A stretch of 64,000 nucleotides of DNA from Alphaproteobacteria bacterium MarineAlpha3_Bin2 (GTDB taxonomy: Bacteria > Pseudomonadota > Alphaproteobacteria > Rhodospirillales > Casp-alpha2), in the NCBI GenBank assembly GCA_002938315.1, contig PTLL01000002.1, forward strand, positions 1 through 64,000, read 5' to 3'. Within the stretch, counting starts at the first letter, position 1. Every line of letters begins with the position of its first letter. This document shows positions 1 through 64,000 of this stretch, piece by piece. The notes under the pieces were generated by a model. That model was not told where the DNA came from. It did not search any database and saw only the letters and a list, made by a program, of their open reading frames with translations. Both the position numbers and the translations under genes were made by a program.

Positions 1-291
1 GATCGGCTTTTGGCGGCGTTGAAACGAGACAACGCCGAGATGGCGTGTGCGGCATCCAATGGCCGAACCCATCCGGTGTTCGGGTTATGGCCGGTGGCGT
101 TGGCGGGCGAGCTTCGTCGCGCCATGGAAGAGGAAGACATGCGCAAGATCGACCGGTGGACGGCGCGTTACAATTTAATCGAGGTGGACTTTTCGGCGCT
201 GCCGTTCGATCCTTTCTTCAACATCAACGATACGGACAACCTGGCCGAGGCCGAACGCCTGCTGGCCGACGGTGAAAGAGGAGCCGCATGA
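1..291 (+). CDS. mobA: Molybdenum cofactor guanylyltransferase, C-terminal part (5' end outside window)
   Basis: The reading frame is open from the first base and ends in TGA. The visible 96 residues match the C-terminal part of MobA, with the family features HPVFGLWP, a basic helix, and PFFNINDTDNL near the end, where the enzyme usually has a P-F-x-N-x-N stretch. MobA transfers GMP from GTP to molybdopterin in the cytoplasm, giving the bis-MGD cofactor that formate dehydrogenases need. The stop overlaps the next start (ATGA), so it is probably co-transcribed with the two genes that follow. The nucleotide-binding N-terminus is outside the window. The call rests on pattern recognition and fits the formate dehydrogenase neighbourhood. 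Confidence 0.82.
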   Translation, partial: DRLLAALKRDNAEMACAASNGRTHPVFGLWPVALAGELRRAMEEEDMRKIDRWTARYNLIEVDFSALPFDPFFNINDTDNLAEAERLLADGERGAA

Positions 292-806
292 ACGCCGAAG
301 ACAGCATCCCGGTTGGCATCGTCGTCGAGCGGCGCGAGATCGACAACCCGTGGCAGGACTATATCTTTGCGCCGGTGGCCATCATTCCGGGGGCGCCGCC
401 CATGGAAACCATGGACGAGTGGAAGGAACTCCAGCACGGCGACGGCTGGATCCACTACCATGCCGGGACCCTGGACCTGAAATTGTTAAGCGCTGAAACA
501 GACGGCTACCGCACCAATCTTTCGAACCCGCAGCCCTATGTTTATATCGTGATGACTCCGGGCGAGGAAGCCGATGAACCCGAAATCGTGCCGTTTATTG
601 TCACCGCCAGCCCCCACGAGGCCGAAGGCTACACGGAAGACTCCGAACAGATCGTCGAAGGCGTGCCGATGCCGCCTGAAATGGTCGCCTGGGTGAGAGA
701 ATTCATCGTAAAGAATCATGTCGAAGAGCCGTTCAAGAAACGCAAGCGCAAGGCTTATGATCCAAAAAAAGACGGTTTTCGGGGCGCCAAAGGACCACTC
801 CAATGA
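288..806 (+). CDS. DUF3305 domain protein
   Basis: This 172-residue soluble protein opens with a VGIVVERREIDNPWQDY-type stretch and has PYVYIVMTPGEE in the middle, both typical of DUF3305. The C-terminus is very basic (KKRKRKAYDPKKDG). DUF3305 and DUF3306 genes are habitually found together beside mobA, torD and formate dehydrogenase genes in alpha- and betaproteobacteria. A role in formate dehydrogenase maturation or assembly is therefore inferred from context only; no biochemical function can be read from the sequence. It overlaps both neighbours by four bases (ATGA), which suggests translational coupling. Confidence 0.8.
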   Translation: MNAEDSIPVGIVVERREIDNPWQDYIFAPVAIIPGAPPMETMDEWKELQHGDGWIHYHAGTLDLKLLSAETDGYRTNLSNPQPYVYIVMTPGEEADEPEIVPFIVTASPHEAEGYTEDSEQIVEGVPMPPEMVAWVREFIVKNHVEEPFKKRKRKAYDPKKDGFRGAKGPLQ

Positions 807-1555
807 ACGAAGATTCGAAAAGCAGGCCCGAGGGAAGACTGGGGCGCTGGTCCCGCCGCAAGAGCGGGCAAGAACCGGAACCCGAGGAAAAGCCCCAGCG
901 TAGCAATAAAGGAAGTAATGAGGAGGCGATCAAAAAACAGCGCGGCAGCGCGGCGCCTGTGGCGGTTCGCCGGGTTGCCCCCCTGCTGCCGCCGCTGGCC
1001 GAACCGGAGGAAGGAGAAATACAGATGGAAGCGGCGCCGCCTGGGGCGCAGGCCCTGAAGATCCAGTTGGAAGCCGAACAGGCGGCAAGGGAGGAAGAGG
1101 AGGCAGAGGAAGATCGGGAATTGACCCCCGAGGAGGAAGACGCGGTCAAGGACCTGCCGCCCATCGACAGCCTGAATAAGGATGCCGACTTCAAGCCCTT
1201 CTTTGCCGAAAATGTGCCCGAGTTCTTGAAGCGCCAAGCCTACAAGGTGCTGTGGCGGAGCAATCCGTTCTTCAATTTGCGCGACGGCCTCGATGATTAC
1301 GACGAGGACTTCAGCCTCGCCAAGTTGGTCGGGAACGTAATCAGCGAGGCCAAGGGCGCGTCCAAGTCCGGCCAAGACCGTGCCGACGACAAAACCGCTA
1401 AGACCGTTGATGCTGACGGGACCCCCGACGGCGAGGACGACGCCGTCGGCGACGGCGAGGATGAAGAGATAACCGAAGCCTCTGATGACACCTCCGACGA
1501 AGCCCCGAGAGAACCTCGCAAAAGCGACGTCCGCCCCCCCGAAGACGCGGTTTAG
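803..1555 (+). CDS. DUF3306 domain protein
   Basis: A 250-residue protein beginning MNEDSKSR followed by GRLGRWSRRK, the N-terminal signature of DUF3306. The middle carries the more conserved segment (LPPIDSLNKDADFKPFFAENVPE and KVLWRSNPFFNLRDGLDDYDEDF, about residues 113-170). The rest is low-complexity and charged, with a long acidic Glu/Asp tail, so much of the protein is probably disordered. There is no signal peptide or membrane segment. It overlaps the DUF3305 gene by four bases and ends the mobA-DUF3305-DUF3306 unit. The function is unknown; an accessory role for the adjacent molybdoenzyme is inferred from the recurring neighbourhood. Confidence 0.78.
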   Translation: MNEDSKSRPEGRLGRWSRRKSGQEPEPEEKPQRSNKGSNEEAIKKQRGSAAPVAVRRVAPLLPPLAEPEEGEIQMEAAPPGAQALKIQLEAEQAAREEEEAEEDRELTPEEEDAVKDLPPIDSLNKDADFKPFFAENVPEFLKRQAYKVLWRSNPFFNLRDGLDDYDEDFSLAKLVGNVISEAKGASKSGQDRADDKTAKTVDADGTPDGEDDAVGDGEDEEITEASDDTSDEAPREPRKSDVRPPEDAV

Positions 1556-1888
1556 GCATAGTTCAAGCGGCTTTCCGGCCTTTACGCGGATTCTCGTCAA
1601 ACACCCTAAATTCGAACAATTCCGCCAGCTCCTTCTTCGCCGATAGGGGCAATATTTGTAGGGATTTAGCGCCTTAAAATACACACGAATTTGTGCATAT
1701 GATTTCTTCGAATTATTTGATGAAACCCGTTGACTTGAGGCTTCAAAAGGCTGGATACTGTTAGTGCGTTTAATGCTTGGCGTGGTTTATCAGGAATCTT
1801 TGGTATATCAGTAGACTAAGCGGCGTATAGGGAGAACACCCCACCGGGCCGACAGGACTTGGAGGGGCAATAAAAGAGGGGATACCAA
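1556..1888 (+). promoter_or_regulatory. Leader/promoter region of the fdh operon
   Basis: This 333-base stretch has no convincing gene. It contains a sigma-70-like promoter, TTGACT at 1730-1735 and GATACT at 1754-1759 with an 18-base spacer, pointing at the TorD-like gene. The transcript would have a leader of about 120 bases. An imperfect 12-base dyad, CACGAATTTGTG, lies near 1683-1694 and could be an operator. No TTGAT-N4-ATCAA FNR-type site was found. The promoter is predicted by eye only. Confidence 0.4.
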
Positions 1889-2569
1889 GTGGAGGCGACC
1901 CATTCCATGGGGAGGAGTGGAGAAGACGTTCCAGAGGGGACAAATTCTCCTTCTCACAACGAAAAAACCGGTGAGCTCGCCATTCCCGAAGAGGATAGGC
2001 AGCGCGCGAACCTTTATGGCCTGTTGGCACGGGTGCTGGCGGAGCCGATGGGCGACGAGACTTTGGAGGTCGTTCGCGCTCTCGAAGGGCAAAGCGACGA
2101 AAACGAACTCGGCGCCGCTTTCGCGACCCTCGGCACCGTCGCCGTCAGGACCCCCCGGGGGGTCGCCGAGGAGGAGTTCTCTGCCCTGTTTTACGGCGAT
2201 GGCTCGGGCGGCGAAATCCTGCCCTACGCCTCCTATTATTTGACTGGGTTCCTGCTTGAAAAGCCGCTCGCGAAATTGCGCGGCGACATGGCGGTGCTCG
2301 GCATTAAGAATTCCGGCATTTCCAAGGAGCCAGAAGACCATATCGCATACCTTTGTGAAATAATGCATGGGTTGATTACCGGCGCGTTCAACGAGCCCGC
2401 CTCCCTGGAAACCCAGCAAAAGTTTTTCGAAACCCACATGGCGCCGTGGGTGGGGCGGTTCTTCTCAGAACTTGAAGGCGCCGAATCCGCTTCGTTGTAT
2501 ATGCCGGTCGGAACTATTGGCAGGCTATTCATGGCCATTGAGGCCAAAGCGTTCGAAATGGCGGCCTGA
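1889..2569 (+). CDS. TorD/DmsD-family molybdoenzyme chaperone
   Basis: A 226-residue, all-helical cytoplasmic protein of the TorD (nitrate reductase delta-like) family. After a variable polar N-terminus of about 35 residues come RANLYGLLARVLAEP, the EEFSALFYG segment, ILPYASYYLTGFLLEKPL and the hallmark EPEDHIAYLCEIMH (about residues 148-161). TorD-type chaperones bind the twin-arginine leader and the apo-form of a molybdoenzyme until the cofactor is inserted. As the first gene before the TAT-exported FdhA, its client is most likely FdhA. The start may be somewhat downstream, since the first ~30 residues look unconserved. Confidence 0.88.
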   Translation: MEATHSMGRSGEDVPEGTNSPSHNEKTGELAIPEEDRQRANLYGLLARVLAEPMGDETLEVVRALEGQSDENELGAAFATLGTVAVRTPRGVAEEEFSALFYGDGSGGEILPYASYYLTGFLLEKPLAKLRGDMAVLGIKNSGISKEPEDHIAYLCEIMHGLITGAFNEPASLETQQKFFETHMAPWVGRFFSELEGAESASLYMPVGTIGRLFMAIEAKAFEMAA

Positions 2570-2648
2570 CTTAGCCGTAAAGACGACCGGCTAATCGATT
2601 GAATCGCCATCTGGTGAACCAATTGTGGAAACAAACAAGGAGAGGCAA

Positions 2649-2837
2649 ATGACAAAAATCAAAAAATCACGCCGTGACTTCTTAAAGGCTGCCGGTATCA
2701 CCGGTGGTGCCGCCGGTGTGGCGGCGGTGGCCTTGGCGTCGAAGCCAGTAAAGGCGGCGGTTCCTGAAAGCGGGAAAAGTTCCGGCTATCAGGAAACCGA
2801 GCATGTGAAGAAGTACTATGAACTGGCAAGGTTTTAA
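2649..2837 (+). CDS. Small twin-arginine protein of formate dehydrogenase loci
   Basis: A 62-residue protein that is almost entirely a TAT signal: KKSRRDFLKAAG, a glycine/alanine-rich hydrophobic stretch, then a short tail ending YYELARF. It matches the small formate dehydrogenase-region TAT-target family that recurs directly upstream of fdhA. The start at 2649 is chosen because AGGAGA lies five bases upstream; an in-frame ATG 24 bases earlier lacks such a site. It may be a tiny subunit or assembly factor carried with FdhA, but its role has not been established. Confidence 0.85.
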   Translation: MTKIKKSRRDFLKAAGITGGAAGVAAVALASKPVKAAVPESGKSSGYQETEHVKKYYELARF

Positions 2838-2861
2838 CCTAACCAAATAGGGAGACATCTA

Positions 2862-5741
2862 ATGCTCACTAAAACGAGCAACGGGGTGGCGAATGGCCCC
2901 CGTTTAAAGAAGGCACTGGCCGGTGTGATCGGTGGTTCTATGGACCGCCGTGCATTCCTGAAGCGCTCAGGGGTGACAGCCGGTGGTGTCGCGCTCGCTT
3001 CGGTCCTGCCCACGGGCATGGCCAAGGAGGCGAAGGCGCAAACCGCTAAGCAGCTCAAACAGATCAAGTCGGTCTGTACCCACTGCGCCGTAGGCTGCTC
3101 GGTGATTGCCGAAGTCGACAACGGCGTCTGGATTGGCCAGGAGCCGGGTTTCGACAGCCCCTTGAACCTTGGCGCACATTGCGCGAAGGGTGCGACGGTT
3201 CGCGACTTTGCCCACGGCGACCGCCGTCTTAAGTATCCGATGAAGCAGGTTGGCGGCAAGTGGGTCAAACTTTCGTGGGATCAGGCGATCAACGAGATTG
3301 GCGATAAGTTGCTGGAGATTCGCAAGGCCTCCGGTCCCGACGCCACCTACTGGCTCGGTTCGGCGAAGTTCTCGAACGAGCAGGCCTACTTGTTCCGGAA
3401 ATTCTACGCCTTCTGGGGCTCCAACAACGGCGATCACCAGGCACGTATCTGCCACTCGACCACGGTCGCCGGTGTGGCCAACACCTGGGGCTACGGCGCC
3501 ATGACCAACTCAATGCCCGACATGCACAACTCGCGTTCGATCTTTATGATCGGCTCCAACGCGTCGGAAGCGCATCCGGTGGCCATGCAGCACATCTTGA
3601 AGGCCAAGGAACAGAACAACGCGGCCTTGATCGTCTGTGATCCGCGGTTCACGCGAACGGCGGCTCACGCCGACGAATACGTGCGGTTGCGTCCGGGCAC
3701 CGACGTGGCGTTGATCTGGGGCATCCTCTGGCACGTGTTCGAGAACGGCTGGGAAGACAAGCAGTTCATCAAACAGCGCGTCTACGGCATGGAGCAGATC
3801 AAGACCGAAGTGAAGCGTTGGAATCCGAAAGAGACTGAGCTCGTCACCGGTGTTCCAGGTTCGCAACTGCGGCGCGTCGCCAAGACGTTGGCCAACAACC
3901 GCCCTGGCACCATCATCTGGTGCATGGGTGGCACTCAGCACACGACCGGCAACAACAACACGCGCGCGTACTGCGTCATGCAGTTGGCCCTTGGCAACAT
4001 GGGCGTGGCCGGCGGCGGCGCCAACATCTTCCGCGGCCACGACAACGTCCAGGGTGCGACCGACATGTGCATCCTGTCCCACTCGCTGCCCGGCTACTAC
4101 GGCCTGAAGACCGGCTCGTGGAAGCACTGGGCCCGTGTTTGGGACGTCGATTACAACTATCTCCTGAAGCGCTTCAAGTCGAAAAAGCTGATGGAGACGA
4201 AAGGCTATCCGGTGTCCCGCTGGATCGATGGTGTTCTGTTACCCAAGAAAGATATCGCCCTGCAAGACACCAACACCCGGGCGATGGTGTTCTGGGGACA
4301 TGCACCCAACTCGCAAACCCGTTTGAAGGAGATGCGGACGGCCCTGGAGAAATTGGACCTGCTGTTGATCATCGACCCGCATCCGAACCTTGCTTCGGTG
4401 CTTTCCAACCGCAAGGACGGGACCTACCTGCTTCCGGCGGCGACCCAGTTCGAGACCTATGGTTCCGTGACTGCGTCAAACCGTAACCTGCAGTGGCGCG
4501 ACAAGGTGTTCGATCCCTACTTCGAGGCAAAGCCGGATCAGGACATCATGTACCTGCTGGCCAAGAAGCTAGGCATGGCGAAGCAGATGTTCAAAAACAT
4601 CAAGGTCAACGGGGAAGCTCCGTTGGTCGAGGATCTGACTCGCGAATTTAACAGGGGCATGTGGACCATCGGCTACACCGGCCAGTCGCCGGAACGGCTG
4701 AAGATGCACATGAAGTACCAGCATACATTCGACAGGACCTCGCTTCGGGCCAAGGGTGGCCCCGCCGACGGCGAGTTCTACGGCCTGCCGTGGCCGTGCT
4801 GGGGGAATCCCGAGATGAAGCACCCAGGAACGCAAGTCCTTTACGACACCTCAATGCCGGTGGCCGAGGGCGGGCTTTGCTTCCGCGCCCGGTTCGGCGT
4901 CCAACGCAACGGCGTAAACCTGCTTGCCGAGGGCTCTTATCCGGTCGGCTCCGAGATCAAGGACGGCTATCCCCAGTTCGACATGAAAGTGCTGAAGAAG
5001 CTGGGCTGGGACAAGGACCTGACGGCCAAGGAGTTGGCGTCTATTGCCAAGGTCGCCGGCGACAAGACCAACTGGAAGACCGATCTTTCCGGTGGTATAC
5101 AACGTGTCGCCATCAAGCACGGTTGTGCGCCCTTCGGCAATGCCAAGGCGCGGGCGGTCGTGTGGACGTTCCCGGATCCGGTGCCCTTGCACCGAGAACC
5201 GCTCTACACGCCTAGGCGTGACCTGATAGCGAAGTACAGGACCTACGACGACTTCAAGTCAAGCGGCAAGACCTACCGTTTGCCGGTCAAGTACTGGTCG
5301 ATTCAGAAGAACGACTACTCCAAGAAGTTCCCGACGATCCTTACGCAAGGACGTCTGGTGGAGTATCAGGGCGGCGGTGACGAAACCCGGTCCAACCCGT
5401 GGCTGGCCGAGCTGCAGCAAGACATGTTCTGCGAGGTCAATCCCGTGGATGCCAATAACTCCGGCATCCGTGACGGCCAAGACATGTGGATCCACTCTCC
5501 GGAAGGCGCCAAGGTGTTTGCCAAGGCGCTGGTGACAGAACGAGTCGCATCGGGCGTGGTCTTCATGCCGTTCCACTTCGGTGGAAGTTGGGAAGGCAAG
5601 AGCCTTCGCGACAAGTATCCGGCAGGGACCGATCCGTACGTCCTCGGTGATTCGTCAAACGCTTGTGGCACCTACGGCTATGACTCTGTAACGCAGATGC
5701 AGGAAACGAAAGTGACCCTGTGTCGGATTGAAGCAGCATAA
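2862..5741 (+). CDS. fdhA: Formate dehydrogenase alpha subunit, TAT-exported molybdoenzyme
   Basis: The 959-residue catalytic subunit oxidises formate to CO2 outside the cytoplasmic membrane. A TAT leader (MDRRAFLKRSG, twin Arg at 29-30) precedes the [4Fe-4S] ligands C72, C75, C79 and C107. The bis-MGD-binding oxidoreductase domains follow. The active-site pair is C197-H198 in QARICHS, encoded by TGC, where E. coli FDH-N has selenocysteine. The C-terminal molydopterin-dinucleotide-binding domain includes LTQGRLVEYQGGGDETRSNP. Length and order are normal for the quinone-linked FdhA family. It sits 24 bases after the small TAT protein and 17 before fdhB. An internal ATG at codon 27 could be an alternative start, but the 26-residue extension is common in relatives. 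Confidence 0.96.
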   Translation: MLTKTSNGVANGPRLKKALAGVIGGSMDRRAFLKRSGVTAGGVALASVLPTGMAKEAKAQTAKQLKQIKSVCTHCAVGCSVIAEVDNGVWIGQEPGFDSPLNLGAHCAKGATVRDFAHGDRRLKYPMKQVGGKWVKLSWDQAINEIGDKLLEIRKASGPDATYWLGSAKFSNEQAYLFRKFYAFWGSNNGDHQARICHSTTVAGVANTWGYGAMTNSMPDMHNSRSIFMIGSNASEAHPVAMQHILKAKEQNNAALIVCDPRFTRTAAHADEYVRLRPGTDVALIWGILWHVFENGWEDKQFIKQRVYGMEQIKTEVKRWNPKETELVTGVPGSQLRRVAKTLANNRPGTIIWCMGGTQHTTGNNNTRAYCVMQLALGNMGVAGGGANIFRGHDNVQGATDMCILSHSLPGYYGLKTGSWKHWARVWDVDYNYLLKRFKSKKLMETKGYPVSRWIDGVLLPKKDIALQDTNTRAMVFWGHAPNSQTRLKEMRTALEKLDLLLIIDPHPNLASVLSNRKDGTYLLPAATQFETYGSVTASNRNLQWRDKVFDPYFEAKPDQDIMYLLAKKLGMAKQMFKNIKVNGEAPLVEDLTREFNRGMWTIGYTGQSPERLKMHMKYQHTFDRTSLRAKGGPADGEFYGLPWPCWGNPEMKHPGTQVLYDTSMPVAEGGLCFRARFGVQRNGVNLLAEGSYPVGSEIKDGYPQFDMKVLKKLGWDKDLTAKELASIAKVAGDKTNWKTDLSGGIQRVAIKHGCAPFGNAKARAVVWTFPDPVPLHREPLYTPRRDLIAKYRTYDDFKSSGKTYRLPVKYWSIQKNDYSKKFPTILTQGRLVEYQGGGDETRSNPWLAELQQDMFCEVNPVDANNSGIRDGQDMWIHSPEGAKVFAKALVTERVASGVVFMPFHFGGSWEGKSLRDKYPAGTDPYVLGDSSNACGTYGYDSVTQMQETKVTLCRIEAA

Positions 5742-5758
5742 GGTAAGGAGATAAAGCT

Positions 5759-6355
5759 ATGGCACGAATGAAGTTCCTATGTGACGCCGAACGCTGCATC
5801 GAATGCGAGGCATGCGTCACGGCGTGTAAAAACGAGCACGAGGTGCCCTGGGGCATCAACCGGCGCCGGGTGGTTACCCTCAACGACGGCAAACCCGGCG
5901 AAAGGTCCATCTCGGTGGCCTGCATGCACTGCTCTGATGCGCCGTGCATTGCGGTCTGTCCCGTGGACTGCATCTACCAGACCGAAGAAGGCGTGGTCCT
6001 GCATTCCAAGGACCTCTGCATTGGCTGTGGGTATTGTTTCTTCGCGTGTCCCTTCGGGGCACCGCAATTCCCGCAGGCTGGAAACTACGGCAGCCGTGGA
6101 AAGATGGACAAGTGCACTTTCTGTGCAGGTGGTCCGGATGATGACAACTCGGCTGCGGAGTTCCAGAAGTACGGCCGCAACCGTCTCGCGGAAGGCAAGT
6201 TACCTTTGTGCGCCGAGATGTGCTCGACCAAGGCACTCTTGGGCGGCGATGGCAACATAATTGCCGATATCTACCGTGAACGGGTTGTCGCCCGTGGCTT
6301 CGGTTCCGGTGCTTGGGGTTGGGGAACGGCCTATCAATTGAAGGCTGGTTCCTGA
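5759..6355 (+). CDS. fdhB: Formate dehydrogenase beta (iron-sulfur) subunit
   Basis: A 198-residue four-cluster ferredoxin-type subunit. CIECEACVTACKNEH begins at about residue 13, CMHCSDAPCIAVCP follows near 55, CIGCGYCFFACPFG near 86, and the last cluster uses CTFC and the PLCAEMC segment. It carries electrons from the FdhA cluster to haem b in FdhC. It lacks the C-terminal membrane anchor helix of E. coli FdnH, so attachment probably depends on FdhC. It has a clear AAGGAG site and lies 17 bases after fdhA. The family call is secure. Confidence 0.95.
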   Translation: MARMKFLCDAERCIECEACVTACKNEHEVPWGINRRRVVTLNDGKPGERSISVACMHCSDAPCIAVCPVDCIYQTEEGVVLHSKDLCIGCGYCFFACPFGAPQFPQAGNYGSRGKMDKCTFCAGGPDDDNSAAEFQKYGRNRLAEGKLPLCAEMCSTKALLGGDGNIIADIYRERVVARGFGSGAWGWGTAYQLKAGS

Positions 6356-6458
6356 TCCTCGGTAGGCAAATCTGAAGTTGGCGGCGTCGCTAAGAGAAAA
6401 GCGGCGCCGCCTCCTTCGGCTGCCTTTCCGGGGTTAACCAAGCGGGGGACATTATTTC

Positions 6459-6740
6459 ATGACGAGCGCAAGAATTTTCACGGTCTTTGGCGCGGTGGCG
6501 GTTTTGGCTGTGGTGTTGGCCGGATGCCGGGCCGAAGAACAAGGCCGGATTACGCAATATCAGCCGGGGGTCTACCTCGGCAAAATGGATACCCAACTGA
6601 GCCAGGCCCAGTTGCGCCAATTACGCCTGCGCAACACCCGGCAGAGGTCCGCCGTTTACCATTCCGGCGGTGGGGGGCGGAAATCTGATGTCCGCATGCC
6701 GTCGGGCGCACGCACAAGCAAACAAGGCAATCCCCTATAG
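6459..6740 (+). CDS. Small lipoprotein between fdhB and fdhC
   Basis: A 93-residue protein with a lipoprotein signal: hydrophobic residues 5-21, then the lipobox LAGC with Cys at about 23. The mature part is short, polar and basic (AEEQGRITQYQPGVYLGK, then glutamine/arginine-rich sequence). Small proteins of this type sit between fdhB and fdhC in other alphaproteobacterial fdh operons, but I know of no assigned function. It may help anchor or stabilise the complex at the membrane; that is inference. About 100 bases separate it from fdhB and contain a GC-rich hairpin-like stretch near 6385-6412. Confidence 0.7.
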   Translation: MTSARIFTVFGAVAVLAVVLAGCRAEEQGRITQYQPGVYLGKMDTQLSQAQLRQLRLRNTRQRSAVYHSGGGGRKSDVRMPSGARTSKQGNPL

Positions 6741-6803
6741 GGCCCAGGTTCTTGTGGGCTTTCGGGGGCTTATTATTGAACAATCGAGACAGGGATTAGT
6801 TAT

Positions 6804-7910
6804 ATGACTTGGTCAACACTCCGTCACTTCCTGGCCGTTACCGGGTTGGCTATGGCTGTCATTTATGCGTCGGCAGTGGGGCTTACCGGCTCCATGGTAC
6901 TGGATGCGCCGGCCGCCGCGCAAAGCAAGGGTGCCGTGCCGGGCAACTTCTCGGGGAACATCAGCGACGCGGAATTATGGCGGGCCGTCCGCAAGGGGAT
7001 TAAAGGCAGGTCCAGCGTGAAGGACCCCATGGCAGCCACCTTGGTTCAATCAGAAGGCGACAGTTGGCGGGCGTTTAAAAACGGCCCGTTGGCGCAGTTC
7101 GGCGGCTGGTCGTTGGCGGCAATCCTGGTAATTTTGGTGATCTTCCGGTTGGTCCGCGGCCAGATCAAGATCGAATCCGGGTTGTCCGGGCAAACAGTCG
7201 AACGCTTCAACGCGGTGGAACGCGCCACCCATTGGCTGACGGCTTCCAGCTTTGTCGTTTTGGCGCTCAGCGGCCTCAACGTCATGTACGGTAAATATGT
7301 CCTGTTGCCGATTTTGGGACCGGGCGCCTTCGCGTCGCTGACCTATTACGGTAAGCTCGCCCACAATTACCTTGGCTTCGCCTTCATGGTCGGGGTCGCC
7401 TTGATGTTCGTTATGTGGGTGCGCCATAACATAATCGACGGCACCGACCTAAAATGGGTCGCCAGCGGCGGCGGTTTTGTAGGCAAAGGCAACCATCCGC
7501 CGGCCAAGCGGTTCAATTTCGGCCAAAAGTGCATATTTTGGGTGGTCGTACTCGGCGGCTTGACGGTTTCGATTTCGGGGTTGGCGCTGCTGTTCCCGTT
7601 TGAAATCACGCCTTGGGCCAAGACCTTCGCCGTCCTCAACATTTTCGGGTTCGGCTTGCCGACGGAACTGACGCCGTTGATGGAAACACAGTTATCGGTG
7701 TTATGGCATTCGGGAGTATCGATGGCCATGATCGCGGTGATCATCGCGCATATCTACATCGGCACGCCGCTGGGCATGGAAGGCGCCATCGACGCCGTTG
7801 CCTCGGGGCAGGTTGATGTCAATTGGGTCCAGGAACATCACAGCCTTTGGGCCGAGGAAGTTGGAGTATCAGGTTCACATTCGGAAGGGGGGGAGCAACC
7901 GGCGGAATAA
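6804..7910 (+). CDS. fdhC: Formate dehydrogenase gamma subunit, membrane cytochrome b556
   Basis: This 368-residue integral membrane diheme cytochrome b passes formate-derived electrons to quinone. It has an N-terminal signal-like helix (about 7-28), an exported linker, and then four core helices. Candidate haem ligands are the His residues in RATHWLT, KLAHNYLG, LWHSG and IAHIYIG. The C-terminal GTPLGMEGAIDAV and VDVNWVQEHHSLW segments are typical of the family. The longer N-terminal extension relative to E. coli FdnI is usual for the FdoI/FdhC type found in alphaproteobacteria. It is the last gene of the operon and is followed by a strong terminator. Confidence 0.94.
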   Translation: MTWSTLRHFLAVTGLAMAVIYASAVGLTGSMVLDAPAAAQSKGAVPGNFSGNISDAELWRAVRKGIKGRSSVKDPMAATLVQSEGDSWRAFKNGPLAQFGGWSLAAILVILVIFRLVRGQIKIESGLSGQTVERFNAVERATHWLTASSFVVLALSGLNVMYGKYVLLPILGPGAFASLTYYGKLAHNYLGFAFMVGVALMFVMWVRHNIIDGTDLKWVASGGGFVGKGNHPPAKRFNFGQKCIFWVVVLGGLTVSISGLALLFPFEITPWAKTFAVLNIFGFGLPTELTPLMETQLSVLWHSGVSMAMIAVIIAHIYIGTPLGMEGAIDAVASGQVDVNWVQEHHSLWAEEVGVSGSHSEGGEQPAE

Positions 7911-7937
7911 CGTCCCGTTCGGTTTTTCCAAGAAGCG

Positions 7938-7980
7938 ACAAGGGCGGTTCCCTTTAAAAGGGGCCGCCCTTGTTGTTTGT
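7938..7980 (+). terminator. Intrinsic terminator after fdhC
   Basis: A perfect 10-base-pair stem, ACAAGGGCGG at 7938-7947 and CCGCCCTTGT at 7964-7973, encloses a loop that can itself fold. A T/G-rich tract follows. Because the stem is symmetrical it may also serve the small minus-strand gene that ends at 7986. Confidence 0.85.
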
Positions 7981-7985
7981 GGAGG

Positions 7986-8108
7986 CTAAAGCCGGGTGCT
8001 GGAAGTGGAGAACTTCTGGCCGCTGGTCATCTCGGTGCCGGTTAAGACGGTGCCGGCGACAATGGCGATAACAACGGCGGCAATGGACCCGATCCAAAAA
8101 GATTTCAT
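7986..8108 (-). CDS. Small single-pass membrane protein, about 40 residues
   Basis: A 40-residue protein starting MKSFWIGSIAAVVIAIVAG: one N-terminal membrane helix, then a short tail ending SSTRL. GGGAGG lies upstream of the ATG. Very similar tiny proteins, with a helix, a few polar residues and an S-S-T/N-R-L end, occur widely in alphaproteobacteria, which supports this start over a 26-codon upstream extension. The function is unknown. It is transcribed toward the fdhC terminator and is not obviously part of the fdh operon. Confidence 0.65.
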   Translation of the reverse strand: MKSFWIGSIAAVVIAIVAGTVLTGTEMTSGQKFSTSSTRL

Positions 8109-8231
8109 ACCTGCATTCCTCCCAAGATGTGTCCCATAGAACTGAACTGAAACGATTTTAAAGCAATCGGACAGGGTTGCAACCATCTAGCGTGGGGGTA
8201 TGGTTGTTGGCGGTAATTATTGGGGGATGCC

Positions 8232-8591
8232 ATGTCTGATCAGGAAGTCACGAAACCCGGCGACACGCATCAGGTATTCTTGGATATGTTGGAGGAATCG
8301 GGCTTTTTCCAGCAGATCAGTGCCCTGGAAGAAAGCCTTCAGGTTATTGCCGGTGAACTTAAAAGCTTCGGCGTAAACGCCGACGAACGCCGCACCGAAT
8401 ACGAAAGCCTGGCGGCTCATGTCCTGGCCTGTGAATCTATTCTGGCGGTGTTATTGAAATCTTATCCGGTTTCCGTTGACGACCTGAAGGCCGAAGTCAA
8501 GGACAGGACGGCAGCCATGTCGTGCATCGAAGACGGCAGCCCCACGGTCCATGCCCTAGCCATGGATGTGTTGGAAAAATCGAAGCGCTGA
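8232..8591 (+). CDS. Hypothetical soluble protein
   Basis: A 119-residue, mainly helical acidic protein, MSDQEVTKPGD... ending DVLEKSKR. The start at ATG 8232 has GGGGGA just upstream; a TTG four codons earlier is less likely. It contains two Cys (HVLACESIL and MSCIEDG) but no recognisable motif, signal or membrane segment. It ends one base before the 3' end of the convergent fdsA gene, with no terminator between. It is not FdsD or FdhD. Position between two formate dehydrogenase operons hints at a link, but the function is unknown. Confidence 0.6.
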   Translation: MSDQEVTKPGDTHQVFLDMLEESGFFQQISALEESLQVIAGELKSFGVNADERRTEYESLAAHVLACESILAVLLKSYPVSVDDLKAEVKDRTAAMSCIEDGSPTVHALAMDVLEKSKR

Positions 8592-11363
8592 TTATTCGGC
8601 GGCTTCGGCGTTGCCGGTGACGGCGGTGACGCGGACGGCACAGAACTTAAATTCCGGAATTTTACCGATGGGGTCCAATTTCGGGTTGGTCAACAGGTTG
8701 GCCGATGCCTCGGTAAAGCAGAACGGGATAAACACCATGCCGTCGGGCACGTCCCGGTCGGCGCGGACCTGAATATCAATTTCACCGCGCCGCGATTCCA
8801 CCCGTGCCGTGTCACCGGGTTCAAGCCCAAGCGACGCCATCTGCTGGGGATGGATCGAGACGACGGCGACGGATTCCAGCGTGTTCAAGGTGGTGGCGCG
8901 GCGCGTCATGGCGCCGGTGTGCCAATGTTCCAACACCCGTCCCGTGGTCAACACCAAGGGGTAATCATCGTCGGGCAATTCATCGGGCGGCGTCACTTGC
9001 GCCGCGACCAGCTTGGCGCGTCCCGATTCCGTCGGGTATCCATCGCCGAAAATCACGTCGTGGCCGGGCTGATCGTCACCGTCACAGGGATAGGTGACGC
9101 TGTCTTCGCGCTCCAGCCGGTCCCAGGGGATTCCGTGAAGCGATTTCATGGTTAGGCGCATTTCATCGTATACGTCCTTCGGCCCGGTGTAAGACCAGTC
9201 CAGCCCTAGCCGGTTGGCAATTTCCTGAATGATCCACCAGTCCTGGCGGGCGTCGCCGGGCAGGTCCAGGGCCGGGCGGCCCATTTGCACCTGGCGGTTG
9301 GTGTTGGTGATGGTACCGGTTTTTTCCGGGAAGGCCGACGCCGGCAACACGACATCGGCAAACGCCGCCGTTTCGGTGAGGAAAAGATCTTGCACCACCA
9401 AGTGTTCCAATGCCGCCAAACCCTTTCTGGCATGACCGGAGTCCGGGTCCGACATCGCCGGGTTTTCGCCCATGATGTAAATGCCGCGGATGACGCCGGC
9501 GTGAACCTGATCCATGATCTCGACCACCGTCAGGCCCTTCTCTTGATCAAGGTCCTTGCCCCACAGGTCTTCGTAGACGCCCCGGATGTCGGCGTTTTCG
9601 ACCGATTTGTAATCAGGATAGACAAAAGGGATCAGTCCGGCGTCGGATGCGCCCTGAACGTTGTTTTGGCCGCGCAGCGGGTGAAGACCGGTGCCGGCGC
9701 GCCCGACCTGGCCGGTAATCATTGAAAGGGCGATCAGGCAGCGCGCGTTGTCGGTGCCGTGGACGCTTTGGGAAATGCCCATGCCCCAGAAGATGATCGA
9801 CCGCTCAGCCGTGGCATAGGTTCGCGCCACGGCACGGATGGTTTCGGCGTCGATGCCGCAAACATCGGCCATTTTCTCCGGCGGGAAAGCCTTAATGGAC
9901 TCCTGCAGCGCCTCGTAGCCTTCCGTATAGCCCTGGATATATTGTTCGTCGGTTAGGCCCTCTTCGATGATGGTGTGGATGATTGCGTTCAACAGTGCCA
10001 CATCGGTGCCGGGCTTGAATTGCAGGTGCTGGGTGGCGTGGCGGCTGAGGCCCTGGCGCCTAGGGTCGATGACGATCAGGGTCTTGCCCTGCTTGGCGGC
10101 GTTCTTGATGTAGGTGGCGGCGACCGGATGGTTCTGGGTCGGGCGGGCGCCGATGACGATGATGACATCGGCGTCAGCGGCGGCGGTAAAGGGCGCGCTC
10201 ACCGCGCCCGAGTTGAGGCCTTCCATCAGGGCGGCGACGGAACTAGCGTGGCACAGCCGCGTGCAGTGATCGACGTTGTTGGTGCCGAAACCCTGGCGCA
10301 CCAGTTTCTGCACCATATACGCTTCTTCGTTGGAGCCCTTGGCCGAGCCGAATCCGGCCATCGCCTTACCCCCGTCACGGTCTATGATGGTTTTCAGGCC
10401 TGCCGCCGCCAGGTCCAGGGCCTCTTCCCAACTGGCCTCGCGGAAGTGGGTGAGGGGGTCGGCAGGATCGATTGTTTCATCCGGGTTTTTGGCGGCGTCC
10501 TTCTTGCGGATCAACGGCTTGGTCAGACGGTGCGGATGGCTGACGTAATCGAACCCGAACCGTCCCTTGACGCAAAGCCGGTTTTGGTTGGCCGGGCCGT
10601 CGCGGCCTTCGACATAAAGGATTTCGCCTTCTTTGACGTGGAAGGTGACCTGGCAGCCGACCCCGCAATAGGGGCACAAGCTGTCGACCTGTTTGTCGGC
10701 GCCGCCGCCATAAATACCTTTTGCATCGACCAGGGTGGCCGGCATCAGCGCGCCGGTGGGGCATGCCTGTACGCATTCGCCGCACGCGACGCAGGTGCTT
10801 TCCCCCATTTTGTCGCCCATGTCGAAGACGATTTCAGCGCCGATGCCGCGTCCGGCCATGCCGATGACGTCGTTGACCTGGACCTCGCGACAGGCCCGAA
10901 CACACAGATTGCAATGGATGCAGGCGTCCAGGTTGACCGCCATCGCCGGGTGGCTTGTGTCGGCGGCAACGGCTGGGCGGGCTGGAAAGCGGCTAGTTTC
11001 CACACCCATTTTGCCGGCCCAATTCCAAAATACCGAATCCGGGTCGTGGGCCTTGGCCGGTTCCGGCTGATCGGCCAGCAGCATCTCGAAAACCATGTCG
11101 CGGGCCGATTTTGCGCGGTCCGAATTGGTTCTAACAATCATTCCGTCGGCGGGCTCCCGGATGCAGGACGCCGCCAACACCCGTTCGCCTTCGATTTCGA
11201 CCATGCAGGCGCGGCAGTTGCCGTCGGCCCGATAGCCAGGCTTGGGTAAATAACAAAGGTGCGGGATTTCCTCGCCCAGACGCTTCGCCGTCTGCCAGAT
11301 AGTTTCTCCAGCTGCCGCTTCGACGTCTTTTCCATTCAGATTGAATTTTATGGTTTCACTCAT
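8592..11363 (-). CDS. fdsA: NAD-linked formate dehydrogenase alpha subunit
   Basis: A 923-residue cytosolic Mo/W-bis-MGD formate dehydrogenase. Domains in order are an N-terminal [2Fe-2S] ferredoxin domain (C37, C50, C53, C67), a two-cluster ferredoxin domain (C148-C158 and C191-C201), a further [4Fe-4S] site (C230, C233, C237, C264), then the molybdopterin domains. The active-site C371-H372 (CTRLCHASS) is a normal cysteine codon. The C-terminal domain has VLTTGRVLEHWHTGAMTRR. No TAT leader is present. The family reversibly couples formate oxidation to NAD+ reduction via the partner encoded 19 bases upstream. No fdsC or fdsD gene follows here. Confidence 0.95.
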   Translation of the reverse strand: MSETIKFNLNGKDVEAAAGETIWQTAKRLGEEIPHLCYLPKPGYRADGNCRACMVEIEGERVLAASCIREPADGMIVRTNSDRAKSARDMVFEMLLADQPEPAKAHDPDSVFWNWAGKMGVETSRFPARPAVAADTSHPAMAVNLDACIHCNLCVRACREVQVNDVIGMAGRGIGAEIVFDMGDKMGESTCVACGECVQACPTGALMPATLVDAKGIYGGGADKQVDSLCPYCGVGCQVTFHVKEGEILYVEGRDGPANQNRLCVKGRFGFDYVSHPHRLTKPLIRKKDAAKNPDETIDPADPLTHFREASWEEALDLAAAGLKTIIDRDGGKAMAGFGSAKGSNEEAYMVQKLVRQGFGTNNVDHCTRLCHASSVAALMEGLNSGAVSAPFTAAADADVIIVIGARPTQNHPVAATYIKNAAKQGKTLIVIDPRRQGLSRHATQHLQFKPGTDVALLNAIIHTIIEEGLTDEQYIQGYTEGYEALQESIKAFPPEKMADVCGIDAETIRAVARTYATAERSIIFWGMGISQSVHGTDNARCLIALSMITGQVGRAGTGLHPLRGQNNVQGASDAGLIPFVYPDYKSVENADIRGVYEDLWGKDLDQEKGLTVVEIMDQVHAGVIRGIYIMGENPAMSDPDSGHARKGLAALEHLVVQDLFLTETAAFADVVLPASAFPEKTGTITNTNRQVQMGRPALDLPGDARQDWWIIQEIANRLGLDWSYTGPKDVYDEMRLTMKSLHGIPWDRLEREDSVTYPCDGDDQPGHDVIFGDGYPTESGRAKLVAAQVTPPDELPDDDYPLVLTTGRVLEHWHTGAMTRRATTLNTLESVAVVSIHPQQMASLGLEPGDTARVESRRGEIDIQVRADRDVPDGMVFIPFCFTEASANLLTNPKLDPIGKIPEFKFCAVRVTAVTGNAEAAE

Positions 11364-11382
11364 CTTGGTTCCTCGAACCTGC

Positions 11383-13086
11383 TTACTTACAGATAATATC
11401 GTCTGGGAAATGTGCCAACACCATTTTTAATGGATTCGCTGCCGCCTGACCGAGCCCGCAAATCGAGGCATCGGACATGGCTTGGCTCAATTCCTGCAAT
11501 AGCGCCTCATCCCACTCTTTTTCGGCCATTAATTTTACCGCTTTTTCGGTACCGACCCGGCATGGCGTGCATTGACCGCAGCTTTCGTCTTCGAAGAATC
11601 GCATCAGGTTCAAGGCCGCGTCCCTGGCGCTGTCCTGATCCGACAGCACCATCACTGCCGCCGAGCCGATGAAGCATCCATGTTCTTCCAGGGTGCCGAA
11701 ATCCAAAGGGATGTCGGCCATGCTAGCCGGTAGAATGCCGCCCGAAGCCCCCCCCGGAAGGTATCCCTTGAAGGCGTGGCCGTCGGCCATGCCGCCGCAA
11801 AATTCGTCGATAAGTTCACGGGCCGTGATTCCGGCGGGGGCCAGTTTGACGCCCGGCTCGTTGATACGGCCTGAAACCGAAAAACTCCGCAGTCCCTGGC
11901 GTCCATTGCGGCCTTCCGATGAAAACCAGTCGGGACCGCGATCGACGAGGTCGCGAATCCAATACACCGTTTCGACATTTTGGACCAGGGTCGGGCGTCC
12001 GAACAAACCGACCTCGGCCACATAGGGCGGGCGATGGCGGGGCAGGCCGCGTTTGCCTTCGATACTTTCGATCATTGCCGATTCCTCGCCACAGATATAA
12101 GCCCCGGCGCCGCGCCTGAGGTGAATGGCAGTGCCTTCGGCTAATCCCGCCGCTTCAACCTTGGCGATTTCGACCAGCAACACATCGCGCAAGCCCGGAT
12201 ATTCGTCGCGCAGATAGATGTAAATTTCCTCGGCTTCGACCGCCCAGGCGGCGATCAACATGCCTTCCAGGAATCGGTGTGGGTCGGTCTCTAAATAAAC
12301 CCGGTCCTTGAAGGTGCCCGGTTCGCCCTCGTCGGCGTTGACCGCCATCAACCGCGGGCCTTTGTAGCCACGGACAATTTTCCATTTCTGCCCGGTCGGG
12401 AACCCGGCGCCGCCGAGGCCACGAAGCCCCGATGCACCCAATATTTCAATGAGCTCGTCTGGCTGACGCTTGGCCTCATGACAATCCTTTAACAAGGCAT
12501 AACCGCCGTCAGCAACATAGGCGTCGAAATTCGTATAGGCAGGGTTGTCCGGTTGGATTTGGCCGTTTTCGACCGCTGCGGTGACCTTATCCATATCGGC
12601 AGCGTTGATATGATAATGGCCTGCTTCTGCAACCGGTGCGGTCTCGCATCGGCCCATGCACGGGGCGGGCAAAATACGAATTTTGTCGCCCAGTTTTTCT
12701 TGCAATCCGGCCAACAGATCCTTCGCCCCCATCATTTCACAGGTCAGGCTGTCGCAAACACGGACCGTCAACGGAGGCGGCGGCGTTTCATCTTCGCGGA
12801 CAACGTCAAAATGGGCATAAAACGTCGCCACCTCATAGACCTCGGTTTGGGCGAGGCCCATTTCGGCTGCCAGGGCGGCTAAATGGCGGGCAGAAAGGTG
12901 GCCATAATGGTCCTGGATCAGGTGCAGGTGCTCAATTAACAAATCACGGCGCCGGGGGCTTTCACCTAGCAGTGCACCTACCTCCTTGAGGGCTTCCGGT
13001 TCGACTTGGCGGCCCTTAGGGAAAAATGGGGATTGCCCGCCACCCATGGCATGGCCCCTTATTTTGCTTGTGTCTGTCGCTGACAT
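11383..13086 (-). CDS. fdsB: NAD-linked formate dehydrogenase gamma-beta fusion (NuoE-NuoF-like)
   Basis: A 567-residue fusion of two subunits that are separate in many organisms. Residues ~20-170 are NuoE/FdsG-like with a [2Fe-2S] site (C111, C116, C143, C147). Residues ~190-567 are NuoF/FdsB-like, with the FMN/NADH region GLRGLGGAGFPTGQKW, the ADEGEPGTFKDR motif, YICGEESA, and the [4Fe-4S] ligands in SCGQCTPC and ICGLG. It accepts electrons from FdsA and reduces NAD+. It is first in the two-gene operon with fdsA. An internal start at Met14 is possible. Such fusions are known in other NAD-linked FDH and hydrogenase diaphorases. Confidence 0.92.
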   Translation of the reverse strand: MSATDTSKIRGHAMGGGQSPFFPKGRQVEPEALKEVGALLGESPRRRDLLIEHLHLIQDHYGHLSARHLAALAAEMGLAQTEVYEVATFYAHFDVVREDETPPPPLTVRVCDSLTCEMMGAKDLLAGLQEKLGDKIRILPAPCMGRCETAPVAEAGHYHINAADMDKVTAAVENGQIQPDNPAYTNFDAYVADGGYALLKDCHEAKRQPDELIEILGASGLRGLGGAGFPTGQKWKIVRGYKGPRLMAVNADEGEPGTFKDRVYLETDPHRFLEGMLIAAWAVEAEEIYIYLRDEYPGLRDVLLVEIAKVEAAGLAEGTAIHLRRGAGAYICGEESAMIESIEGKRGLPRHRPPYVAEVGLFGRPTLVQNVETVYWIRDLVDRGPDWFSSEGRNGRQGLRSFSVSGRINEPGVKLAPAGITARELIDEFCGGMADGHAFKGYLPGGASGGILPASMADIPLDFGTLEEHGCFIGSAAVMVLSDQDSARDAALNLMRFFEDESCGQCTPCRVGTEKAVKLMAEKEWDEALLQELSQAMSDASICGLGQAAANPLKMVLAHFPDDIICK

Positions 13087-13284
13087 AGGAAATTTGGGCT
13101 CCTGGGCATAAAAACATGAATAGTCGGCCCGTTCTTGGGATTATGTATACCACGATACCGTGGCCGCTATAAGCAAGGATTGAAGGGGATAACGGCCCTA
13201 AAAGTATAACGCAGGGTTAGAAACCGGGAAAGGATTTCGTTATCTTAAGAGTCAGCGGTCGGAAAAGGACATAAAGGGACACCC

Positions 13285-13953
13285 ATGGGAGACGATCTTC
13301 ACGTTGCCAAGCTTCTTTCATCCCGGCTTTGTCACGACCTTGTCGGACCCGTCGGCGCCGTAAATTCGGGGTTGGAGCTGTTGGGGGAGGGGTTCGATCA
13401 AGGCTCGGATGAAGATGGGCGCGCCCTGGCACTGGTTATCCGAAGCGCCGATGAGGCGCAACGGCGGCTGGCCTTTTTCCGTGCTGCCTTCGGCTTTGGC
13501 GCAGGGGCGAAGGGGCAAGCCACACTGGATGAGGCCGGGTCGCTGGCGGCGGGATTTGTGGAATACAGCAAGATTACACTGGACTGGCCTTCAGGCTATC
13601 CTGGGCCAGTCAAGCCCGATGTGGTCAAAGTCCTGCTCAATATGGTGCTCATGGCGATGGAATCGCTGCCCCGGGGCGGTGATGTCGGGGTTACCTTCGG
13701 CGACCTTGATGAAGGCTTAGGCATCGGCGTTACCGCATCCGGGGAAACAGCTGTCCTTCGCGACGATCTCCGCGAGGCCTTGGCGGAAGGGGAAAAAGAC
13801 GTTGGGGGGGAGATCGGAGCGCTGTCTGCACGCAACATTCACGCCTATTTTGCCCAATGCATGGCCCGTAAAATAGGCGGCCTGATCGAACATTCCGAGG
13901 GCCAAACCGGCGATATTCAGTTTGCGGTAATATTTCCCGAATCCTCAAATTGA
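13285..13953 (+). CDS. chpT: Histidine phosphotransferase ChpT
   Basis: A 222-residue cytoplasmic dimeric phosphotransferase that moves phosphate from CckA to CtrA and CpdR. The phospho-accepting His17 sits in SSRLCHDLVGPVGAVNSGLELL. A degenerate HATPase-like C-terminal domain includes VLLNMVLMAMESLPRGG and a final GDIQFAVIFP strand. Length matches the family (about 210-230). All three phosphorelay components (cckA, chpT, ctrA) lie within 14 kb. The reading frame is intact, in contrast with the cheR remnant that follows it. Confidence 0.92.
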   Translation: MGDDLHVAKLLSSRLCHDLVGPVGAVNSGLELLGEGFDQGSDEDGRALALVIRSADEAQRRLAFFRAAFGFGAGAKGQATLDEAGSLAAGFVEYSKITLDWPSGYPGPVKPDVVKVLLNMVLMAMESLPRGGDVGVTFGDLDEGLGIGVTASGETAVLRDDLREALAEGEKDVGGEIGALSARNIHAYFAQCMARKIGGLIEHSEGQTGDIQFAVIFPESSN

Positions 13954-14188
13954 TTATTTGTAGCAAACAATCGAAACATTTCGACACATTCGGGATACTT
14001 AATATTCGATAGACTGCTTGGACGATTTAACAAATACCTAGGCAATCATTGAATGACACTTCCCGTGCCCTGCGCCATTTCCATTCATACGTCCGCTTCC
14101 CTGGAATTGCGGAATACCGCTAGGCGCGCGGGAAAACCCAACCCCTTTAGGATCCCCTCGGGGAGAATCGACCCGGGATACCAAAGCC

Positions 14189-14329
14189 ATGGTTCTGGAC
14201 AACATCGCCGGCCTCATGCCTAAAGACGGAACACTGTTCCTCGGCGGCGCAGAAACCGTTTTGGGTATTTCCGAAATATTTAGGCCGGTCCCGGAACAAC
14301 GCGGCGTCTATGGCCTTGTTACCGACTAA
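14189..14329 (+). pseudogene. cheR remnant (3' end of chemotaxis methyltransferase)
   Basis: Forty-six codons from ATG to TAA encode DNIAGLMPKDGTLFLGGAET and then VLGISEIFRPVPEQRGVYGL. This is the C-terminal strand of CheR methyltransferases (DGxLFLGxAETV ... PVPxxRGVY). The frame continues upstream as RDTKA, matching the family's D-x-x-T-K-A. Before that the match is lost, and a better fit (IDPG) appears in another frame, so the coding sequence is frameshifted and then absent. CheR normally has about 270-290 residues. The fragment lies between chpT and ctrA and overlaps the ctrA stop by four bases. It has no ribosome-binding site and is a relic. Confidence 0.85.
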
Positions 14330-15033
14330 GCCTTGGCGGCTGCCTTTTGGCTGTCTCCGTCGGGGTCTCTGAGCACGTAGCCCCGTCCCCAGACCGTTTC
14401 AATGTAGGAATCACCACCGGTGGCGGTTGATAACTTCTTCCTGAGTTTGCAGATGAAAACGTCGATAATTTTCAATTCCGGCTCGTCCATGCCGCCGTAC
14501 AGGTGATTTAAGAACATTTCCTTGGTCAGTGTCGTCCCCTTACGCAGGCTTAAAAGCTCCAGAATCCCATATTCCTTGCCTGTCAGGTGGATGGATTGGC
14601 CGCTCACTTCGGCGGTGTGTGCATCCAGATTTACGCTCAACAGGCCAGTGTCGATAACCGATTGAGAATGACCCGCCGAACGCCGGATGATGGCTTGGAT
14701 TCTGGCCAGGAGTTCGGCCTTGTCAAAGGGCTTGGTCAGGTAGTCATCAGCGCCGGTTTTGAGGCCTTTAACCTTGCTACCGGCCTCATCCAACCCCGAT
14801 AGGATTAATACCGGTGTTTCCACGCGGCTATCGCGCAGCCGGCGCAGGACTTCAAAGCCGTCCATGTCAGGCAGCATGATGTCCAAAAGGATAAGGTCGT
14901 AATCGTAAAGCTTTCCGATTTCCAACCCATCTTCGCCAAGATCCGTCGTATCGACAATCATGTCCGCCGATTCCAGCATCAGCTTAATGCTTTGCTGGGT
15001 AGTCAGGTCGTCTTCAACAAGAAGGATACGCAT
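14326..15033 (-). CDS. ctrA: Cell-cycle response regulator CtrA
   Basis: A 235-residue OmpR-type response regulator. The receiver domain has the acidic pair D8-D9, phospho-acceptor D51 in [13 protein letters not shown], and TKPF. The C-terminal winged helix carries [40 protein letters not shown] and [13 protein letters not shown], nearly identical to CtrA from other alphaproteobacteria. The start at 15033 (MRILLVEDD) is the conserved one; in-frame extension to 15150 is not. CtrA controls cell division and flagellar, chemotaxis and pilus genes. In Rhodospirillales it is often non-essential and mainly drives motility, which matters because the nearby flagellar genes are decaying. Confidence 0.96.
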
Positions 15034-15052
15034 GGTCGAAAGGTCACCTTTG

Positions 15053-15068
15053 TTAAAGAATTCGTTAA
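15053..15068 (-). promoter_or_regulatory. Possible CtrA half-site pair upstream of ctrA
   Basis: Two TTAA motifs (15053-15056 and 15065-15068) flank AGAATTCG about 20 bases upstream of the ctrA start. The CtrA box is TTAA-N7-TTAA; here the spacer is eight bases. Autoregulation of ctrA is known in Caulobacter. The position is downstream of where a promoter would be expected, so this may be chance. Confidence 0.2.
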
Positions 15069-15202
15069 CCATATTCGGAGCTTGCTTCCGGTGCAAGGCG
15101 TCAACGGTGCCAGTTCCCATTTTTGTGAGAAAATAAGGGTTTGAGGCCAAATTTTAATAAACCTAAAACTGTCTGTTCTCATACTGGCGATGCCGGTTAT
15201 CA

Positions 15203-16118
15203 TTAAGAAGTGTGTCCGGTTGACGCTGTGCCGGTGACGACCCCAGCTAATGTTGCTCCCGGGGTCATAACGGTGCCCCCAACCGGTGCCGGGGGAAGGC
15301 CTGTGCCAGCCGCCATTACCGCTGTCGTTCCTGTTGCCGGTTGAAAGGCAGTAATGCGGATGGAAAACAACGCGCCTGGCTGAATAAGTGAGGTGGCGGG
15401 GCGGGTGCCGATTTGTGCCCCGGGTTGCGCGGTTGCCGGTATTCCCGAGGTCGCCGGACCGGGTCGGCCCTTCTGTACGGCGCCGGGAGAAGAGACCGTT
15501 GGTGCCTCTTATCCGGGTGCGGAAGACGGTTGCCCTTGGCCGGGGGCAGGCTTAGCGGCGATTGTCCCGGTTGGGCAGTTGCTCCTTGCGCTGACCCATC
15601 GGCGGCTGGCATTGCGGTGGGTGGTGAGGGCTTGAATAACGTGGCGGCGATGGTGGCGCCGATGGTCAGGTTGACAGCCGACGGCAATCTGGTCACCGGC
15701 CCGGATAGGTTGGGTGGGGTGGCGTTTCCAGTTACGACCGCTGGCGACGGCGCGCCGCTGCTTTTTCCGGCCGCAGACGGGATAAGCCCCAACGCGCGCA
15801 ACGCCGTTTTTGGTGGCATTCCATAGATTGCCGTAATCAGAAACTGAAAGCTGCCGCCCTTGGCCTGCAACTGCAATTGCAAGGCGCCGTCTTTGGGTAG
15901 AGGAAACCCGGTTTGAATGGCGACCCGACCGTAGGCGGTGTCAATGAGGATTTTTCCCTTTGGTGCAGCGGCGGTGATCACCGCGTCCAGCCGGGCACCC
16001 AGGGCCAATTGCCGGGCCATTGCGTCCGGCGGATTGGTGATGGTCAGTTTTGATTGTACCGCCGTTGGAATGGACGGGCTAGTTGGTGGCGGCGGTGGCG
16101 GCGTGTGATTTCGGACAT
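15203..16118 (-). pseudogene. Degenerate fliK-like hook-length control gene
   Basis: Coding remnants lie in three frames. At 16118 ATG TCC GAA ATC ACA gives MSEIT, and within about 15 bases the sense switches frame to a proline-rich stretch then SKLTITNPPDAMARQLALGARLD. The longest open piece (to about 15545) has ITAAAPKGKILIDTAYGRVA and LQLQLQAKGGSFQFLITAI, typical of the N-terminal half of alphaproteobacterial FliK. It then shifts again into GQPSSAPG, a TGA-type stop equivalent (TAA), and LIQPGALFSIRITAFQPATG, ending at 15205. The C-terminal Flg_hook domain is missing. At least two frameshifts, one nonsense codon and a 3' deletion make it non-functional. The family assignment is from composition and these motifs. 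Confidence 0.7.
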
Positions 16119-16145
16119 CTTATCCCTAGTATTACGGGCCGGGCC

Positions 16146-16946
16146 TCATATTAGCTTTTGGGCGATGCTTTCTACGTCGCTGGCGGCCTCTGAGTTGGGG
16201 TAACGAGTTAACAGCGAGGTTTGAGAGCGTATCGCTACCGGCACCTTGGTATCGCGCCGCACAACACCAAGAAGCGGCGGCGATATCTTCAGGAATCCCT
16301 CGCAGGCCTTTAGCAACGTATTATATGTTCGTTCGCCCTCGCGCTTCGAATTCACCATGTTGGCAACGACCTTGAATTTGGTGCTGGGGCTTTCTATTTG
16401 GGTTACTTTGATAAAGGCATAGGCATCGGTTAATGATGTCGGCTCGTCGGTAATGACCACGATAACGTTGCCCGCGCCGTGGGTCAGTTGCTGAACAGTG
16501 CGTTCCACACCGGCGCCGAGATCAATCAGAACCTTATCATAATCGGCTGAAAGCACGACGAGGTCGTCGCTTAACATCTTCATGCGGTTGGCGGTAATAT
16601 TCACCAGTCCACCGGAGCCCGACCGCCCGGCAATGATATCGAAGCCGCCTTCATCATAGGGCGTAATCGCCTGATTTAACGTCAGGCGTCCGCCGACGAC
16701 GCCGCCGAGGTCATTTTTCGGCGTCAAACCGAGTTGAATGTCCAAATTGGCTAACCCCAAGTCACCATCAAACAGCAAAGTTTGTTCTCCGGCCTTGGCC
16801 AATGCGTGGGCGAGGGTGATTGAAAACCAGGTTTTGCCGACCCCCCCTTTTCCCGACGCGATGGCGGCCATATTGCTGTTCTTGGCGCGCGGTGCGGACT
16901 TGGCGGGCGTTTTGGCGGCAGCCGCAGGGGTGGGTTGGGTCGCCAT
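16146..16946 (-). CDS. flhG: MinD/FlhG-like P-loop ATPase
   Basis: A 266-residue ParA/MinD-type ATPase. An Ala/Pro/Lys-rich N-terminus precedes the deviant Walker A SGKGGVGKT (about 31-39), then LLFDGDLGLANLDIQLGL and YDKVLIDLGAGVERTVQQL as switch regions. FlhG (also MotR/FleN/YlxH) sets flagellar number and pole choice, usually with the GTPase FlhF. Here it is intact, but the expected upstream flhF and flhA genes are absent. Its ATG overlaps the stop of a 28-codon ORF (TAATG), showing that it was once translationally coupled to an upstream gene. It could still act on other polar proteins, but no evidence shows that. Confidence 0.82.
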   Translation of the reverse strand: MATQPTPAAAAKTPAKSAPRAKNSNMAAIASGKGGVGKTWFSITLAHALAKAGEQTLLFDGDLGLANLDIQLGLTPKNDLGGVVGGRLTLNQAITPYDEGGFDIIAGRSGSGGLVNITANRMKMLSDDLVVLSADYDKVLIDLGAGVERTVQQLTHGAGNVIVVITDEPTSLTDAYAFIKVTQIESPSTKFKVVANMVNSKREGERTYNTLLKACEGFLKISPPLLGVVRRDTKVPVAIRSQTSLLTRYPNSEAASDVESIAQKLI

Positions 16947-17032
16947 TAAACGGCCCGTACTCGGGGTCCGTTAGTAGTGGCTTCTGTGATTGGGTCGGTG
17001 GGGGCCTGAAAATCATCGGCTTCTTCGGCCAT
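16946..17032 (-). pseudogene. 28-codon ORF at probable deletion joint (flbD/flhA/flhF region)
   Basis: This short frame begins MAEEADDFQAPTDPITEATT and ends GPRVRAV with TAA overlapping the flhG start. It starts ten bases after the fliN stop with a GGA-type site. In related genomes the space between fliN and flhG usually holds regulator, flhA and flhF genes, several kilobases. I interpret this ORF as the start of the gene after fliN joined to the last codons of flhF. The two parents cannot be proven from so few residues. Confidence 0.45.
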
Positions 17033-17042
17033 GAGGATTTCC

Positions 17043-17435
17043 TTAGGCTGTCGTTTCGGTCTTGATGATTTCCGTCATCGTCACGCCGAAGCGGTCCTCG
17101 ACAACGACGACCTCGCCGCGGGCGACCAGGCGGTTGTTGACGTAGATATCAATGGCCTCACCAACTTTGCGGTCCAGTTCGATAACCGCGCCGCGACCCA
17201 GTTTCAGCAATTGGCTGACTTGCATTGTGGTCTTGCCGAGAACGGCGGATACCTGGACCGGAATGTCGTAAACCGCCTCCAGATTCTTGAATGAGCGGGG
17301 CAAATCGCCGACATCGGGTAATCCACCCATATCCATGCCGCCTTGCGTATCCCCGCCTTCGCCGGCACCTTCCGCCGGGGCAGAGGGCTCGTCTTCCTCT
17401 AGTTCTTCAAACTCCAGATCTTTCTCTTCTGCCAT
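17043..17435 (-). CDS. fliN: Flagellar switch protein FliN
   Basis: A 130-residue C-ring protein. After an acidic N-terminal tail (about 50 residues, Glu/Gly-rich) comes the SpoA domain: LEAVYDIPVQVSAVLGKTT, QLLKLGRGAVIELDRKVGE and IYVNNRLVARGEVVVVEDRFGVT. The domain is complete with no missing segment. FliN lies with FliM at the base of the rotor and binds FliH during export. It is 23 bases downstream of fliH in the fliF-fliG-fliH-fliN order typical of alphaproteobacteria. Its frame is intact although partner genes are broken. Confidence 0.93.
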   Translation of the reverse strand: MAEEKDLEFEELEEDEPSAPAEGAGEGGDTQGGMDMGGLPDVGDLPRSFKNLEAVYDIPVQVSAVLGKTTMQVSQLLKLGRGAVIELDRKVGEAIDIYVNNRLVARGEVVVVEDRFGVTMTEIIKTETTA

Positions 17436-17458
17436 GGTGGGCTCCTTATATCAAAGGG

Positions 17459-17974
17459 TCAGGTACCCTCGTGATCGGTTGTCGTTGCATCGCCCAGCGT
17501 ATCTTGCGGCGTATCTTGTGGTGGGGCGTCTGGGATTTCCGGGGACTCGTCCATCGTTCCCTCGACCGTCTCCTCGGAAATTTCTTCAATCGATTCAGGT
17601 GGTATTTCCGGCTCATCCGATTCGCCCGACAGGTTCCGTTCGACGATTTCATCGATTTCCTGCCACAGAAGGTCCATATCGCGCTTGGACCCACCTGCTT
17701 CACATTCCACGCGGCAGTCGCCAGCGGCGACGATCGCGAATTCGCCCTTAAAGGCGGCTTGGGCGGTCTTCATTTCCTCTTCACTGAACGTCGGAACAAT
17801 CTCTTCCGGTTCCTCCTCTTCAATTAACTCTTCGGGTTCCGGTTCGGGCTGTGCCTCCAGATCGAAGCGTGTGTCGAAAATAAAGGGCCTAATCTCAGCC
17901 ATTAATGCCGTATCCTCGTTGCCAATAACGGTTGCGGTGGTTTCAGGTTTCGATTCTTCGCCTGTTTTCATCAT
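17459..17974 (-). CDS. fliH: Flagellar export regulator FliH, internally deleted
   Basis: A 171-residue FliH-like protein. The N-terminal part (IRPFIFDTRFD, then Glu/Pro-rich and FSEEEM) and the C-terminal part (GDCRVECEAGGSKRDMDLLWQEIDEIVERNL) are the recognisable ends of alphaproteobacterial FliH. Between them only about 15 residues remain, where relatives have roughly 100 residues of Ala/Glu-rich coiled coil that binds the FliI ATPase. The join is in frame and a long acidic tail follows. FliH normally regulates FliI; without the coiled coil this version is probably inactive. It is 16 bases after fliG. The size of the deletion is an estimate from family knowledge. Confidence 0.72.
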   Translation of the reverse strand: MMKTGEESKPETTATVIGNEDTALMAEIRPFIFDTRFDLEAQPEPEPEELIEEEEPEEIVPTFSEEEMKTAQAAFKGEFAIVAAGDCRVECEAGGSKRDMDLLWQEIDEIVERNLSGESDEPEIPPESIEEISEETVEGTMDESPEIPDAPPQDTPQDTLGDATTTDHEGT

Positions 17975-17990
17975 TAATCAATGCCCCGGC

Positions 17991-19010
17991 CTAATAAACC
18001 ATTTTGCTTTCCTCGTCGCCGGTGGAGATGATGATCTCACCGGCATCGGCCAGGTTCTTGGCGACGCCGACGATGGCAGACTGGGCCTCGTCGACGTCCT
18101 TGAGGCGAACCGCGCCCATGTCTTCCATGTCTTCCCTCATCATCTTGCCGGCGCGCTCCGACATGTTGGAGAAGAACAGATCCTTGACGTCCTCGGCGGC
18201 GCCCTTGAGCCCGATCGCCAACTGGTCTTTTTCGACCTGGCGCAACAACACCTGAATGCCGGCGGCATCCAGGCGGACCAGGTCGTCGAAGGTGAACATC
18301 AACGCGCGGATACGCTCGGCGCTTTCGCGGTTGCGTTCCTCCAGCGCCGTGATGAAGCGGCTTTCCGTGTTGCGGTCCAGGTTATTGAAGATGTCGGCCA
18401 TGTGCTCGTGGCTGTCTTGCCGCGCGGCGCTCGCCAGGCTGGTCATGAACTCGGTCCGAAGCGTGCGCTCGACATGATCCAGGATGTCCTTTTGCACCGG
18501 CTCCATGCGCAGCATCCGCATGATCACTTCCAGCGAGAAGTTCTCCGGCAATACGCTCAACACCCGCGACGCGTGGTCGGTCTTGATCTTGGACAGCACC
18601 ACGGCGACCGTCTGCGGGTATTCGTTGCGCAGGTAATTGGCCAGCACCGATTCGTTGACGTTGCCTAGCTTGTCCCACATGGTGCGGCCCGCGGGGCCGC
18701 GCATTTCTTCCATGGTCGAGGACACCCGCTCCTCGTCCAGGGCCGCGTTGAGCAATCGTTCCGTCGATGAATAGGACCCGACCAGGCCGCCGGCGGAAGA
18801 CAGTTGATCGGCGAATTCAACAAACAATCGCTCGACGATGTTCGACAACATCGCGCCCAGCCCCGACATCGCCTGGCTGAGCTTGCGGATTTCCTCGTCG
18901 TCCATGCGCTCGAACAACGTCCCCGATTGCTCAGAGCTGATCAACAGCATGAAAATCGCTGCCTTCTGCGGCCCCGAAAGAGCCCGGAAATCGTCTTTCA
19001 TGCGTGCCAT
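17991..19010 (-). CDS. fliG: Flagellar motor switch protein FliG
   Basis: A 339-residue rotor protein of normal length. The N-terminal domain opens [20 protein letters not shown]; the middle domain contains [22 protein letters not shown]; the C-terminal torque-generating domain includes [20 protein letters not shown] and [21 protein letters not shown]. FliG joins FliF of the MS ring to the FliM/FliN ring and contacts the stator. The frame is intact, but fliF just upstream survives only as a C-terminal stump, so there is no MS ring to bind unless another fliF exists. Confidence 0.95.
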
Positions 19011-19025
19011 GTCGGGAGCCCCTAA

Positions 19026-19361
19026 TTAACCTTCCTGATACATCCAAGAGCGGATGATGGAGAGTGCTTCTTCCGGATGTTTCTCGACGATTTCGCCGAC
19101 CTTCTTCACCGACGATGCCTTCACCCGGCCTTCGACCCGATCGATGTCGATCAGCTCCTCGAATTGTTCCTCTTCGACGCCGGCATCGGCCGAGACTCCC
19201 GGCGCCGTTAATGCGGCCGCTGCGGCGGCCGCTTGTTCGGAAAGCATGCGTTCGCCAGCGGCGGCAGGAATGCTCTCAAATGCCCGGGAGACCAGCGGGC
19301 GGACAACCAACAGGATGACCAGGATGGCGACGATGCTAGGGCCGGGATCGTGAAGAAGAGG
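19026..19361 (-). pseudogene. fliF remnant (C-terminal ~105 codons)
   Basis: The frame opens after a TAA at 19362-19364 with no start codon and encodes GPSIVAILVILLVVRPLVSR, the second transmembrane helix of FliF. An Ala-rich linker and the FliG-binding C-terminus (IDRVEGRVKASSVKKVGEIV then HPEEALSIIRSWMYQEG) follow. FliF has about 550 residues; its periplasmic ring domains and first helix are missing. Upstream sequence to sciP (19362-19463) shows no FliF similarity. A GTG at 19308 could start a 94-residue peptide, but it would not make an MS ring. It lies 15 bases before fliG, the normal order. Confidence 0.9.
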
Positions 19362-19463
19362 TTAACAGATGGGCAATTTTTGCCTACCTGGGGTATTTTC
19401 CACAGTCAGCGGGCCATTCATGTTGTGTGATCGCGCGGTTTTGCACGGATTTTAAGGGCGTGG

Positions 19464-19772
19464 TTAACGGCCCTTGGGGCGTCGGTATTTCTTGGTGCGG
19501 GTGATGCGCAGGCCGGCGAGGCCGTGGTCTTTTAGGAGTTTTTCCCACGACCGGAACTCATTGATGGACAATTGGTAGCGGCGGCACGCCTGATCTAAAG
19601 AAAGCAACCCGCCGTGAACCCCGGCAACGACTTCGGCCTTGCGCCTGATCACCCACCGCTTCGTTTCCGGCGATGGAAGGTCGGCCAGGGTCATCAGCTT
19701 GCCATTGGGGCTTAACGCTTCGTTGGCTTGTATGGTTGCCCGCCCTGTATCGTGTTTTTTGTGTTCTGTCAT
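19464..19772 (-). CDS. sciP: CtrA inhibitor SciP (DUF1153)
   Basis: A 102-residue small helix-turn-helix protein of the DUF1153 family. The conserved core is TKRWVIRRKAEVVAGVHGG, LLSLDQACRRYQLSINEFRSW and HGLAGLRITR. In Caulobacter SciP binds CtrA and blocks transcription of CtrA-activated genes, including flagellar genes. AAGG lies a few bases before the ATG. It is intact and faces the same way as the fliF remnant 100 bases downstream. In relatives sciP commonly sits in the flagellar cluster, so its survival here parallels that of ctrA, chpT and cckA. Confidence 0.92.
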   Translation of the reverse strand: MTEHKKHDTGRATIQANEALSPNGKLMTLADLPSPETKRWVIRRKAEVVAGVHGGLLSLDQACRRYQLSINEFRSWEKLLKDHGLAGLRITRTKKYRRPKGR

Positions 19773-20030
19773 CGACCTTATGTAGAACCTCTGGGGTTGG
19801 CCGTTTAGTGATTAACGGGAACCATAACCGGAGGGCTTTAAAAAAAAGCTAAGGAACAAGGTTAATAAACAATTGGTTGTTCTAAGACCGAGCCGGCACC
19901 CCTGATCAGCCCCATTTGAGTGGTCCACTTTGAATGTTAGTGCATGACCGGTCCCCGGTCCATCGGGACGATGGTTTCCGGAGCCGGTGGGCGGTAGCCC
20001 AAAGCAACGGACGGTCGTTCGAAGGGGTTA
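19773..20030. other. Intergenic region between sciP and the fliX remnant
   Basis: The 258 bases hold no recognisable coding sequence. They contain AT-rich stretches near 19840-19885 suitable for the sciP promoter, and GGTTAATAAACAATTGGTT near 19859-19877, a weak TTAA-N7-TTxx CtrA-like arrangement. The expected neighbours, the flgI gene and the front of fliX, are not detectable, so a deletion endpoint probably lies here. Confidence 0.35.
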
Positions 20031-20243
20031 TTGTTTCAATATGGCGACGACCTTTTGAACCGTCTTGACGACCTTAGACTGGCTATTTTGGACGGCGTAC
20101 TTTCCAAGGATAAGCTGACGGAACTCGCTCATAACCTGCGCCAAAAACGCCAAAACAGCGACGATCCCAAACTCAACGAAATTATTAATGAAATCGAACT
20201 CCGGGCTGAAGTCGAGGTCGCAAAATTAACCCGCGATCTTTGA
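20031..20243 (+). pseudogene. fliX remnant (C-terminal ~70 codons)
   Basis: The encoded peptide has GDDLLNRLDDLRLAILDG, KLTELAHNLRQKR and LNEIINEIELRAEVEVAKL, the conserved C-terminus of FliX, a class II flagellar assembly regulator that works with FlbD. FliX is normally about 140 residues; the N-terminal half is missing and the only possible start is a TTG without a clear ribosome-binding site. In relatives fliX lies between dksA and flgI; dksA is present downstream and flgI is gone. A short translated product cannot be excluded. Confidence 0.75.
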
Positions 20244-20418
20244 TCCCGGGATTGTTCGGTTTTTTTCTGAAATTTCCCTACATCCATCTTAATACAATAT
20301 TTTCAAGGCATTATCAAAGGCGCTTGAAAAAATTGAGTCTTGCAGTGAGCGTTCACCCCACTTATATTCCGGCCACGAAAAATCCTTTAAGGCATTAACA
20401 TCCGGGGCGCCAAGAAAA

Positions 20419-20835
20419 ATGAACGTTACCTTATCCCCTGACTACAAACCCAGGGTCAAAGAAAAATTTATGAATGCTCGGATGCTCGAGTACTTTCGCC
20501 TAAAGCTTTTGAGCTGGAAGACCGATCTCCTGAGTGAATCGAGCAGCACCCTTCAGCACCTTCAAGAGGGCGGCAGCGTTGAATCGGACATCGCTGACAG
20601 GGCATCGGTCGAGACAGACCGCTCCTTAGAGTTGAGGACTCGTGATCGTGCCCGCAAGCTCATTACCAAAATCGATGAGGCTCTCGAGCGTATTGATAAA
20701 GGTAGCTACGGATATTGTACGGAGACCAACGAGCCGATCAGCCTGTCCCGGCTTGAGGCCAGGCCCATTGCAACGCTATCAATCGAGGCTCAGGAACGGC
20801 ACGAGTGGATGGAAAAAACCCACCGCGACGAGTAA
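20419..20835 (+). CDS. dksA: DksA/TraR-family RNA polymerase-binding protein
   Basis: A 138-residue protein with the alphaproteobacterial DksA layout: LSPDYKPRVKEKFMN, a coiled coil (FRLKLLSWKTDLLSESSSTL to SLELRTRDRARKL), then IDKGSYGYCTETNEPISLSR and LEARPIATLSIEAQERHE. Like its close relatives it keeps only one of the four zinc-finger cysteines (about residue 98), so it probably does not bind zinc. DksA-type proteins bind the RNA polymerase secondary channel and modulate the stringent response. Its position among flagellar genes is usual for alphaproteobacteria. The frame is intact. Confidence 0.9.
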   Translation: MNVTLSPDYKPRVKEKFMNARMLEYFRLKLLSWKTDLLSESSSTLQHLQEGGSVESDIADRASVETDRSLELRTRDRARKLITKIDEALERIDKGSYGYCTETNEPISLSRLEARPIATLSIEAQERHEWMEKTHRDE

Positions 20836-20938
20836 GCCTTTGCGGTTGTTTCGTTCGCGACGACTATAGCACAACAAAAAAAGAGGCAGGTGCGTGAGCA
20901 CCGGCCTTTAAGTTGCCAGGTTCGAATAAGGACCGAAC

Positions 20939-21121
20939 CTAGAACGGGAAAATGATGTCCCAGATTTCCGTGCCCCAGCGGGGTTTCTGAAGCTGGCTCA
21001 GCGTACCCGAGCCGCCGTAGGCAACGCGCATTTCGGCAATGCTGTCGTCCGTATTCGACACGACCCCCACATTTTGTTGCTAAGCGAGCATTCCCGTCGC
21101 AGCGATGTCTAACGATCTCAT
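20939..21121 (-). pseudogene. flgG-flgH deletion chimera with internal TAG
   Basis: The frame starts ATG with an AGGA site and encodes MRSLDIAATGMLA, the invariant start of FlgG. A TAG follows where FlgG has Gln, then QQNVGVVSN still resembles FlgG (QQ-x-NVEVISN). It runs in frame into [20 protein letters not shown] and [14 protein letters not shown], the exact C-terminus of the L-ring protein FlgH. The bodies of flgG (about 260 codons), flgA and most of flgH are gone. The 61-codon remnant lies 67 bases after flgF, where flgG belongs. The FlgG and FlgH calls both rest on strongly conserved end motifs. Confidence 0.88.
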
Positions 21122-21188
21122 GATTCCCGTCCTTTCGTTTCGTCTTTAGTGTACTTTCTTTGTTGTTAAAATTAGGGCTCTCCGGGCC

Positions 21189-21944
21189 TTATGCCTGAGT
21201 CCCCATTTCCTTGATCATGGCCCGCATTCTTTCGTCTTCGCGAGTCATGAAGGTTCTGATGCCGTCGTATTTGCGGTTGATTTCGATCATCTTCGCCATT
21301 TCAAAAATCGGCTTAATATTGGAGCCTTCGAGCGTGCCCTGCATGATTTGAGACACTTTTCCGTTATCGGCATCCCCATCGTTCTCTTTGGGTTTTTCTT
21401 CGGAGGAAAACAGCCCGCCCGGGGAATGCGCAAGTATTTGGAGATTGTCAAAACGGACCAGCTTGATCTTGCCGAGTTCACCATTGTTGGTGGAGATGGT
21501 TCCGTCCCTTGAGATAACGATCTCGGTATCTTCGGGGCTGAAAAAGAATGGTGAGTTGCCGCTGGACATAACGGGGTTTCCTTGTTGGGTAACCAGCTGT
21601 CCGTCAGTATCCAATTTGAACCTACCGTTACGGGTGTAGCGGTCTCCATTATCCGTCTGGACGACGAAAAAACCGTCACCGGCAATCGATAAATCAAGGG
21701 GGTTTCCGGTTCTTTCAACCGGACCTTCGCTATGGTCCGTCACCGTTGCTATATCGCGGACATAGGCCAGTTTTACGCCCGAAAGTGTTCCACCACCGGG
21801 GCTTTTTACCAAATGTTGGACGAACATAATCCCTTCGCCTTTGAACCCGTTGGTGTTCATGTTGGCGATTTTGTTGGCGACGATGTCCATTTGTCGTTGC
21901 AACCCGCTTTGGCGGGAGAGAGCAATTGATGATGTAGTTTCCAT
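21189..21944 (-). CDS. flgF: Flagellar basal-body rod protein FlgF
   Basis: A 251-residue proximal rod protein. The start METTSSIALSRQSGLQRQMD is chosen over an in-frame ATG 39 bases upstream because rod proteins begin at this conserved helix. The N-terminal rod motif ANKIANMNTNGFKGE, the central GNPLDLSIAGDGFFVVQT and the C-terminal MIEINRKYDGIRTFM are all present, so the protein looks complete. It is normally secreted and polymerised through the export gate. A sigma-54-type promoter lies just upstream. Downstream flgG, flgA and flgH have collapsed into the chimera. Confidence 0.93.
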   Translation of the reverse strand: METTSSIALSRQSGLQRQMDIVANKIANMNTNGFKGEGIMFVQHLVKSPGGGTLSGVKLAYVRDIATVTDHSEGPVERTGNPLDLSIAGDGFFVVQTDNGDRYTRNGRFKLDTDGQLVTQQGNPVMSSGNSPFFFSPEDTEIVISRDGTISTNNGELGKIKLVRFDNLQILAHSPGGLFSSEEKPKENDGDADNGKVSQIMQGTLEGSNIKPIFEMAKMIEINRKYDGIRTFMTREDERMRAMIKEMGTQA

Positions 21945-21993
21945 GACTCCACAATTCCATTTGTTAAATCCACACGTTCCCACCGATCACTAC

Positions 21994-22008
21994 GCATGGG
22001 CTGTGCCA
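21994..22008 (-). promoter_or_regulatory. Sigma-54 (-24/-12) promoter upstream of flgF
   Basis: On the minus strand the site reads TGGCAC-AGCCC-ATGC, matching the RpoN consensus TGGCAC-N5-TTGC with correct spacing and one mismatch. It lies 50-64 bases upstream of the flgF start. Sigma-54 promoters driving rod genes are standard in CtrA/FlbD-controlled alphaproteobacteria. The activator gene flbD is not found in this window. Confidence 0.6.
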
Positions 22009-22228
22009 ACACAAAAATTCGTTGTATATCAAATAATTGCACCAATCATCCTGGCTCGGACGGAATTCGACTATGAGCCAGGGAGGTATGCTTTGCCCGG
22101 CATTTATTGTTTGGACTGCCGCTAGTCCGTTAGCCAGGGCGGAACTGGGGTATGGTTCTGGATTGTTGCCCTGAGGTGGGCGCATTTGGTATTCTCTGAT
22201 TCGGCGGCCCATAAGCGCTGAATAGGTA

Positions 22229-22246
22229 GTGCAACCTGGGTTGCGC
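22229..22246. repeat. Dyad GTGCAACC-TG-GGTTGCGC
   Basis: An 18-base inverted repeat with 8-base arms and one mismatch lies about 130 bases before the fliL start. It could be an operator for a flagellar regulator such as FlbD, or part of a hairpin. The right arm ends in TTGC but the left arm does not fit a -24 element, so it is not called as a sigma-54 promoter. Confidence 0.35.
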
Positions 22247-22375
22247 CTGAAACCAGAGTGGGATATCGGGGATTGATCAGATGTCCGTTCTCAAGAAGTT
22301 GTTAACCAACTCCAGCTTATATTTCCCGGTGGTATCATCCGATGAATGTATCTTGTCGGTATTTGGGTTTTGGAA

Positions 22376-22930
22376 ATGGCTGACGAAGAAGAACTTGAAG
22401 AAGAGGGTGAAGAAGACGAGGACCTCGAGGGCGAAGACGGTGAAGATGATGATAAACCCGGCAGTTCGAAAAAGGTTCTCATCATCGTCGGCGTTGTCCT
22501 GTTGCTGGCTGTCGGAGGGTTCGCCGCGGCTTATTTCACCGGGCTTATCGATCCGGTCATTGCCTGGATCACCGGTGCCGAGGAAAAAGAACAAGAGGAG
22601 GGCCAAGAAGGGGTCCGTTCCGTTGACGCAGTCTTCTTCCCCCTGGAGGAGGTTATCGTCAACCTCAACACAGGAGGCAGAAAATCGTCCTTCTTGAAAA
22701 TACGGATCAGTTTGGAACTCGAGAATTCAGGCGACATCAAAAGGGTAGAAACCGTTATGCCCCGTATCATGGATAATTTTCAGGCCTATCTCAGGGAATT
22801 GAGAATTGAGGACTTAAAGGGTGCTGCGGGGATGTACAGGTTACGCGAAGAACTACTGTCACGGGTCAATACCGCTGTCGCACCCGTTAAGGTCCACGAT
22901 GTTTTATTTAAGGAAATGCTTGTCCAATAG
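22376..22930 (+). CDS. fliL: Flagellar basal-body protein FliL
   Basis: A 184-residue single-pass membrane protein. An acidic cytoplasmic N-terminus (DEEELEEEGEEDEDLEGED) is followed by a membrane helix (about residues 34-56, VLIIVGVVLLLAVGGFAAAY). The periplasmic stomatin-like FliL domain has VFFPLEEVIVNLN, LKIRISLELEN and a C-terminus ending LFKEMLVQ, the usual termination. FliL stabilises the stator-rotor interface. The start at 22376 (MADEEE) agrees with relatives, though an upstream ATG at 22346 exists and neither has a strong ribosome-binding site. It is intact. Confidence 0.9.
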   Translation: MADEEELEEEGEEDEDLEGEDGEDDDKPGSSKKVLIIVGVVLLLAVGGFAAAYFTGLIDPVIAWITGAEEKEQEEGQEGVRSVDAVFFPLEEVIVNLNTGGRKSSFLKIRISLELENSGDIKRVETVMPRIMDNFQAYLRELRIEDLKGAAGMYRLREELLSRVNTAVAPVKVHDVLFKEMLVQ

Positions 22931-22960
22931 ACCTTCATTCAGTCTGGAAAGTGTAGTGTT

Positions 22961-24097
22961 ATGACCAGTCCCGCCGATGACGATGTAGATCAAGATGCCA
23001 TGGCCGCCGAATGGGAGGCCGCTGCCGGCGACGGCGACGAGCAGGACGACCTTGCCGCCGAATGGGAATCCATGGTTGGGGATGAGGGTGAAGACGGTGA
23101 AGGCGATGTCATCGAAGAAGGCGGTCGTGAATCGACGCGAGTCCTCAATCAGGAAGAGATCGACAGCTTACTCGGGTTCGACGAGGAGCACGATGATTCC
23201 GGGGACAAGTCCGGAATCCAGGCGATTTTATCCAGCTCCTTGGTTTCCTACGAACGCCTGCCGATGCTGGAGGTTGTCTTTGACCGATTAGTCCGTTTGA
23301 TGTCCACATCGCTCAGGAATTTCACCTCTGACAACGTTGAGGTTTCATTGGACAATATCGCCTCGATCCGGTTCGGTGATTATCTGAATTCGATCCCGTT
23401 GCCGGCGATGTTGAGTGTTTTCAAGGCCGAGGAATGGGATAATTTTGGTCTTGTCACCGTTGATTCATCCCTGATTTATTCAATTGTCGATGTCCTTTTG
23501 GGCGGTCGGCGCGGCACCGCGGCCGTGCGGGTCGAGGGTCGTCCCTATACGACCATCGAACGCAGCCTGGTTGAACGCATGGTGCATGTCATGCTCGGCG
23601 ATCTCAGCGCCGCATTCGAGCCGCTAAGCTCGGTTACCTTTCGTTTTGACCGGTTGGAAACAAATCCCCGGTTTGCGACCATATCCAGGCCCTCTAACGC
23701 CGCCATCGTCACCAGGCTGAGGATTGACATGGAAGACCGCGGCGGCCGTTTGGAACTATTGCTGCCCTACGCGACGTTGGAGCCGGTTCGTGAATTGCTG
23801 CTGCAGATGTTCATGGGCGAGAAATTTGGTCGTGATTCCATATGGGAAACTCATTTGGCGGAAGAATTATGGATGATCGAAGTCGATCTCGAAGCCGTCG
23901 TTGATCAGCAAATCATGCGCTTGAGTGAAGTTTTCGACCTCAAGATCGGCTCCAGGATCATGTTCACCGCCACCCCAGACTCCTTGATCTCACTTCATTG
24001 CGGCGGTGTCCCAATGTATACCGGGAAGATGGGACGCAAAGGCAATCAGATTTCCATCAAGATTGAAGAAAGAATCGAAAAGAAAGCCCGGACATAA
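22961..24097 (+). CDS. fliM: Flagellar motor switch protein FliM
   Basis: A 378-residue C-ring protein. A long acidic N-terminal extension (about 60 residues) precedes the CheY-P-binding motif LNQEEIDSLLGF. The CheC-like middle domain follows (LEVVFDRLVRLMSTSLRNFT to TLEPVRELLLQMFMGE), then the FliN-like SpoA domain (LSEVFDLKIGSRIMF to GNQISIKIEERI). All domains are present. The acidic N-terminal extension is longer than in E. coli FliM. It lies 30 bases after fliL and is the last complete gene of this flagellar unit. Confidence 0.94.
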   Translation: MTSPADDDVDQDAMAAEWEAAAGDGDEQDDLAAEWESMVGDEGEDGEGDVIEEGGRESTRVLNQEEIDSLLGFDEEHDDSGDKSGIQAILSSSLVSYERLPMLEVVFDRLVRLMSTSLRNFTSDNVEVSLDNIASIRFGDYLNSIPLPAMLSVFKAEEWDNFGLVTVDSSLIYSIVDVLLGGRRGTAAVRVEGRPYTTIERSLVERMVHVMLGDLSAAFEPLSSVTFRFDRLETNPRFATISRPSNAAIVTRLRIDMEDRGGRLELLLPYATLEPVRELLLQMFMGEKFGRDSIWETHLAEELWMIEVDLEAVVDQQIMRLSEVFDLKIGSRIMFTATPDSLISLHCGGVPMYTGKMGRKGNQISIKIEERIEKKART

Positions 24098-24185
24098 ATA
24101 GGAAAGGTCCGGAAACCCAAAGGCCGAGATAACGGTCATGATAAAAAATAAAACCGAACAACAGATTTAAAGGTAAGGAGATGTC

Positions 24186-24308
24186 GTGCCCTATTCGTTG
24201 ATCCTCGATCTATTCGTCGCGGTTCTCTTGGTCGTAACTATCGGCTTTGCGGTCGTGCTTAATAAACGCTTGGGGAATTTACGCGGGGATAAGGCGGCCC
24301 TCATGTAA
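24186..24308 (+). pseudogene. Truncated DUF6468 flagellar-locus gene
   Basis: A GTG start with a good AAGGAG site five bases upstream begins MPYSLILDLFVAVLLVVTIG and continues FAVVLNKRLGNLRGDKAALM before TAA. This is the N-terminal membrane helix and start of the coiled region of the DUF6468 proteins that usually follow fliM in alphaproteobacteria. Relatives have well over 100 residues; this one stops after 40. The stop falls at the joint with flhB sequence, so the truncation results from a deletion. Confidence 0.75.
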
Positions 24309-24697
24309 AGGCCCGAATTAGAAAAGTGCGGATGGAACGCGCCCAGCAACGGATGATGGCTGCGGTTCCCGAGGCCGATGTGGTGATCACCAACCCGACC
24401 CATTATTCCATTGCCCTGCAATACAAGATTGATGATATGTCAGCGCCAATACTGGTTGCCAAGGGGGTCGATCACCTGGCGATGCGGATCAGGGAAGTCG
24501 CCAAGGCCAATGACGTGCCGCTGGTCGAAAACCCGCCCCTGGCCCGCGCGCTTTAGGCCGGGGTTGATGTTGACGAAGAAATCCCGCCCGAACACTTCAA
24601 GGCGGTGGCCGAGGTCATCGGCTTTATAATGCGTAAGCGGGGCGACCTGCCGGCCCAAGCTAGCCCTTCTGCCGAAGGCAATCCATCGGTACAATAA
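24308..24697 (+). pseudogene. flhB remnant (C-terminal ~130 codons with internal TAG)
   Basis: From the joint the sequence reads KARIRKVRMERAQQRMMAAV, then ADVVITNPTHYSIALQY with the NPTH autocleavage site of the export-switch protein FlhB. GVDHLAMRIREVAKANDVPL and ENPPLARAL follow. A TAG at 24554-24556 replaces the usual Tyr codon, then AGVDVDEEIPPEHFKAVAEV continues in frame to TAA. The four transmembrane helices of FlhB are missing. A fragment from ATG 24326 to the TAG could be translated but would not be a membrane protein. It precedes cckA by 41 bases. Confidence 0.92.
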
Positions 24698-24738
24698 CCC
24701 ACCGATTGCGGTCACTGGGATGACAAGCGGAGCATGGG

Positions 24739-27249
24739 GTGACGGGATCTGAAACAAACCACGACATAAAGAACGGCAACGGTGGCTGGCGACTTGCACG
24801 CCGCCCATTGGTGTGGGCGGTGTTAAGTGTGGGATTGTCTGGCCTGGCGGTATATTTCCATCTGCAAGGCGCAGGCGTATTCGCCTTGACGCTGGGTGTA
24901 TCCGTATTGGCGTTGGCGGCGATTGCCGCTCTGGCGTGGAGCCTCGGCGCATCCGGGTCCGCCTCCCGGCTGCTTCTCACCGCGGCGGACGGTTCCAATG
25001 ACGGCCTGATGATCGCCGCCTCGGATGGCCGCTTCGAATACGCCAATCCCGCCTTTCACCGCTTGCTGCCTAATGCTCAATCCTTTGATGCCATAGAAAG
25101 GAGCATGGGAGAAAATGGCGATGAATCTACCGGGGCCGAATTCAAGCGGCTTCGGGCGAATGCGGAAAATGGCCTTGCCGGCCATGCCGAATTGGCGCTC
25201 GGCGGCCCATCTGGGGCGCTGGAATGGCGCAGGATTACCGTCAGCCCCATCGACGGCGGCGCGGGGGCCTTGTGGCGGGTCGAGGACATCACCGCGGGGC
25301 GCGAGGTTGACGCAGTGCGCCGGCAGGAGGAAACTTACCTGGCGGATTTCCTGGATTTGCTGCCGGTGGGGTTCTTTTCCGCCGATGCCACCGGTCGTTT
25401 CCGCTATGCCAATAAAACCCTCGGAGATTGGCTCGGAATCGCCCCCGAGGATATCGTTTCATCGCCGTTGGAAGATTTCCTCAGTATCGAGGACGAAGGC
25501 CCAATGGATAGCGGGGGGGACGTCGGCAACGCCGTCACCGTGACCTTCCGGTGCAAGGATGGTGATATTTTTAAGGCCTGGGTGGTCCAATCCCTAGGCG
25601 ACGGGATCGAAGGCCAGCCCGCCTATAGCCGTTCGGTGGTGTTGCGCGGCACCGAATGGCGCCGGCTGGATGCCAACCGGCCCGATGACGGGGATGCCGG
25701 TCCCGAAATCCGCCTGCATTGGTTGTTTGACGAGGCGCCGGTGGGCATCGTCCTGTTGGACCTCGACGGCAACATCGCCGAATGCAACCGGGCCTTCCTC
25801 AAGCTTATTGGCCTCAACCCGGAAGACCTGATCGGCCGGCCGTTTGCCGACCGGGTGGCGCAGGAGGATCGCGGCGATATCGCTGCCGCACTGTCCAAGG
25901 TGGTGATGGGAACGGCGCGGGCTACCCACATGGAAGCCCGCATGCCGGGTGCCGGTGGCCGCGAATTGATGACGTCGCTATATGCCAGCCGCTTGGAGGA
26001 CGCCATCGGAGAAATTTCAGGTCTGGCGCTGCACTTTATCGACACCACGGAACAGCGGAACCTTGAAGTTCAGTTTGCCCAATCCCAGAAAATGGAAGCC
26101 ATCGGCCAGCTCGCCGGCGGCATCGCCCATGATTTTAATAACCTGTTGACGGCGATGATCGGATTTTCCGACCTGTTGCTCAGCCGCCATGGCCCCGATG
26201 ATCCGTCCTTCGCCGACATTCAACAGATCAAGCAGAACGCCAACCGGGCGACCATCCTGGTGCGCCAATTGCTGGCGTTTTCGCGCAAACAGGCGTTGGC
26301 GCCGGTGCGCCTCGATGTCACCGAAACCATCAATGAGCTGACCTCGTTGTTGGGCCGGCTGATCGGCGAAAAAATTGAGCTGACCTTGGAGCACGGCGGC
26401 GGCCTCAGGCCGATCAAGGTCGACCGCGGCCAGTTCGACCAAATCATCATCAACCTTGCTGTCAATGCCAAGGACGCCATGCCCGGCGGCGGCCAGCTAA
26501 CTATTCGGACCTCTGAAACCATGCTTGATGCGCCGGTACAACGCGGCCCGGACCTGATGGCCAAGGGCCGCTATATCCTGATCGAAATGATCGATACCGG
26601 CACCGGCATTCGCAAGGAAGACATGGAACGCATCTTCGAGCCGTTCTTCTCGACCAAGAAGGTCGGTGCAGGCACCGGCCTGGGGCTTTCCACCGTCTAT
26701 GGCATCGTCCATCAGACTGGTGGGTCCATCTTCGTCGACAGCGCGCCGGGGGACGGCACCACCTTCAGCATCTATATGCCGGAATATACCGAACACGCCG
26801 AAGCCGAAGATATCGCATCAGGCGACGTCGCGCCGCCGCCCGCCGCCCTGGACGCGGCCGCCGCCGATGGCGACCTCACCGGCAGCGGTACGGTGTTGCT
26901 GGTCGAAGACGAAAACGCGGTCCGCCTGTTTGGCGCCCGGGCGCTCCGCAACAAGGGTTATACCGTGCTCGAGGCCGAAAACGGCGAAGGTGCGCTCGAT
27001 GTTATTAATGCCAACGATGCGACCATCGACTTAATTATCTCCGATGTGGTGATGCCGGGCATGGACGGCCACACCCTGGTTGGGCTGGTCCGCCATGAGC
27101 TGCCCGATGTGAAAGTCATCTTGATGTCGGGCTACGCCGAGGATGTCTTCCGCGACGAAATCGACCGCGACCCGTCCATCCAGTTCCTACCCAAACCGTT
27201 CAGCCTCAAGGGCCTTGCGGCCAAGGTCAAAGAGGTGATGGCGGAGTAG
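24739..27249 (+). CDS. cckA: Hybrid sensor histidine kinase CckA
   Basis: An 836-residue hybrid kinase that phosphorylates ChpT and thereby CtrA and CpdR. Two N-terminal membrane helices (about 24-43 and 47-69) are followed by PAS-like domains (about 75-190, 195-300, 310-440). The dimerisation domain has phospho-acceptor H464 in [20 protein letters not shown], the HATPase domain has [14 protein letters not shown] and [11 protein letters not shown], and the receiver domain has D769 in [13 protein letters not shown]. The start is GTG 24739. The flhB remnant just upstream is likely ancestral synteny. The frame is intact. Confidence 0.94.
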
Positions 27250-27407
27250 GGGGCATTGGTCAAAGGACCGAAATGGACGTGTTCCTTACGCTGGCAACCC
27301 ATGCAACAGGATCCGCGAAGCTTACACCTATTCGCCAATAATCACCGTGAACAAAAATAGAATACGGTATAATTAAATATTAATTATCAATAGGTTAAAA
27401 AAAGTTC

Positions 27408-27435
27408 TTGCCAATGAGAACAAAACATGTACTTT
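27408..27435 (+). promoter_or_regulatory. recA promoter with LexA-like box
   Basis: GAAC-AAAACAT-GTAC at 27418-27432 matches the alphaproteobacterial LexA direct repeat GAAC-N7-GAAC with one mismatch. It lies across a plausible promoter, TTGCCA (27408-27413) and TACTTT (27430-27435), 16 bases apart. LexA bound here would block RNA polymerase. Upstream sequence (27340-27400) is very AT-rich, like an UP element. The recA start is about 80 bases downstream. Confidence 0.6.
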
Positions 27436-27515
27436 TGGGATCAACAAAGGCTTATAAAGATTCAACGGCTTTCGTTGAACCATTAATGAACATGTGAAAT
27501 AAGAAAGGCTGTACC

Positions 27516-28691
<1,176 letters not shown>

Positions 28692-28729
28692 ATTTACGAT
28701 CTCCTCCCTGGAACGATCGTTCGATCCTG

Positions 28730-28767
28730 CGGCCCTTTCCCTCCCCCGGAAAGGGCCGTTTTTTTTG
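28730..28767 (+). terminator. Intrinsic terminator after recA
   Basis: An 11-base-pair perfect stem, CGGCCCTTTCC at 28730-28740 and GGAAAGGGCCG at 28748-28758, has a 7-base loop and is followed by eight T. This is a textbook Rho-independent terminator. Confidence 0.93.
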
Positions 28768-28847
28768 TATGCTGGTGAATGGGATAAATGCGTCGCCGAT
28801 GGTGTTGGGCGTTTCAATTTTGGCCGTCCTTGCCTAAATTATTCCCC

Positions 28848-31712
28848 ATGCAAACGGTCAACGATATTCGCCGGGCGTTTTTGGACTACTTCATCGGCCA
28901 CGGCCATGAGGAAGTGGCCTCGGCGCCGCTGGTGCCCTTGAACGATCCGACCTTGATGTTCGTCAACGCCGGCATGGTCCAGTTTAAGAACGTTTTCACC
29001 GGCATTGAAACCCGGCCCTATGATCGCGCCGTGACCTCGCAGAAGTGCGTGCGCGCCGGCGGCAAGCATAACGACCTGGAAAACGTCGGCTACACGGCGC
29101 GCCATCACACTTTTTTTGAAATGCTCGGCAATTTTTCCTTCGGCGATTATTTCAAGGACCTGGGCATTGAATTGGCCTGGAACCTGGTGACCAAGGATTT
29201 CGGCCTCGCTGCGGATAAGCTGCTGGTCACCGTGTACGCCGAGGACGATCAGGCCTTCGATTTGTGGAAGAAAATCGCCGGGCTTCCCGAAAGTAGAATT
29301 CTTCGCATTCCCACGTCGGATAATTTCTGGTCCATGGGCGACACCGGGCCGTGCGGGCCGTGTTCGGAAATCTTCTACGATCATGGCGATCACATACCCG
29401 GAGGCCCTCCCGGCAGCCCCGATGAGGACGGCGACCGCTTCATCGAGATTTGGAATTTGGTGTTCATGCAGTTCGAACAGGTGACCACGGAGGAACGCCA
29501 GGATTTGCCGAAACCGTCCATCGATACCGGTATGGGGCTGGAACGCATCGCCGCGGTAATGCAGGGCACTCACGACAATTATGAAATCGATATGTTTACC
29601 GCCCTCATTCAGGCATCTGCCGAGGCCTCAGCCACCGAGCCCGACGGCGAACACAACGTATCACATCGGGTCATCGCCGATCATTTGCGGGCCACCAGTT
29701 TCTTGATTGCCGATGGCGTCATGCCGTCCAATGAAGGGCGCGGCTATGTGCTGCGCCGGATCATGCGACGGGCCATGCGGCATGCCCACCTGATGGGCTG
29801 CCAAGACCCGCTGATGTGGCAGTTGGTACCGGCGCTCATGGACCAGATGGGCGCCGCCTATCCGGACCTCGTTCGCGCCGGGACGCTCATCACGGAAACC
29901 CTGAAGTTGGAGGAGACTCGATTCAAAAAGACCCTGGATCGGGGGCTGGGACTGCTTGATACGGCGACTGAGGGCATAGACGAAGGCGGTGTCCTCGACG
30001 GCGAAACCGCCTTTAAACTGTATGATACCTACGGTTTCCCCCTGGATTTGACCGAGGACGCGCTTCGCGGCATGGGTATGACGGTCGATAATGATGGTTT
30101 CGACGTCGCCATGGACCGCCAGCGCGCCGAAGCCAGGAAAGCCTGGTCCGGGTCCGGCGACGCCGCCACCGAAGAAATCTGGTTTAAAATCCGTGAAGAC
30201 CTGGGGGCCACCGAATTTCTGGGCTACGAGGCCGAACAGGCCGAGGCTCAGGTCCTGGCCCTGGTGGTCGGCGGCAACCGCACCGATATCGCCAAGGCCG
30301 GTGACGAGGCCTGCGTCATCGTCAACCAGACGCCTTTTTACGGCGAAGCCGGTGGCCAGGTCGGCGACACCGGGACCATCGCGGCGTCTGATGGGGTTGT
30401 CTTTACCGTCACCGATACCCAGAAACACGTCAATGACCTATATGTTCATGTCGGGCGGCTTGATGAAGGAGAATTGAAGGCCGGCGATGAGGTCCGCCTG
30501 GAAGTGGACGGCGACCGCCGCCGCCGGGTGCGGGCCAACCATTCGGCCACCCATTTGCTGCACGAAGCGTTGCGCCGCCGCCTGGGCGACCATGTGACTC
30601 AGAAAGGTTCCCTGGTGGCGCCGGACCGGCTGCGTTTCGACATCAGCCATCCGAAACCCCTGGAGGCCGATGAAATAACCGCCGTCGAGGCCGAGGTTAA
30701 CCGCCAGATCGGCCTTAAAAAAGAGGTCGTCACCCGCTTGATGGAACCCGATGCCGCCGTCGAAGCAGGCGCCATGGCGTTGTTCGGAGAAAAGTACGGG
30801 GATGAAGTGCGCGTCGTCTCTATGGGAGGAGAAGAGGCGGTTGATACGGCCGACGCGGCTTTTTCCACGGAACTGTGCGGTGGCACCCATGTCCGCAACA
30901 CCGGCGACATCGGAGTCTTTAGAATCCTGTCCGAGAGCGCCGTCGCAGCCGGGGTTAGGCGCCTCGAGGCGTTGACCGGCGACGGCGCCAAGGAATACCA
31001 AGATCAAGCCCGACAAACCCTTACGGCGACGACGGCGTTGGTGGGGGTCAAACCGGAACAACTGGTACAAAAAGTCGAAGAGTTATTGGGCCAGCGCCGG
31101 GACCTTGAGCGGCAGCTGATTGATATCCGCCGTCAAAGCGCAACCGGGGCTGGTGGCGATCAGGTGGCGAAGGCTCCCTCCAAACCCGGTGCAAAACCGG
31201 ACAAGACCGCCAATCCGGAACACGCCCTCGCCGATACGGCGGCGTTGTTGAAGGTGCAGGCCCAAGACGTGCCCGAACGGGTAGGGGCGCTGATTGAGGA
31301 AGTTCGAACCCTGGAGAGCGACATTAAAAAAATTCGCGATAAGATCGCCAGTGGCGACGGCGGGGATGCCGAAATCAAGGATGTCGGCGGCATTTCCTAC
31401 CAACCGCGGCTGCTCGACGCGATGCCGGCCAAGGAACTCAAAAGCCTGGCCGATGAATTGAAGGCCCAAATGGGCTCCGGCGTCATCGCCTTGGTTTCGG
31501 TGAACGATGGAAAGGCGTCCGTGGTTGTCGGCGTTACCGATGATTTGACCGAACGTGCCAGTGCCGTTGATCTGGTCCGCATCGGCTCGGCGGCGGTTGG
31601 CGGCAAGGGCGGCGGCGGGCGTCCCGATATGGCCCAGGCCGGCGGCCCCGATGGCACCAAGGGTCAAGCGGCGCTGGACGCCATCGAGGCCGCCATTGCT
31701 GAGGTCGGCTGA
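28848..31712 (+). CDS. alaS: Alanyl-tRNA synthetase
   Basis: A 954-residue class II synthetase in the usual alaS position after recA. The start [15 protein letters not shown] is the conserved N-terminus; an in-frame ATG 60 bases upstream is not. The catalytic domain contains [13 protein letters not shown] and [14 protein letters not shown]. The editing domain has the zinc-binding NHSATHLLH and CGGTHV motifs, and the C-terminal DHHA1-type C-Ala domain ends with a [12 protein letters not shown] motif. An extra Ala/Lys-rich insertion of about 30 residues (around [20 protein letters not shown]) lies in the linker coiled coil. It charges tRNA-Ala and clears mischarged Ser/Gly. Confidence 0.98.
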
Positions 31713-31887
31713 GAAATCACCGTCCTAGGCCTTCCGAGTCGGCGAGTCTGCTCTCTTTTTGCGAAAACACCCTTTGCCAAAGCCCAAGGCCCATGCGGGT
31801 TTTAGGGCGTCTATGGTCGTCTTTTCCCGGCTATCCTATTGTTAGTGCCTGTCGGCTCCATTACCGAGGCCGGTATAGGGGGGGGCA

Positions 31888-33201
31888 TTGGACCAATATT
31901 TAAATCCCATCTTTATCGAAGCCAAACTGGCGGAATTCGCGGCTTGGGCCCAAGCCCATATCTTTGTCCTCAGCGCCGTTATCCAGTTTGTCGTTATTGC
32001 GATCGCCTTTGTCATCGCCTGGATCGCGGCGGAGCGGTTTCGGCAGGTCCTGGAGAAAGACCGGGATTTTCCCTGGTACCAACGATACGGGCGGCCTGTC
32101 GCCCAGGCCCTGGCGCAGCTCAGCCTACCGGTTATTTGGCTGACGCTGCAGTGGTTCTCTGTTTTTGCCGCTGAAAACGCCGGCCGGTCCAGTCATCTGA
32201 TTGAAATCGTCGTTAGCCTGCTGACCGCCTGGGTGATTATCCGCTTGGCGTCGACCCTCATTCGTAACGCCGTCTGGTCGCGGGCCATCGCCATCGCCGC
32301 CTGGACCATTGCGGCGCTGAATATCACCGGGCTTCTGGACCCAACTACCGCCGTGCTCGGCACCATGGCCCTGCATTTTGGCGAGGTTAGGATTTCCATT
32401 CTCGGCGTCATCAAGGCGATGATTGCGCTGGGCGTATTGCTGTGGCTGGCCGGCAACCTGTCGCGTTTATTGGAAAGGCGCCTGAGCGCCATGCCGGGAG
32501 TGACGCCAGCGGCAGGCGTGTTATTCGGAAAATTGTTCCGGGTCATTCTGTTCACCATTGCCATTGTCGTCGCCCTCGATTCCGTTGGTATCGACCTCAC
32601 CGCATTCGCCGTTTTCTCCGGCGCCATCGGTTTAGGCATCGGCTTTGGCCTGCAGAAAGTTTTCTCCAATCTGATCAGCGGTGTGATTTTGTTGATGGAT
32701 CGCTCCGTCAAGCCGGGCGACGTGATTGCCATTGGCGAAACCTATGGCTGGATCAATGCCTTGAGTGCGCGATACGTGTCCGTCATCACCCGCGATGGCA
32801 TCGAACACCTGATCCCCAATGAGGAATTGATCTCGCAACGGGTTGAAAACTGGTCCTTTTCCAACCGGCTGGTGCGGTTGCGGTTGCCCATCGGGATATC
32901 TTACGACGCCGACGTCATCAAGGCGGGCGAGATCGCCGTCGAAGCGGCATCGGCGGTCGAACGAATATTGAGTGAACCGGCGCCGGTCTGCCATATCATC
33001 GGTTTTGGCGATAGCGCCATCAATATGGAACTCAGGGTCTGGATCAATGACCCGCGCAATGGCCTGATCAACGTCAAAAGCGCGATCCTTTTAGGGGTTT
33101 GGGAACGATTTGGCGAGCACGGCATCGACTTCCCGTTTCCGCAACGCGATTTGCACATCAAAAGTTCGGTGCTGCTTCCGGTCGAGGCCCCGGCGGCATA
33201 G
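31888..33201 (+). CDS. MscS-family mechanosensitive channel
   Basis: A 437-residue inner-membrane protein with about five N-terminal membrane helices. The pore-lining helix and beta domain read DSVGIDLTAFAVFSGAIGLG, then GFGLQKVFSNLISGVILLMD and RSVKPGDVIAIGETYGWINA, the classic MscS signature. The cytoplasmic vestibule ends about residue 430 with a FPQRDLHI-type motif. It releases solutes on hypo-osmotic shock. The start is TTG 31888 preceded by a run of seven G; no better ATG is in frame. It stands alone between alaS and the convergent cyclophilin gene. Confidence 0.88.
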   Translation: MDQYLNPIFIEAKLAEFAAWAQAHIFVLSAVIQFVVIAIAFVIAWIAAERFRQVLEKDRDFPWYQRYGRPVAQALAQLSLPVIWLTLQWFSVFAAENAGRSSHLIEIVVSLLTAWVIIRLASTLIRNAVWSRAIAIAAWTIAALNITGLLDPTTAVLGTMALHFGEVRISILGVIKAMIALGVLLWLAGNLSRLLERRLSAMPGVTPAAGVLFGKLFRVILFTIAIVVALDSVGIDLTAFAVFSGAIGLGIGFGLQKVFSNLISGVILLMDRSVKPGDVIAIGETYGWINALSARYVSVITRDGIEHLIPNEELISQRVENWSFSNRLVRLRLPIGISYDADVIKAGEIAVEAASAVERILSEPAPVCHIIGFGDSAINMELRVWINDPRNGLINVKSAILLGVWERFGEHGIDFPFPQRDLHIKSSVLLPVEAPAA

Positions 33202-33223
33202 AACGCGCCTTTGTCAGGGGTGG

Positions 33224-33772
33224 TTACTTAACGTCGGCGGCAACCCGCATGGAGATAATTTTGTCCGGATCATCAACGGCGCCGTTATCGTTCTCATCGC
33301 CGCGCTTGATGTTGCTGACGAATTTCATGCCCTCGGTAACCTTGCCCCAGACGGTGTATTTTCCGTCCAGATACCTGGACCGGGCGAAGACAATGAAAAA
33401 CTGGCTGTCAGCGCTATTCGGGCTTGCGGCCCTGGCCATGGAAAGGGTGCCCCTGACATGCGGTTCGTCGGAAAACTCCGCGTCGATGTTCTGCCCCGAA
33501 CCGCCGGTACCGGTTCCCGTGGGATCACCACCCTGGGCCATGAAGCCTTCGATGACGCGGTGAAAAACGATGCCGTCGTAAAAACCCTCGCGCACCAATT
33601 CCTTTATTCTGGCGACATGTTTCGGCGCCAGGTCTGGGCGCATTTCGATGACAACGGTCCCATCTTTGAGTTCCAACAACAAGGTGTTTTCCGGGTCGGC
33701 GGCTTCGGCCTCGGCATTCATCGCCAATCCTCCCAACAAAATCGAAATAAGGAATAATGCTGTTCGGACCAT
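33224..33772 (-). CDS. Cyclophilin-type peptidyl-prolyl isomerase, exported
   Basis: A 182-residue protein with a cleavable signal peptide (about 1-24, ending AEAEA-A). The cyclophilin domain has FYDGIVFHRVIEGFMAQGGD, then SMARAASPNSADSQFFIVF and LDGKYTVWGKVTEGM. Key catalytic residues (Arg of FHRV, the Q-F-F segment) are present. It would assist proline isomerisation during folding in the periplasm. It is 15 bases downstream of cheZ on the same strand and could be co-transcribed. The assignment to PpiA or PpiB subclass is not made. Confidence 0.92.
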   Translation of the reverse strand: MVRTALFLISILLGGLAMNAEAEAADPENTLLLELKDGTVVIEMRPDLAPKHVARIKELVREGFYDGIVFHRVIEGFMAQGGDPTGTGTGGSGQNIDAEFSDEPHVRGTLSMARAASPNSADSQFFIVFARSRYLDGKYTVWGKVTEGMKFVSNIKRGDENDNGAVDDPDKIISMRVAADVK

Positions 33773-33787
33773 TCAACCCTCTCGTTT

Positions 33788-34321
33788 TTAATCAAAAAGT
33801 TTATCGATTTCATCCTGTGTGATGCCTTCGCCATCCAGCGCCGGTCCCCGTAACAGTTTTTCTTCTTCGGTCATTTCTATTTCCGGCTGGACCTCGATCC
33901 GCTCAATTTCTTCCTTGCCCCGGACATTGATCAGGGCATTAACCCGATCCTCAACATAGGTCACCGAATTAACAACCTTGGTGATCCGTTGGCCGGTGAT
34001 GTCCTGGAACGAGCAGGCTTCGAAAACTTCGGCGCTGTGGGCGCTGATTTGGTCAAACTGATTGACCTGATCGGGGTCAGTAATGGATTTTTTCAATTCC
34101 ACAATGATATCGTCGTTTTTCTCCACGCACCCCATGATCGTGTCGGTGGCTTCTTCGGTGGCTTTGACGATGGCATCCAGTTGGTCGGACATGCTGTCGA
34201 AATGCATATTTTCATCCGCTGGCCGGTTGATGGCGGCAATTTCCTGACGCACCCGTTTCAAATATTTGAATAGGCCAAGCGGTTCCTTTTTCAGGAAATC
34301 TGATTCGGCGGATTGTTCCAT
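33788..34321 (-). CDS. cheZ: Alphaproteobacterial CheZ-like phosphatase
   Basis: A 177-residue helical protein with the CheZ core: LFKYLKRVRQEIAAI, a long helical region, and the catalytic segment EACSFQDITGQRITKVVNSV (Asp-Ile-Thr-Gly-Gln) around residues 104-123. It ends with an acidic linker and EGITQDEIDKLFD, the conserved CheY-binding tail. CheZ dephosphorylates CheY-P. It is complete, although cheR in this window is a remnant and flagellar genes are damaged. No other intact chemotaxis gene is visible here. Confidence 0.85.
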   Translation of the reverse strand: MEQSAESDFLKKEPLGLFKYLKRVRQEIAAINRPADENMHFDSMSDQLDAIVKATEEATDTIMGCVEKNDDIIVELKKSITDPDQVNQFDQISAHSAEVFEACSFQDITGQRITKVVNSVTYVEDRVNALINVRGKEEIERIEVQPEIEMTEEEKLLRGPALDGEGITQDEIDKLFD

Positions 34322-34440
34322 GTAAAAAAAATCCCTGGTCGGCCTATTGACGGCGAAACCTTACGGTCGAAAAAATCCGAACCTGTGTCCGCCGCAGGCC
34401 ATCATAAATTCGATTTAATTCAACGGAAACCCGTTACCGC

Positions 34441-34904
34441 CTATTTATTTCCCTTTTTCTTGGAATTCGCGCGAGGGGTGACCACGGATCCCGGGTCCGT
34501 TTTTAAGGATTGGAGCGCCAGGAAGGTCAATTTCTGGCGTTGTTCCTCGCTAATATCGTCGAGGATATGAACTTTGTTCTGGTGTACGGCCAGGGCTTGT
34601 TGGATCAAGGCTTGGCGTTCGGTTGTCAATTCGGGCTTTGCCCCCAGGTCCTCTTCGGCGGCTTTTAGTGAATCCAGAACCAATTGGCGGGTATCCTCAG
34701 GTGACAAAGAATCTAAGGGATCGGGGAGCGGCAAATCCGAAACGTCAGCATCCCCTGCCTGTGCGGGTTCTTGCATCGCGGGGGGGCGCCTGTGGCTATG
34801 TCTTTATAAACCTTTTTGATTTTTTGCTTGGTTTGTAAATTCTCCCGGGCGCTTTTATCCATCACAACGGAAAGCAGCGCCTTGGATAAGAAGTTTTTGA
34901 TCAT
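34441..34904 (-). pseudogene. Hypothetical gene interrupted by one-base shift in a G/C run
   Basis: From ATG 34904 the frame reads MIKNFLSKALLSVVMDKSAR, then QTKQKIKKVYKDIATGAPP, and reaches a run of seven C on the coding strand (34780-34786). After it, the sense moves to another frame that continues AMQEPAQAGDADVSDLPLPD to a basic end, KKKGNK. An eighth C would join both parts into one protein of about 154 residues with helical, Gln-rich sequence. The downstream part alone has an ATG at 34776 but no clear ribosome-binding site. Either the gene is frameshifted, or the tract is variable, or it is a sequence error. Function unknown; it lies upstream of cheZ. Confidence 0.65.
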
Positions 34905-35072
34905 TCCCGAAAAGTCTTCCTGCGGACCGCCTCAAAGAAAATCTTAAAAACAATATTTGTCATCACTCTAACCTGTGGTTTTGTTTCGGGCTAGGGTGGT
35001 TCTGACCCGATTGCCCCAAATCCCCTTATAAACGCTGGCAAAATTACGGCCGGGGCGTATTGTTGATGGGCC

Positions 35073-36488
35073 ATGAGACGAAATCGCAACGCCAAAATCC
35101 TGGCCACCTTGGGGCCCAGCACCTCGACGGAGGAAGGTATTGCCTCGTTGTTCGAGGTCGGCGCGGATGTATTTCGCCTGAATTTCAGCCATGGAAGCCA
35201 CGAAGACCATAAACGCCGTTTTGATACCATCCGTGGATTGGAAGAAAGGTTCAACCGTCCTGTCGGTATTCTCCTCGATCTGCAGGGGCCGAAACTTCGC
35301 CTCGGCGAATTCAAAGACGGCGAGATCAAGCTGGAAACGGGACAAAAATTTGATCTCGACCTTAGCCCGGAATTGGGTGGTAAAAGCCGGGCGCCGCTAC
35401 CGCATCCGGAAATTTTCAAGTCCTTGGAGGAGGGGACAGAACTGTTGCTCGACGATGGCAAAATCCGCCTGAAGGTTCTTAATTGCGGTGACGATTTCGC
35501 CAAAACCGAAGTTATAACCGGTGGCGAACTGTCCAACCACAAAGGCGTCAATGTCCCAAGCGCCGTTTTGGCGTTGTCTCCGTTGACGGATAAGGATCGT
35601 GAAGATTTGCGTTTTGGCTTGGACCTGGGCGTTGACTGGGTCGCCCTGTCTTTTGTCCAACGTCCCGAGGATATTGCCGAAGCCCGCAAGCTCATCGCCG
35701 GGCGTGCCGGGGTGATGGCCAAGTTGGAAAAACCCGCGGCCATGGAACATTTGGAAGAGATCATCAATCTGTCCGACGGCATTATGGTGGCAAGGGGCGA
35801 TTTGGGCGTCGAGGTGCCGCCAGAGGAAGTCCCGGCGCTTCAAAAACGTATCGTTTTCTCTTGCCGATCCGCCGGCAAGCCGGTGGTTGTGGCTACCCAG
35901 ATGCTTGAATCCATGATCCACTCTCCAACGCCGACGCGGGCCGAAGCCTCCGATGTGGCGACCGCCATTTACGATGGTGCGGACGCGGTGATGCTGTCGG
36001 CGGAAACGGCGGTCGGTGATTACCCCGTCGAAGCGGTGACCATGATGGATAGAATTATTCAAAAGGTGGAACGGGATCGGCATTACCGCAAGATGATGGA
36101 TGGTTTTCGCTATGATCCCGAATCAACGGCGGCCGACGCCATTACCGCCGCCGCCCGCCAAGTCGCCCACACCATTTCCGCCGCCGTCATCGTGACGTTT
36201 TCCTCGACCGGGTCGACAACACTGAGGTGCGCACGCGAAAGACCCAGTGTCCCACTTCTCAGCCTGACACCTAGGGCCGATACGGCCCGTAAGATGACCA
36301 TGGCGTGGGGTGTGCATTCGGTACAGACGGAGGATCTGAAGACCTTCCGCGACATGGTGATCAAGGCCATTCGCGTCGCCAAAACCGAAGGTTTCGCCGA
36401 TGTCGGCGACCCGTTGGTGATTACCGCCGGCGTTCCGTTCGGGACCCCCGGCGCCACCAATATTTTGCGCATTGCCTGGATTGATTAA
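35073..36488 (+). CDS. pyk: Pyruvate kinase
   Basis: A 471-residue glycolytic enzyme converting phosphoenolpyruvate and ADP to pyruvate and ATP. The N-terminal barrel starts KILATLGPSTSTEEGIASLF and contains RLNFSHGSHEDH, LLDLQGPKLRLG, MAKLEKPAAMEHLEEIIN and IMVARGDLGVEVP. The signature ATQMLESMI and AVMLSAETAVGDYPVEAV follow, then the C-terminal allosteric domain ending ATNILRIAWID. Length and motif order are standard for the alphaproteobacterial enzyme. It stands alone, 12 bases before an AEC transporter gene. Confidence 0.97.
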   Translation: MRRNRNAKILATLGPSTSTEEGIASLFEVGADVFRLNFSHGSHEDHKRRFDTIRGLEERFNRPVGILLDLQGPKLRLGEFKDGEIKLETGQKFDLDLSPELGGKSRAPLPHPEIFKSLEEGTELLLDDGKIRLKVLNCGDDFAKTEVITGGELSNHKGVNVPSAVLALSPLTDKDREDLRFGLDLGVDWVALSFVQRPEDIAEARKLIAGRAGVMAKLEKPAAMEHLEEIINLSDGIMVARGDLGVEVPPEEVPALQKRIVFSCRSAGKPVVVATQMLESMIHSPTPTRAEASDVATAIYDGADAVMLSAETAVGDYPVEAVTMMDRIIQKVERDRHYRKMMDGFRYDPESTAADAITAAARQVAHTISAAVIVTFSSTGSTTLRCARERPSVPLLSLTPRADTARKMTMAWGVHSVQTEDLKTFRDMVIKAIRVAKTEGFADVGDPLVITAGVPFGTPGATNILRIAWID

Positions 36489-36500
36489 CCCGGCGGCTTC

Positions 36501-37376
36501 ATGCTCACCGAACTAATTAACGTCATCGCTCCCGTCTTCGTATGCGCCGCGATCGGCTTTATCTGGAAGCGCCAGGGCCGGCCCTTCGACATTGATCTGA
36601 TCTCGACCATTGCCGTTTATATCGGCACGCCCTGTTTGGCTTTCTATACCCTGACCTCGGCCAACCTGGATCCCGATAGCTTCAACATAATGGCCTTGGC
36701 CGCCGTGGTGACGATGGTGGCCTTTGTCGTCCTTTATGTTCCGATTTTAAAAATCGCCGGGTTGAGCCAGCGGGCCTTCCTGCCGGCGTTGACCTTCGCC
36801 AACGTCGGCAACATGGGTTTGCCGTTGTCCTTGCTGGCGTTTGGGGAACAGGGCTTGGCCCTGGCCGTAACCTATTATGCCGTCAACGTGGTCATTATGT
36901 TTTCGTTCGGCATCGCGGTGGCGGCGGGGGCGGCAAATTGGCGTGCTCTTTTGCGGATACCGGTCATCTATGCCATCGCCGCTGCCGTGGCGTTTTTGTA
37001 TACCGGCACCCAACCGCCGGTATGGATATCCAACACGACCAGGATCCTGGGCGAACTGACCATCCCCCTGATGTTGATATTGCTTGGTGTTTCCCTGGCC
37101 GGGCTGGGGGTTCAAAGCCTGTCCAGGAGCGCCATTCTTTCGATCCTGCGGTTGGTCAGCGGTTTTGCGGTTGGCTGGGCGACGGCGGAAATTTTCGGCA
37201 TGGAGGGTGTCGTCAAGGGGGTTTTGATCCTTCAATGCACGATGCCGGTTGCGGTGTTCAATTACCTGTTCGCGCTGCAATATGGCAACCAGCCCGAAGA
37301 GGTGGCAGGCACCGTGGTTATTTCCTCGGTGTTGTCCTTCATGACACTGCCTTTGTTGTTATTCTACATCATGTAA
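36501..37376 (+). CDS. AEC-family (auxin efflux carrier-like) transporter
   Basis: A 291-residue inner-membrane protein with about ten hydrophobic helices in two repeats. LINVIAPVFVCAAIGFIWKR opens the first, with FANVGNMGLPLSLLAFGEQG in the middle; the second ends LQCTMPVAVFNYLFALQYGN and EVAGTVVISSVLSFMTLPLL. The GNMGLP and the C-terminal TMPVA segments are family features. AEC members export or import small organic acids, such as malonate; the substrate is not predictable here. It is 12 bases after pyk and probably shares its transcript. Confidence 0.88.
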   Translation: MLTELINVIAPVFVCAAIGFIWKRQGRPFDIDLISTIAVYIGTPCLAFYTLTSANLDPDSFNIMALAAVVTMVAFVVLYVPILKIAGLSQRAFLPALTFANVGNMGLPLSLLAFGEQGLALAVTYYAVNVVIMFSFGIAVAAGAANWRALLRIPVIYAIAAAVAFLYTGTQPPVWISNTTRILGELTIPLMLILLGVSLAGLGVQSLSRSAILSILRLVSGFAVGWATAEIFGMEGVVKGVLILQCTMPVAVFNYLFALQYGNQPEEVAGTVVISSVLSFMTLPLLLFYIM

Positions 37377-40300
37377 TTATTCGGCGGCGTCGGCGTTGAA
37401 CCCGCTGTCACCCCTTTTAAATGCTGCTAACAAATGCGCTTCCCGGTCATTGACCGCTAGGCGGTTGCGTTCCTTGACGTGGCCGAAGCCGCGGATTCCG
37501 AGCGGCAGTCCGGCAATTTCCGTCGCCAGGGCGTGGTTTTCGGGGGTTAAGCCTTCCAGCAGTTCTTCAAGGACCATCTCATAGTCGGTGATCATACGGC
37601 GTTCAATTTTGCGCTCATTGGAATACCCGAAAACATCGAACGCGGTACTGCGCAGCCCCTTTAGTTTGCTCAACAGGCGGAAGGCGTGCATCACCCAGGC
37701 GCCGAATTCCCGTTTTTTCAGCTCGCCAGTTTTGGGGTCTCGGGGGGCGCCCAGCGGTGGCGCCAGATGGAAGGTGAGTCTAATCGGGCCTTCGAATTGC
37801 CGGTTCAGTTGGCGGTGGAAGTCGCCGTTGGTGTATAGCCTGGCGACTTCGTATTCGTCCTTGTAGGCCAGTAACTTGAAATAGGCCTTGGCGACGGCAT
37901 CGGCGAGGCCGGTTTCCCCCTTTGTCTTCATGGCCTCGGCGGCATGGACCCGTTCAACCAGGGCGGCGTATCGTTTGCCGTATTCGGCGTTTTGATAACT
38001 GGTCAGGTCGGCGATGCGCCGGTCGACGAAACTACTTTCTCCCGTATCCGTGCCATTGTCCATATCCGTATCCGGCTCGGCAATCCGCCAGACCGCGTCC
38101 AGGTCATGGGCGGCCCGGCGCCCCCATAAAAAAGCCTGCTTGTTGAACTCGACGGCGACCCCGTTGAGCTCCAGGGCCTGTTCGATGGCGTCGGCGGACA
38201 GTGGCAACAAGCCCTTTTGGTAGGCGTATCCGACCATCAGCATATTGGCGGCGATGGAGTTGCCTAACAACTTTAGCGCCAACCCGGTGGCGTCGATGAA
38301 TTCCAGGTCGCGGGGGCTGGTGGCCTCCATCAGGGCATCCTGAAATTCTTTTTCCGGAAATTCCAGATCGGCATCATGGATGAAGTCCGAGGTCATGGTC
38401 TGATGCCCGTTGACGACGGCAGAGGTATATCCGGGTTTCAGTTTGCTCATGGTTTCGGCGCTGGCGGACGTCACCATGTCGCAGCCGATCAACAACCGTG
38501 CGCCCCCGGCGGCGATGCGGACCGCGTGCAGGTTTTCCGGGTCGTCGGCGATGCGGATGTGGGAATAAACGGCACCGTTCTTTTGCGCCAATCCGGCGAT
38601 GTCGAGGACGGAAACGCCTTTGCCTTGAAGATGGGAGGCCATGGACAGAACCGCGCCGACGGTAATGACCCCGGTGCCGCCGATTCCGGTGACGATAACG
38701 CCATAGGGATCGGCGCTGGAGGCTATTGCCGGTTCGGGCAGCGCCTCAAAAGGTTGATCGTTGATGGCAGAGGGCCTTTTGGGACTACCGCCATTTACGG
38801 TGACGAAAGCCGGGCAGAAACCATTCAGGCATGAGAAGTCCTTGTTGCATGCCGATTGGTCAATCGCTCGCTTGCGGCCGAGTTCTGTTTCCTTCGGAGT
38901 GATGGCGACGCAATTGGAGGCCGTCCCGCAATCGCCGCACCCCTCGCAGACGGCTTGGTTGATGAACGGCCGCACGGCCGGGTCGGGGTACAGGCCGCGC
39001 TTGCGCCGTCGGCGTTTCTCGGCGGCGCAGGTTTGATCGTAGATAAGGACCGACACCCCTTTAATGTTGCGAAGGTCGCGTTGAAGCGTGTCCAGATCAT
39101 CGCGATGGTGGAAGGAAACATCGGCGGCGAAATGGGCGCCGACGGGGTATTTCCCGGGTTCGTCGGAGACCACGGCGATCCGCTCTACACCTTCGGCGCG
39201 CACCTGCTGGCTGATAATGGGCACATCAAGCGGCCCGTCCATGGGCTGGCCGCCTGTCATGGCGACGGCGTCGTTGTAGAGAATTTTATAGGTAATGTTG
39301 ACCTTGGCGGCGACGGCGGCGCGGATTGCCAGGATTCCTGAATGGAAGTAGGTGCCGTCGCCAATATTGACGAATATGTGCTCGGTCGAGGTAAACGGCG
39401 CCTGGCCCAGCCAGGTGGCGCCTTCACCGCCCATGTGGGTGAAGGTGGCGGTGTCGCGATCCATCCATATAGCCATGTAGTGACACCCGATTCCGGCCAA
39501 CGCGCGCGAGCCGGCCGGTACGATGGTCGAAATATTGTGGGGACAACCTGAACAGAAGTACGGAATTCGTTCCATGCCGACGGTTGTGGTTTCCAAGGAG
39601 CGTTCCTTGTCTTCTAGGAATTTGAGCCTCTCGTCGATATGGCGCCGCACCGGGTCGCTGATGGGGAAGCCGTCGATCCGCCCGGCGATAGCCCGGGCGA
39701 TGCGGGCAGGGGTGAGTTCTCCCGCCGATGGTAAAATCCACTCGCCGGACTCATCGAACTTTCCGACTACCCGGGGCCGGACGTCGGCGCGCCAATTGTA
39801 CAGCTGTTCTTTGATCTGGTTTTCCATGACCGCGCGTTTTTCCTCGACCACCAGGATTTCTTCCAGGCCTTCGGCGAAATGGCGGATGCCGTCCTTTTCC
39901 AGCGGCCAGGGCATGCCGACCTTGAGCAGCCGGAGCCCGATTTCATCGGCGTGCTCGGCGCCGATGCCGAGATCATCCAGCGCCTGCAACACATCCAGAT
40001 AGGATTTGCCGGTGGCGATAATACCGAAGCGCGGTTTTGGCGAGTCCAAAGTGACCCGGTTCAGCCCATTGGCCCTGGCGAAGGCTAGGGCGGCGTATAT
40101 CTTGTGACGTTGCAGGCGGTGTTCCTGCACTAGCGGCGGGTCGGGCCAGCGGATATGAAGCCCGCCTTCCGGCATGTCGAAATCTTCGGGAATCCGGATG
40201 TTGACCCGGTCGGGATCGGCCAAAACCGAGGCCGTGGTATCAATGTTGTCGGTGATGCACTTCATCCCCACCCAACAGCCCGTATACCGCGACATCGCCC

Positions 40301-40874
40301 AGCCATATAGCCCGAAATCCAAAATATCCTGGACATTGGCCGGGTTGAGGACCGGAATTTGCGCGTCCATCAACGCGTGTTCGCTTTGGCTGGGCACCGT
40401 CGAGGACTTACACGCCGGGTCATCGCCGGCAAGTGCCAGGACGCCGCCTGATGGCGATGTGCCGGCGAAATTGGCATGGCGGAAAACGTCGCCGGAACGA
40501 TCGACGCCCGGGCCCTTGCCATACCAAATACCGAAGACACCGTCATACTGCGCCCCTTCGAACAAGCCCAGCTGCTGGCTGCCCCAAAGCGCCGTTGCCG
40601 CCAGGTCTTCGTTGACGGCGGGATGGAATTTGACATGGTGATCCATGAGAAAGGATTTTGCTGCACCGAATTCCCGGTCGATGCCGCCCAAGGGCGAACC
40701 GCGGTAGCCGGTCACGTAGCCAGCGGTGTTCAACCCCGCCGCCATGTCCCGGCGCCGTTGCATCAGGCTCAGGCGCACCAGGGCCTGGGTGCCGGTCAGG
40801 AAAATCCGGCCCTCATCCAGCCTGTATTTATCGTCCAGCGCGACCTGGTTCAGTTTGCCAGTGGCAACTGTCAT
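37377..40874 (-). CDS. Indolepyruvate ferredoxin oxidoreductase, fused alpha-beta-gamma form
   Basis: A 1165-residue thiamine-diphosphate 2-oxoacid:acceptor oxidoreductase. N-terminal pyrimidine-binding region: GTQALVRLSLMQRRRDMAAG and GYRGSPLGGID. Central TPP-binding region: CSGCPHNISTIVPAGSRALA to GGEGATWLGQAPF and IGDGTYFHSG. A ferredoxin-like Cys cluster is CEGCGDCGTASNC. The gamma-type domain has GVIVTGIGGTGVITVGAVLS. The enzyme oxidatively decarboxylates aryl or branched 2-oxoacids to acyl-CoA. The start at 40874 has GGGGAGA just upstream; a longer ATG exists at 40898. It converges with the AEC gene. Confidence 0.95.
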   Translation of the reverse strand: MTVATGKLNQVALDDKYRLDEGRIFLTGTQALVRLSLMQRRRDMAAGLNTAGYVTGYRGSPLGGIDREFGAAKSFLMDHHVKFHPAVNEDLAATALWGSQQLGLFEGAQYDGVFGIWYGKGPGVDRSGDVFRHANFAGTSPSGGVLALAGDDPACKSSTVPSQSEHALMDAQIPVLNPANVQDILDFGLYGWAMSRYTGCWVGMKCITDNIDTTASVLADPDRVNIRIPEDFDMPEGGLHIRWPDPPLVQEHRLQRHKIYAALAFARANGLNRVTLDSPKPRFGIIATGKSYLDVLQALDDLGIGAEHADEIGLRLLKVGMPWPLEKDGIRHFAEGLEEILVVEEKRAVMENQIKEQLYNWRADVRPRVVGKFDESGEWILPSAGELTPARIARAIAGRIDGFPISDPVRRHIDERLKFLEDKERSLETTTVGMERIPYFCSGCPHNISTIVPAGSRALAGIGCHYMAIWMDRDTATFTHMGGEGATWLGQAPFTSTEHIFVNIGDGTYFHSGILAIRAAVAAKVNITYKILYNDAVAMTGGQPMDGPLDVPIISQQVRAEGVERIAVVSDEPGKYPVGAHFAADVSFHHRDDLDTLQRDLRNIKGVSVLIYDQTCAAEKRRRRKRGLYPDPAVRPFINQAVCEGCGDCGTASNCVAITPKETELGRKRAIDQSACNKDFSCLNGFCPAFVTVNGGSPKRPSAINDQPFEALPEPAIASSADPYGVIVTGIGGTGVITVGAVLSMASHLQGKGVSVLDIAGLAQKNGAVYSHIRIADDPENLHAVRIAAGGARLLIGCDMVTSASAETMSKLKPGYTSAVVNGHQTMTSDFIHDADLEFPEKEFQDALMEATSPRDLEFIDATGLALKLLGNSIAANMLMVGYAYQKGLLPLSADAIEQALELNGVAVEFNKQAFLWGRRAAHDLDAVWRIAEPDTDMDNGTDTGESSFVDRRIADLTSYQNAEYGKRYAALVERVHAAEAMKTKGETGLADAVAKAYFKLLAYKDEYEVARLYTNGDFHRQLNRQFEGPIRLTFHLAPPLGAPRDPKTGELKKREFGAWVMHAFRLLSKLKGLRSTAFDVFGYSNERKIERRMITDYEMVLEELLEGLTPENHALATEIAGLPLGIRGFGHVKERNRLAVNDREAHLLAAFKRGDSGFNADAAE

Positions 40875-41083
40875 CGGGTTCTCCCCGGGGCCATCCATGT
40901 TCGGTTTGGTTTATTATTATAGGGTGCAAGCGTAATACGCGGTCGGGCCGCTTACAAACATTGGTAAAACCTCTGCTTGGCCTTCATCGCTGATTTTTAT
41001 TGCTCGGATTGAGTCACAATGGATGATTTTTTGTCTCCGAGCGGGTATACGGGTCCTGGAACGAATTCCCGGATGAATTTTTC

Positions 41084-42064
41084 ATGACTGTTTTAGTAAC
41101 CGGTGCCGCTGGATTTATCGGTTTTCACATGTCGCTTGCCCTGTTGGGGCGCGGCGAAAAAGTCCTCGGCGTTGATAATCTCAATGAATACTACGACGTA
41201 TCCTTGAAACAGGCGCGGCTGGACGTGCTGGGGCAAGACAACGGTTTTCAGTTCCAGCAACTGGACATTGCCGATCGCGACGCCGTCGAAGCCTTAATCG
41301 CCGAAAATGGTGGCATCACCCGGGTCGTCCATCTGGCGTCGCAAGCGGGGGTGCGCTATTCCCTGATCGATCCTTATGCGTATAGCCGCGCCAATGTGGA
41401 AGGCCAATTGGTGCTGCTGGAAACCTGCCGGAAGTTGGAGAGGCTGGATCATTTCGTCTACGCGTCGTCCAGTTCCGTATACGGCGGCAATACCAAGTTG
41501 CCGTTTTCCATCAAGGATGCCGTCGATACGCCGCTGTCGGTGTACGCGGCGACCAAACGGTCCATGGAATTGTTCGCCCATTCCTATTCCCATATTTATG
41601 CCATGCCGCTGACGGGGTTACGGTTTTTCACCGTCTACGGCCCCTGGGGCCGGCCCGACATGGCGGCGTTTATCTTCATCAGAAAAATCCTAGCCGGCGA
41701 GCCGATTCCGGTGTTCAACAACGGCAATATGCGCCGCGATTTTACCTATATCGACGACATCGTCGCCGGTGTTCTGGCCTGTCTAGACAAGCCGCCGGTG
41801 GCCCAAGAAGGCAGTGCGCCAAACCGCGTCTACAACCTCGGCAACAACAACGCAGAGCCGTTAATGCGGTTTATTTCGGTTCTGGAAGATGCGCTTGGCC
41901 AGAAAGCGGAAATCGATTTCCAGCCGTTGCAGACAGGTGATGTGCCTGAAACCTCCGCCGATATTTCCGAAACCCAGCGGGATTTTGGTTTCGAGCCCAA
42001 AACCACCATTGATGAAGGCCTGCCCCGACTGGTGGCGTGGTATCGGGAATATTACGGCGCCTAA
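41084..42064 (+). CDS. UDP-glucuronate 4-epimerase-type NAD-dependent epimerase
   Basis: A 326-residue short-chain dehydrogenase-type epimerase. The NAD-binding GAAGFIG motif is at about 7-13, VVHLASQAGVRYSL gives the substrate-binding region, and the catalytic pair is Y154-K158 in YAATK after the YASSSSVYGGN motif. TVYGPWGRPDMA, NNGNMRRDFTYIDD and GDVPETSADI are typical of UDP-GlcA epimerases that make UDP-galacturonate for surface polysaccharide. No other polysaccharide gene is adjacent. A UDP-glucose/galactose epimerase is the alternative, but the GRPDMA motif argues for the glucuronate type. Confidence 0.88.
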   Translation: MTVLVTGAAGFIGFHMSLALLGRGEKVLGVDNLNEYYDVSLKQARLDVLGQDNGFQFQQLDIADRDAVEALIAENGGITRVVHLASQAGVRYSLIDPYAYSRANVEGQLVLLETCRKLERLDHFVYASSSSVYGGNTKLPFSIKDAVDTPLSVYAATKRSMELFAHSYSHIYAMPLTGLRFFTVYGPWGRPDMAAFIFIRKILAGEPIPVFNNGNMRRDFTYIDDIVAGVLACLDKPPVAQEGSAPNRVYNLGNNNAEPLMRFISVLEDALGQKAEIDFQPLQTGDVPETSADISETQRDFGFEPKTTIDEGLPRLVAWYREYYGA

Positions 42065-42103
42065 GCAGACGCCCGTTTTATATTATTATGATCCGAGATA
42101 CTG

Positions 42104-42982
42104 ATGGTTAGACACCTAGCCTTGCTGTTCCTGCTGGCGTTGATCTGGGGATCGTCATTTGTGGCAATCAAGGTCGGGGTCGAAACCATCCCGCCCCTTA
42201 CCCTGGCTACGGGACGGGTGGTCTTTGCCGCCCTGTTGCTATGGGGCTTCGCCCGCTTGCAGGGGCAGATGCTGCCCCGCGGGAAGCGTATTTGGTTTTA
42301 CTGCTTTTTAATCGGCCTAATGGGCAATGGCCTGCCCTTCACCCTGATAAATTGGGGGGAGGTAAAAATCGACAGCGGCCTGGCCGCAATTTTGATGGCC
42401 GTCATGCCCCTGGTCACGGTGGTGCTGGCGCATTTCTTCACCGTCGGTGATCGCATGACCCTGGCCAAGCTGGCTGGCGTCGCTTTTGGTTTCGGTGGCG
42501 TTTTTATCCTGGTCGGCCCTGAAGCCCTAAAAGGATTGGGGGGTGACATTTGGCGGCAACTGGCGGTTTCTGGGGGCGCTACCTGTTATGCCATCGCCGC
42601 CATCCTGACCCGCAACATGCCGCCGGGGCCGTTGATTGCCCGTTCGGCGGCGGTGATGATTGCGGCGTCGGTGATGATGGTGCCGGTATCGTTGGCGTTC
42701 GATGCGCCGTGGACCATATCGCCATCCCCCGATGCGGTGCTGGCTGGGGTTTATCTGGGCCTGTTTCCGACGGCCTTGGCGACCATCGTCCTTTTCCACT
42801 TACTGCGGTACCGGGGCGCCAGCTTCATCGCGCCGGTTAATTACCTAATTCCGGTGTTCGGTGTTCTCTGGGGGATTGCGGCCCTGAGCGAAGAGGTGTC
42901 TCCGCGTGCGGTGGTGGCGCTGTCGGTAATCCTGGTGGGCATGGCCATCGCCCAGTATCAACGCCCCTCGCGCGACGGATAG
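42104..42982 (+). CDS. DMT-superfamily (EamA) transporter
   Basis: A 292-residue inner-membrane protein of ten predicted helices in two EamA repeats. Repeat one starts LLFLLALIWGSSFVAIKVGV and ends near VGPEALKG; repeat two includes GATCYAIAAILTRNMP and a terminal IGMAIAQYQ-like helix. The PVNYLIPVFGVLWGIAALSE motif near the end is characteristic of EamA exporters. Substrates range from amino acids to metabolites and cannot be assigned. It lies 39 bases after the epimerase on the same strand. Confidence 0.9.
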   Translation: MVRHLALLFLLALIWGSSFVAIKVGVETIPPLTLATGRVVFAALLLWGFARLQGQMLPRGKRIWFYCFLIGLMGNGLPFTLINWGEVKIDSGLAAILMAVMPLVTVVLAHFFTVGDRMTLAKLAGVAFGFGGVFILVGPEALKGLGGDIWRQLAVSGGATCYAIAAILTRNMPPGPLIARSAAVMIAASVMMVPVSLAFDAPWTISPSPDAVLAGVYLGLFPTALATIVLFHLLRYRGASFIAPVNYLIPVFGVLWGIAALSEEVSPRAVVALSVILVGMAIAQYQRPSRDG

Positions 42983-43000
42983 ACCGGAAGCAGGGTTACC

Positions 43001-44749
43001 TCAGCGGTACAGCGCTTCCAGTTGTTCCCCGTATTTTTCTTTAATCTTGTGGCGGCGAATTTTCATGGTCGGGGTCAACAACCCGTTGTCGGTGGTGAAG
43101 GGGGCGTCGGCGAGGATGAATTTTCGCACCTTTTCGATATTGGAAAGCGATGCGTTGACACCCTCCAACACCGCTGTAAGGGCATTAGTTACCCCCTCCA
43201 CGCTTGCCAATCCCGTCGCCCATTCCGTGTCGGGGACAAGTAAGGCAACCAGGTGCGGGTGTTTGTCGCCATAGACCATGGCCTGGGCGATTTCCGGTTC
43301 GATGCTGAGAATTCCTTCGATCCGCTGCGGTGAAAGATTATCGCCACCGGAATTTACGATGATGTCCTTCTTGCGGTCGGTGATCTGCAAATGCCCGTCC
43401 GCATCAATAATGCCGATGTCGCCGGTATACACCCAACCGTCCCGAATTGTTTTCCGGGTCGCGTCCTCATTGCGCCAATATCCCTGCATGACCAGATCGC
43501 CCTTGACCAGGATTTCGCCGTCGTCGGCGATTTTGACCTGAACGTCCTTCATGGGCGGACCGACGGTGTGCAGTTTCATGGTGCTGGGCCGGTTGACGCT
43601 GACCGACGGTGAGGTTTCCGTCTGACCATAGCCTTGCAGGATTTGCAGCCCTAGGGCGGTAAAAAACATCCCGATTTCGGGATTTAAGGGGGCGCCGCCG
43701 GAGATCAGCGCCTTCAGCCGTCCGCCAAAACGGCCCCGCACCTTGTTACGGACCAGAATGTTCAAGGCCCAATCAACAAGGCGGTCGGTGAGGCTGAGAC
43801 TGGCCGGGTCAAGATAACGCCGCGTGCCCAGTCCGACAGTCTTGTTGAACATTTTTTCCTTAATTCCGCCCGCCTTGCGGATACCGAGTGTGATCCGTTG
43901 ATGGAGTGTCTCATAAAGCCTCGGCACCGCGGTCATGATGGTCGGCCGGGCTTCGATCATATTGGCGGCCAGAGTGTCGGCGCCCTCGGCGTAATAAATT
44001 TCGGCACAGATGGACATCGGGAAAAATTGTCCGGCCATGTGTTCGTAAGAGTGACTGAGCGGTAGGAAGGACAGGAACACTTCGTTATCCAGGCCCAATT
44101 CCAACAACCGGTCCCGCGCGCTTTCACAGTTGGACAAGATATTGCGGTGAGAGAGCATAACGCCTTTCGGCAGGCCCCCGGTGCCGGAGGTATAGATGAT
44201 ACAGGCGGTTTTTTCCGCGTCGACCTGCCTGGCCATTTCGATGATGTTCTGATGGCCCGCTCGGCCTTGTTCAATGACATCGTCAAGATGCAAGACTTGG
44301 AAGCTCAGTTCCTGAGATAGTTCCGGCGGATCCATGGCGATGACGAATTCCAGATCCGGCGCCTTCAGGGCGGCGGACAATAATGTTTCGGCCAGCCGGC
44401 GCGTCGACACGATGACGCCCTTGGCCCCGCTGTCGTGCAGGAGATGCAAGTGGTCGTCGCTGGTGTTGGTGGTATAGGCGGGAACGGTGATGGCGCCGGT
44501 GGACATAATCGCCAGGTCCGACACCAGCCACGCTGGGCGGTTTTCAGAAACCAGCATCACCCGATCGCCGGGGCCGACGCCCAGTGCCATCAATCCGCGC
44601 GCCAGCGGCGTGATGCGGGCGGCGGTTTCGCCCCAACTGAGTGATTGATAATTGCCGCCGCTTTTTTTCCAAAGGAACGGACGATCACCCATCCGGTCAA
44701 CCTGATCGAAAAACATGGCCACAAGGTTGGGCCAGTCCCGGTCGCTCAT
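43001..44749 (-). CDS. Long-chain fatty acid-CoA ligase
   Basis: A 582-residue AMP-forming acyl-CoA synthetase. The start MSDRDWPNLVAMFFDQVD is chosen over a start 111 bases upstream because GGGAGGG lies before it and it agrees with relatives. Motifs are the P-loop YTSGTGGLPKGVMLSHRN, the A5 region YGQTETSPSVSVN, and the A7/A8 region GDIGIIDADGHLQITDRKKD. The membership in the long-chain (FAA1/FadD15-like) branch is inferred from the AEIYYAEGADTLAANM region. It activates fatty acids in the cytoplasm. It is divergent from pepF, with a 76-base gap. Confidence 0.93.
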   Translation of the reverse strand: MSDRDWPNLVAMFFDQVDRMGDRPFLWKKSGGNYQSLSWGETAARITPLARGLMALGVGPGDRVMLVSENRPAWLVSDLAIMSTGAITVPAYTTNTSDDHLHLLHDSGAKGVIVSTRRLAETLLSAALKAPDLEFVIAMDPPELSQELSFQVLHLDDVIEQGRAGHQNIIEMARQVDAEKTACIIYTSGTGGLPKGVMLSHRNILSNCESARDRLLELGLDNEVFLSFLPLSHSYEHMAGQFFPMSICAEIYYAEGADTLAANMIEARPTIMTAVPRLYETLHQRITLGIRKAGGIKEKMFNKTVGLGTRRYLDPASLSLTDRLVDWALNILVRNKVRGRFGGRLKALISGGAPLNPEIGMFFTALGLQILQGYGQTETSPSVSVNRPSTMKLHTVGPPMKDVQVKIADDGEILVKGDLVMQGYWRNEDATRKTIRDGWVYTGDIGIIDADGHLQITDRKKDIIVNSGGDNLSPQRIEGILSIEPEIAQAMVYGDKHPHLVALLVPDTEWATGLASVEGVTNALTAVLEGVNASLSNIEKVRKFILADAPFTTDNGLLTPTMKIRRHKIKEKYGEQLEALYR

Positions 44750-44825
44750 ATTAGTGTTTCCCTCCCGACGTTGGGGGCTATCATTACCATTGCCGTGGGT
44801 AATTTCCACTATTAAAGGACAAACC

Positions 44826-46625
44826 ATGCCGAAACCGAAGGCAAAAACCAATGACTCCAAACTCCCCCGTTGGAATTTGAATGATTTGTATAGCGGTCCG
44901 AAATCTCAGGCTTTAAAGGATGATCTGGCTTGGGCTGCGATGGAGGCGAAAAAATTCCGCCGCGCCTTCGAAGGCACACTCAAGGGGATGGATGGCGCCG
45001 GGCTGGCCAAGGCGATCCAGCGGTACGAACGCCTGGCCGAGCGTATCGGCAAGATCATTAGTTATGGCCAATTACTGCACGCCACCAATCTCAGTGATCA
45101 TGCCGTCAGCGCCTTTTATCAGACCCTGCAGGAACAGGTGACGGACATATCCACCGATACCTTGTTTTTCACCCTGGAGCTCAACCGGCTCAGCGACGCG
45201 GTGCTGAAACGCCAGTTGAAACACCCTAAAGCCGCCCGATATGCCCCATGGATCCGCGATTGCCGGGTCTTCCGCCCGCACCAGTTGACTGACGAGGCCG
45301 AAAAGCTTTTGCATGAGAAGTCGCTGACCAGCCACAACGCCTGGATCCGACTGTTCGGTGAAACCATGGCCGATTTGCGGTTTCCGGTTAAAACAGGAAG
45401 CCGGGTCAAGGAGATGACGCTAGCCGATACCCTCAACCTGTTGTCTGATAAAAGGGGCGACGTCCGCAAGAAAGGCGCGTTGGCGTTGAGCAAAGGGCTA
45501 GAAAGCAATATTCGGACCCTGACCCTGATTACCAACACGTTGGCCAAGGACAAGGAGATCGAAGACCAATGGCGTAGGTACCCGTCGCCGATGTCCTACA
45601 GAAATCTCGCCAACCAGGTCGAGGACGAGGTTGTCGACGCCCTGGTCGATGCGGTGAAGGGGAATTATGCCAATTTGTCGCACCGCTATTACAAATTGAA
45701 AGCCAAGTGGTTCGGGGTTCGCAAGCTCAACACTTGGGACCGCAACGCGCCGCTACTGGAGGATTCCGACCGGCGCTTTTCCTGGGACCAGGCGCGGGAC
45801 ACGGTGCTGGGCGCCTACGGCAGTTTCGCGCCGGAGATGGCGACCATCACCAAACAGTTTTTCGATAAACGCTGGATCGATGCGCCGCCAAGCCCAGGCA
45901 AGGATTCAGGCGCGTTCTCTCATTCCACGGTGCCTTCGGTGCATCCCTATGTGATGATGAACTTCCACGGTAAGGCCCGCGACGTTATGACCCTGGCCCA
46001 TGAATTGGGCCATGGGGTGCATCAGGTGCTGTCGGCCCGTCAAGGCGCGCTGATGTCCGATACCCCCCTGACCCTGGCGGAAACGGCTTCGGTGTTCGGC
46101 GAAATGCTGACCTTCCAGGCCATGCTCAAGGCCGAGACCAAGCCAGCGCGCCGCCGTATCCTGCTGGCCGGCAAGGTCGAGGACATGATGAACACCGTCG
46201 TCCGCCAGATCGCCTTTCATCAATTTGAAGAACGCGTCCATGGTGAGCGCCCTCAGGGCGAACTCAGCGCCCAGCGCCTCGGCGAAATTTGGATGGAGGT
46301 GCAGCGCGAAAGTCTTGGTCCGGCTTTTCGTTTCGATGACGAATACAGCCCCTTCTGGGCTTATATCCCGCATTTTCTGCACGCGCCGTTTTACGTCTAT
46401 GCCTATGCCTTCGGCGATTGTCTGGTGAACTCGCTCTACGATGTCTTCCAGAACGGCCATCCGGGGTTTGAGGCCAAGTATTTTGATATGCTGAAAGCCG
46501 GCGGCACGCTTCGCCACAAACAGTTGTTAGCGCCGTTCGGGCTGGATGCGTCGGATCCGGCATTCTGGAACCGGGGCTTGGGCGTGGTTTCCAGGTTCAT
46601 CGACGAACTGGAGGATGCCCTATAG
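44826..46625 (+). CDS. Oligoendopeptidase F-type M3 metallopeptidase
   Basis: A 599-residue zinc peptidase. N-terminal helical domain: LPRWNLNDLYSG. The catalytic motif is HELGH (H392, E393, H396) in MTLAHELGHGVHQVLS, with a downstream LAETASVFGE motif holding the third zinc ligand. VHPYVMMNFHGKARDV and SPFWAYIPHFLHAPFYVYAY are characteristic of the PepF/M3 family. It degrades short peptides in the cytoplasm. The start at 44826 has AAAGGAC just upstream; an upstream in-frame ATG overlaps the divergent gene and is rejected. It is followed by a small cNMP-binding protein gene. Confidence 0.93.
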   Translation: MPKPKAKTNDSKLPRWNLNDLYSGPKSQALKDDLAWAAMEAKKFRRAFEGTLKGMDGAGLAKAIQRYERLAERIGKIISYGQLLHATNLSDHAVSAFYQTLQEQVTDISTDTLFFTLELNRLSDAVLKRQLKHPKAARYAPWIRDCRVFRPHQLTDEAEKLLHEKSLTSHNAWIRLFGETMADLRFPVKTGSRVKEMTLADTLNLLSDKRGDVRKKGALALSKGLESNIRTLTLITNTLAKDKEIEDQWRRYPSPMSYRNLANQVEDEVVDALVDAVKGNYANLSHRYYKLKAKWFGVRKLNTWDRNAPLLEDSDRRFSWDQARDTVLGAYGSFAPEMATITKQFFDKRWIDAPPSPGKDSGAFSHSTVPSVHPYVMMNFHGKARDVMTLAHELGHGVHQVLSARQGALMSDTPLTLAETASVFGEMLTFQAMLKAETKPARRRILLAGKVEDMMNTVVRQIAFHQFEERVHGERPQGELSAQRLGEIWMEVQRESLGPAFRFDDEYSPFWAYIPHFLHAPFYVYAYAFGDCLVNSLYDVFQNGHPGFEAKYFDMLKAGGTLRHKQLLAPFGLDASDPAFWNRGLGVVSRFIDELEDAL

Positions 46626-46643
46626 GCGTTGTAGGATGCTCCC

Positions 46644-47225
46644 ATGCATGTAGACGGCGAAATCCTGGATAAGAAATTTATTCCGAAAGGCGATGCGATT
46701 TTCCGCGATGGGGACCCTGGCGAGGCCGCTTATCTTATAGAATCCGGGACCATGGGCATCTTCAAGACCGTTGAGGGTGAGGAGATTCAACTCGCCACCA
46801 TGTCCGATGGCGAGCTATTAGGTGAAATGGCCATTATCGACGGATTCGCGCGCATGGCCCATGCCATTGCCCTGGAAGACAGCGTCGTCGTTACTATCCC
46901 CCGCGCCGGTATTGATGCGATGCTGGCCAAGCAGAACCCCCTGATCAAAACGCTGATCCAGATTCTTGTCGACAACCTCCGCAATGTGCATGAGATCTAT
47001 ATGAAGCGGCCGCGCAGCGTGCATGATTTTCTCAACGCCATTGACTTTCACGCCGGCGGACTGACCCGAAACCTGGAACACAACAAGGGCGCCGACCCCA
47101 CGGGTGAGGGATTTGAGCGGTTGAAGCAGATCGAGAAACAATTGGAAGGGCTGCGCGATCAATTCAACGCCTATCGGGACAGAAGGACCGATGTGTTGGA
47201 TGAAGACGGAGAAAAGAAGCAATGA
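46644..47225 (+). CDS. Cyclic nucleotide-binding domain protein without DNA-binding domain
   Basis: A 193-residue cytoplasmic protein. Residues ~10-125 form a cNMP-binding fold (GEAAYLIESGTMGIFKTVEG, MSDGELLGEMAIIDG and FARMAHAIALEDS), with the phosphate-binding cassette GELLGEMAIIDGFARMAHA. No helix-turn-helix follows; instead a ~65-residue helical, charged tail (LKQIEKQLEGLRDQFNAY) is predicted to be coiled coil. It is therefore not a CRP-type regulator. It overlaps the RidA gene by four bases. Function unknown. Confidence 0.85.
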   Translation: MHVDGEILDKKFIPKGDAIFRDGDPGEAAYLIESGTMGIFKTVEGEEIQLATMSDGELLGEMAIIDGFARMAHAIALEDSVVVTIPRAGIDAMLAKQNPLIKTLIQILVDNLRNVHEIYMKRPRSVHDFLNAIDFHAGGLTRNLEHNKGADPTGEGFERLKQIEKQLEGLRDQFNAYRDRRTDVLDEDGEKKQ

Positions 47226-47617
47226 GCGATCCAATTTTCCATTTTTTGTCGGCCGCGCCTGACCCGGTGGCGCCGTTTTCCCATGCGGTGGAGGCCGACG
47301 GCTGGGTTCAGCTGACCGGTCAAATGCCCACCGACCCCGACGACCTGACAAAGCCACTTGCCGATGGCATCGAAGCACAGACACGGCGGGTGATGGATAA
47401 CTTGGCTCTGGTTCTGGCCGAATTGGGCTTGGGGCTAGAACATGTGACCTCGGCCAGGGTCTACCTGACCGAGTTCGAGCGCGATTACCAGGCCATGAAT
47501 GAAGCCTACGCATCTTATTTTCCCACCGACCGGCGGCCGGCCCGGACCTGCGTCGGCGTTACCGGGCTGGCGGTGAAGGCATTGGTGGAAATAGATATGG
47601 TCGCCAGAAGGCCCTAA
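47222..47617 (+). CDS. RidA/YjgF-family protein
   Basis: A 131-residue RidA family member. The family's trimer-forming motifs are visible: LTGQMPTDPDD, the VYLTEFERDYQAMNEAYASYF segment, and PARTCVGVTGLAVKALVEID, where Arg-Thr-x-x-x-V holds the conserved arginine needed to deaminate reactive imines and enamines. RidA removes 2-aminoacrylate made by PLP enzymes. It overlaps the upstream cNMP-binding gene by ATGA, so the two are probably co-translated. Whether it has deaminase activity is likely from the conserved Arg. Confidence 0.9.
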   Translation: MSDPIFHFLSAAPDPVAPFSHAVEADGWVQLTGQMPTDPDDLTKPLADGIEAQTRRVMDNLALVLAELGLGLEHVTSARVYLTEFERDYQAMNEAYASYFPTDRRPARTCVGVTGLAVKALVEIDMVARRP

Positions 47618-47668
47618 ACGGGGGCGCATTTCCAATTTGTTAAATGTTTTCTGGTAACCCTCAAGCAA

Positions 47669-48514
47669 ATGAGAAAACAAGCGTCATCGAACGCTATTAG
47701 CCTGGGGGATTATCCAATTATACGCTTTTATAGAATTCTGTTTGCCTCGACGTTGGCGCCGCTGGTACTCGGCGGGTGTATTTTTCCGGCGAGCGTCCAA
47801 ATCGCCTCTTTTATCGCCGACGGCATCTCATTGGTGACCACGGACAAAACGCTTGGCGACCATGGCTTGTCGGCGGTCACCAACCGGGACTGTGCCGTAT
47901 GGCGTGCGGTCAACGGCGAAGACATCTGCCGTGATGAAGAGCCGGGCGACAGCCCGGTCATGGTTGCCGATGCTGGGTCCGATGCGGCGATAGAATCAGA
48001 AGACCTGTCACCAATCGTTGCCCCGGCAAATAGGTTGGTTGACGCGGAAGATGTGAATCTGGTCAGAACGCTGAAGATTGAGATCGCCAGTCTCGAGCCC
48101 ATTGAGTCTCCGACCGCTCAGGCGTTCTTTTCCGATCTCAAAGAAGCCCCCATCGCTTCCGCGGCGCCGGCGGCGAAAACCTCGCCGTCCGAAAGCCCTA
48201 TTCTGACGCCGGCCGCCGTCAAACCCGAAGGCGGGACATTCTTCGTAATAGCAAGCTTTAGCCGCTTACCTGGAGCGACGCGCTTCGCCCGCCGCCACAC
48301 GGCGTTGGCTACGCAGGTCATTGCCGGCACGACAAAAGGCAAAACCGTTTATCGGGTCGCCACCGGCCCCATCGGCAAATCACAGCGCCCGGCCATGCGG
48401 GCAAAGCTGGCCGATAGCGGTTTCGATGATGCCTGGACCTTAAAATTGAAAGCGCCCAAGGTCGTCGTCGAATTGGCGGCATTGAATTCACCGGCCGCTC
48501 ATCGGTTCCAGTAA
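47669..48514 (+). CDS. SPOR-domain lipoprotein
   Basis: A 281-residue envelope protein. The N-terminal signal has a lipobox (LVLGGC, Cys about residue 37). A charged, Ala/Pro-rich linker follows, then a C-terminal SPOR domain (about 190-270): GTFFVIASFSRLPGATRFAR, VYRVATGPIGKSQRP and SGFDDAWTLKL. SPOR domains bind denuded glycan strands, often at division sites. The function is otherwise unknown. No strong ribosome-binding site is visible; the start could be later. It stands 51 bases after ridA. Confidence 0.85.
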   Translation: MRKQASSNAISLGDYPIIRFYRILFASTLAPLVLGGCIFPASVQIASFIADGISLVTTDKTLGDHGLSAVTNRDCAVWRAVNGEDICRDEEPGDSPVMVADAGSDAAIESEDLSPIVAPANRLVDAEDVNLVRTLKIEIASLEPIESPTAQAFFSDLKEAPIASAAPAAKTSPSESPILTPAAVKPEGGTFFVIASFSRLPGATRFARRHTALATQVIAGTTKGKTVYRVATGPIGKSQRPAMRAKLADSGFDDAWTLKLKAPKVVVELAALNSPAAHRFQ

Positions 48515-48521
48515 TAGGCGT

Positions 48522-48974
48522 TCAATCGGGGCCGGAAAAGTATTCATGAACCTCACTGGTATCGCCAAAGGGTAATTCAGCGGAGAGAATATTGTTTACC
48601 GTTTCTCCATCGTTCGAGAGCGGGAAACGGCTCAACTCAGTTATGGCCCAGAGATCACGTTTTACCGGTATTCGCTGAACGAACAATTGGGGTTCGCGCA
48701 TTTCGATAGTATGTTTGTATTGTTGGGAGAGCAATTCACTGTACGGCGGCGGGTCGAGTTCGGACACCAGTTTGTTGGTCTGATCGTATCCGTGGAACTG
48801 GACGTGCCAGGTACCCCAAAACCGACATCTGAAATCCATCGGGCTTCCGACCACATCGATCACAACGAGGTGCGGAATGAGCGGTAACGGCAGGTCCATT
48901 AAATTAATATCGGACCAAGGGGGTGCAAATCGCGCCCCACGCTTGTCATTCCAGTAATCCAGAATAACAAGTAT
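48522..48974 (-). CDS. PAS-family (PAS_5) protein, no canonical start codon
   Basis: The conserved part is LIPHLVVIDVVG, FRCRFWGTWHVQFHGYDQTN and the C-terminal ELPFGD segment; such proteins sense small ligands and are common in Rhodospirillales. The frame is open from a TAA at 48975 and already encodes ILDYWNDKRGARFAP ahead of the first ATG (48899), matching the family's N-terminal (L-D-Y-W-N-x-K-R-G) region. No ATG, GTG or TTG precedes this. So either it starts at an unusual codon (ATT/CTG), or the gene has lost its start and first ~10-15 residues. Starting at 48899 would give 125 residues lacking a conserved piece. Confidence 0.6.
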   Translation of the reverse strand: MLVILDYWNDKRGARFAPPWSDINLMDLPLPLIPHLVVIDVVGSPMDFRCRFWGTWHVQFHGYDQTNKLVSELDPPPYSELLSQQYKHTIEMREPQLFVQRIPVKRDLWAITELSRFPLSNDGETVNNILSAELPFGDTSEVHEYFSGPD

Positions 48975-49009
48975 TTAAGGATGTCGCCTTAAGAGGGTTT
49001 TCTGTTAAT

Positions 49010-49456
49010 TTAGCCCATCCCTTTATTTTCTAATTCCTCAATAGCGCTTTCCGTCTTTTTCAGATCATCCAGTTCCATGCCGCGGAGCACGTTGGGCGCC
49101 TTGGAGAATTGGATTTCCGTGTAAGGGACGACCTCGATGCGATTACCCCAGGGATCGCGAAAATTGAGGCCCCGTTCCAGCATTTCCACCCCCATTTCCT
49201 CTAGCACGGCGCGGATCGGTTCGCGATCATCGACGACGAAGCCAAAATGACGTTTATCATCCGGCGCAGGTACGTCATTGAGGCTTAACTGCAAAAATTG
49301 ATCGCCCATATCAATAAAGGCTTGGGTATCATTTTTGCCCCGGAGCGAGAAATCAAAAATTCTTCCATAAAATTCAAGCGCGGCTTCGATATCCCCGACT
49401 TCCAATACGACATGATTGATGCCCATGGCCTTGGCTTTTTTGGGTTGCTTGCTCAT
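49010..49456 (-). CDS. VOC-superfamily (glyoxalase-like) protein
   Basis: A 148-residue protein with a glyoxalase/bleomycin-resistance fold: GINHVVLEVGDIEAALEFYG, HFGFVVDDREPIRAVLEEMG and FRDPWGNRIEVVPY. Metal-ligand candidates are the His of GINHVV and the Glu of RIEVV. Specific activity cannot be assigned; dioxygenase or isomerase roles are both possible in this superfamily. The start at 49456 (MSKQPKK) is preferred to one four codons upstream. It stands alone, divergent from pntAA. Confidence 0.85.
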   Translation of the reverse strand: MSKQPKKAKAMGINHVVLEVGDIEAALEFYGRIFDFSLRGKNDTQAFIDMGDQFLQLSLNDVPAPDDKRHFGFVVDDREPIRAVLEEMGVEMLERGLNFRDPWGNRIEVVPYTEIQFSKAPNVLRGMELDDLKKTESAIEELENKGMG

Positions 49457-49652
49457 TGGTCGACACACCTTATTTTTTGAAAAGTTTGGAAAGGTAAATT
49501 TAACGGCGACTAGAAATAACCAAATACATTTTAATGGTGAAACCGACCGACGGAAAGACCGGGGCCGGGGCTTGTGAATTCAGGCGCGAGGAGGCATAAC
49601 AAGCCCTGCAAAAAGTGAATTAGCCTATCCGGACGACAAGGACGATCTTCCC

Positions 49653-50864
49653 ATGAAAATTGCCATCCTTAAGGAACGCCGCGATAACGAAACACGGGTC
49701 GCGGGTTCTCCTGAAGTGGTCAAAAAGCTGATTGATCTCGGCTTTCAGGTCGCCGTCGAAAAGGACGCCGGGCATGGCACTTCCTTTACCGATGGCGCCT
49801 TCAAGGACGCCGGGGCTTCCATTGCCGGTAGCGCCGCGGCGGCGATCACCGGCGCCGATGTGGTGTTTAAGATTCTGGCCCCGGATGCCGGTGAGCTAAA
49901 GCAATTCAAGAAGGGTCAAATCCTGGTCGCTTCCCTGGGCGCACTTTCCAACCCGAAAGAAATGCCGGGCTTTGCGCGGGCCGGTTTGACCACTTTCGCC
50001 ATGGAATTAATGCCCCGCATCACCCGGGCACAAAGCATGGATATCCTGTCGTCCCAATCCAACCTTGCCGGTTATAAGGCGGTGTTGGACGCGGCGGCTG
50101 AATTCGGGCGCGCTTTTCCGATGATGATGACGGCGGCAGGCACGATAGCGCCGGCCAAGGCCTTTATCATGGGCGTCGGTGTTGCCGGCCTACAGGCCAT
50201 CGCCACTGCCAAGCGGCTGGGGGCAGTGGTGACGGCGACGGACGTGCGCCCGGCGACCAAGGAACAGGTGGAAAGCCTGGGCGGTAAATTCCTGGTGGTT
50301 GACCCTGAGATGGAAAAGGATGCCCAGACCGAAGGCGGGTATGCCAAGGAAATGCCGCCGGAATATTTTGCCAAGCAAAAGAAAGTCGTTGCCGAACACA
50401 TCACCAAACAGGACATCGTCATCACCACGGCGTTGATCCCCGGGCGCCCGGCCCCGGCGTTGGTCAGCGAAGACATGGTCGCCTCCATGAAGCCCGGTTC
50501 GGTGATCGTCGATTTGGCGGTAGAGGCCGGCGGTAACTGCCCGTTGTCGAAGCTCAATCAGATCGTCACCACCAAGAACGGTGTCAAGATTGTCGGCCAC
50601 GGTAATGTCGCCGGCCGATTGGCGGAAGATGCCAGTCAGCTTTTTGCCAAGAACCTGCTCAATTTCATTACCCCCCTGGTTGATGGGGAGACAAAAACGC
50701 TGGCCATCGATTGGGAAGATGAAATTGTCACCGGCACGCTGGTGACGAAGGACGGAAAAGTCGTCCACCCGAGGCTGACGGCAAAAGAACCGGCGAAGAA
50801 GGCTGCTAATAAATCGATAACTGCAAAGAAACCGGCCTCAAAGCCCAAGCGAAAAGGCAAATAA
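49653..50864 (+). CDS. pntAA: NAD(P) transhydrogenase alpha subunit, domain I
   Basis: A 403-residue soluble NAD(H)-binding subunit. [20 protein letters not shown] is the conserved start; [20 protein letters not shown] is the Rossmann glycine motif, and [14 protein letters not shown] and AGGNCPLSK follow. It belongs to the split Rhodospirillum-type transhydrogenase that uses the proton gradient to reduce NADP+ with NADH. The C-terminus has an unusual extra ~35-residue Lys/Ala-rich tail. It lies two bases before pntAB. Confidence 0.96.
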
Positions 50865-50866
50865 TC

Positions 50867-51274
50867 ATGGATGCGGAAACCCTTCGGGATATGGCCGCGG
50901 AATTGGCGACGCAAGCGGCCGCCCTCTTTGAAAACACCGAGAAACTCGCCAATGCCTTGACCAAATTGGTCGAGGTTCAGTCTCAAGGCGGCGGAGATCA
51001 GTTTCTCGGCCTGTTCACGATTTTCGTACTCGCCTGTTTTGTCGGTTTTTACGTGGTCTGGAGCGTCACCCCGGCGTTGCATTCGCCGTTGATGGCGGTC
51101 ACCAACGCCATTTCTTCGGTGATCATCGTCGGCGCTTTGCTGGCTGCCGGACCCAGCGAATTTGATTTTTCAAAACTCATGGGCTTTATCGCCGTTACTC
51201 TGGCATCGGTTAATATCTTCGGCGGCTTCATTGTCACCCAGCGGATGCTGGCCATGTTCAAGAAGAAAAGCTAG
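50867..51274 (+). CDS. pntAB: NAD(P) transhydrogenase alpha subunit, membrane part
   Basis: A 135-residue membrane subunit with three or four helices. [40 protein letters not shown] and a terminal [19 protein letters not shown] are typical of PntAB domain II. The N-terminal ~45 residues are a helical soluble extension, longer than the shortest homologues. Together with the membrane part of PntB it forms the proton channel. It is flanked by pntAA (2 bases) and pntB (8 bases). Confidence 0.95.
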
Positions 51275-51282
51275 GTGGGAGC

Positions 51283-52665
51283 ATGACAGGATTTGCCTAT
51301 CTCATCGCTTCCGTGCTGTTCATTATGGCGCTCCGGGGGCTGAGTTCACCTGAGTCGGCCCGCCAGGGCAACATGTTCGGCATTACCGGCATGGTCATTG
51401 CCATCCTGACCGCGTTGTCCGACCCATCCGTTGTCAGTTTTTCCATGATCCTGGTCGGGATGCTTATCGGCGGTTTTATCGGTACCGTGGTCGCGCTCAG
51501 GATCCAGATGACGGCGCTACCGCAATTGGTTGCCGCATTCCACAGCCTAGTCGGCCTTGCCGCCGTGTTCGTCGCAGGCGCCGCTTTTTACAACCCCGAG
51601 GCCTATAATATAGGCACTCCGGGCGATATCTATACCGGCAGTATCATTGAAATGTCTTTAGGGCTGATCATCGGCGCCATTACCTTTTCCGGCTCGGTTA
51701 TCGCGTTTGCCAAACTGCAGGGCATGATGAGCGGCAACCCGATCACCTTCCGCCTGCAGCACCCCCTGAATGGCTTGATCGCCGGGTTGATTGTCCTGAC
51801 GATGTTGATGTTGATCTCGGGCCAGACGCCGGGCACGTTTTGGACGCTGGCGGGATTGAGCTTCCTGATCGGTTTCCTGCTCATCATTCCCATCGGTGGC
51901 GCCGATATGCCAGTGGTGGTCTCGATGCTGAACTCGTACTCCGGCTGGGCCGCTTGCGGCATCGGCTTCACCCTTTCCAATCCGGCCCTGATTATTACCG
52001 GCGCCCTGGTCGGATCGTCGGGCGCCATCCTCAGCTACATCATGTGCAAGGGCATGAATCGGTCCATCATCAACGTCCTATTGGGCGGGTTCGGCGGCGA
52101 TACTGGCGGCGCGTCCGCGGCTGCGTCCACTGGCGATAAAACGGCGAAATCCGGCGCCGCCGCCGATGCCGCCTTCCTGATGAAGAACGCCAACAAGGTC
52201 ATCATCATTCCCGGTTACGGTATGGCGGTGGCCCAGGCCCAGCACGCGCTTCGTGAAATGGCGGATGTGCTTAAGGCGGAAGGCGTCGGGATCGCCTACG
52301 CCATCCACCCGGTGGCCGGACGGATGCCGGGGCACATGAACGTATTGCTGGCCGAAGCCAACGTACCCTATGACGAGGTTTTTGAGTTGGACGAAATCAA
52401 CCACGAATTTTCATCCGCCGACGTCGCCTTCGTCATCGGCGCCAACGACACCACCAATCCGGTGGCCAAGACCGATCCCTCCAGCCCGATTGCCGGGATG
52501 CCGATCCTGGAGGCGGGAAAAGCGGGCACGGTGCTGTTCGTGAAGCGCTCGCTGTCGCCCGGTTATGCCGGTGTCGACAACCCCTTGTTCTATGCTGATA
52601 ACGCCATGATGCTGTTCGGCGACGCCAAGAAAATGACCGAGGAAATCGTCCAGGCGTTGGCCTAG
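51283..52665 (+). CDS. pntB: NAD(P) transhydrogenase beta subunit
   Basis: A 460-residue subunit with about nine membrane helices (residues 1-260), including VALRIQMTALPQLVAAFHSL with the conserved His of the proton path, then domain III that binds NADP(H): VIIIPGYGMAVAQAQHALRE, AIHPVAGRMPGHMNVLLAEA and VIGANDTTNPVAKTDPSSPI. It completes the pntAA-pntAB-pntB operon, which ends with a strong terminator. Length and motif order are normal. Confidence 0.96.
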   Translation: MTGFAYLIASVLFIMALRGLSSPESARQGNMFGITGMVIAILTALSDPSVVSFSMILVGMLIGGFIGTVVALRIQMTALPQLVAAFHSLVGLAAVFVAGAAFYNPEAYNIGTPGDIYTGSIIEMSLGLIIGAITFSGSVIAFAKLQGMMSGNPITFRLQHPLNGLIAGLIVLTMLMLISGQTPGTFWTLAGLSFLIGFLLIIPIGGADMPVVVSMLNSYSGWAACGIGFTLSNPALIITGALVGSSGAILSYIMCKGMNRSIINVLLGGFGGDTGGASAAASTGDKTAKSGAAADAAFLMKNANKVIIIPGYGMAVAQAQHALREMADVLKAEGVGIAYAIHPVAGRMPGHMNVLLAEANVPYDEVFELDEINHEFSSADVAFVIGANDTTNPVAKTDPSSPIAGMPILEAGKAGTVLFVKRSLSPGYAGVDNPLFYADNAMMLFGDAKKMTEEIVQALA

Positions 52666-52695
52666 GGGTAGCTTTCCCCAAATTCCAGGCACACG

Positions 52696-52731
52696 AAAAC
52701 CGCCGTGGTGGAAACTTCGGCGGTTTTTTTT
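52696..52731 (+). terminator. Intrinsic terminator after pntB
   Basis: A 10-base-pair stem, AAAACCGCCG at 52696-52705 and CGGCGGTTTT at 52718-52727, with a 12-base loop, followed by further T to 52731. It ends the transhydrogenase operon and, because the left arm starts with A residues, may also act for rpsU on the other strand. Confidence 0.92.
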
Positions 52732-52765
52732 AAGGTGACCAAGCGAAAAGCCTTACATGGCCTTA

Positions 52766-52969
52766 TTAGAAACCTTCGCGCTCCAGGCGCTTGCGTTCCA
52801 GCTTGCGGGCGCGGCGAATGGCCTCGGCTTTTTCCCGGGCTTTGCGTTCCGACGGCTTTTCATAGGAACGGCGAAGCTTCATCTCGCGGAAGATGCCTTC
52901 GCGCTGCATTTTCTTCTTCAGCGCCTTGAGGGCCTGATCGACGTTGTTATCTCTTACCGTGACTTGCAA
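52766..52969 (-). CDS. rpsU: 30S ribosomal protein S21
   Basis: A 67-residue basic protein, [20 protein letters not shown] with [20 protein letters not shown], the S21 signature. The C-terminus is arginine/lysine-rich. S21 is a small-subunit protein involved in initiation. It is a single gene, convergent with pntB. Confidence 0.97.
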
Positions 52970-53102
52970 AGATTATTCTCACTCTTCATGTTAAGATTAG
53001 GAAACTTAAGTGTTTCCGTAACAAGGGTGCGCTATCTATCATACCCATACTGTCATGGGAAGGGCGAAAGCCTAAAAATTGATAAGTTTTAAGGATTAGC
53101 AC

Positions 53103-53738
53103 ATGGCCATCCTGAAACTCGCCAGAATGGGGCATCCGGTTCTAAAGCGCACCGCCGACGCCATTGACGACCCTACGGCGCCTGAAATCCGCCGCCTGAT
53201 CGCCGATATGGTGGATACCTTGGCCGATGCTTCCGGCGTTGGGCTGGCTGCACCACAGGTTCATGTGCCCAAACGACTGGTCATTTTTCATATTCCGGAA
53301 AGCCGTGCCCGCGAAGCCCTGGACGATGATATGGAAGAGGGGGAAGATGAAGAGGATGAAGAGGATGACGAAGAAAACGGCAATGGAGACGCCGTTCCCA
53401 TGACGGTGTTGATCAACCCCGAGATCGAAGCCCTGAGCGATGAAACCGTCATCGGCGTCGAGGGATGCCTGTCATTACCAGATATGATCGGCCGTGTGCC
53501 GCGGTTCAGGCATATTCGCTATAAGGCCCTAACCCCTGACGGTTCCAACATCGAGCGGGAGGTCAGCGGGTTTCACGCGCGTGTGGTTCAACATGAATGC
53601 GATCATTTGGAAGGAATCCTGTACCCTATGCGCATGGAAGACCTGTCGACGCTGGGGTACGTGGATGAAATGGGCCGCAGCGAATTGCCCCTGGGCGAAC
53701 GAATACGGGAAAGAAAAAAGGCGGCGGACAATGACTGA
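53103..53738 (+). CDS. def: Peptide deformylase with acidic insertion
   Basis: A 211-residue deformylase that removes the N-formyl group from nascent proteins. Motif 1 is GVGLAAPQ, motif 2 EGCLSLP (metal ligand C122), motif 3 QHECDHLEG (H164, E165, H168). Between motifs 1 and 2, about residues 76-98, is a run of about 20 Glu/Asp residues (EEGEDEEDEEDDEENG) not normally found, which explains the extra length over typical 165-180-residue enzymes. The insertion would be a surface loop. It overlaps coq9 by eight bases. Confidence 0.95.
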   Translation: MAILKLARMGHPVLKRTADAIDDPTAPEIRRLIADMVDTLADASGVGLAAPQVHVPKRLVIFHIPESRAREALDDDMEEGEDEEDEEDDEENGNGDAVPMTVLINPEIEALSDETVIGVEGCLSLPDMIGRVPRFRHIRYKALTPDGSNIEREVSGFHARVVQHECDHLEGILYPMRMEDLSTLGYVDEMGRSELPLGERIRERKKAADND

Positions 53739-54366
53739 GCTAACCTCCAGGCGTGATAAAATTCTTCTCGCCAGCCTCCATCACGTGGTTTTTGACGGCT
53801 GGACCAAGGCGGCGCTACAGGCCGGGGTCCAGGATGCCGGTTTTGACGCCGATATGGCCCTTCGGGCATTTCCCGGTGGGCTACCTGATTTGGCCCAACA
53901 CATGGCCGATTGGGCCGACCGGCGCATGCTGGATGAATTGGCCGATCTGGATCTTGATGCCATGCGGGTGCGGGATCGCGTCGCCGCCGGCGTCAAGGCA
54001 CGGCTGCAAGTGGTTACCCCATACCGCGAGGCCATGCGCCGCCTATTGGCGTATCTGACCCTACCGCAGAATGCGCCGATGGCGGCACGGCAGACCTGGC
54101 GCACGGTGGACGAAATTTGGTACGCCGCCGGAGATGACGCCGCCGATTTTAATTATTACACCAAGCGTTCGCTTCTATTACCGGTCTATACGACGACGGT
54201 GTTGTACTGGCTAAATGACGATTCCGATGGCATGGCTGCGACCTGGGATTATTTGGACCGCCGGATCTCCGATGTCCTCAAGGTTCCGGCTTTGAAGGCG
54301 CGCATCCAAAAGGCTTTGTCGTCGCTGCCAGGGCCGTTTGCTGCCTTCCGCCGCGCGCGGGGGTAA
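53731..54366 (+). CDS. COQ9 family protein
   Basis: A 211-residue COQ9-like lipid-binding protein. The sequence has a TetR-like N-terminal helical region, HHVVFDGWTKAALQAG, followed by MALRAFPGGLPDLAQHMADW, and the C-terminal WRTVDEIWYAAGDDAADFNY with YTKRSLLLPVYTTTVLYWL, the COQ9 signature. It helps Coq7-type hydroxylation in ubiquinone synthesis. The start at 53731 overlaps the end of def by eight bases. A def-coq9 pairing is seen in other alphaproteobacteria. Confidence 0.9.
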   Translation: MTELTSRRDKILLASLHHVVFDGWTKAALQAGVQDAGFDADMALRAFPGGLPDLAQHMADWADRRMLDELADLDLDAMRVRDRVAAGVKARLQVVTPYREAMRRLLAYLTLPQNAPMAARQTWRTVDEIWYAAGDDAADFNYYTKRSLLLPVYTTTVLYWLNDDSDGMAATWDYLDRRISDVLKVPALKARIQKALSSLPGPFAAFRRARG

Positions 54367-54391
54367 GGGAACCGGATCACCTTAAAAATAA

Positions 54392-54420
54392 GGGGGCGCG
54401 ATTGGGGAAACCGCGCCCCC
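54392..54420 (+). terminator. GC-rich hairpin after coq9
   Basis: A 9-base-pair stem, GGGGGCGCG at 54392-54400 and CGCGCCCCC at 54412-54420, with an 11-base loop, followed only by TGTCGTTG. The weak T-tract makes it a fair but not certain terminator for def-coq9. Confidence 0.6.
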
Positions 54421-54649
54421 TGTCGTTGTAGGAAATGTCACTGTCCCTTTAGGGGCAGGGTGCCGTTCCGAGGTAATATCAGCCTGGGAAGTTCGGCATT
54501 TTCGGCGGTGGGGGAACCGCCGTCTGAACAAAAGAATGCCCCAATCCCCGCCCCGTGGCCAGTAACGTTCAAACACGCTTTTGTGAGCACCTCTCTGGTG
54601 TGTTTCTTTTCTCTCGCTTATGATAATGACGCCTAGGAACGGAAATATC

Positions 54650-55525
54650 ATGATACCGCCCGAGACCACCTCTGTTCATCCTGATACGCCCCAGACCGGG
54701 GCGCCCGGCGGCGTGCTCGGCGACCCACAGCAGGATTTGGCGGATCACTTCCTCGCCTGTACCCGGCTGGGGCGGTATTTGACCGTGTTCGACGGCAGCC
54801 GCTTCGTCATTACCGATGATTTCCGCGACGCACCGGTGCTGCCGGAAGCCGCCGCCATGGCATCGATTTATTCCAAGGATCTGTTGGTCGCCCAGGCCGC
54901 CTTGTTGCCTCTGGGGGGCGCGGTCCACAAGATGTCGGTGACGAAACGCGAAAAATACGAACGCCTTTTCAAGTTGATCGAGGAAAATGCCCTTTCCGAA
55001 ATGGTCCGGCATTCGGCCCGTGACGTTCTCAGCGCCGGTTTCCGCAACGCTGAAATCCGGGCCTTGGAGGCGGAACTGGGGGATAAGCTCAGCCCGGCCC
55101 GTATCCGCTACAGGGAATTTTTGGAAATCGTCAAGCAACTGATGGCCCGCAAAATCACCGCCGGGCCGTTTCTGGATGAATTCAAGGATTTCACCCAGGT
55201 CGTGGCCGGCAAGCTGGACTTTGGGATTTACAGTTTTTGCCTCGATCGCATGTTCGGGAGCGCCCGTATCACGATTAAGGTGAAAAAGCTTCTGGTCCTG
55301 GAAATTCTCCAATTTCCGCCGATCATCCGTCGCGAATTGCTGACCGACATTCTGGCCTTGCATGGTCAAATCCGGGAATTGGTGGAATTCATCAAATACA
55401 TGGTTGCCATCGAACTCGGCAAGAACGCCGCCATTGAGATTGAATTGCTGGAAGCCTTTAAGCTTCAACGGTTATCCATGGAAGATATCGAAACCAGCCT
55501 GAAAGCGAGAACAGGCCAGGCGTAA
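54650..55525 (+). CDS. Hypothetical protein, conserved-looking helical
   Basis: A 291-residue soluble protein without a known motif. A Pro/Thr-rich N-terminus is followed by a predicted helical domain (ADHFLACTRLGRYLTVF, KREKYERLFKLIEENALSE and ELLTDILALHGQIRELVEF). No signal, membrane segment or catalytic motif is evident. The start at 54650 has AGGAACGGAAA upstream, preferred to ATG 54620. It lies between coq9 and the convergent purE. I do not recognise the family and give no function. Confidence 0.72.
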   Translation: MIPPETTSVHPDTPQTGAPGGVLGDPQQDLADHFLACTRLGRYLTVFDGSRFVITDDFRDAPVLPEAAAMASIYSKDLLVAQAALLPLGGAVHKMSVTKREKYERLFKLIEENALSEMVRHSARDVLSAGFRNAEIRALEAELGDKLSPARIRYREFLEIVKQLMARKITAGPFLDEFKDFTQVVAGKLDFGIYSFCLDRMFGSARITIKVKKLLVLEILQFPPIIRRELLTDILALHGQIRELVEFIKYMVAIELGKNAAIEIELLEAFKLQRLSMEDIETSLKARTGQA

Positions 55526-55563
55526 TCACGGCCCTGTTCTCGGCCAACCGTTTCCCATAACGG

Positions 55564-56055
55564 TTATTTCGATGGATTGTCGGCAATCGTGTCGTTTTGC
55601 ATTTTTCTAAAATCGTCCACGGCCTGGGCGATTTTTTCGTCACTCAACGCCAAGATAGCCGCCGCCAACAGGGCGGCGTTTTTCGCCCCCGCTTTGCCGA
55701 TGGCCAAGGTGCCGACAGGAACCCCGCCCGGCATCTGCGCCATGGACAAAAGGCTATCCATGCCACCCATGACCTTAGTTTCCATGGGCACGCCAAGAAC
55801 CGGCAATGGGGTCAGGGCGGCGATAACACCGGGTAGCGCCGCGGCCATTCCGGCGCCGGCGATGATCACTTTCAAGCCCCGGTCGCGGGCGGTCTTAGAA
55901 TAATCGTTGACCAGTTCGGGATTTCGGTGAGCCGAAAGGATTTTTGCCTCATAAGGGATGTTGAGTGCTTCCAACGTCTCCATCACATTGTTCATAACGT
56001 CCCAATCGGACTTGGAGCCCATCAGGATGCCGACGATAGGGGTGTCGTTGGCCAT
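55564..56055 (-). CDS. purE: N5-carboxyaminoimidazole ribonucleotide mutase
   Basis: A 163-residue class I PurE. GILMGSKSDWDVM is the substrate-binding start, then EAKILSAHRNPELV with the active-site His, and GAGMAAALPGVIAALTPLPV and GVPVGTLAIGKAGAKNAALL. It converts N5-CAIR to CAIR in purine synthesis. PurK, usually the next gene, does not follow here; the sequence downstream belongs to the convergent hypothetical gene. Confidence 0.96.
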   Translation of the reverse strand: MANDTPIVGILMGSKSDWDVMNNVMETLEALNIPYEAKILSAHRNPELVNDYSKTARDRGLKVIIAGAGMAAALPGVIAALTPLPVLGVPMETKVMGGMDSLLSMAQMPGGVPVGTLAIGKAGAKNAALLAAAILALSDEKIAQAVDDFRKMQNDTIADNPSK

Positions 56056-56221
56056 GGCAGGGGTACCTTTTTTGGTCTGCGTCGCCCAGGAAAGCGGGCA
56101 ATTATAGAAATCCGTGCCGTCGAGGCAAGCGCCGTCAACGAACCGTTAACCATATACTATGTTATAATGAATTTTTGGCGTTATTCCTTGTGTAGAAACC
56201 CTTGAGTAAAGGACACGCGGG

Positions 56222-56986
56222 ATGGACGTGAATAAGACCCATTCCATTACTCCCTTGGGCTCCGGTGGCTCCAGGCAGGGACAAGGCCGTGACCCCGGTG
56301 AGGAAAAGCGGGACAATGGTGAGGGTGCTGAGCCTCCGGAATCACCTTGGGAAGGCATAGAAGCGTTCGCTTTTGACGGTCTTCTGGCCGATGGCCTGTC
56401 GCCTGAAATTCAAAAAGCTTTCTAAGCGCTAACCAGTCAGATCGAACCGCTGCGGGCAGAGGTCGAACGGGCCCGGGCTCGCGAATTCCATTTTAAGGAA
56501 TTGGCCGAGACCCATTCATTTCTTCCTTTGCCGGGACGGCGCGAGTTTTTCCGCGAATTGACCCACGTGCTTGCCCACATGGAAGGCCTGACAACACCAA
56601 GCCTGATCGTACTGCATTTGGTAAATGCCGATGACATCCGTCGGCGCCTGGGCAGGAACGCACTGGATGGAGTGCTGATTCATGTCTCATCGGTCATCGA
56701 TACTATTCTGGAGCCCACGGATGTCGCGGGCAGTTTGGGCGGAAACGATTTCGGCCTCATCCAGCTGGTATCCGATCTAACCTTGGCGCAAAATAAAGCC
56801 AAGGACCTGGTTCAGGCGATTGCCGCCGCCCCCTTCCAGTGGCAGGGAAAAATCACCCCCCTGGAGACCATGGCCGGTGTTGCGACCCTCGCGACGACGG
56901 AGACCCCGGAAGCCGCCCTGATTGCCGCGGACAAGGATTTGATCAGTGGACCGGGTTTTATATCCGGTGAGGACGAAACCCCGTAG
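56222..56986 (+). pseudogene. Degenerate GGDEF-domain gene with in-frame TAA
   Basis: One frame runs from ATG 56222 to TAG 56986 and is broken only by TAA at 56423-56425, after LSPEIQKAF. Downstream the sense resumes at once, ALTSQIEPLRAEVERARARE, then FLPLPGRREFFRELTHVL and GSLGGNDFGLIQLVSDLT. GGNDFG sits where active enzymes have GGDEF, so the domain is catalytically degenerate even apart from the stop. The stop is one base change from GAA or CAA. An ATG at 56501 could allow a truncated product of 161 residues with the GGDEF-like domain. Either a nonsense mutation or re-initiation is possible. Confidence 0.75.
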
Positions 56987-57040
56987 GCTCTCCCTGCCGA
57001 CGAATAAGCGGATTGGCACCTTCCAAAGGTGATCAGACCT

Positions 57041-57241
57041 TCAAGCAATAATGTCGGGCAAAAGCCGATTCTGGATTTGTAGAATTTCGTCTTTTAATAC
57101 CAGCTTGCGCTTTTTCAGCCGCTGAATTTCCACCTGATCGAAAGGTGGGGTGTCCAAAAGCTCGGTTATCTCATCATCCAATTGGCGATGCTTGATCGTC
57201 AAGTCCGAGAGCTGTTTCTTCAGGGCTTCCGTAGTTTCCAT
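57041..57241 (-). CDS. DUF465 (YdcH-like) protein
   Basis: A 66-residue helical protein, METTEALKKQLSDLTIKHRQ with EIQRLKKRKLVLKDEILQIQ, typical of DUF465. It is a predicted two-helix hairpin with a dense pattern of Lys and Glu. Function unknown. It is the minus-strand partner of another DUF465 gene at 57408. Confidence 0.85.
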   Translation of the reverse strand: METTEALKKQLSDLTIKHRQLDDEITELLDTPPFDQVEIQRLKKRKLVLKDEILQIQNRLLPDIIA

Positions 57242-57407
57242 CGGCCTAGGGATTTTTTGATGGGGAACCTATAATAACAGATGTTGAGTTGAAACGGTAG
57301 GGCGACCAGGGGTTGCTGGAAATCAATTCCGGAACAAGTAGATTTTTGAGCCAATTTTGATTATGATGGGAGTTGTTGGCATTATTTGATTTAGAAAGGG
57401 TAATGGC

Positions 57408-57575
57408 ATGGGTCTGGACGATAAGATCGTTTCTCTAAAAGATGAACATCAAGCTCTTGAAAATGCTCTCGAAAAAGAAGAAAGCCGACCTCACCCCGAC
57501 GATTTTGAAATCGCCATTCTCAAAAAGCAAAAACTTCGAATAAAAGACCAAATGGCGGCCATATCCAGCGCTTAA
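57408..57575 (+). CDS. DUF465 (YdcH-like) protein, second copy
   Basis: A 55-residue protein, MGLDDKIVSLKDEHQALENA, ending FEIAILKKQKLRIKDQMAAI then SSA. It has the DUF465 layout (helix, short linker with H-P-D, helix). AAAGGG lies about eight bases before the ATG. It diverges from its paralog at 57041-57241. The two copies share only the family pattern and are not recent duplicates. Confidence 0.8.
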   Translation: MGLDDKIVSLKDEHQALENALEKEESRPHPDDFEIAILKKQKLRIKDQMAAISSA

Positions 57576-57680
57576 GGATTCGCTTGACTGATCTCCCCGG
57601 ATTTGGGTCCGGGGTAATTATTTAAATCTAATTTGGTTGCACGTTTGCGCCTATGGGTGCTTGCGTCCGTTGTGTCGGGC

Positions 57681-59321
57681 TTATAGTTGCTTGGCTTTTT
57701 CCCTGAGCTTGAACTTCTGAATTTTTCCGGTTGACGTCTTCGGCAGGATTCCGAAAATTATTGTTTTAGGTGCCTTAAAGTGGGCGATGTTGTCGCGGCA
57801 AAATTCGATAATTTCATCTTCGCCGGGCGGTTGGTCAGGATTTTTCAGTTCAATAAAGGCGCAAGGCGTTTCCCCCCATTTCTCATCGGGTCTGGCGACC
57901 ACGGCGGCGGTAAGCACGGCAGGGTGTTTGTAGAGAACATTTTCAACTTCAATGGAAGAGATATTCTCGCCGCCGGAAATAATAATGTCCTTGGACCGGT
58001 CTTTGAGTTGCATGTATCCGTCCGGGTGGCTTACCCCTAAATCGCCGGAGTGGAACCAGCCGTCTGCAAGGCTTTCATTCGTGGCGTCTTGGTTTTTCAG
58101 ATATCCCTTCATGACGACATTGCCCCGGAACATGACTTCGCCGATTGTTTCGCCGTCATCGGGTACCGGCGTCATGGTTTCCGGGTCCATGACCCGTAAG
58201 CCCTGAAGCATGTGATAGTTAACCCCCTGGCGGGCTTTCAGTTCGGCTTGTTCTTCGATGGGGCGGTCGTTCCATTCGTCATGCCAAGAACAGATGACAG
58301 CCGGCCCGTAGGTTTCCGTCAAGCCGTACACATGGGTGACGTTAAAACCCTGGCGCTGCATTTTTTCAAGCGTGCTTGCCGGTGGCGGAGCGGCGGCGGT
58401 CATCACGTTGACGGTGTGTGAGAAGTCCTTTCGTTCCGCATCGTCGGCATTAACGACCATATTCAATACGATCGGCGCGCCGCAGAAATGCGTGACCCCA
58501 TGCGTTGCGATGGCGGTAAATATTTCGCCCGCCGCGACCCGCCTGAGGCAGACATTGACGCCGGCGATGGCAGCCACCGACCAGGGAAAGCACCAGCCGT
58601 TGCAATGGAACATCGGCAGCGTCCACAGATAGACCGGATGGTGCGCCATATTCCAGCCGATAATATTGCTGGTCGCGTTCAGGTAAGCGCCCCGGTGATG
58701 ATAGACGACTCCCTTGGGGTTCCCGGTGGTGCCGGACGTGTAATTGAGAGAGATTGCCTGCCATTCGTCAGCGGGGAGATTCCAATCAAAGTCCGCATCG
58801 CCTTCTTCCAATAACGCCTCGTAGTCTTTTTCGCCCAGTCTTTCGTGACTGATGTCGTCTCCGGCTTCGCTATCGTCGATGTCGATAACGGGAATGTCCC
58901 GCCCCAACTGGGCCAGGGCCTCTTTGATGGTTTCGGAAAATTCGGTGTCGGTGATCAGCAGCTTGGCCTCACCTTGGTTGAGGCAATAGGCGATGGTTTT
59001 GGCGTCTAGCCGGACATTAAGGGTGTTCAATACCGCACCAGACATAGGAACGCCGAAGGCCGCTTCGAGCATTTCCGGCGTGTTGGATCCAATGACGGCA
59101 ACGGTTTCACCAACAGCAATACCCCGATGGGCCAGTGCGGAGGCTAGGCGGCGGCAACGGGCGTAGGTCTGGCTCCAGGTATAACGCTTGTTTCCATGAA
59201 CGACGGAGAGGTGATCGGGATAAACCGCCGCCGTGCGCCCGATAAACGATAACGGCGTCAATGGGGTAAAATTTGCGGTATTTTTGCCCAGGCCTGTTTC
59301 GTAAATATTTTCGTTGCTCAT
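57681..59321 (-). CDS. Acyl-CoA synthetase, DmdB-like
   Basis: A 546-residue AMP-forming ligase. P-loop YTSGTTGNPKGVVYHHRG, MFHCNGWCFPWSVAAIAG, YGLTETYGPAVICSWHDE, GDLGVSHPDGYMQLKDRSKD and the C-terminal KTSTGKIQKFKLRE with the catalytic Lys are all present. The MFHCNGW and YLWTLPMFHC region belongs to the medium-chain/methylmercaptopropionate-CoA ligase (DmdB) branch; DmdB assignment is not certain because general acyl-CoA ligases share these motifs. It is divergent from prpE. Confidence 0.9.
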   Translation of the reverse strand: MSNENIYETGLGKNTANFTPLTPLSFIGRTAAVYPDHLSVVHGNKRYTWSQTYARCRRLASALAHRGIAVGETVAVIGSNTPEMLEAAFGVPMSGAVLNTLNVRLDAKTIAYCLNQGEAKLLITDTEFSETIKEALAQLGRDIPVIDIDDSEAGDDISHERLGEKDYEALLEEGDADFDWNLPADEWQAISLNYTSGTTGNPKGVVYHHRGAYLNATSNIIGWNMAHHPVYLWTLPMFHCNGWCFPWSVAAIAGVNVCLRRVAAGEIFTAIATHGVTHFCGAPIVLNMVVNADDAERKDFSHTVNVMTAAAPPPASTLEKMQRQGFNVTHVYGLTETYGPAVICSWHDEWNDRPIEEQAELKARQGVNYHMLQGLRVMDPETMTPVPDDGETIGEVMFRGNVVMKGYLKNQDATNESLADGWFHSGDLGVSHPDGYMQLKDRSKDIIISGGENISSIEVENVLYKHPAVLTAAVVARPDEKWGETPCAFIELKNPDQPPGEDEIIEFCRDNIAHFKAPKTIIFGILPKTSTGKIQKFKLREKAKQL

Positions 59322-59429
59322 CGGCTCCCCTCAGTTTGCAGAGTGCCACAAATCGGCTTTGCATAAAAAGCCGTTTTAGCCCAAACTTCCAGAAATAATG
59401 CAAAGGAGCAGGGAGGGTAAGCATTCACC

Positions 59430-61340
59430 ATGAGCAACGCCTTTGACGACGCCTATCGGCGGTCTATGGATGATCCCGAGGGTTTTTGGGGTGATGTCGC
59501 CGAGGATGTGCGATGGATCAAGAAATGGGATCGGGTCCTGGATTCATCCAACAAGCCTTTTTACAGGTGGTTTTCCGGGGCAGAGGTAAATACCTGCTTT
59601 AATGCGGTGGACCGTCATGTGGAAGAAGGCCGGGCCGATCAACTGGCGTTGATTTACGATTCCCCTGTGACCGGCAATACGGTCCGCACCTATACCTACA
59701 AACAGCTCCTTGACGAGGTAGCCGGGTTCGCCGGCGTCTTGAAGGCGAATGGGGTGGAAAAAGGCGATCGTGTCCTTATTTACATGCCCATGGTGCCCGA
59801 GGCCGCCATCGCCATGCTGGCTTGCGCCCGTATCGGTGCCATTCATTCCGTGGTCTTTGGCGGCTTCGCTTCCAACGAACTGGCGGTGCGTATAGACGAC
59901 GCCAAGCCTAAGGTTATCGTGTCGGCGACTTGTGGGATCGAAGTTGGTCGCGTCATCGAATATATGCCGTTACTGAACGGCGCCATCGATATGGCTGCCC
60001 ATAAACCCAATCATTGCATCATCCTTGAACGCCCGGAATTTAAGACGGTGCTTAGCGAGGGTCGAGATATCGACTGGGCAACGGCAATGGAATCGGCGGT
60101 CCCGGCCGAATGCGTGCCGGTCTTGGCTACTGATCCGCTTTATATCCTTTATACCTCGGGCACCACCGGCGAGCCCAAGGGCGTTGTTCGCGACAACGGC
60201 GGACACCTGGTGGCATTGAAATGGTCCATGAAAAACATTTATGGGGTTGACCCTGGAGACGTGTATTGGGCGGCATCGGATGTTGGCTGGGTGGTCGGCC
60301 ATTCTTATATCGTTTATGCGCCCTTGTTCCACGGCTGCACGACCATCCTTTATGAAGGCAAACCCGTTGGCACACCCGATGCCGGTGCGTTTTGGCGGGT
60401 CATTAGCGACCATAAAGTCAATGTCATGTTTACCGCGCCGACGGCGTTTCGCGCCATCAAGCGCGAAGATCCGGACGGCAAGTTGATGCAGGATTATGAC
60501 CTTTCCCACTTTCGCCACCTGTTTCTCGCCGGAGAGCGAACCGATTCCGACACCCTCCATTGGGCCGAAGAAAAGATCGGCGTGCCGGTGATTGATCATT
60601 GGTGGCAAACGGAAACCGGCTGGTCCATTGCCGCCAATTGCATCGGTCTGCACGCCTTTCCGGTGAAGCCGGGATCACCGACAAAAGCGGTTCCAGGTTG
60701 GGATGTGCAAATTCTGGATGAAAACGTCACGCCGGTGAAGGATGGCGTTATCGGCGCCATCTGCATAAAACTGCCGTTGCCGCCCTCCAGCCTGCCGACG
60801 CTGTGGAATGCCGATGATCGGTTTATCGAGTCCTATTTGACGGAATTTCCAGGTTTTTACAAAACCGCTGACGCCGGATATCGGGACGAAGACGGCTACC
60901 TTTATATCATGGCGCGAACCGACGACATCATTAACGTCGCCGGGCACCGGCTTTCCACGGGGGGCATGGAAGAAGTCTTGTCAAAGCATCCCGATGTCGC
61001 CGAATGCGCGGTCATCGGCGTTGCCGACGACCTCAAAGGGCAGCTTCCGGTCGGTTTTCTGGTACTAAAAGTAGGGGTCGACAAAGATCACGCCGACATT
61101 ATTTCGGAAGTGATCACCATGGTCCGCGATCAGATTGGTCCCGTCGCGGCATTCAAAACAGCCAGTGTAATTGATCGTTTACCAAAAACCCGATCCGGAA
61201 AAATTCTTCGCGGCACCATGCAGAAAATTGCCGATAACGAAGACTATAAAATGCCGGCGACCATCGACGATCCGGCGATTTTGGATGAAATCAAAGAAGC
61301 CCTTGAAGGGATCGGCTACGCCTCCTCTCGTACAGCGTAG
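59430..61340 (+). CDS. prpE: Propionyl-CoA synthetase
   Basis: A 636-residue acetyl/propionyl-CoA synthetase. YTSGTTGEPKGVVRDNGGHL is the P-loop motif with the family's VRD; ASDVGWVVGHSYIVYAPLFH, WWQTETGWSIAANCIGL and the C-terminal KTRSGKILRGTMQKIAD with the acetylatable Lys follow. The WWQTETG and the extended N-terminal AFDDAYRRSMDDPEGFW region are typical of PrpE. It makes propionyl-CoA. It is divergent from the acyl-CoA ligase at 57681. Confidence 0.94.
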   Translation: MSNAFDDAYRRSMDDPEGFWGDVAEDVRWIKKWDRVLDSSNKPFYRWFSGAEVNTCFNAVDRHVEEGRADQLALIYDSPVTGNTVRTYTYKQLLDEVAGFAGVLKANGVEKGDRVLIYMPMVPEAAIAMLACARIGAIHSVVFGGFASNELAVRIDDAKPKVIVSATCGIEVGRVIEYMPLLNGAIDMAAHKPNHCIILERPEFKTVLSEGRDIDWATAMESAVPAECVPVLATDPLYILYTSGTTGEPKGVVRDNGGHLVALKWSMKNIYGVDPGDVYWAASDVGWVVGHSYIVYAPLFHGCTTILYEGKPVGTPDAGAFWRVISDHKVNVMFTAPTAFRAIKREDPDGKLMQDYDLSHFRHLFLAGERTDSDTLHWAEEKIGVPVIDHWWQTETGWSIAANCIGLHAFPVKPGSPTKAVPGWDVQILDENVTPVKDGVIGAICIKLPLPPSSLPTLWNADDRFIESYLTEFPGFYKTADAGYRDEDGYLYIMARTDDIINVAGHRLSTGGMEEVLSKHPDVAECAVIGVADDLKGQLPVGFLVLKVGVDKDHADIISEVITMVRDQIGPVAAFKTASVIDRLPKTRSGKILRGTMQKIADNEDYKMPATIDDPAILDEIKEALEGIGYASSRTA

Positions 61341-61361
61341 CCGAAATCAGACTCTTTGCCC

Positions 61362-62174
61362 TTAACTGCCGGCGTTGTCCTCGGGTGAAGGCGCCGGGGT
61401 GTCCTCCTCCTTGGGCGTCGTCGGCGGCGTCGAGAAGACGTCTTCGGCGACCTTGAGCACCTCGGGCGTTGCACCGTCGTCACTGTTTTCCTCGGTAACC
61501 GCGAACACCGGGACCTCTTCTGCCTCTAGGGCCCTTTCCCTGTCTGCCTTGGCCTCGCCCTTGAGGAGCAGCGTTTCACCGGGTTTTGGGATACGGATGG
61601 GGTCGTCAGAATTGGCCTTATCAGGCTTGTCCATCGCTTCCGGAACGATTCCGGCCTTGGCGCGGGCCAAGGCGACTACTTTTTCTAGTTCAGGGGCTGC
61701 GCATAGGCCGAGGGCGACGGGATTCTGGGGCTTGATATTGGTCATATTCCAATGCGTGCGTTCGCGGATGGCGTTGATGGTCGGTTTGGTGGTGCCAATC
61801 AGCTTGGAAATCTGCGCGTCGGACAGTTCCGGATGGTTCTTGACCAGCCAGGAAATGGCATCGGGGCGGTCCTGGCGCTTGGAAACGGGGGTATAGCGTG
61901 CGCCTTTTTTTCGTGCCTTGGGCAGCGGGTTTTTGGGCTTGGCCAATTCAAGGCGGGCACTGGAATCGGCGAGGCAACGGTCTAGTTCCTCTTGCGTTAA
62001 TTCACCGCCGGCAATCGGGTCTAAACCCTGCATGCCTGTCGCGACTTCGTCATCAGCAATGGCCTGGACTTCCAAATTATGTAGACCACAAAAAGCGGAA
62101 ATTTGTTCGAACGTCAGTGCCGTATTTTCAACTAGCCAAACAGCGGTCGCCTTTGGCATCAGAGGATGCGCCAT
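61362..62174 (-). CDS. trcR: Cell cycle transcriptional regulator TrcR (DUF1013)
   Basis: A 270-residue DUF1013 protein. The start MAHPLMPKATAVWLVENTAL is preceded by AAAGGA; an in-frame ATG 96 bases earlier has none. The N-terminal part is FEQISAFCGLHNLEVQAIAD, the middle VSKRQDRPDAISWLVKNHPE with LIGTTKPTINAIRERTHWN, a helix-turn-helix-like region. The C-terminal third is low complexity. TrcR is an RNA-polymerase-associated regulator of the alphaproteobacterial cell cycle. The name is from family knowledge. It is convergent with prpE. Confidence 0.88.
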   Translation of the reverse strand: MAHPLMPKATAVWLVENTALTFEQISAFCGLHNLEVQAIADDEVATGMQGLDPIAGGELTQEELDRCLADSSARLELAKPKNPLPKARKKGARYTPVSKRQDRPDAISWLVKNHPELSDAQISKLIGTTKPTINAIRERTHWNMTNIKPQNPVALGLCAAPELEKVVALARAKAGIVPEAMDKPDKANSDDPIRIPKPGETLLLKGEAKADRERALEAEEVPVFAVTEENSDDGATPEVLKVAEDVFSTPPTTPKEEDTPAPSPEDNAGS

Positions 62175-62287
62175 CTTTTTTTTCCTTTTCCAGAAAGCTT
62201 TGAGATCGCCGCCGCTAAGACGGACCCCAATAACCGGCCTTTTATACAGGCGCTGGGGGGTAGGGGTCAAACATCACTGCGCCAGGA

Positions 62288-63286
62288 TTATGGAAGCAGG
62301 ACGATTTTGCCGATGTGTTGGCTCGATTCCATCAACGTATGGGCATCCGCGGCGTCTTGCAGGGGGAACGTGGCATGGATCACGGGGGCAATTTCTGCGT
62401 TTGCGATCATTGGCCAGACGGTTTTCTCAAGCGCCCTTGCGATCTCGCCCTTGCGCTCAATAGGCAACGGTCTCAGGGTCGAGCCGGTGAGGGTCAGGCG
62501 TTTCAGCATGACCGGCATGAAGTTAATTTCCGCTTTTGAGCCGCCCAGAAAGGCAATCGACACTTGGCGGCCATCGGGGGCCAGGGCCTTGATATTCCTT
62601 GCCAGGTAATCCCCGCCGACCATGTCCAGAATCACATTGACGCCGATACCGCCGGTGAAATCCTTGACGGCGTCGACGAAGTCTTCTTCCTTGTAATTCA
62701 CCGCGCGCTCGGCGCCCAACTCCCGGCAGATCCGGCATTTTTCGTCGCTTCCGGCGGTCGTTATCACTTTTGATCCAAGCCTGGAGGCGATTTGAATGGC
62801 TGTCGTTCCGATGCCGCTGGACCCACCGTGGACCAGCAACGTTTCGCCGGGTTTGAGCCCGGCGCGCTCGAAGACATTGGTCCACACGGTAAAGAATGTC
62901 TCCGGCAACGCCGCCGCTTCGGTCATACCCAGGCTGCCGGGGATGGCCAGGCATTGTACGGCGGGAGCGGCCACAAATTCGGCGTAGCCGCCACCGGCAA
63001 CCAGCGCACAAACCGTATCGCCGATTTTCCATTGCCCGGCGTTTTTTCCAACGGCAACTATATTGCCTGCAACTTCCAGGCCGGGAATATCGGTGACGCC
63101 AGGCGGTGGCGCATAATGGCCTTGGCGTTGGATGCAGTCTGGGCGGTTGACCCCGGCCGCTTGAACCGAGATCAGGACTTCTCCATCTTCGGGTTCAGGC
63201 ACCGGCCGGTCCGTTGTTCGCAAAACCTCAGGGCCTCCCGGTTCGATAATTTCGATGCAGGTCATAGTTTCCGGGATGGCGGTCAT
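62288..63286 (-). CDS. NAD(P)H:quinone oxidoreductase-like (zinc-less MDR)
   Basis: A 333-residue medium-chain dehydrogenase/reductase. N-terminal catalytic domain: VQAAGVNRPDCIQRQGHY and PGLEVAGNIVAVG. The NADP-binding domain has LVHGGSSGIGTTAIQIASRL. It ends with a TLMESSQHIGKIVLL segment. There is no catalytic zinc site. It could reduce quinones or other alpha,beta-unsaturated carbonyls; the exact substrate is unknown. Start at 63286 or at ATG 63265 (MTCIEI); neither has a strong ribosome-binding site. Confidence 0.9.
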   Translation of the reverse strand: MTAIPETMTCIEIIEPGGPEVLRTTDRPVPEPEDGEVLISVQAAGVNRPDCIQRQGHYAPPPGVTDIPGLEVAGNIVAVGKNAGQWKIGDTVCALVAGGGYAEFVAAPAVQCLAIPGSLGMTEAAALPETFFTVWTNVFERAGLKPGETLLVHGGSSGIGTTAIQIASRLGSKVITTAGSDEKCRICRELGAERAVNYKEEDFVDAVKDFTGGIGVNVILDMVGGDYLARNIKALAPDGRQVSIAFLGGSKAEINFMPVMLKRLTLTGSTLRPLPIERKGEIARALEKTVWPMIANAEIAPVIHATFPLQDAADAHTLMESSQHIGKIVLLP

Positions 63287-63356
63287 GGGGGCTCTCGCTC
63301 GATTGTTATTGAGGTCTATGCTAGGACTCCCATACACAATATTGGGAGGGTGGACA

Positions 63357-63539
63357 ATGGATACCGACGATTTGGAACCCCAACAACAAAAACCGGCGCT
63401 TAAAAACCTGGAAGAGGTGTCCATTGAGGCGCTGGCCGAATACATCGCCGAATTGGAGGCGGAAATCGCCCGCGTCCGCGAGGCGATCAAGGGCAAGAAA
63501 GGCGCCCAATCCGACGCCGATCAGTTTTTCAAGACATAG
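63357..63539 (+). CDS. DUF1192 protein
   Basis: A 60-residue protein. The C-terminal part AEYIAELEAEIARVREAIKG with KKGAQSDADQFFK is the conserved DUF1192 helix and tail. GGGAGGG lies before the ATG. It is divergent from the quinone reductase-like gene; in many alphaproteobacteria a DUF1192 gene stands next to such a reductase. Function unknown. It overlaps the next minus-strand gene by 11 bases. Confidence 0.88.
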   Translation: MDTDDLEPQQQKPALKNLEEVSIEALAEYIAELEAEIARVREAIKGKKGAQSDADQFFKT

Positions 63540-63756
63540 GGGTGCGGGGACCCCGGGACCGGGTTTTTCTTAAGAACATCAGCCACCCGATGGGGCCCAG
63601 AAATAAAACGATTACCAGCCACCCCCAACGCGGCCCGATGGGGCAGCCGGAATCCGCTGGTGCTTTCCAAGGGCCGCTTTTCGGCGAAATCCCAACATGG
63701 ATCAACGGCAGAACAAAGCCAAAGATTAATACCGCCCACGCGCCGGTCGCACTCAT
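63529..63756 (-). CDS. Small membrane protein with PLDc_N-like C-terminus
   Basis: A 75-residue protein with two predicted membrane helices: AVLIFGFVLPLIHVGI and WLVIVLFLGPIGWLMFLRK. The V-L-F-L-G-P-I-G-W-x-x-x-x-R pattern resembles the short PLDc_N (phospholipase D nuclease N-terminal-like) helix found in small membrane proteins. AAGGAAG lies seven bases before the start. Function unknown. Its overlap with DUF1192 is at the 3' ends, which is unremarkable. Confidence 0.55.
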   Translation of the reverse strand: MSATGAWAVLIFGFVLPLIHVGISPKSGPWKAPADSGCPIGPRWGWLVIVLFLGPIGWLMFLRKTRSRGPRTPMS

Positions 63757-63937
63757 GGAGGGGCTTCCTTACCTTTACTATTTCAGGCCATTTCAAGGTC
63801 ACCATATCATGGAATATCGAGGCCACTAGGCTATCCGTCCTAATCTTTAACCAAAAATTAAGATGTCCCGGTTAGGGTGTCTGCGTGGATGAGGATAAAA
63901 CATCATCCAAACAACTTCGACGCCTCCCTGTTGAACT

Positions 63938-63967
63938 CGCCGCCCCTTCGGGGGCGGCGCTTTTTTT
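63938..63967 (+). terminator. UUCG-capped intrinsic terminator-like hairpin
   Basis: CGCCGCCCC at 63938-63946, a TTCG tetraloop, GGGGCGGCG at 63951-63959, then C and seven T. It would be a strong Rho-independent terminator for a plus-strand transcript. No gene clearly precedes it between 63757 and 63938; a GTG at 63883-63884 region opens a frame running to the window end through the hairpin, with no family features. The 63757-64000 stretch otherwise shows no gene. Confidence 0.7.
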
Positions 63968-64000
63968 CTCATTTTTGGCATTTGACCGGATCGTGGATTT

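Follow-up and report, generated by a model that had tools for sequence, protein, structure and literature searches.

The window, the 64,000-nucleotide stretch analysed here, is contig C36 of a 2.27-Mb draft genome (G000; 123 contigs, 97% complete) of an uncultured alphaproteobacterium, for which the named records closest in FliM are, for the most part, metagenome-assembled genomes of Rhodospirillales. On its minus strand, a 183-base scar joins the beginning of flgG to the end of flgH, close to flgF and a dksA-like gene, as follows:

20939..21121, minus strand: flgG::flgH deletion chimera, a pseudogene; 60 codons plus a stop if read through
21052..21121, minus strand: first 70 bases of flgG, retained; 84.6% identity to G004:C158:12393-12539, including the upstream spacer
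21051..21052, minus strand: deletion joint, between two bases; 2,424 bp missing relative to G004
20939..21051, minus strand: last 113 bases of flgH, retained, with its own TAG stop; 89.6% identity to G004:C158 from 14964; Pfam FlgH match, E 2.6e-5
21080..21082, minus strand: codon 14, an in-frame TAG; G004 has CAG here and the other flgG compared have Gln
21189..21944, minus strand: flgF, intact frame; TIGR02490 above cut-off; dN/dS 0.11-0.16 against congeners
20419..20835, plus strand: gene that flanks flgH in relatives and that we take, from its family features, to be dksA-like; 94% amino-acid identity to G004

The two halves and their parent genes

The FlgG and FlgH identities of the two halves are based on DNA alignment to G004, the closest congener compared, which is about 90% identical to the window at the DNA level in the adjoining sequence. 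G004 carries the last codons of flgF, flgG, flgA, flgH and the dksA-like gene in a single run, with flgG-flgA-flgH intact, and its FlgG and FlgH both score above the curated family cut-offs. The alignment breaks cleanly at 21052|21051. Window positions 21200-21052, in which a conserved spacer precedes the flgG part, match the first G004 block, and the sequence from 21051 onward matches G004:C158:14964-15614; the 2,424 bp between the blocks, which the window has lost, begin at base 71 of flgG, include flgA in full and end at base 649 of flgH. The missing stretch measures 2,400, 2,400, 2,403, 2,435 and 2,452 bp in five other congeners, and six congeners hold the intact parent genes at this site, between the same two sequence blocks. 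The preliminary description, made from the letters of the window alone, had read a FlgG start, a TAG and then a FlgH end at 20939-21121 and had called the whole a deletion chimera locatable almost to the base. Alignment to G004 bore out each of these points, and the coordinates were exact. It had also named the right genes as removed (flgG, flgA and flgH), although its figure of 1.5-2 kb was too low, congener alignment giving about 2.4 kb. An intact small gene of the same sequence, which by that description would argue against a chimera, was found in none of the relatives examined.

The Pfam FlgH match within the chimera spans 20945-21046 and profile positions 139-172 of 172. At 24.5 bits it lies below the PF02107 curated cut-off of 27 and covers only the last 34 of 172 positions, so that the fragment does not count as a FlgH protein. 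Of the 41 genomes searched, 33 have a FlgH that passes the Pfam cut-off, whereas the same search of the window's genome, within the limits that draft completeness and contamination set on every absence drawn here from family searches, returned nothing besides this fragment.

Reading frame and sequence at the joint

Translation from the ATG at 21121-21119 on the minus strand runs through 23 codons and one base of flgG; the joint falls inside codon 24, and the flgH part continues in the same frame to its TAG stop at 20941-20939. The frame is disabled by the TAG that replaces the CAG of G004 at codon 14. The preliminary description had reasoned that the joint keeps the frame and that the TAG may accordingly be a later mutation. 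The frame is indeed kept, but a roughly one-in-three outcome of this kind carries no information, and we rejected it as evidence: the deletion length modulo 3 differs among relatives, being 0 in four congeners and 1 and 2 in two others. It is possible that the TAG arose after the deletion. Because Gln14 is conserved in the flgG sequences compared, a functional flgG could scarcely have borne a TAG there; the stop either arose after the gene had been inactivated or was itself the cause. We also considered a recoded TAG and rejected it, since the stop of flgH itself is TAG in both the chimera and G004, and since the internal ambers of two remnants in the window replace different residues: Gln in flgG and, in a flhB remnant described below, what we take from the FlhB consensus RALYAGV to be Tyr.

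Beyond the stop, the flgG part carries two residue changes, R16Q and E19G (GGG in the chimera for GAG in G004), the second at a glutamate conserved in nearly all relatives; both changes fit a loss of constraint. The two residue differences in the FlgH part, Q to K and Q to E, also occur in intact relatives. Compared with G004, the chimera has a dN of about 0.04 and a dS of about 0.2; this ratio looks constrained, and the fossil thus shows little decay of its own.

At the joint, with G004 standing in as a relative for the true parents, the sequence is GTGTCGAATA|ACC in the left parent, CCGTCG|CGGACG in the right parent and GTGTCGAATA|CGGACG in the window. Identity in register is zero on both sides, and the short shared repeat proposed earlier as a sign of slippage was therefore not found in this comparison (0 bp against G004). 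Within 12 bases of the breakpoints no match is longer than 4 bases, the length most often obtained with random pairs drawn from this region, and GTCG and AATA near the joint were dismissed as candidate microhomology at chance level. One variant of the deletion explanation would nevertheless give AATA a part: a first deletion via the AATA common to flgG (TCG AATA ACC) and flgH (GAC AATA CC GTC GCG) would have been followed by the loss of 6 bp. AATAC does occur in G004 flgH six bases upstream of the joint, where the window reads AATACGGACG. We regard this two-step origin as unlikely, as it requires two events, the length of flgH in the joint region is identical in every relative, and a longest match of four bases is what random pairs most often give. 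The same constancy of length led us to reject an ancestral flgH length difference as the origin of AATACGG.

Lesions of the flagellar locus in the window and in sister species

The chimera lies among other flagellar genes and remnants:

22346..22930, plus strand: fliL, intact frame
22961..24097, plus strand: fliM, intact frame; TIGR01397 above cut-off
24186..24296, plus strand: start of the gene after fliM, cut by a second deletion; DUF6468 in the relative G003
24291..24296, plus strand: second deletion joint; AAGGCG (G005) or GGCG (G004) common to both parents
24293..24694, plus strand: flhB 3' remnant, FlhB residues about 241-373; in-frame TAG at 24554-24556
20031..20243, plus strand: fliX remnant, reduced to the C-terminal half; matches Pfam FliX at positions 71-134 of 135
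17991..19010, minus strand: fliG, intact frame; TIGR00207 above cut-off
19026..19340, minus strand: fliF-like C-terminal remnant; matches the final ~105 residues of a 567-residue frame beside fliG in G006 at 91% identity

The fliF-like name is our presumption from position; a Pfam search of the fragment gave no match. At the second scar, 3.2 kb from the chimera, the DUF6468 gene breaks off about 37 codons in and runs on into flhB at about codon 241, with about 12 kb missing relative to G003. Unlike the flgG|flgH joint, this one has 4-6 shared bases; by simple arithmetic, at least 4 would be shared at about 1.6% of random joints and at least 6 at about 0.1%. Family searches of the window's genome found no FlhA, FlgI, flagellin or MotA, and the FliG, FliM, FliN, FliL and FlgF frames are open. 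The dN/dS values of fliM, fliN, fliG, fliL and flgF are similar to the ratios between flagellated relatives. Dating the loss by dN/dS was abandoned, as such ratios in retained genes cannot separate recent loss from continued use. Elsewhere in the genome, a short rod-type (Flg_bb_rod) frame on the minus strand (G000:C66:4189-4275) is broken by a TAA and is possibly another remnant.

Two sister species bear deletions of the same locus that differ from those of the window. In G004, flgG-flgA-flgH is still present, as is the end of the locus that carries flhB; an independent joint (G004:C158, L056 about 12393) fuses sequence lying upstream of fliE to the final codons of flgF. The gene names on the fliE side of that joint are those we presume from position. 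At this G004 locus flgF, fliL and fliM are missing, and FliM was not found in the G004 genome. G008 (G008:C50:18000-26799, L062) keeps fliM near the dksA-like gene and has lost flgF, flgG, flgA and flgH; it gave no rod-protein match, and its alignment to the window skips flgF through flgH. The pieces lost from the window and from G004 are complementary, which places the deletions after the split of these two species.

Origin and meaning of the chimera

We put at about 95% the probability that one deletion, about 2.4 kb long, left this 183-bp in-frame dead-gene chimera as one of several independent lesions in a decaying flagellar locus. This event would have removed the flgA gene together with flgG sequence from base 71 onward and flgH sequence as far as base 649; at some point CAG would have become TAG at Gln14, so that translation from the flgG start could yield no more than 13 residues. 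The zero overlap with G004 suggests rejoining without microhomology, by end joining or a similar process. The deletion is probably recent, because most of the divergence in the remnant predates it.

The deletion would be a real chromosomal one and not an error of assembly. In a 123-contig draft, distant fragments might be misjoined and the intact genes be absent, and a random misjoin would also give a joint without microhomology. The two halves, however, are the outermost ends of one flgG-flgA-flgH run, in the correct order and orientation and correctly spaced from flgF and dksA; the joined sequence has a TAG and E19G of its own; and in an assembly that is 97% complete, FlhA, FlgI, flagellin and MotA are absent as well. 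An assembly artefact is thus very improbable. It is hardly credible that the 183 bases are a functional small gene merely resembling flgG and flgH: although the frame is open past codon 14 and the flgH stop is kept, codon 14 is TAG, the relatives examined contain no such gene, and the junction 21-mer was absent from a collection of 84,980 species, from which records of the window's own genome may be left out. Our literature search found no report of such a flgG|flgH joint, a weak result given that few papers matched.

As the product of a single deletion, the chimera is a clean but ordinary dead-gene remnant of a well-known kind. Similar to the decaying flagellar loci described previously (PMC12199754; ISME J 2025), the locus retains a partial, non-functional set of flagellar genes. 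What sets it apart is a joint known to the exact base, together with different deletions of the same locus in two sister species. That broad survey considered the event-by-event order and mechanism of motility loss to be beyond its reach (PMC12199754). The Lysobacter genus has likewise shed core flagellar genes, fliG and fliM among them (PMC9927559); there, however, fliG, motA and flagellin are lost and an export system is said to remain functional, whereas here fliG is kept and flhA is lost. The chimera is thus a base-exact marker in a genus that is repeatedly losing different pieces of one flagellar locus, and joints of this kind let motility loss be traced event by event, in both its order and its mechanism. 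It also carries a warning for annotation: the 46-residue FlgH-like frame found here is not a gene.

Retained FliG and a FlgG paralogue

A more tentative reading, which we think rather doubtful, is that independent deletions dismantled the flagellum in sister species, which held on to FliG and a stand-alone FlgG paralogue for a role unconnected with the flagellum; on this view the chimera would be one step of a partial retirement and not of simple decay.

FlhA and FlgI were not found in the G004 and G009 drafts. Intact fliG genes are present in G004:C155 (L169:9320-10351) and G009:C43 (L167:833-1864), encoding proteins 90% and 81% identical, respectively, to the FliG of the window; neither gene has neighbours matching the flagellar genes of the window, and that of G004 lies close to a contig end. 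In the window's genome, an intact stand-alone FlgG paralogue (G000:C13:38135-38911; L071:8136-8912) scores above the FlgG equivalog cut-off and shares 60% identity with the cluster FlgG of G004. Its neighbours (DUF58, BatA/DUF4159 and an MFS transporter) are conserved. Much of the family has the paralogue, and the species with eroded flagella, G000, G004 and G009, keep it too, with a dN/dS of 0.10-0.22.
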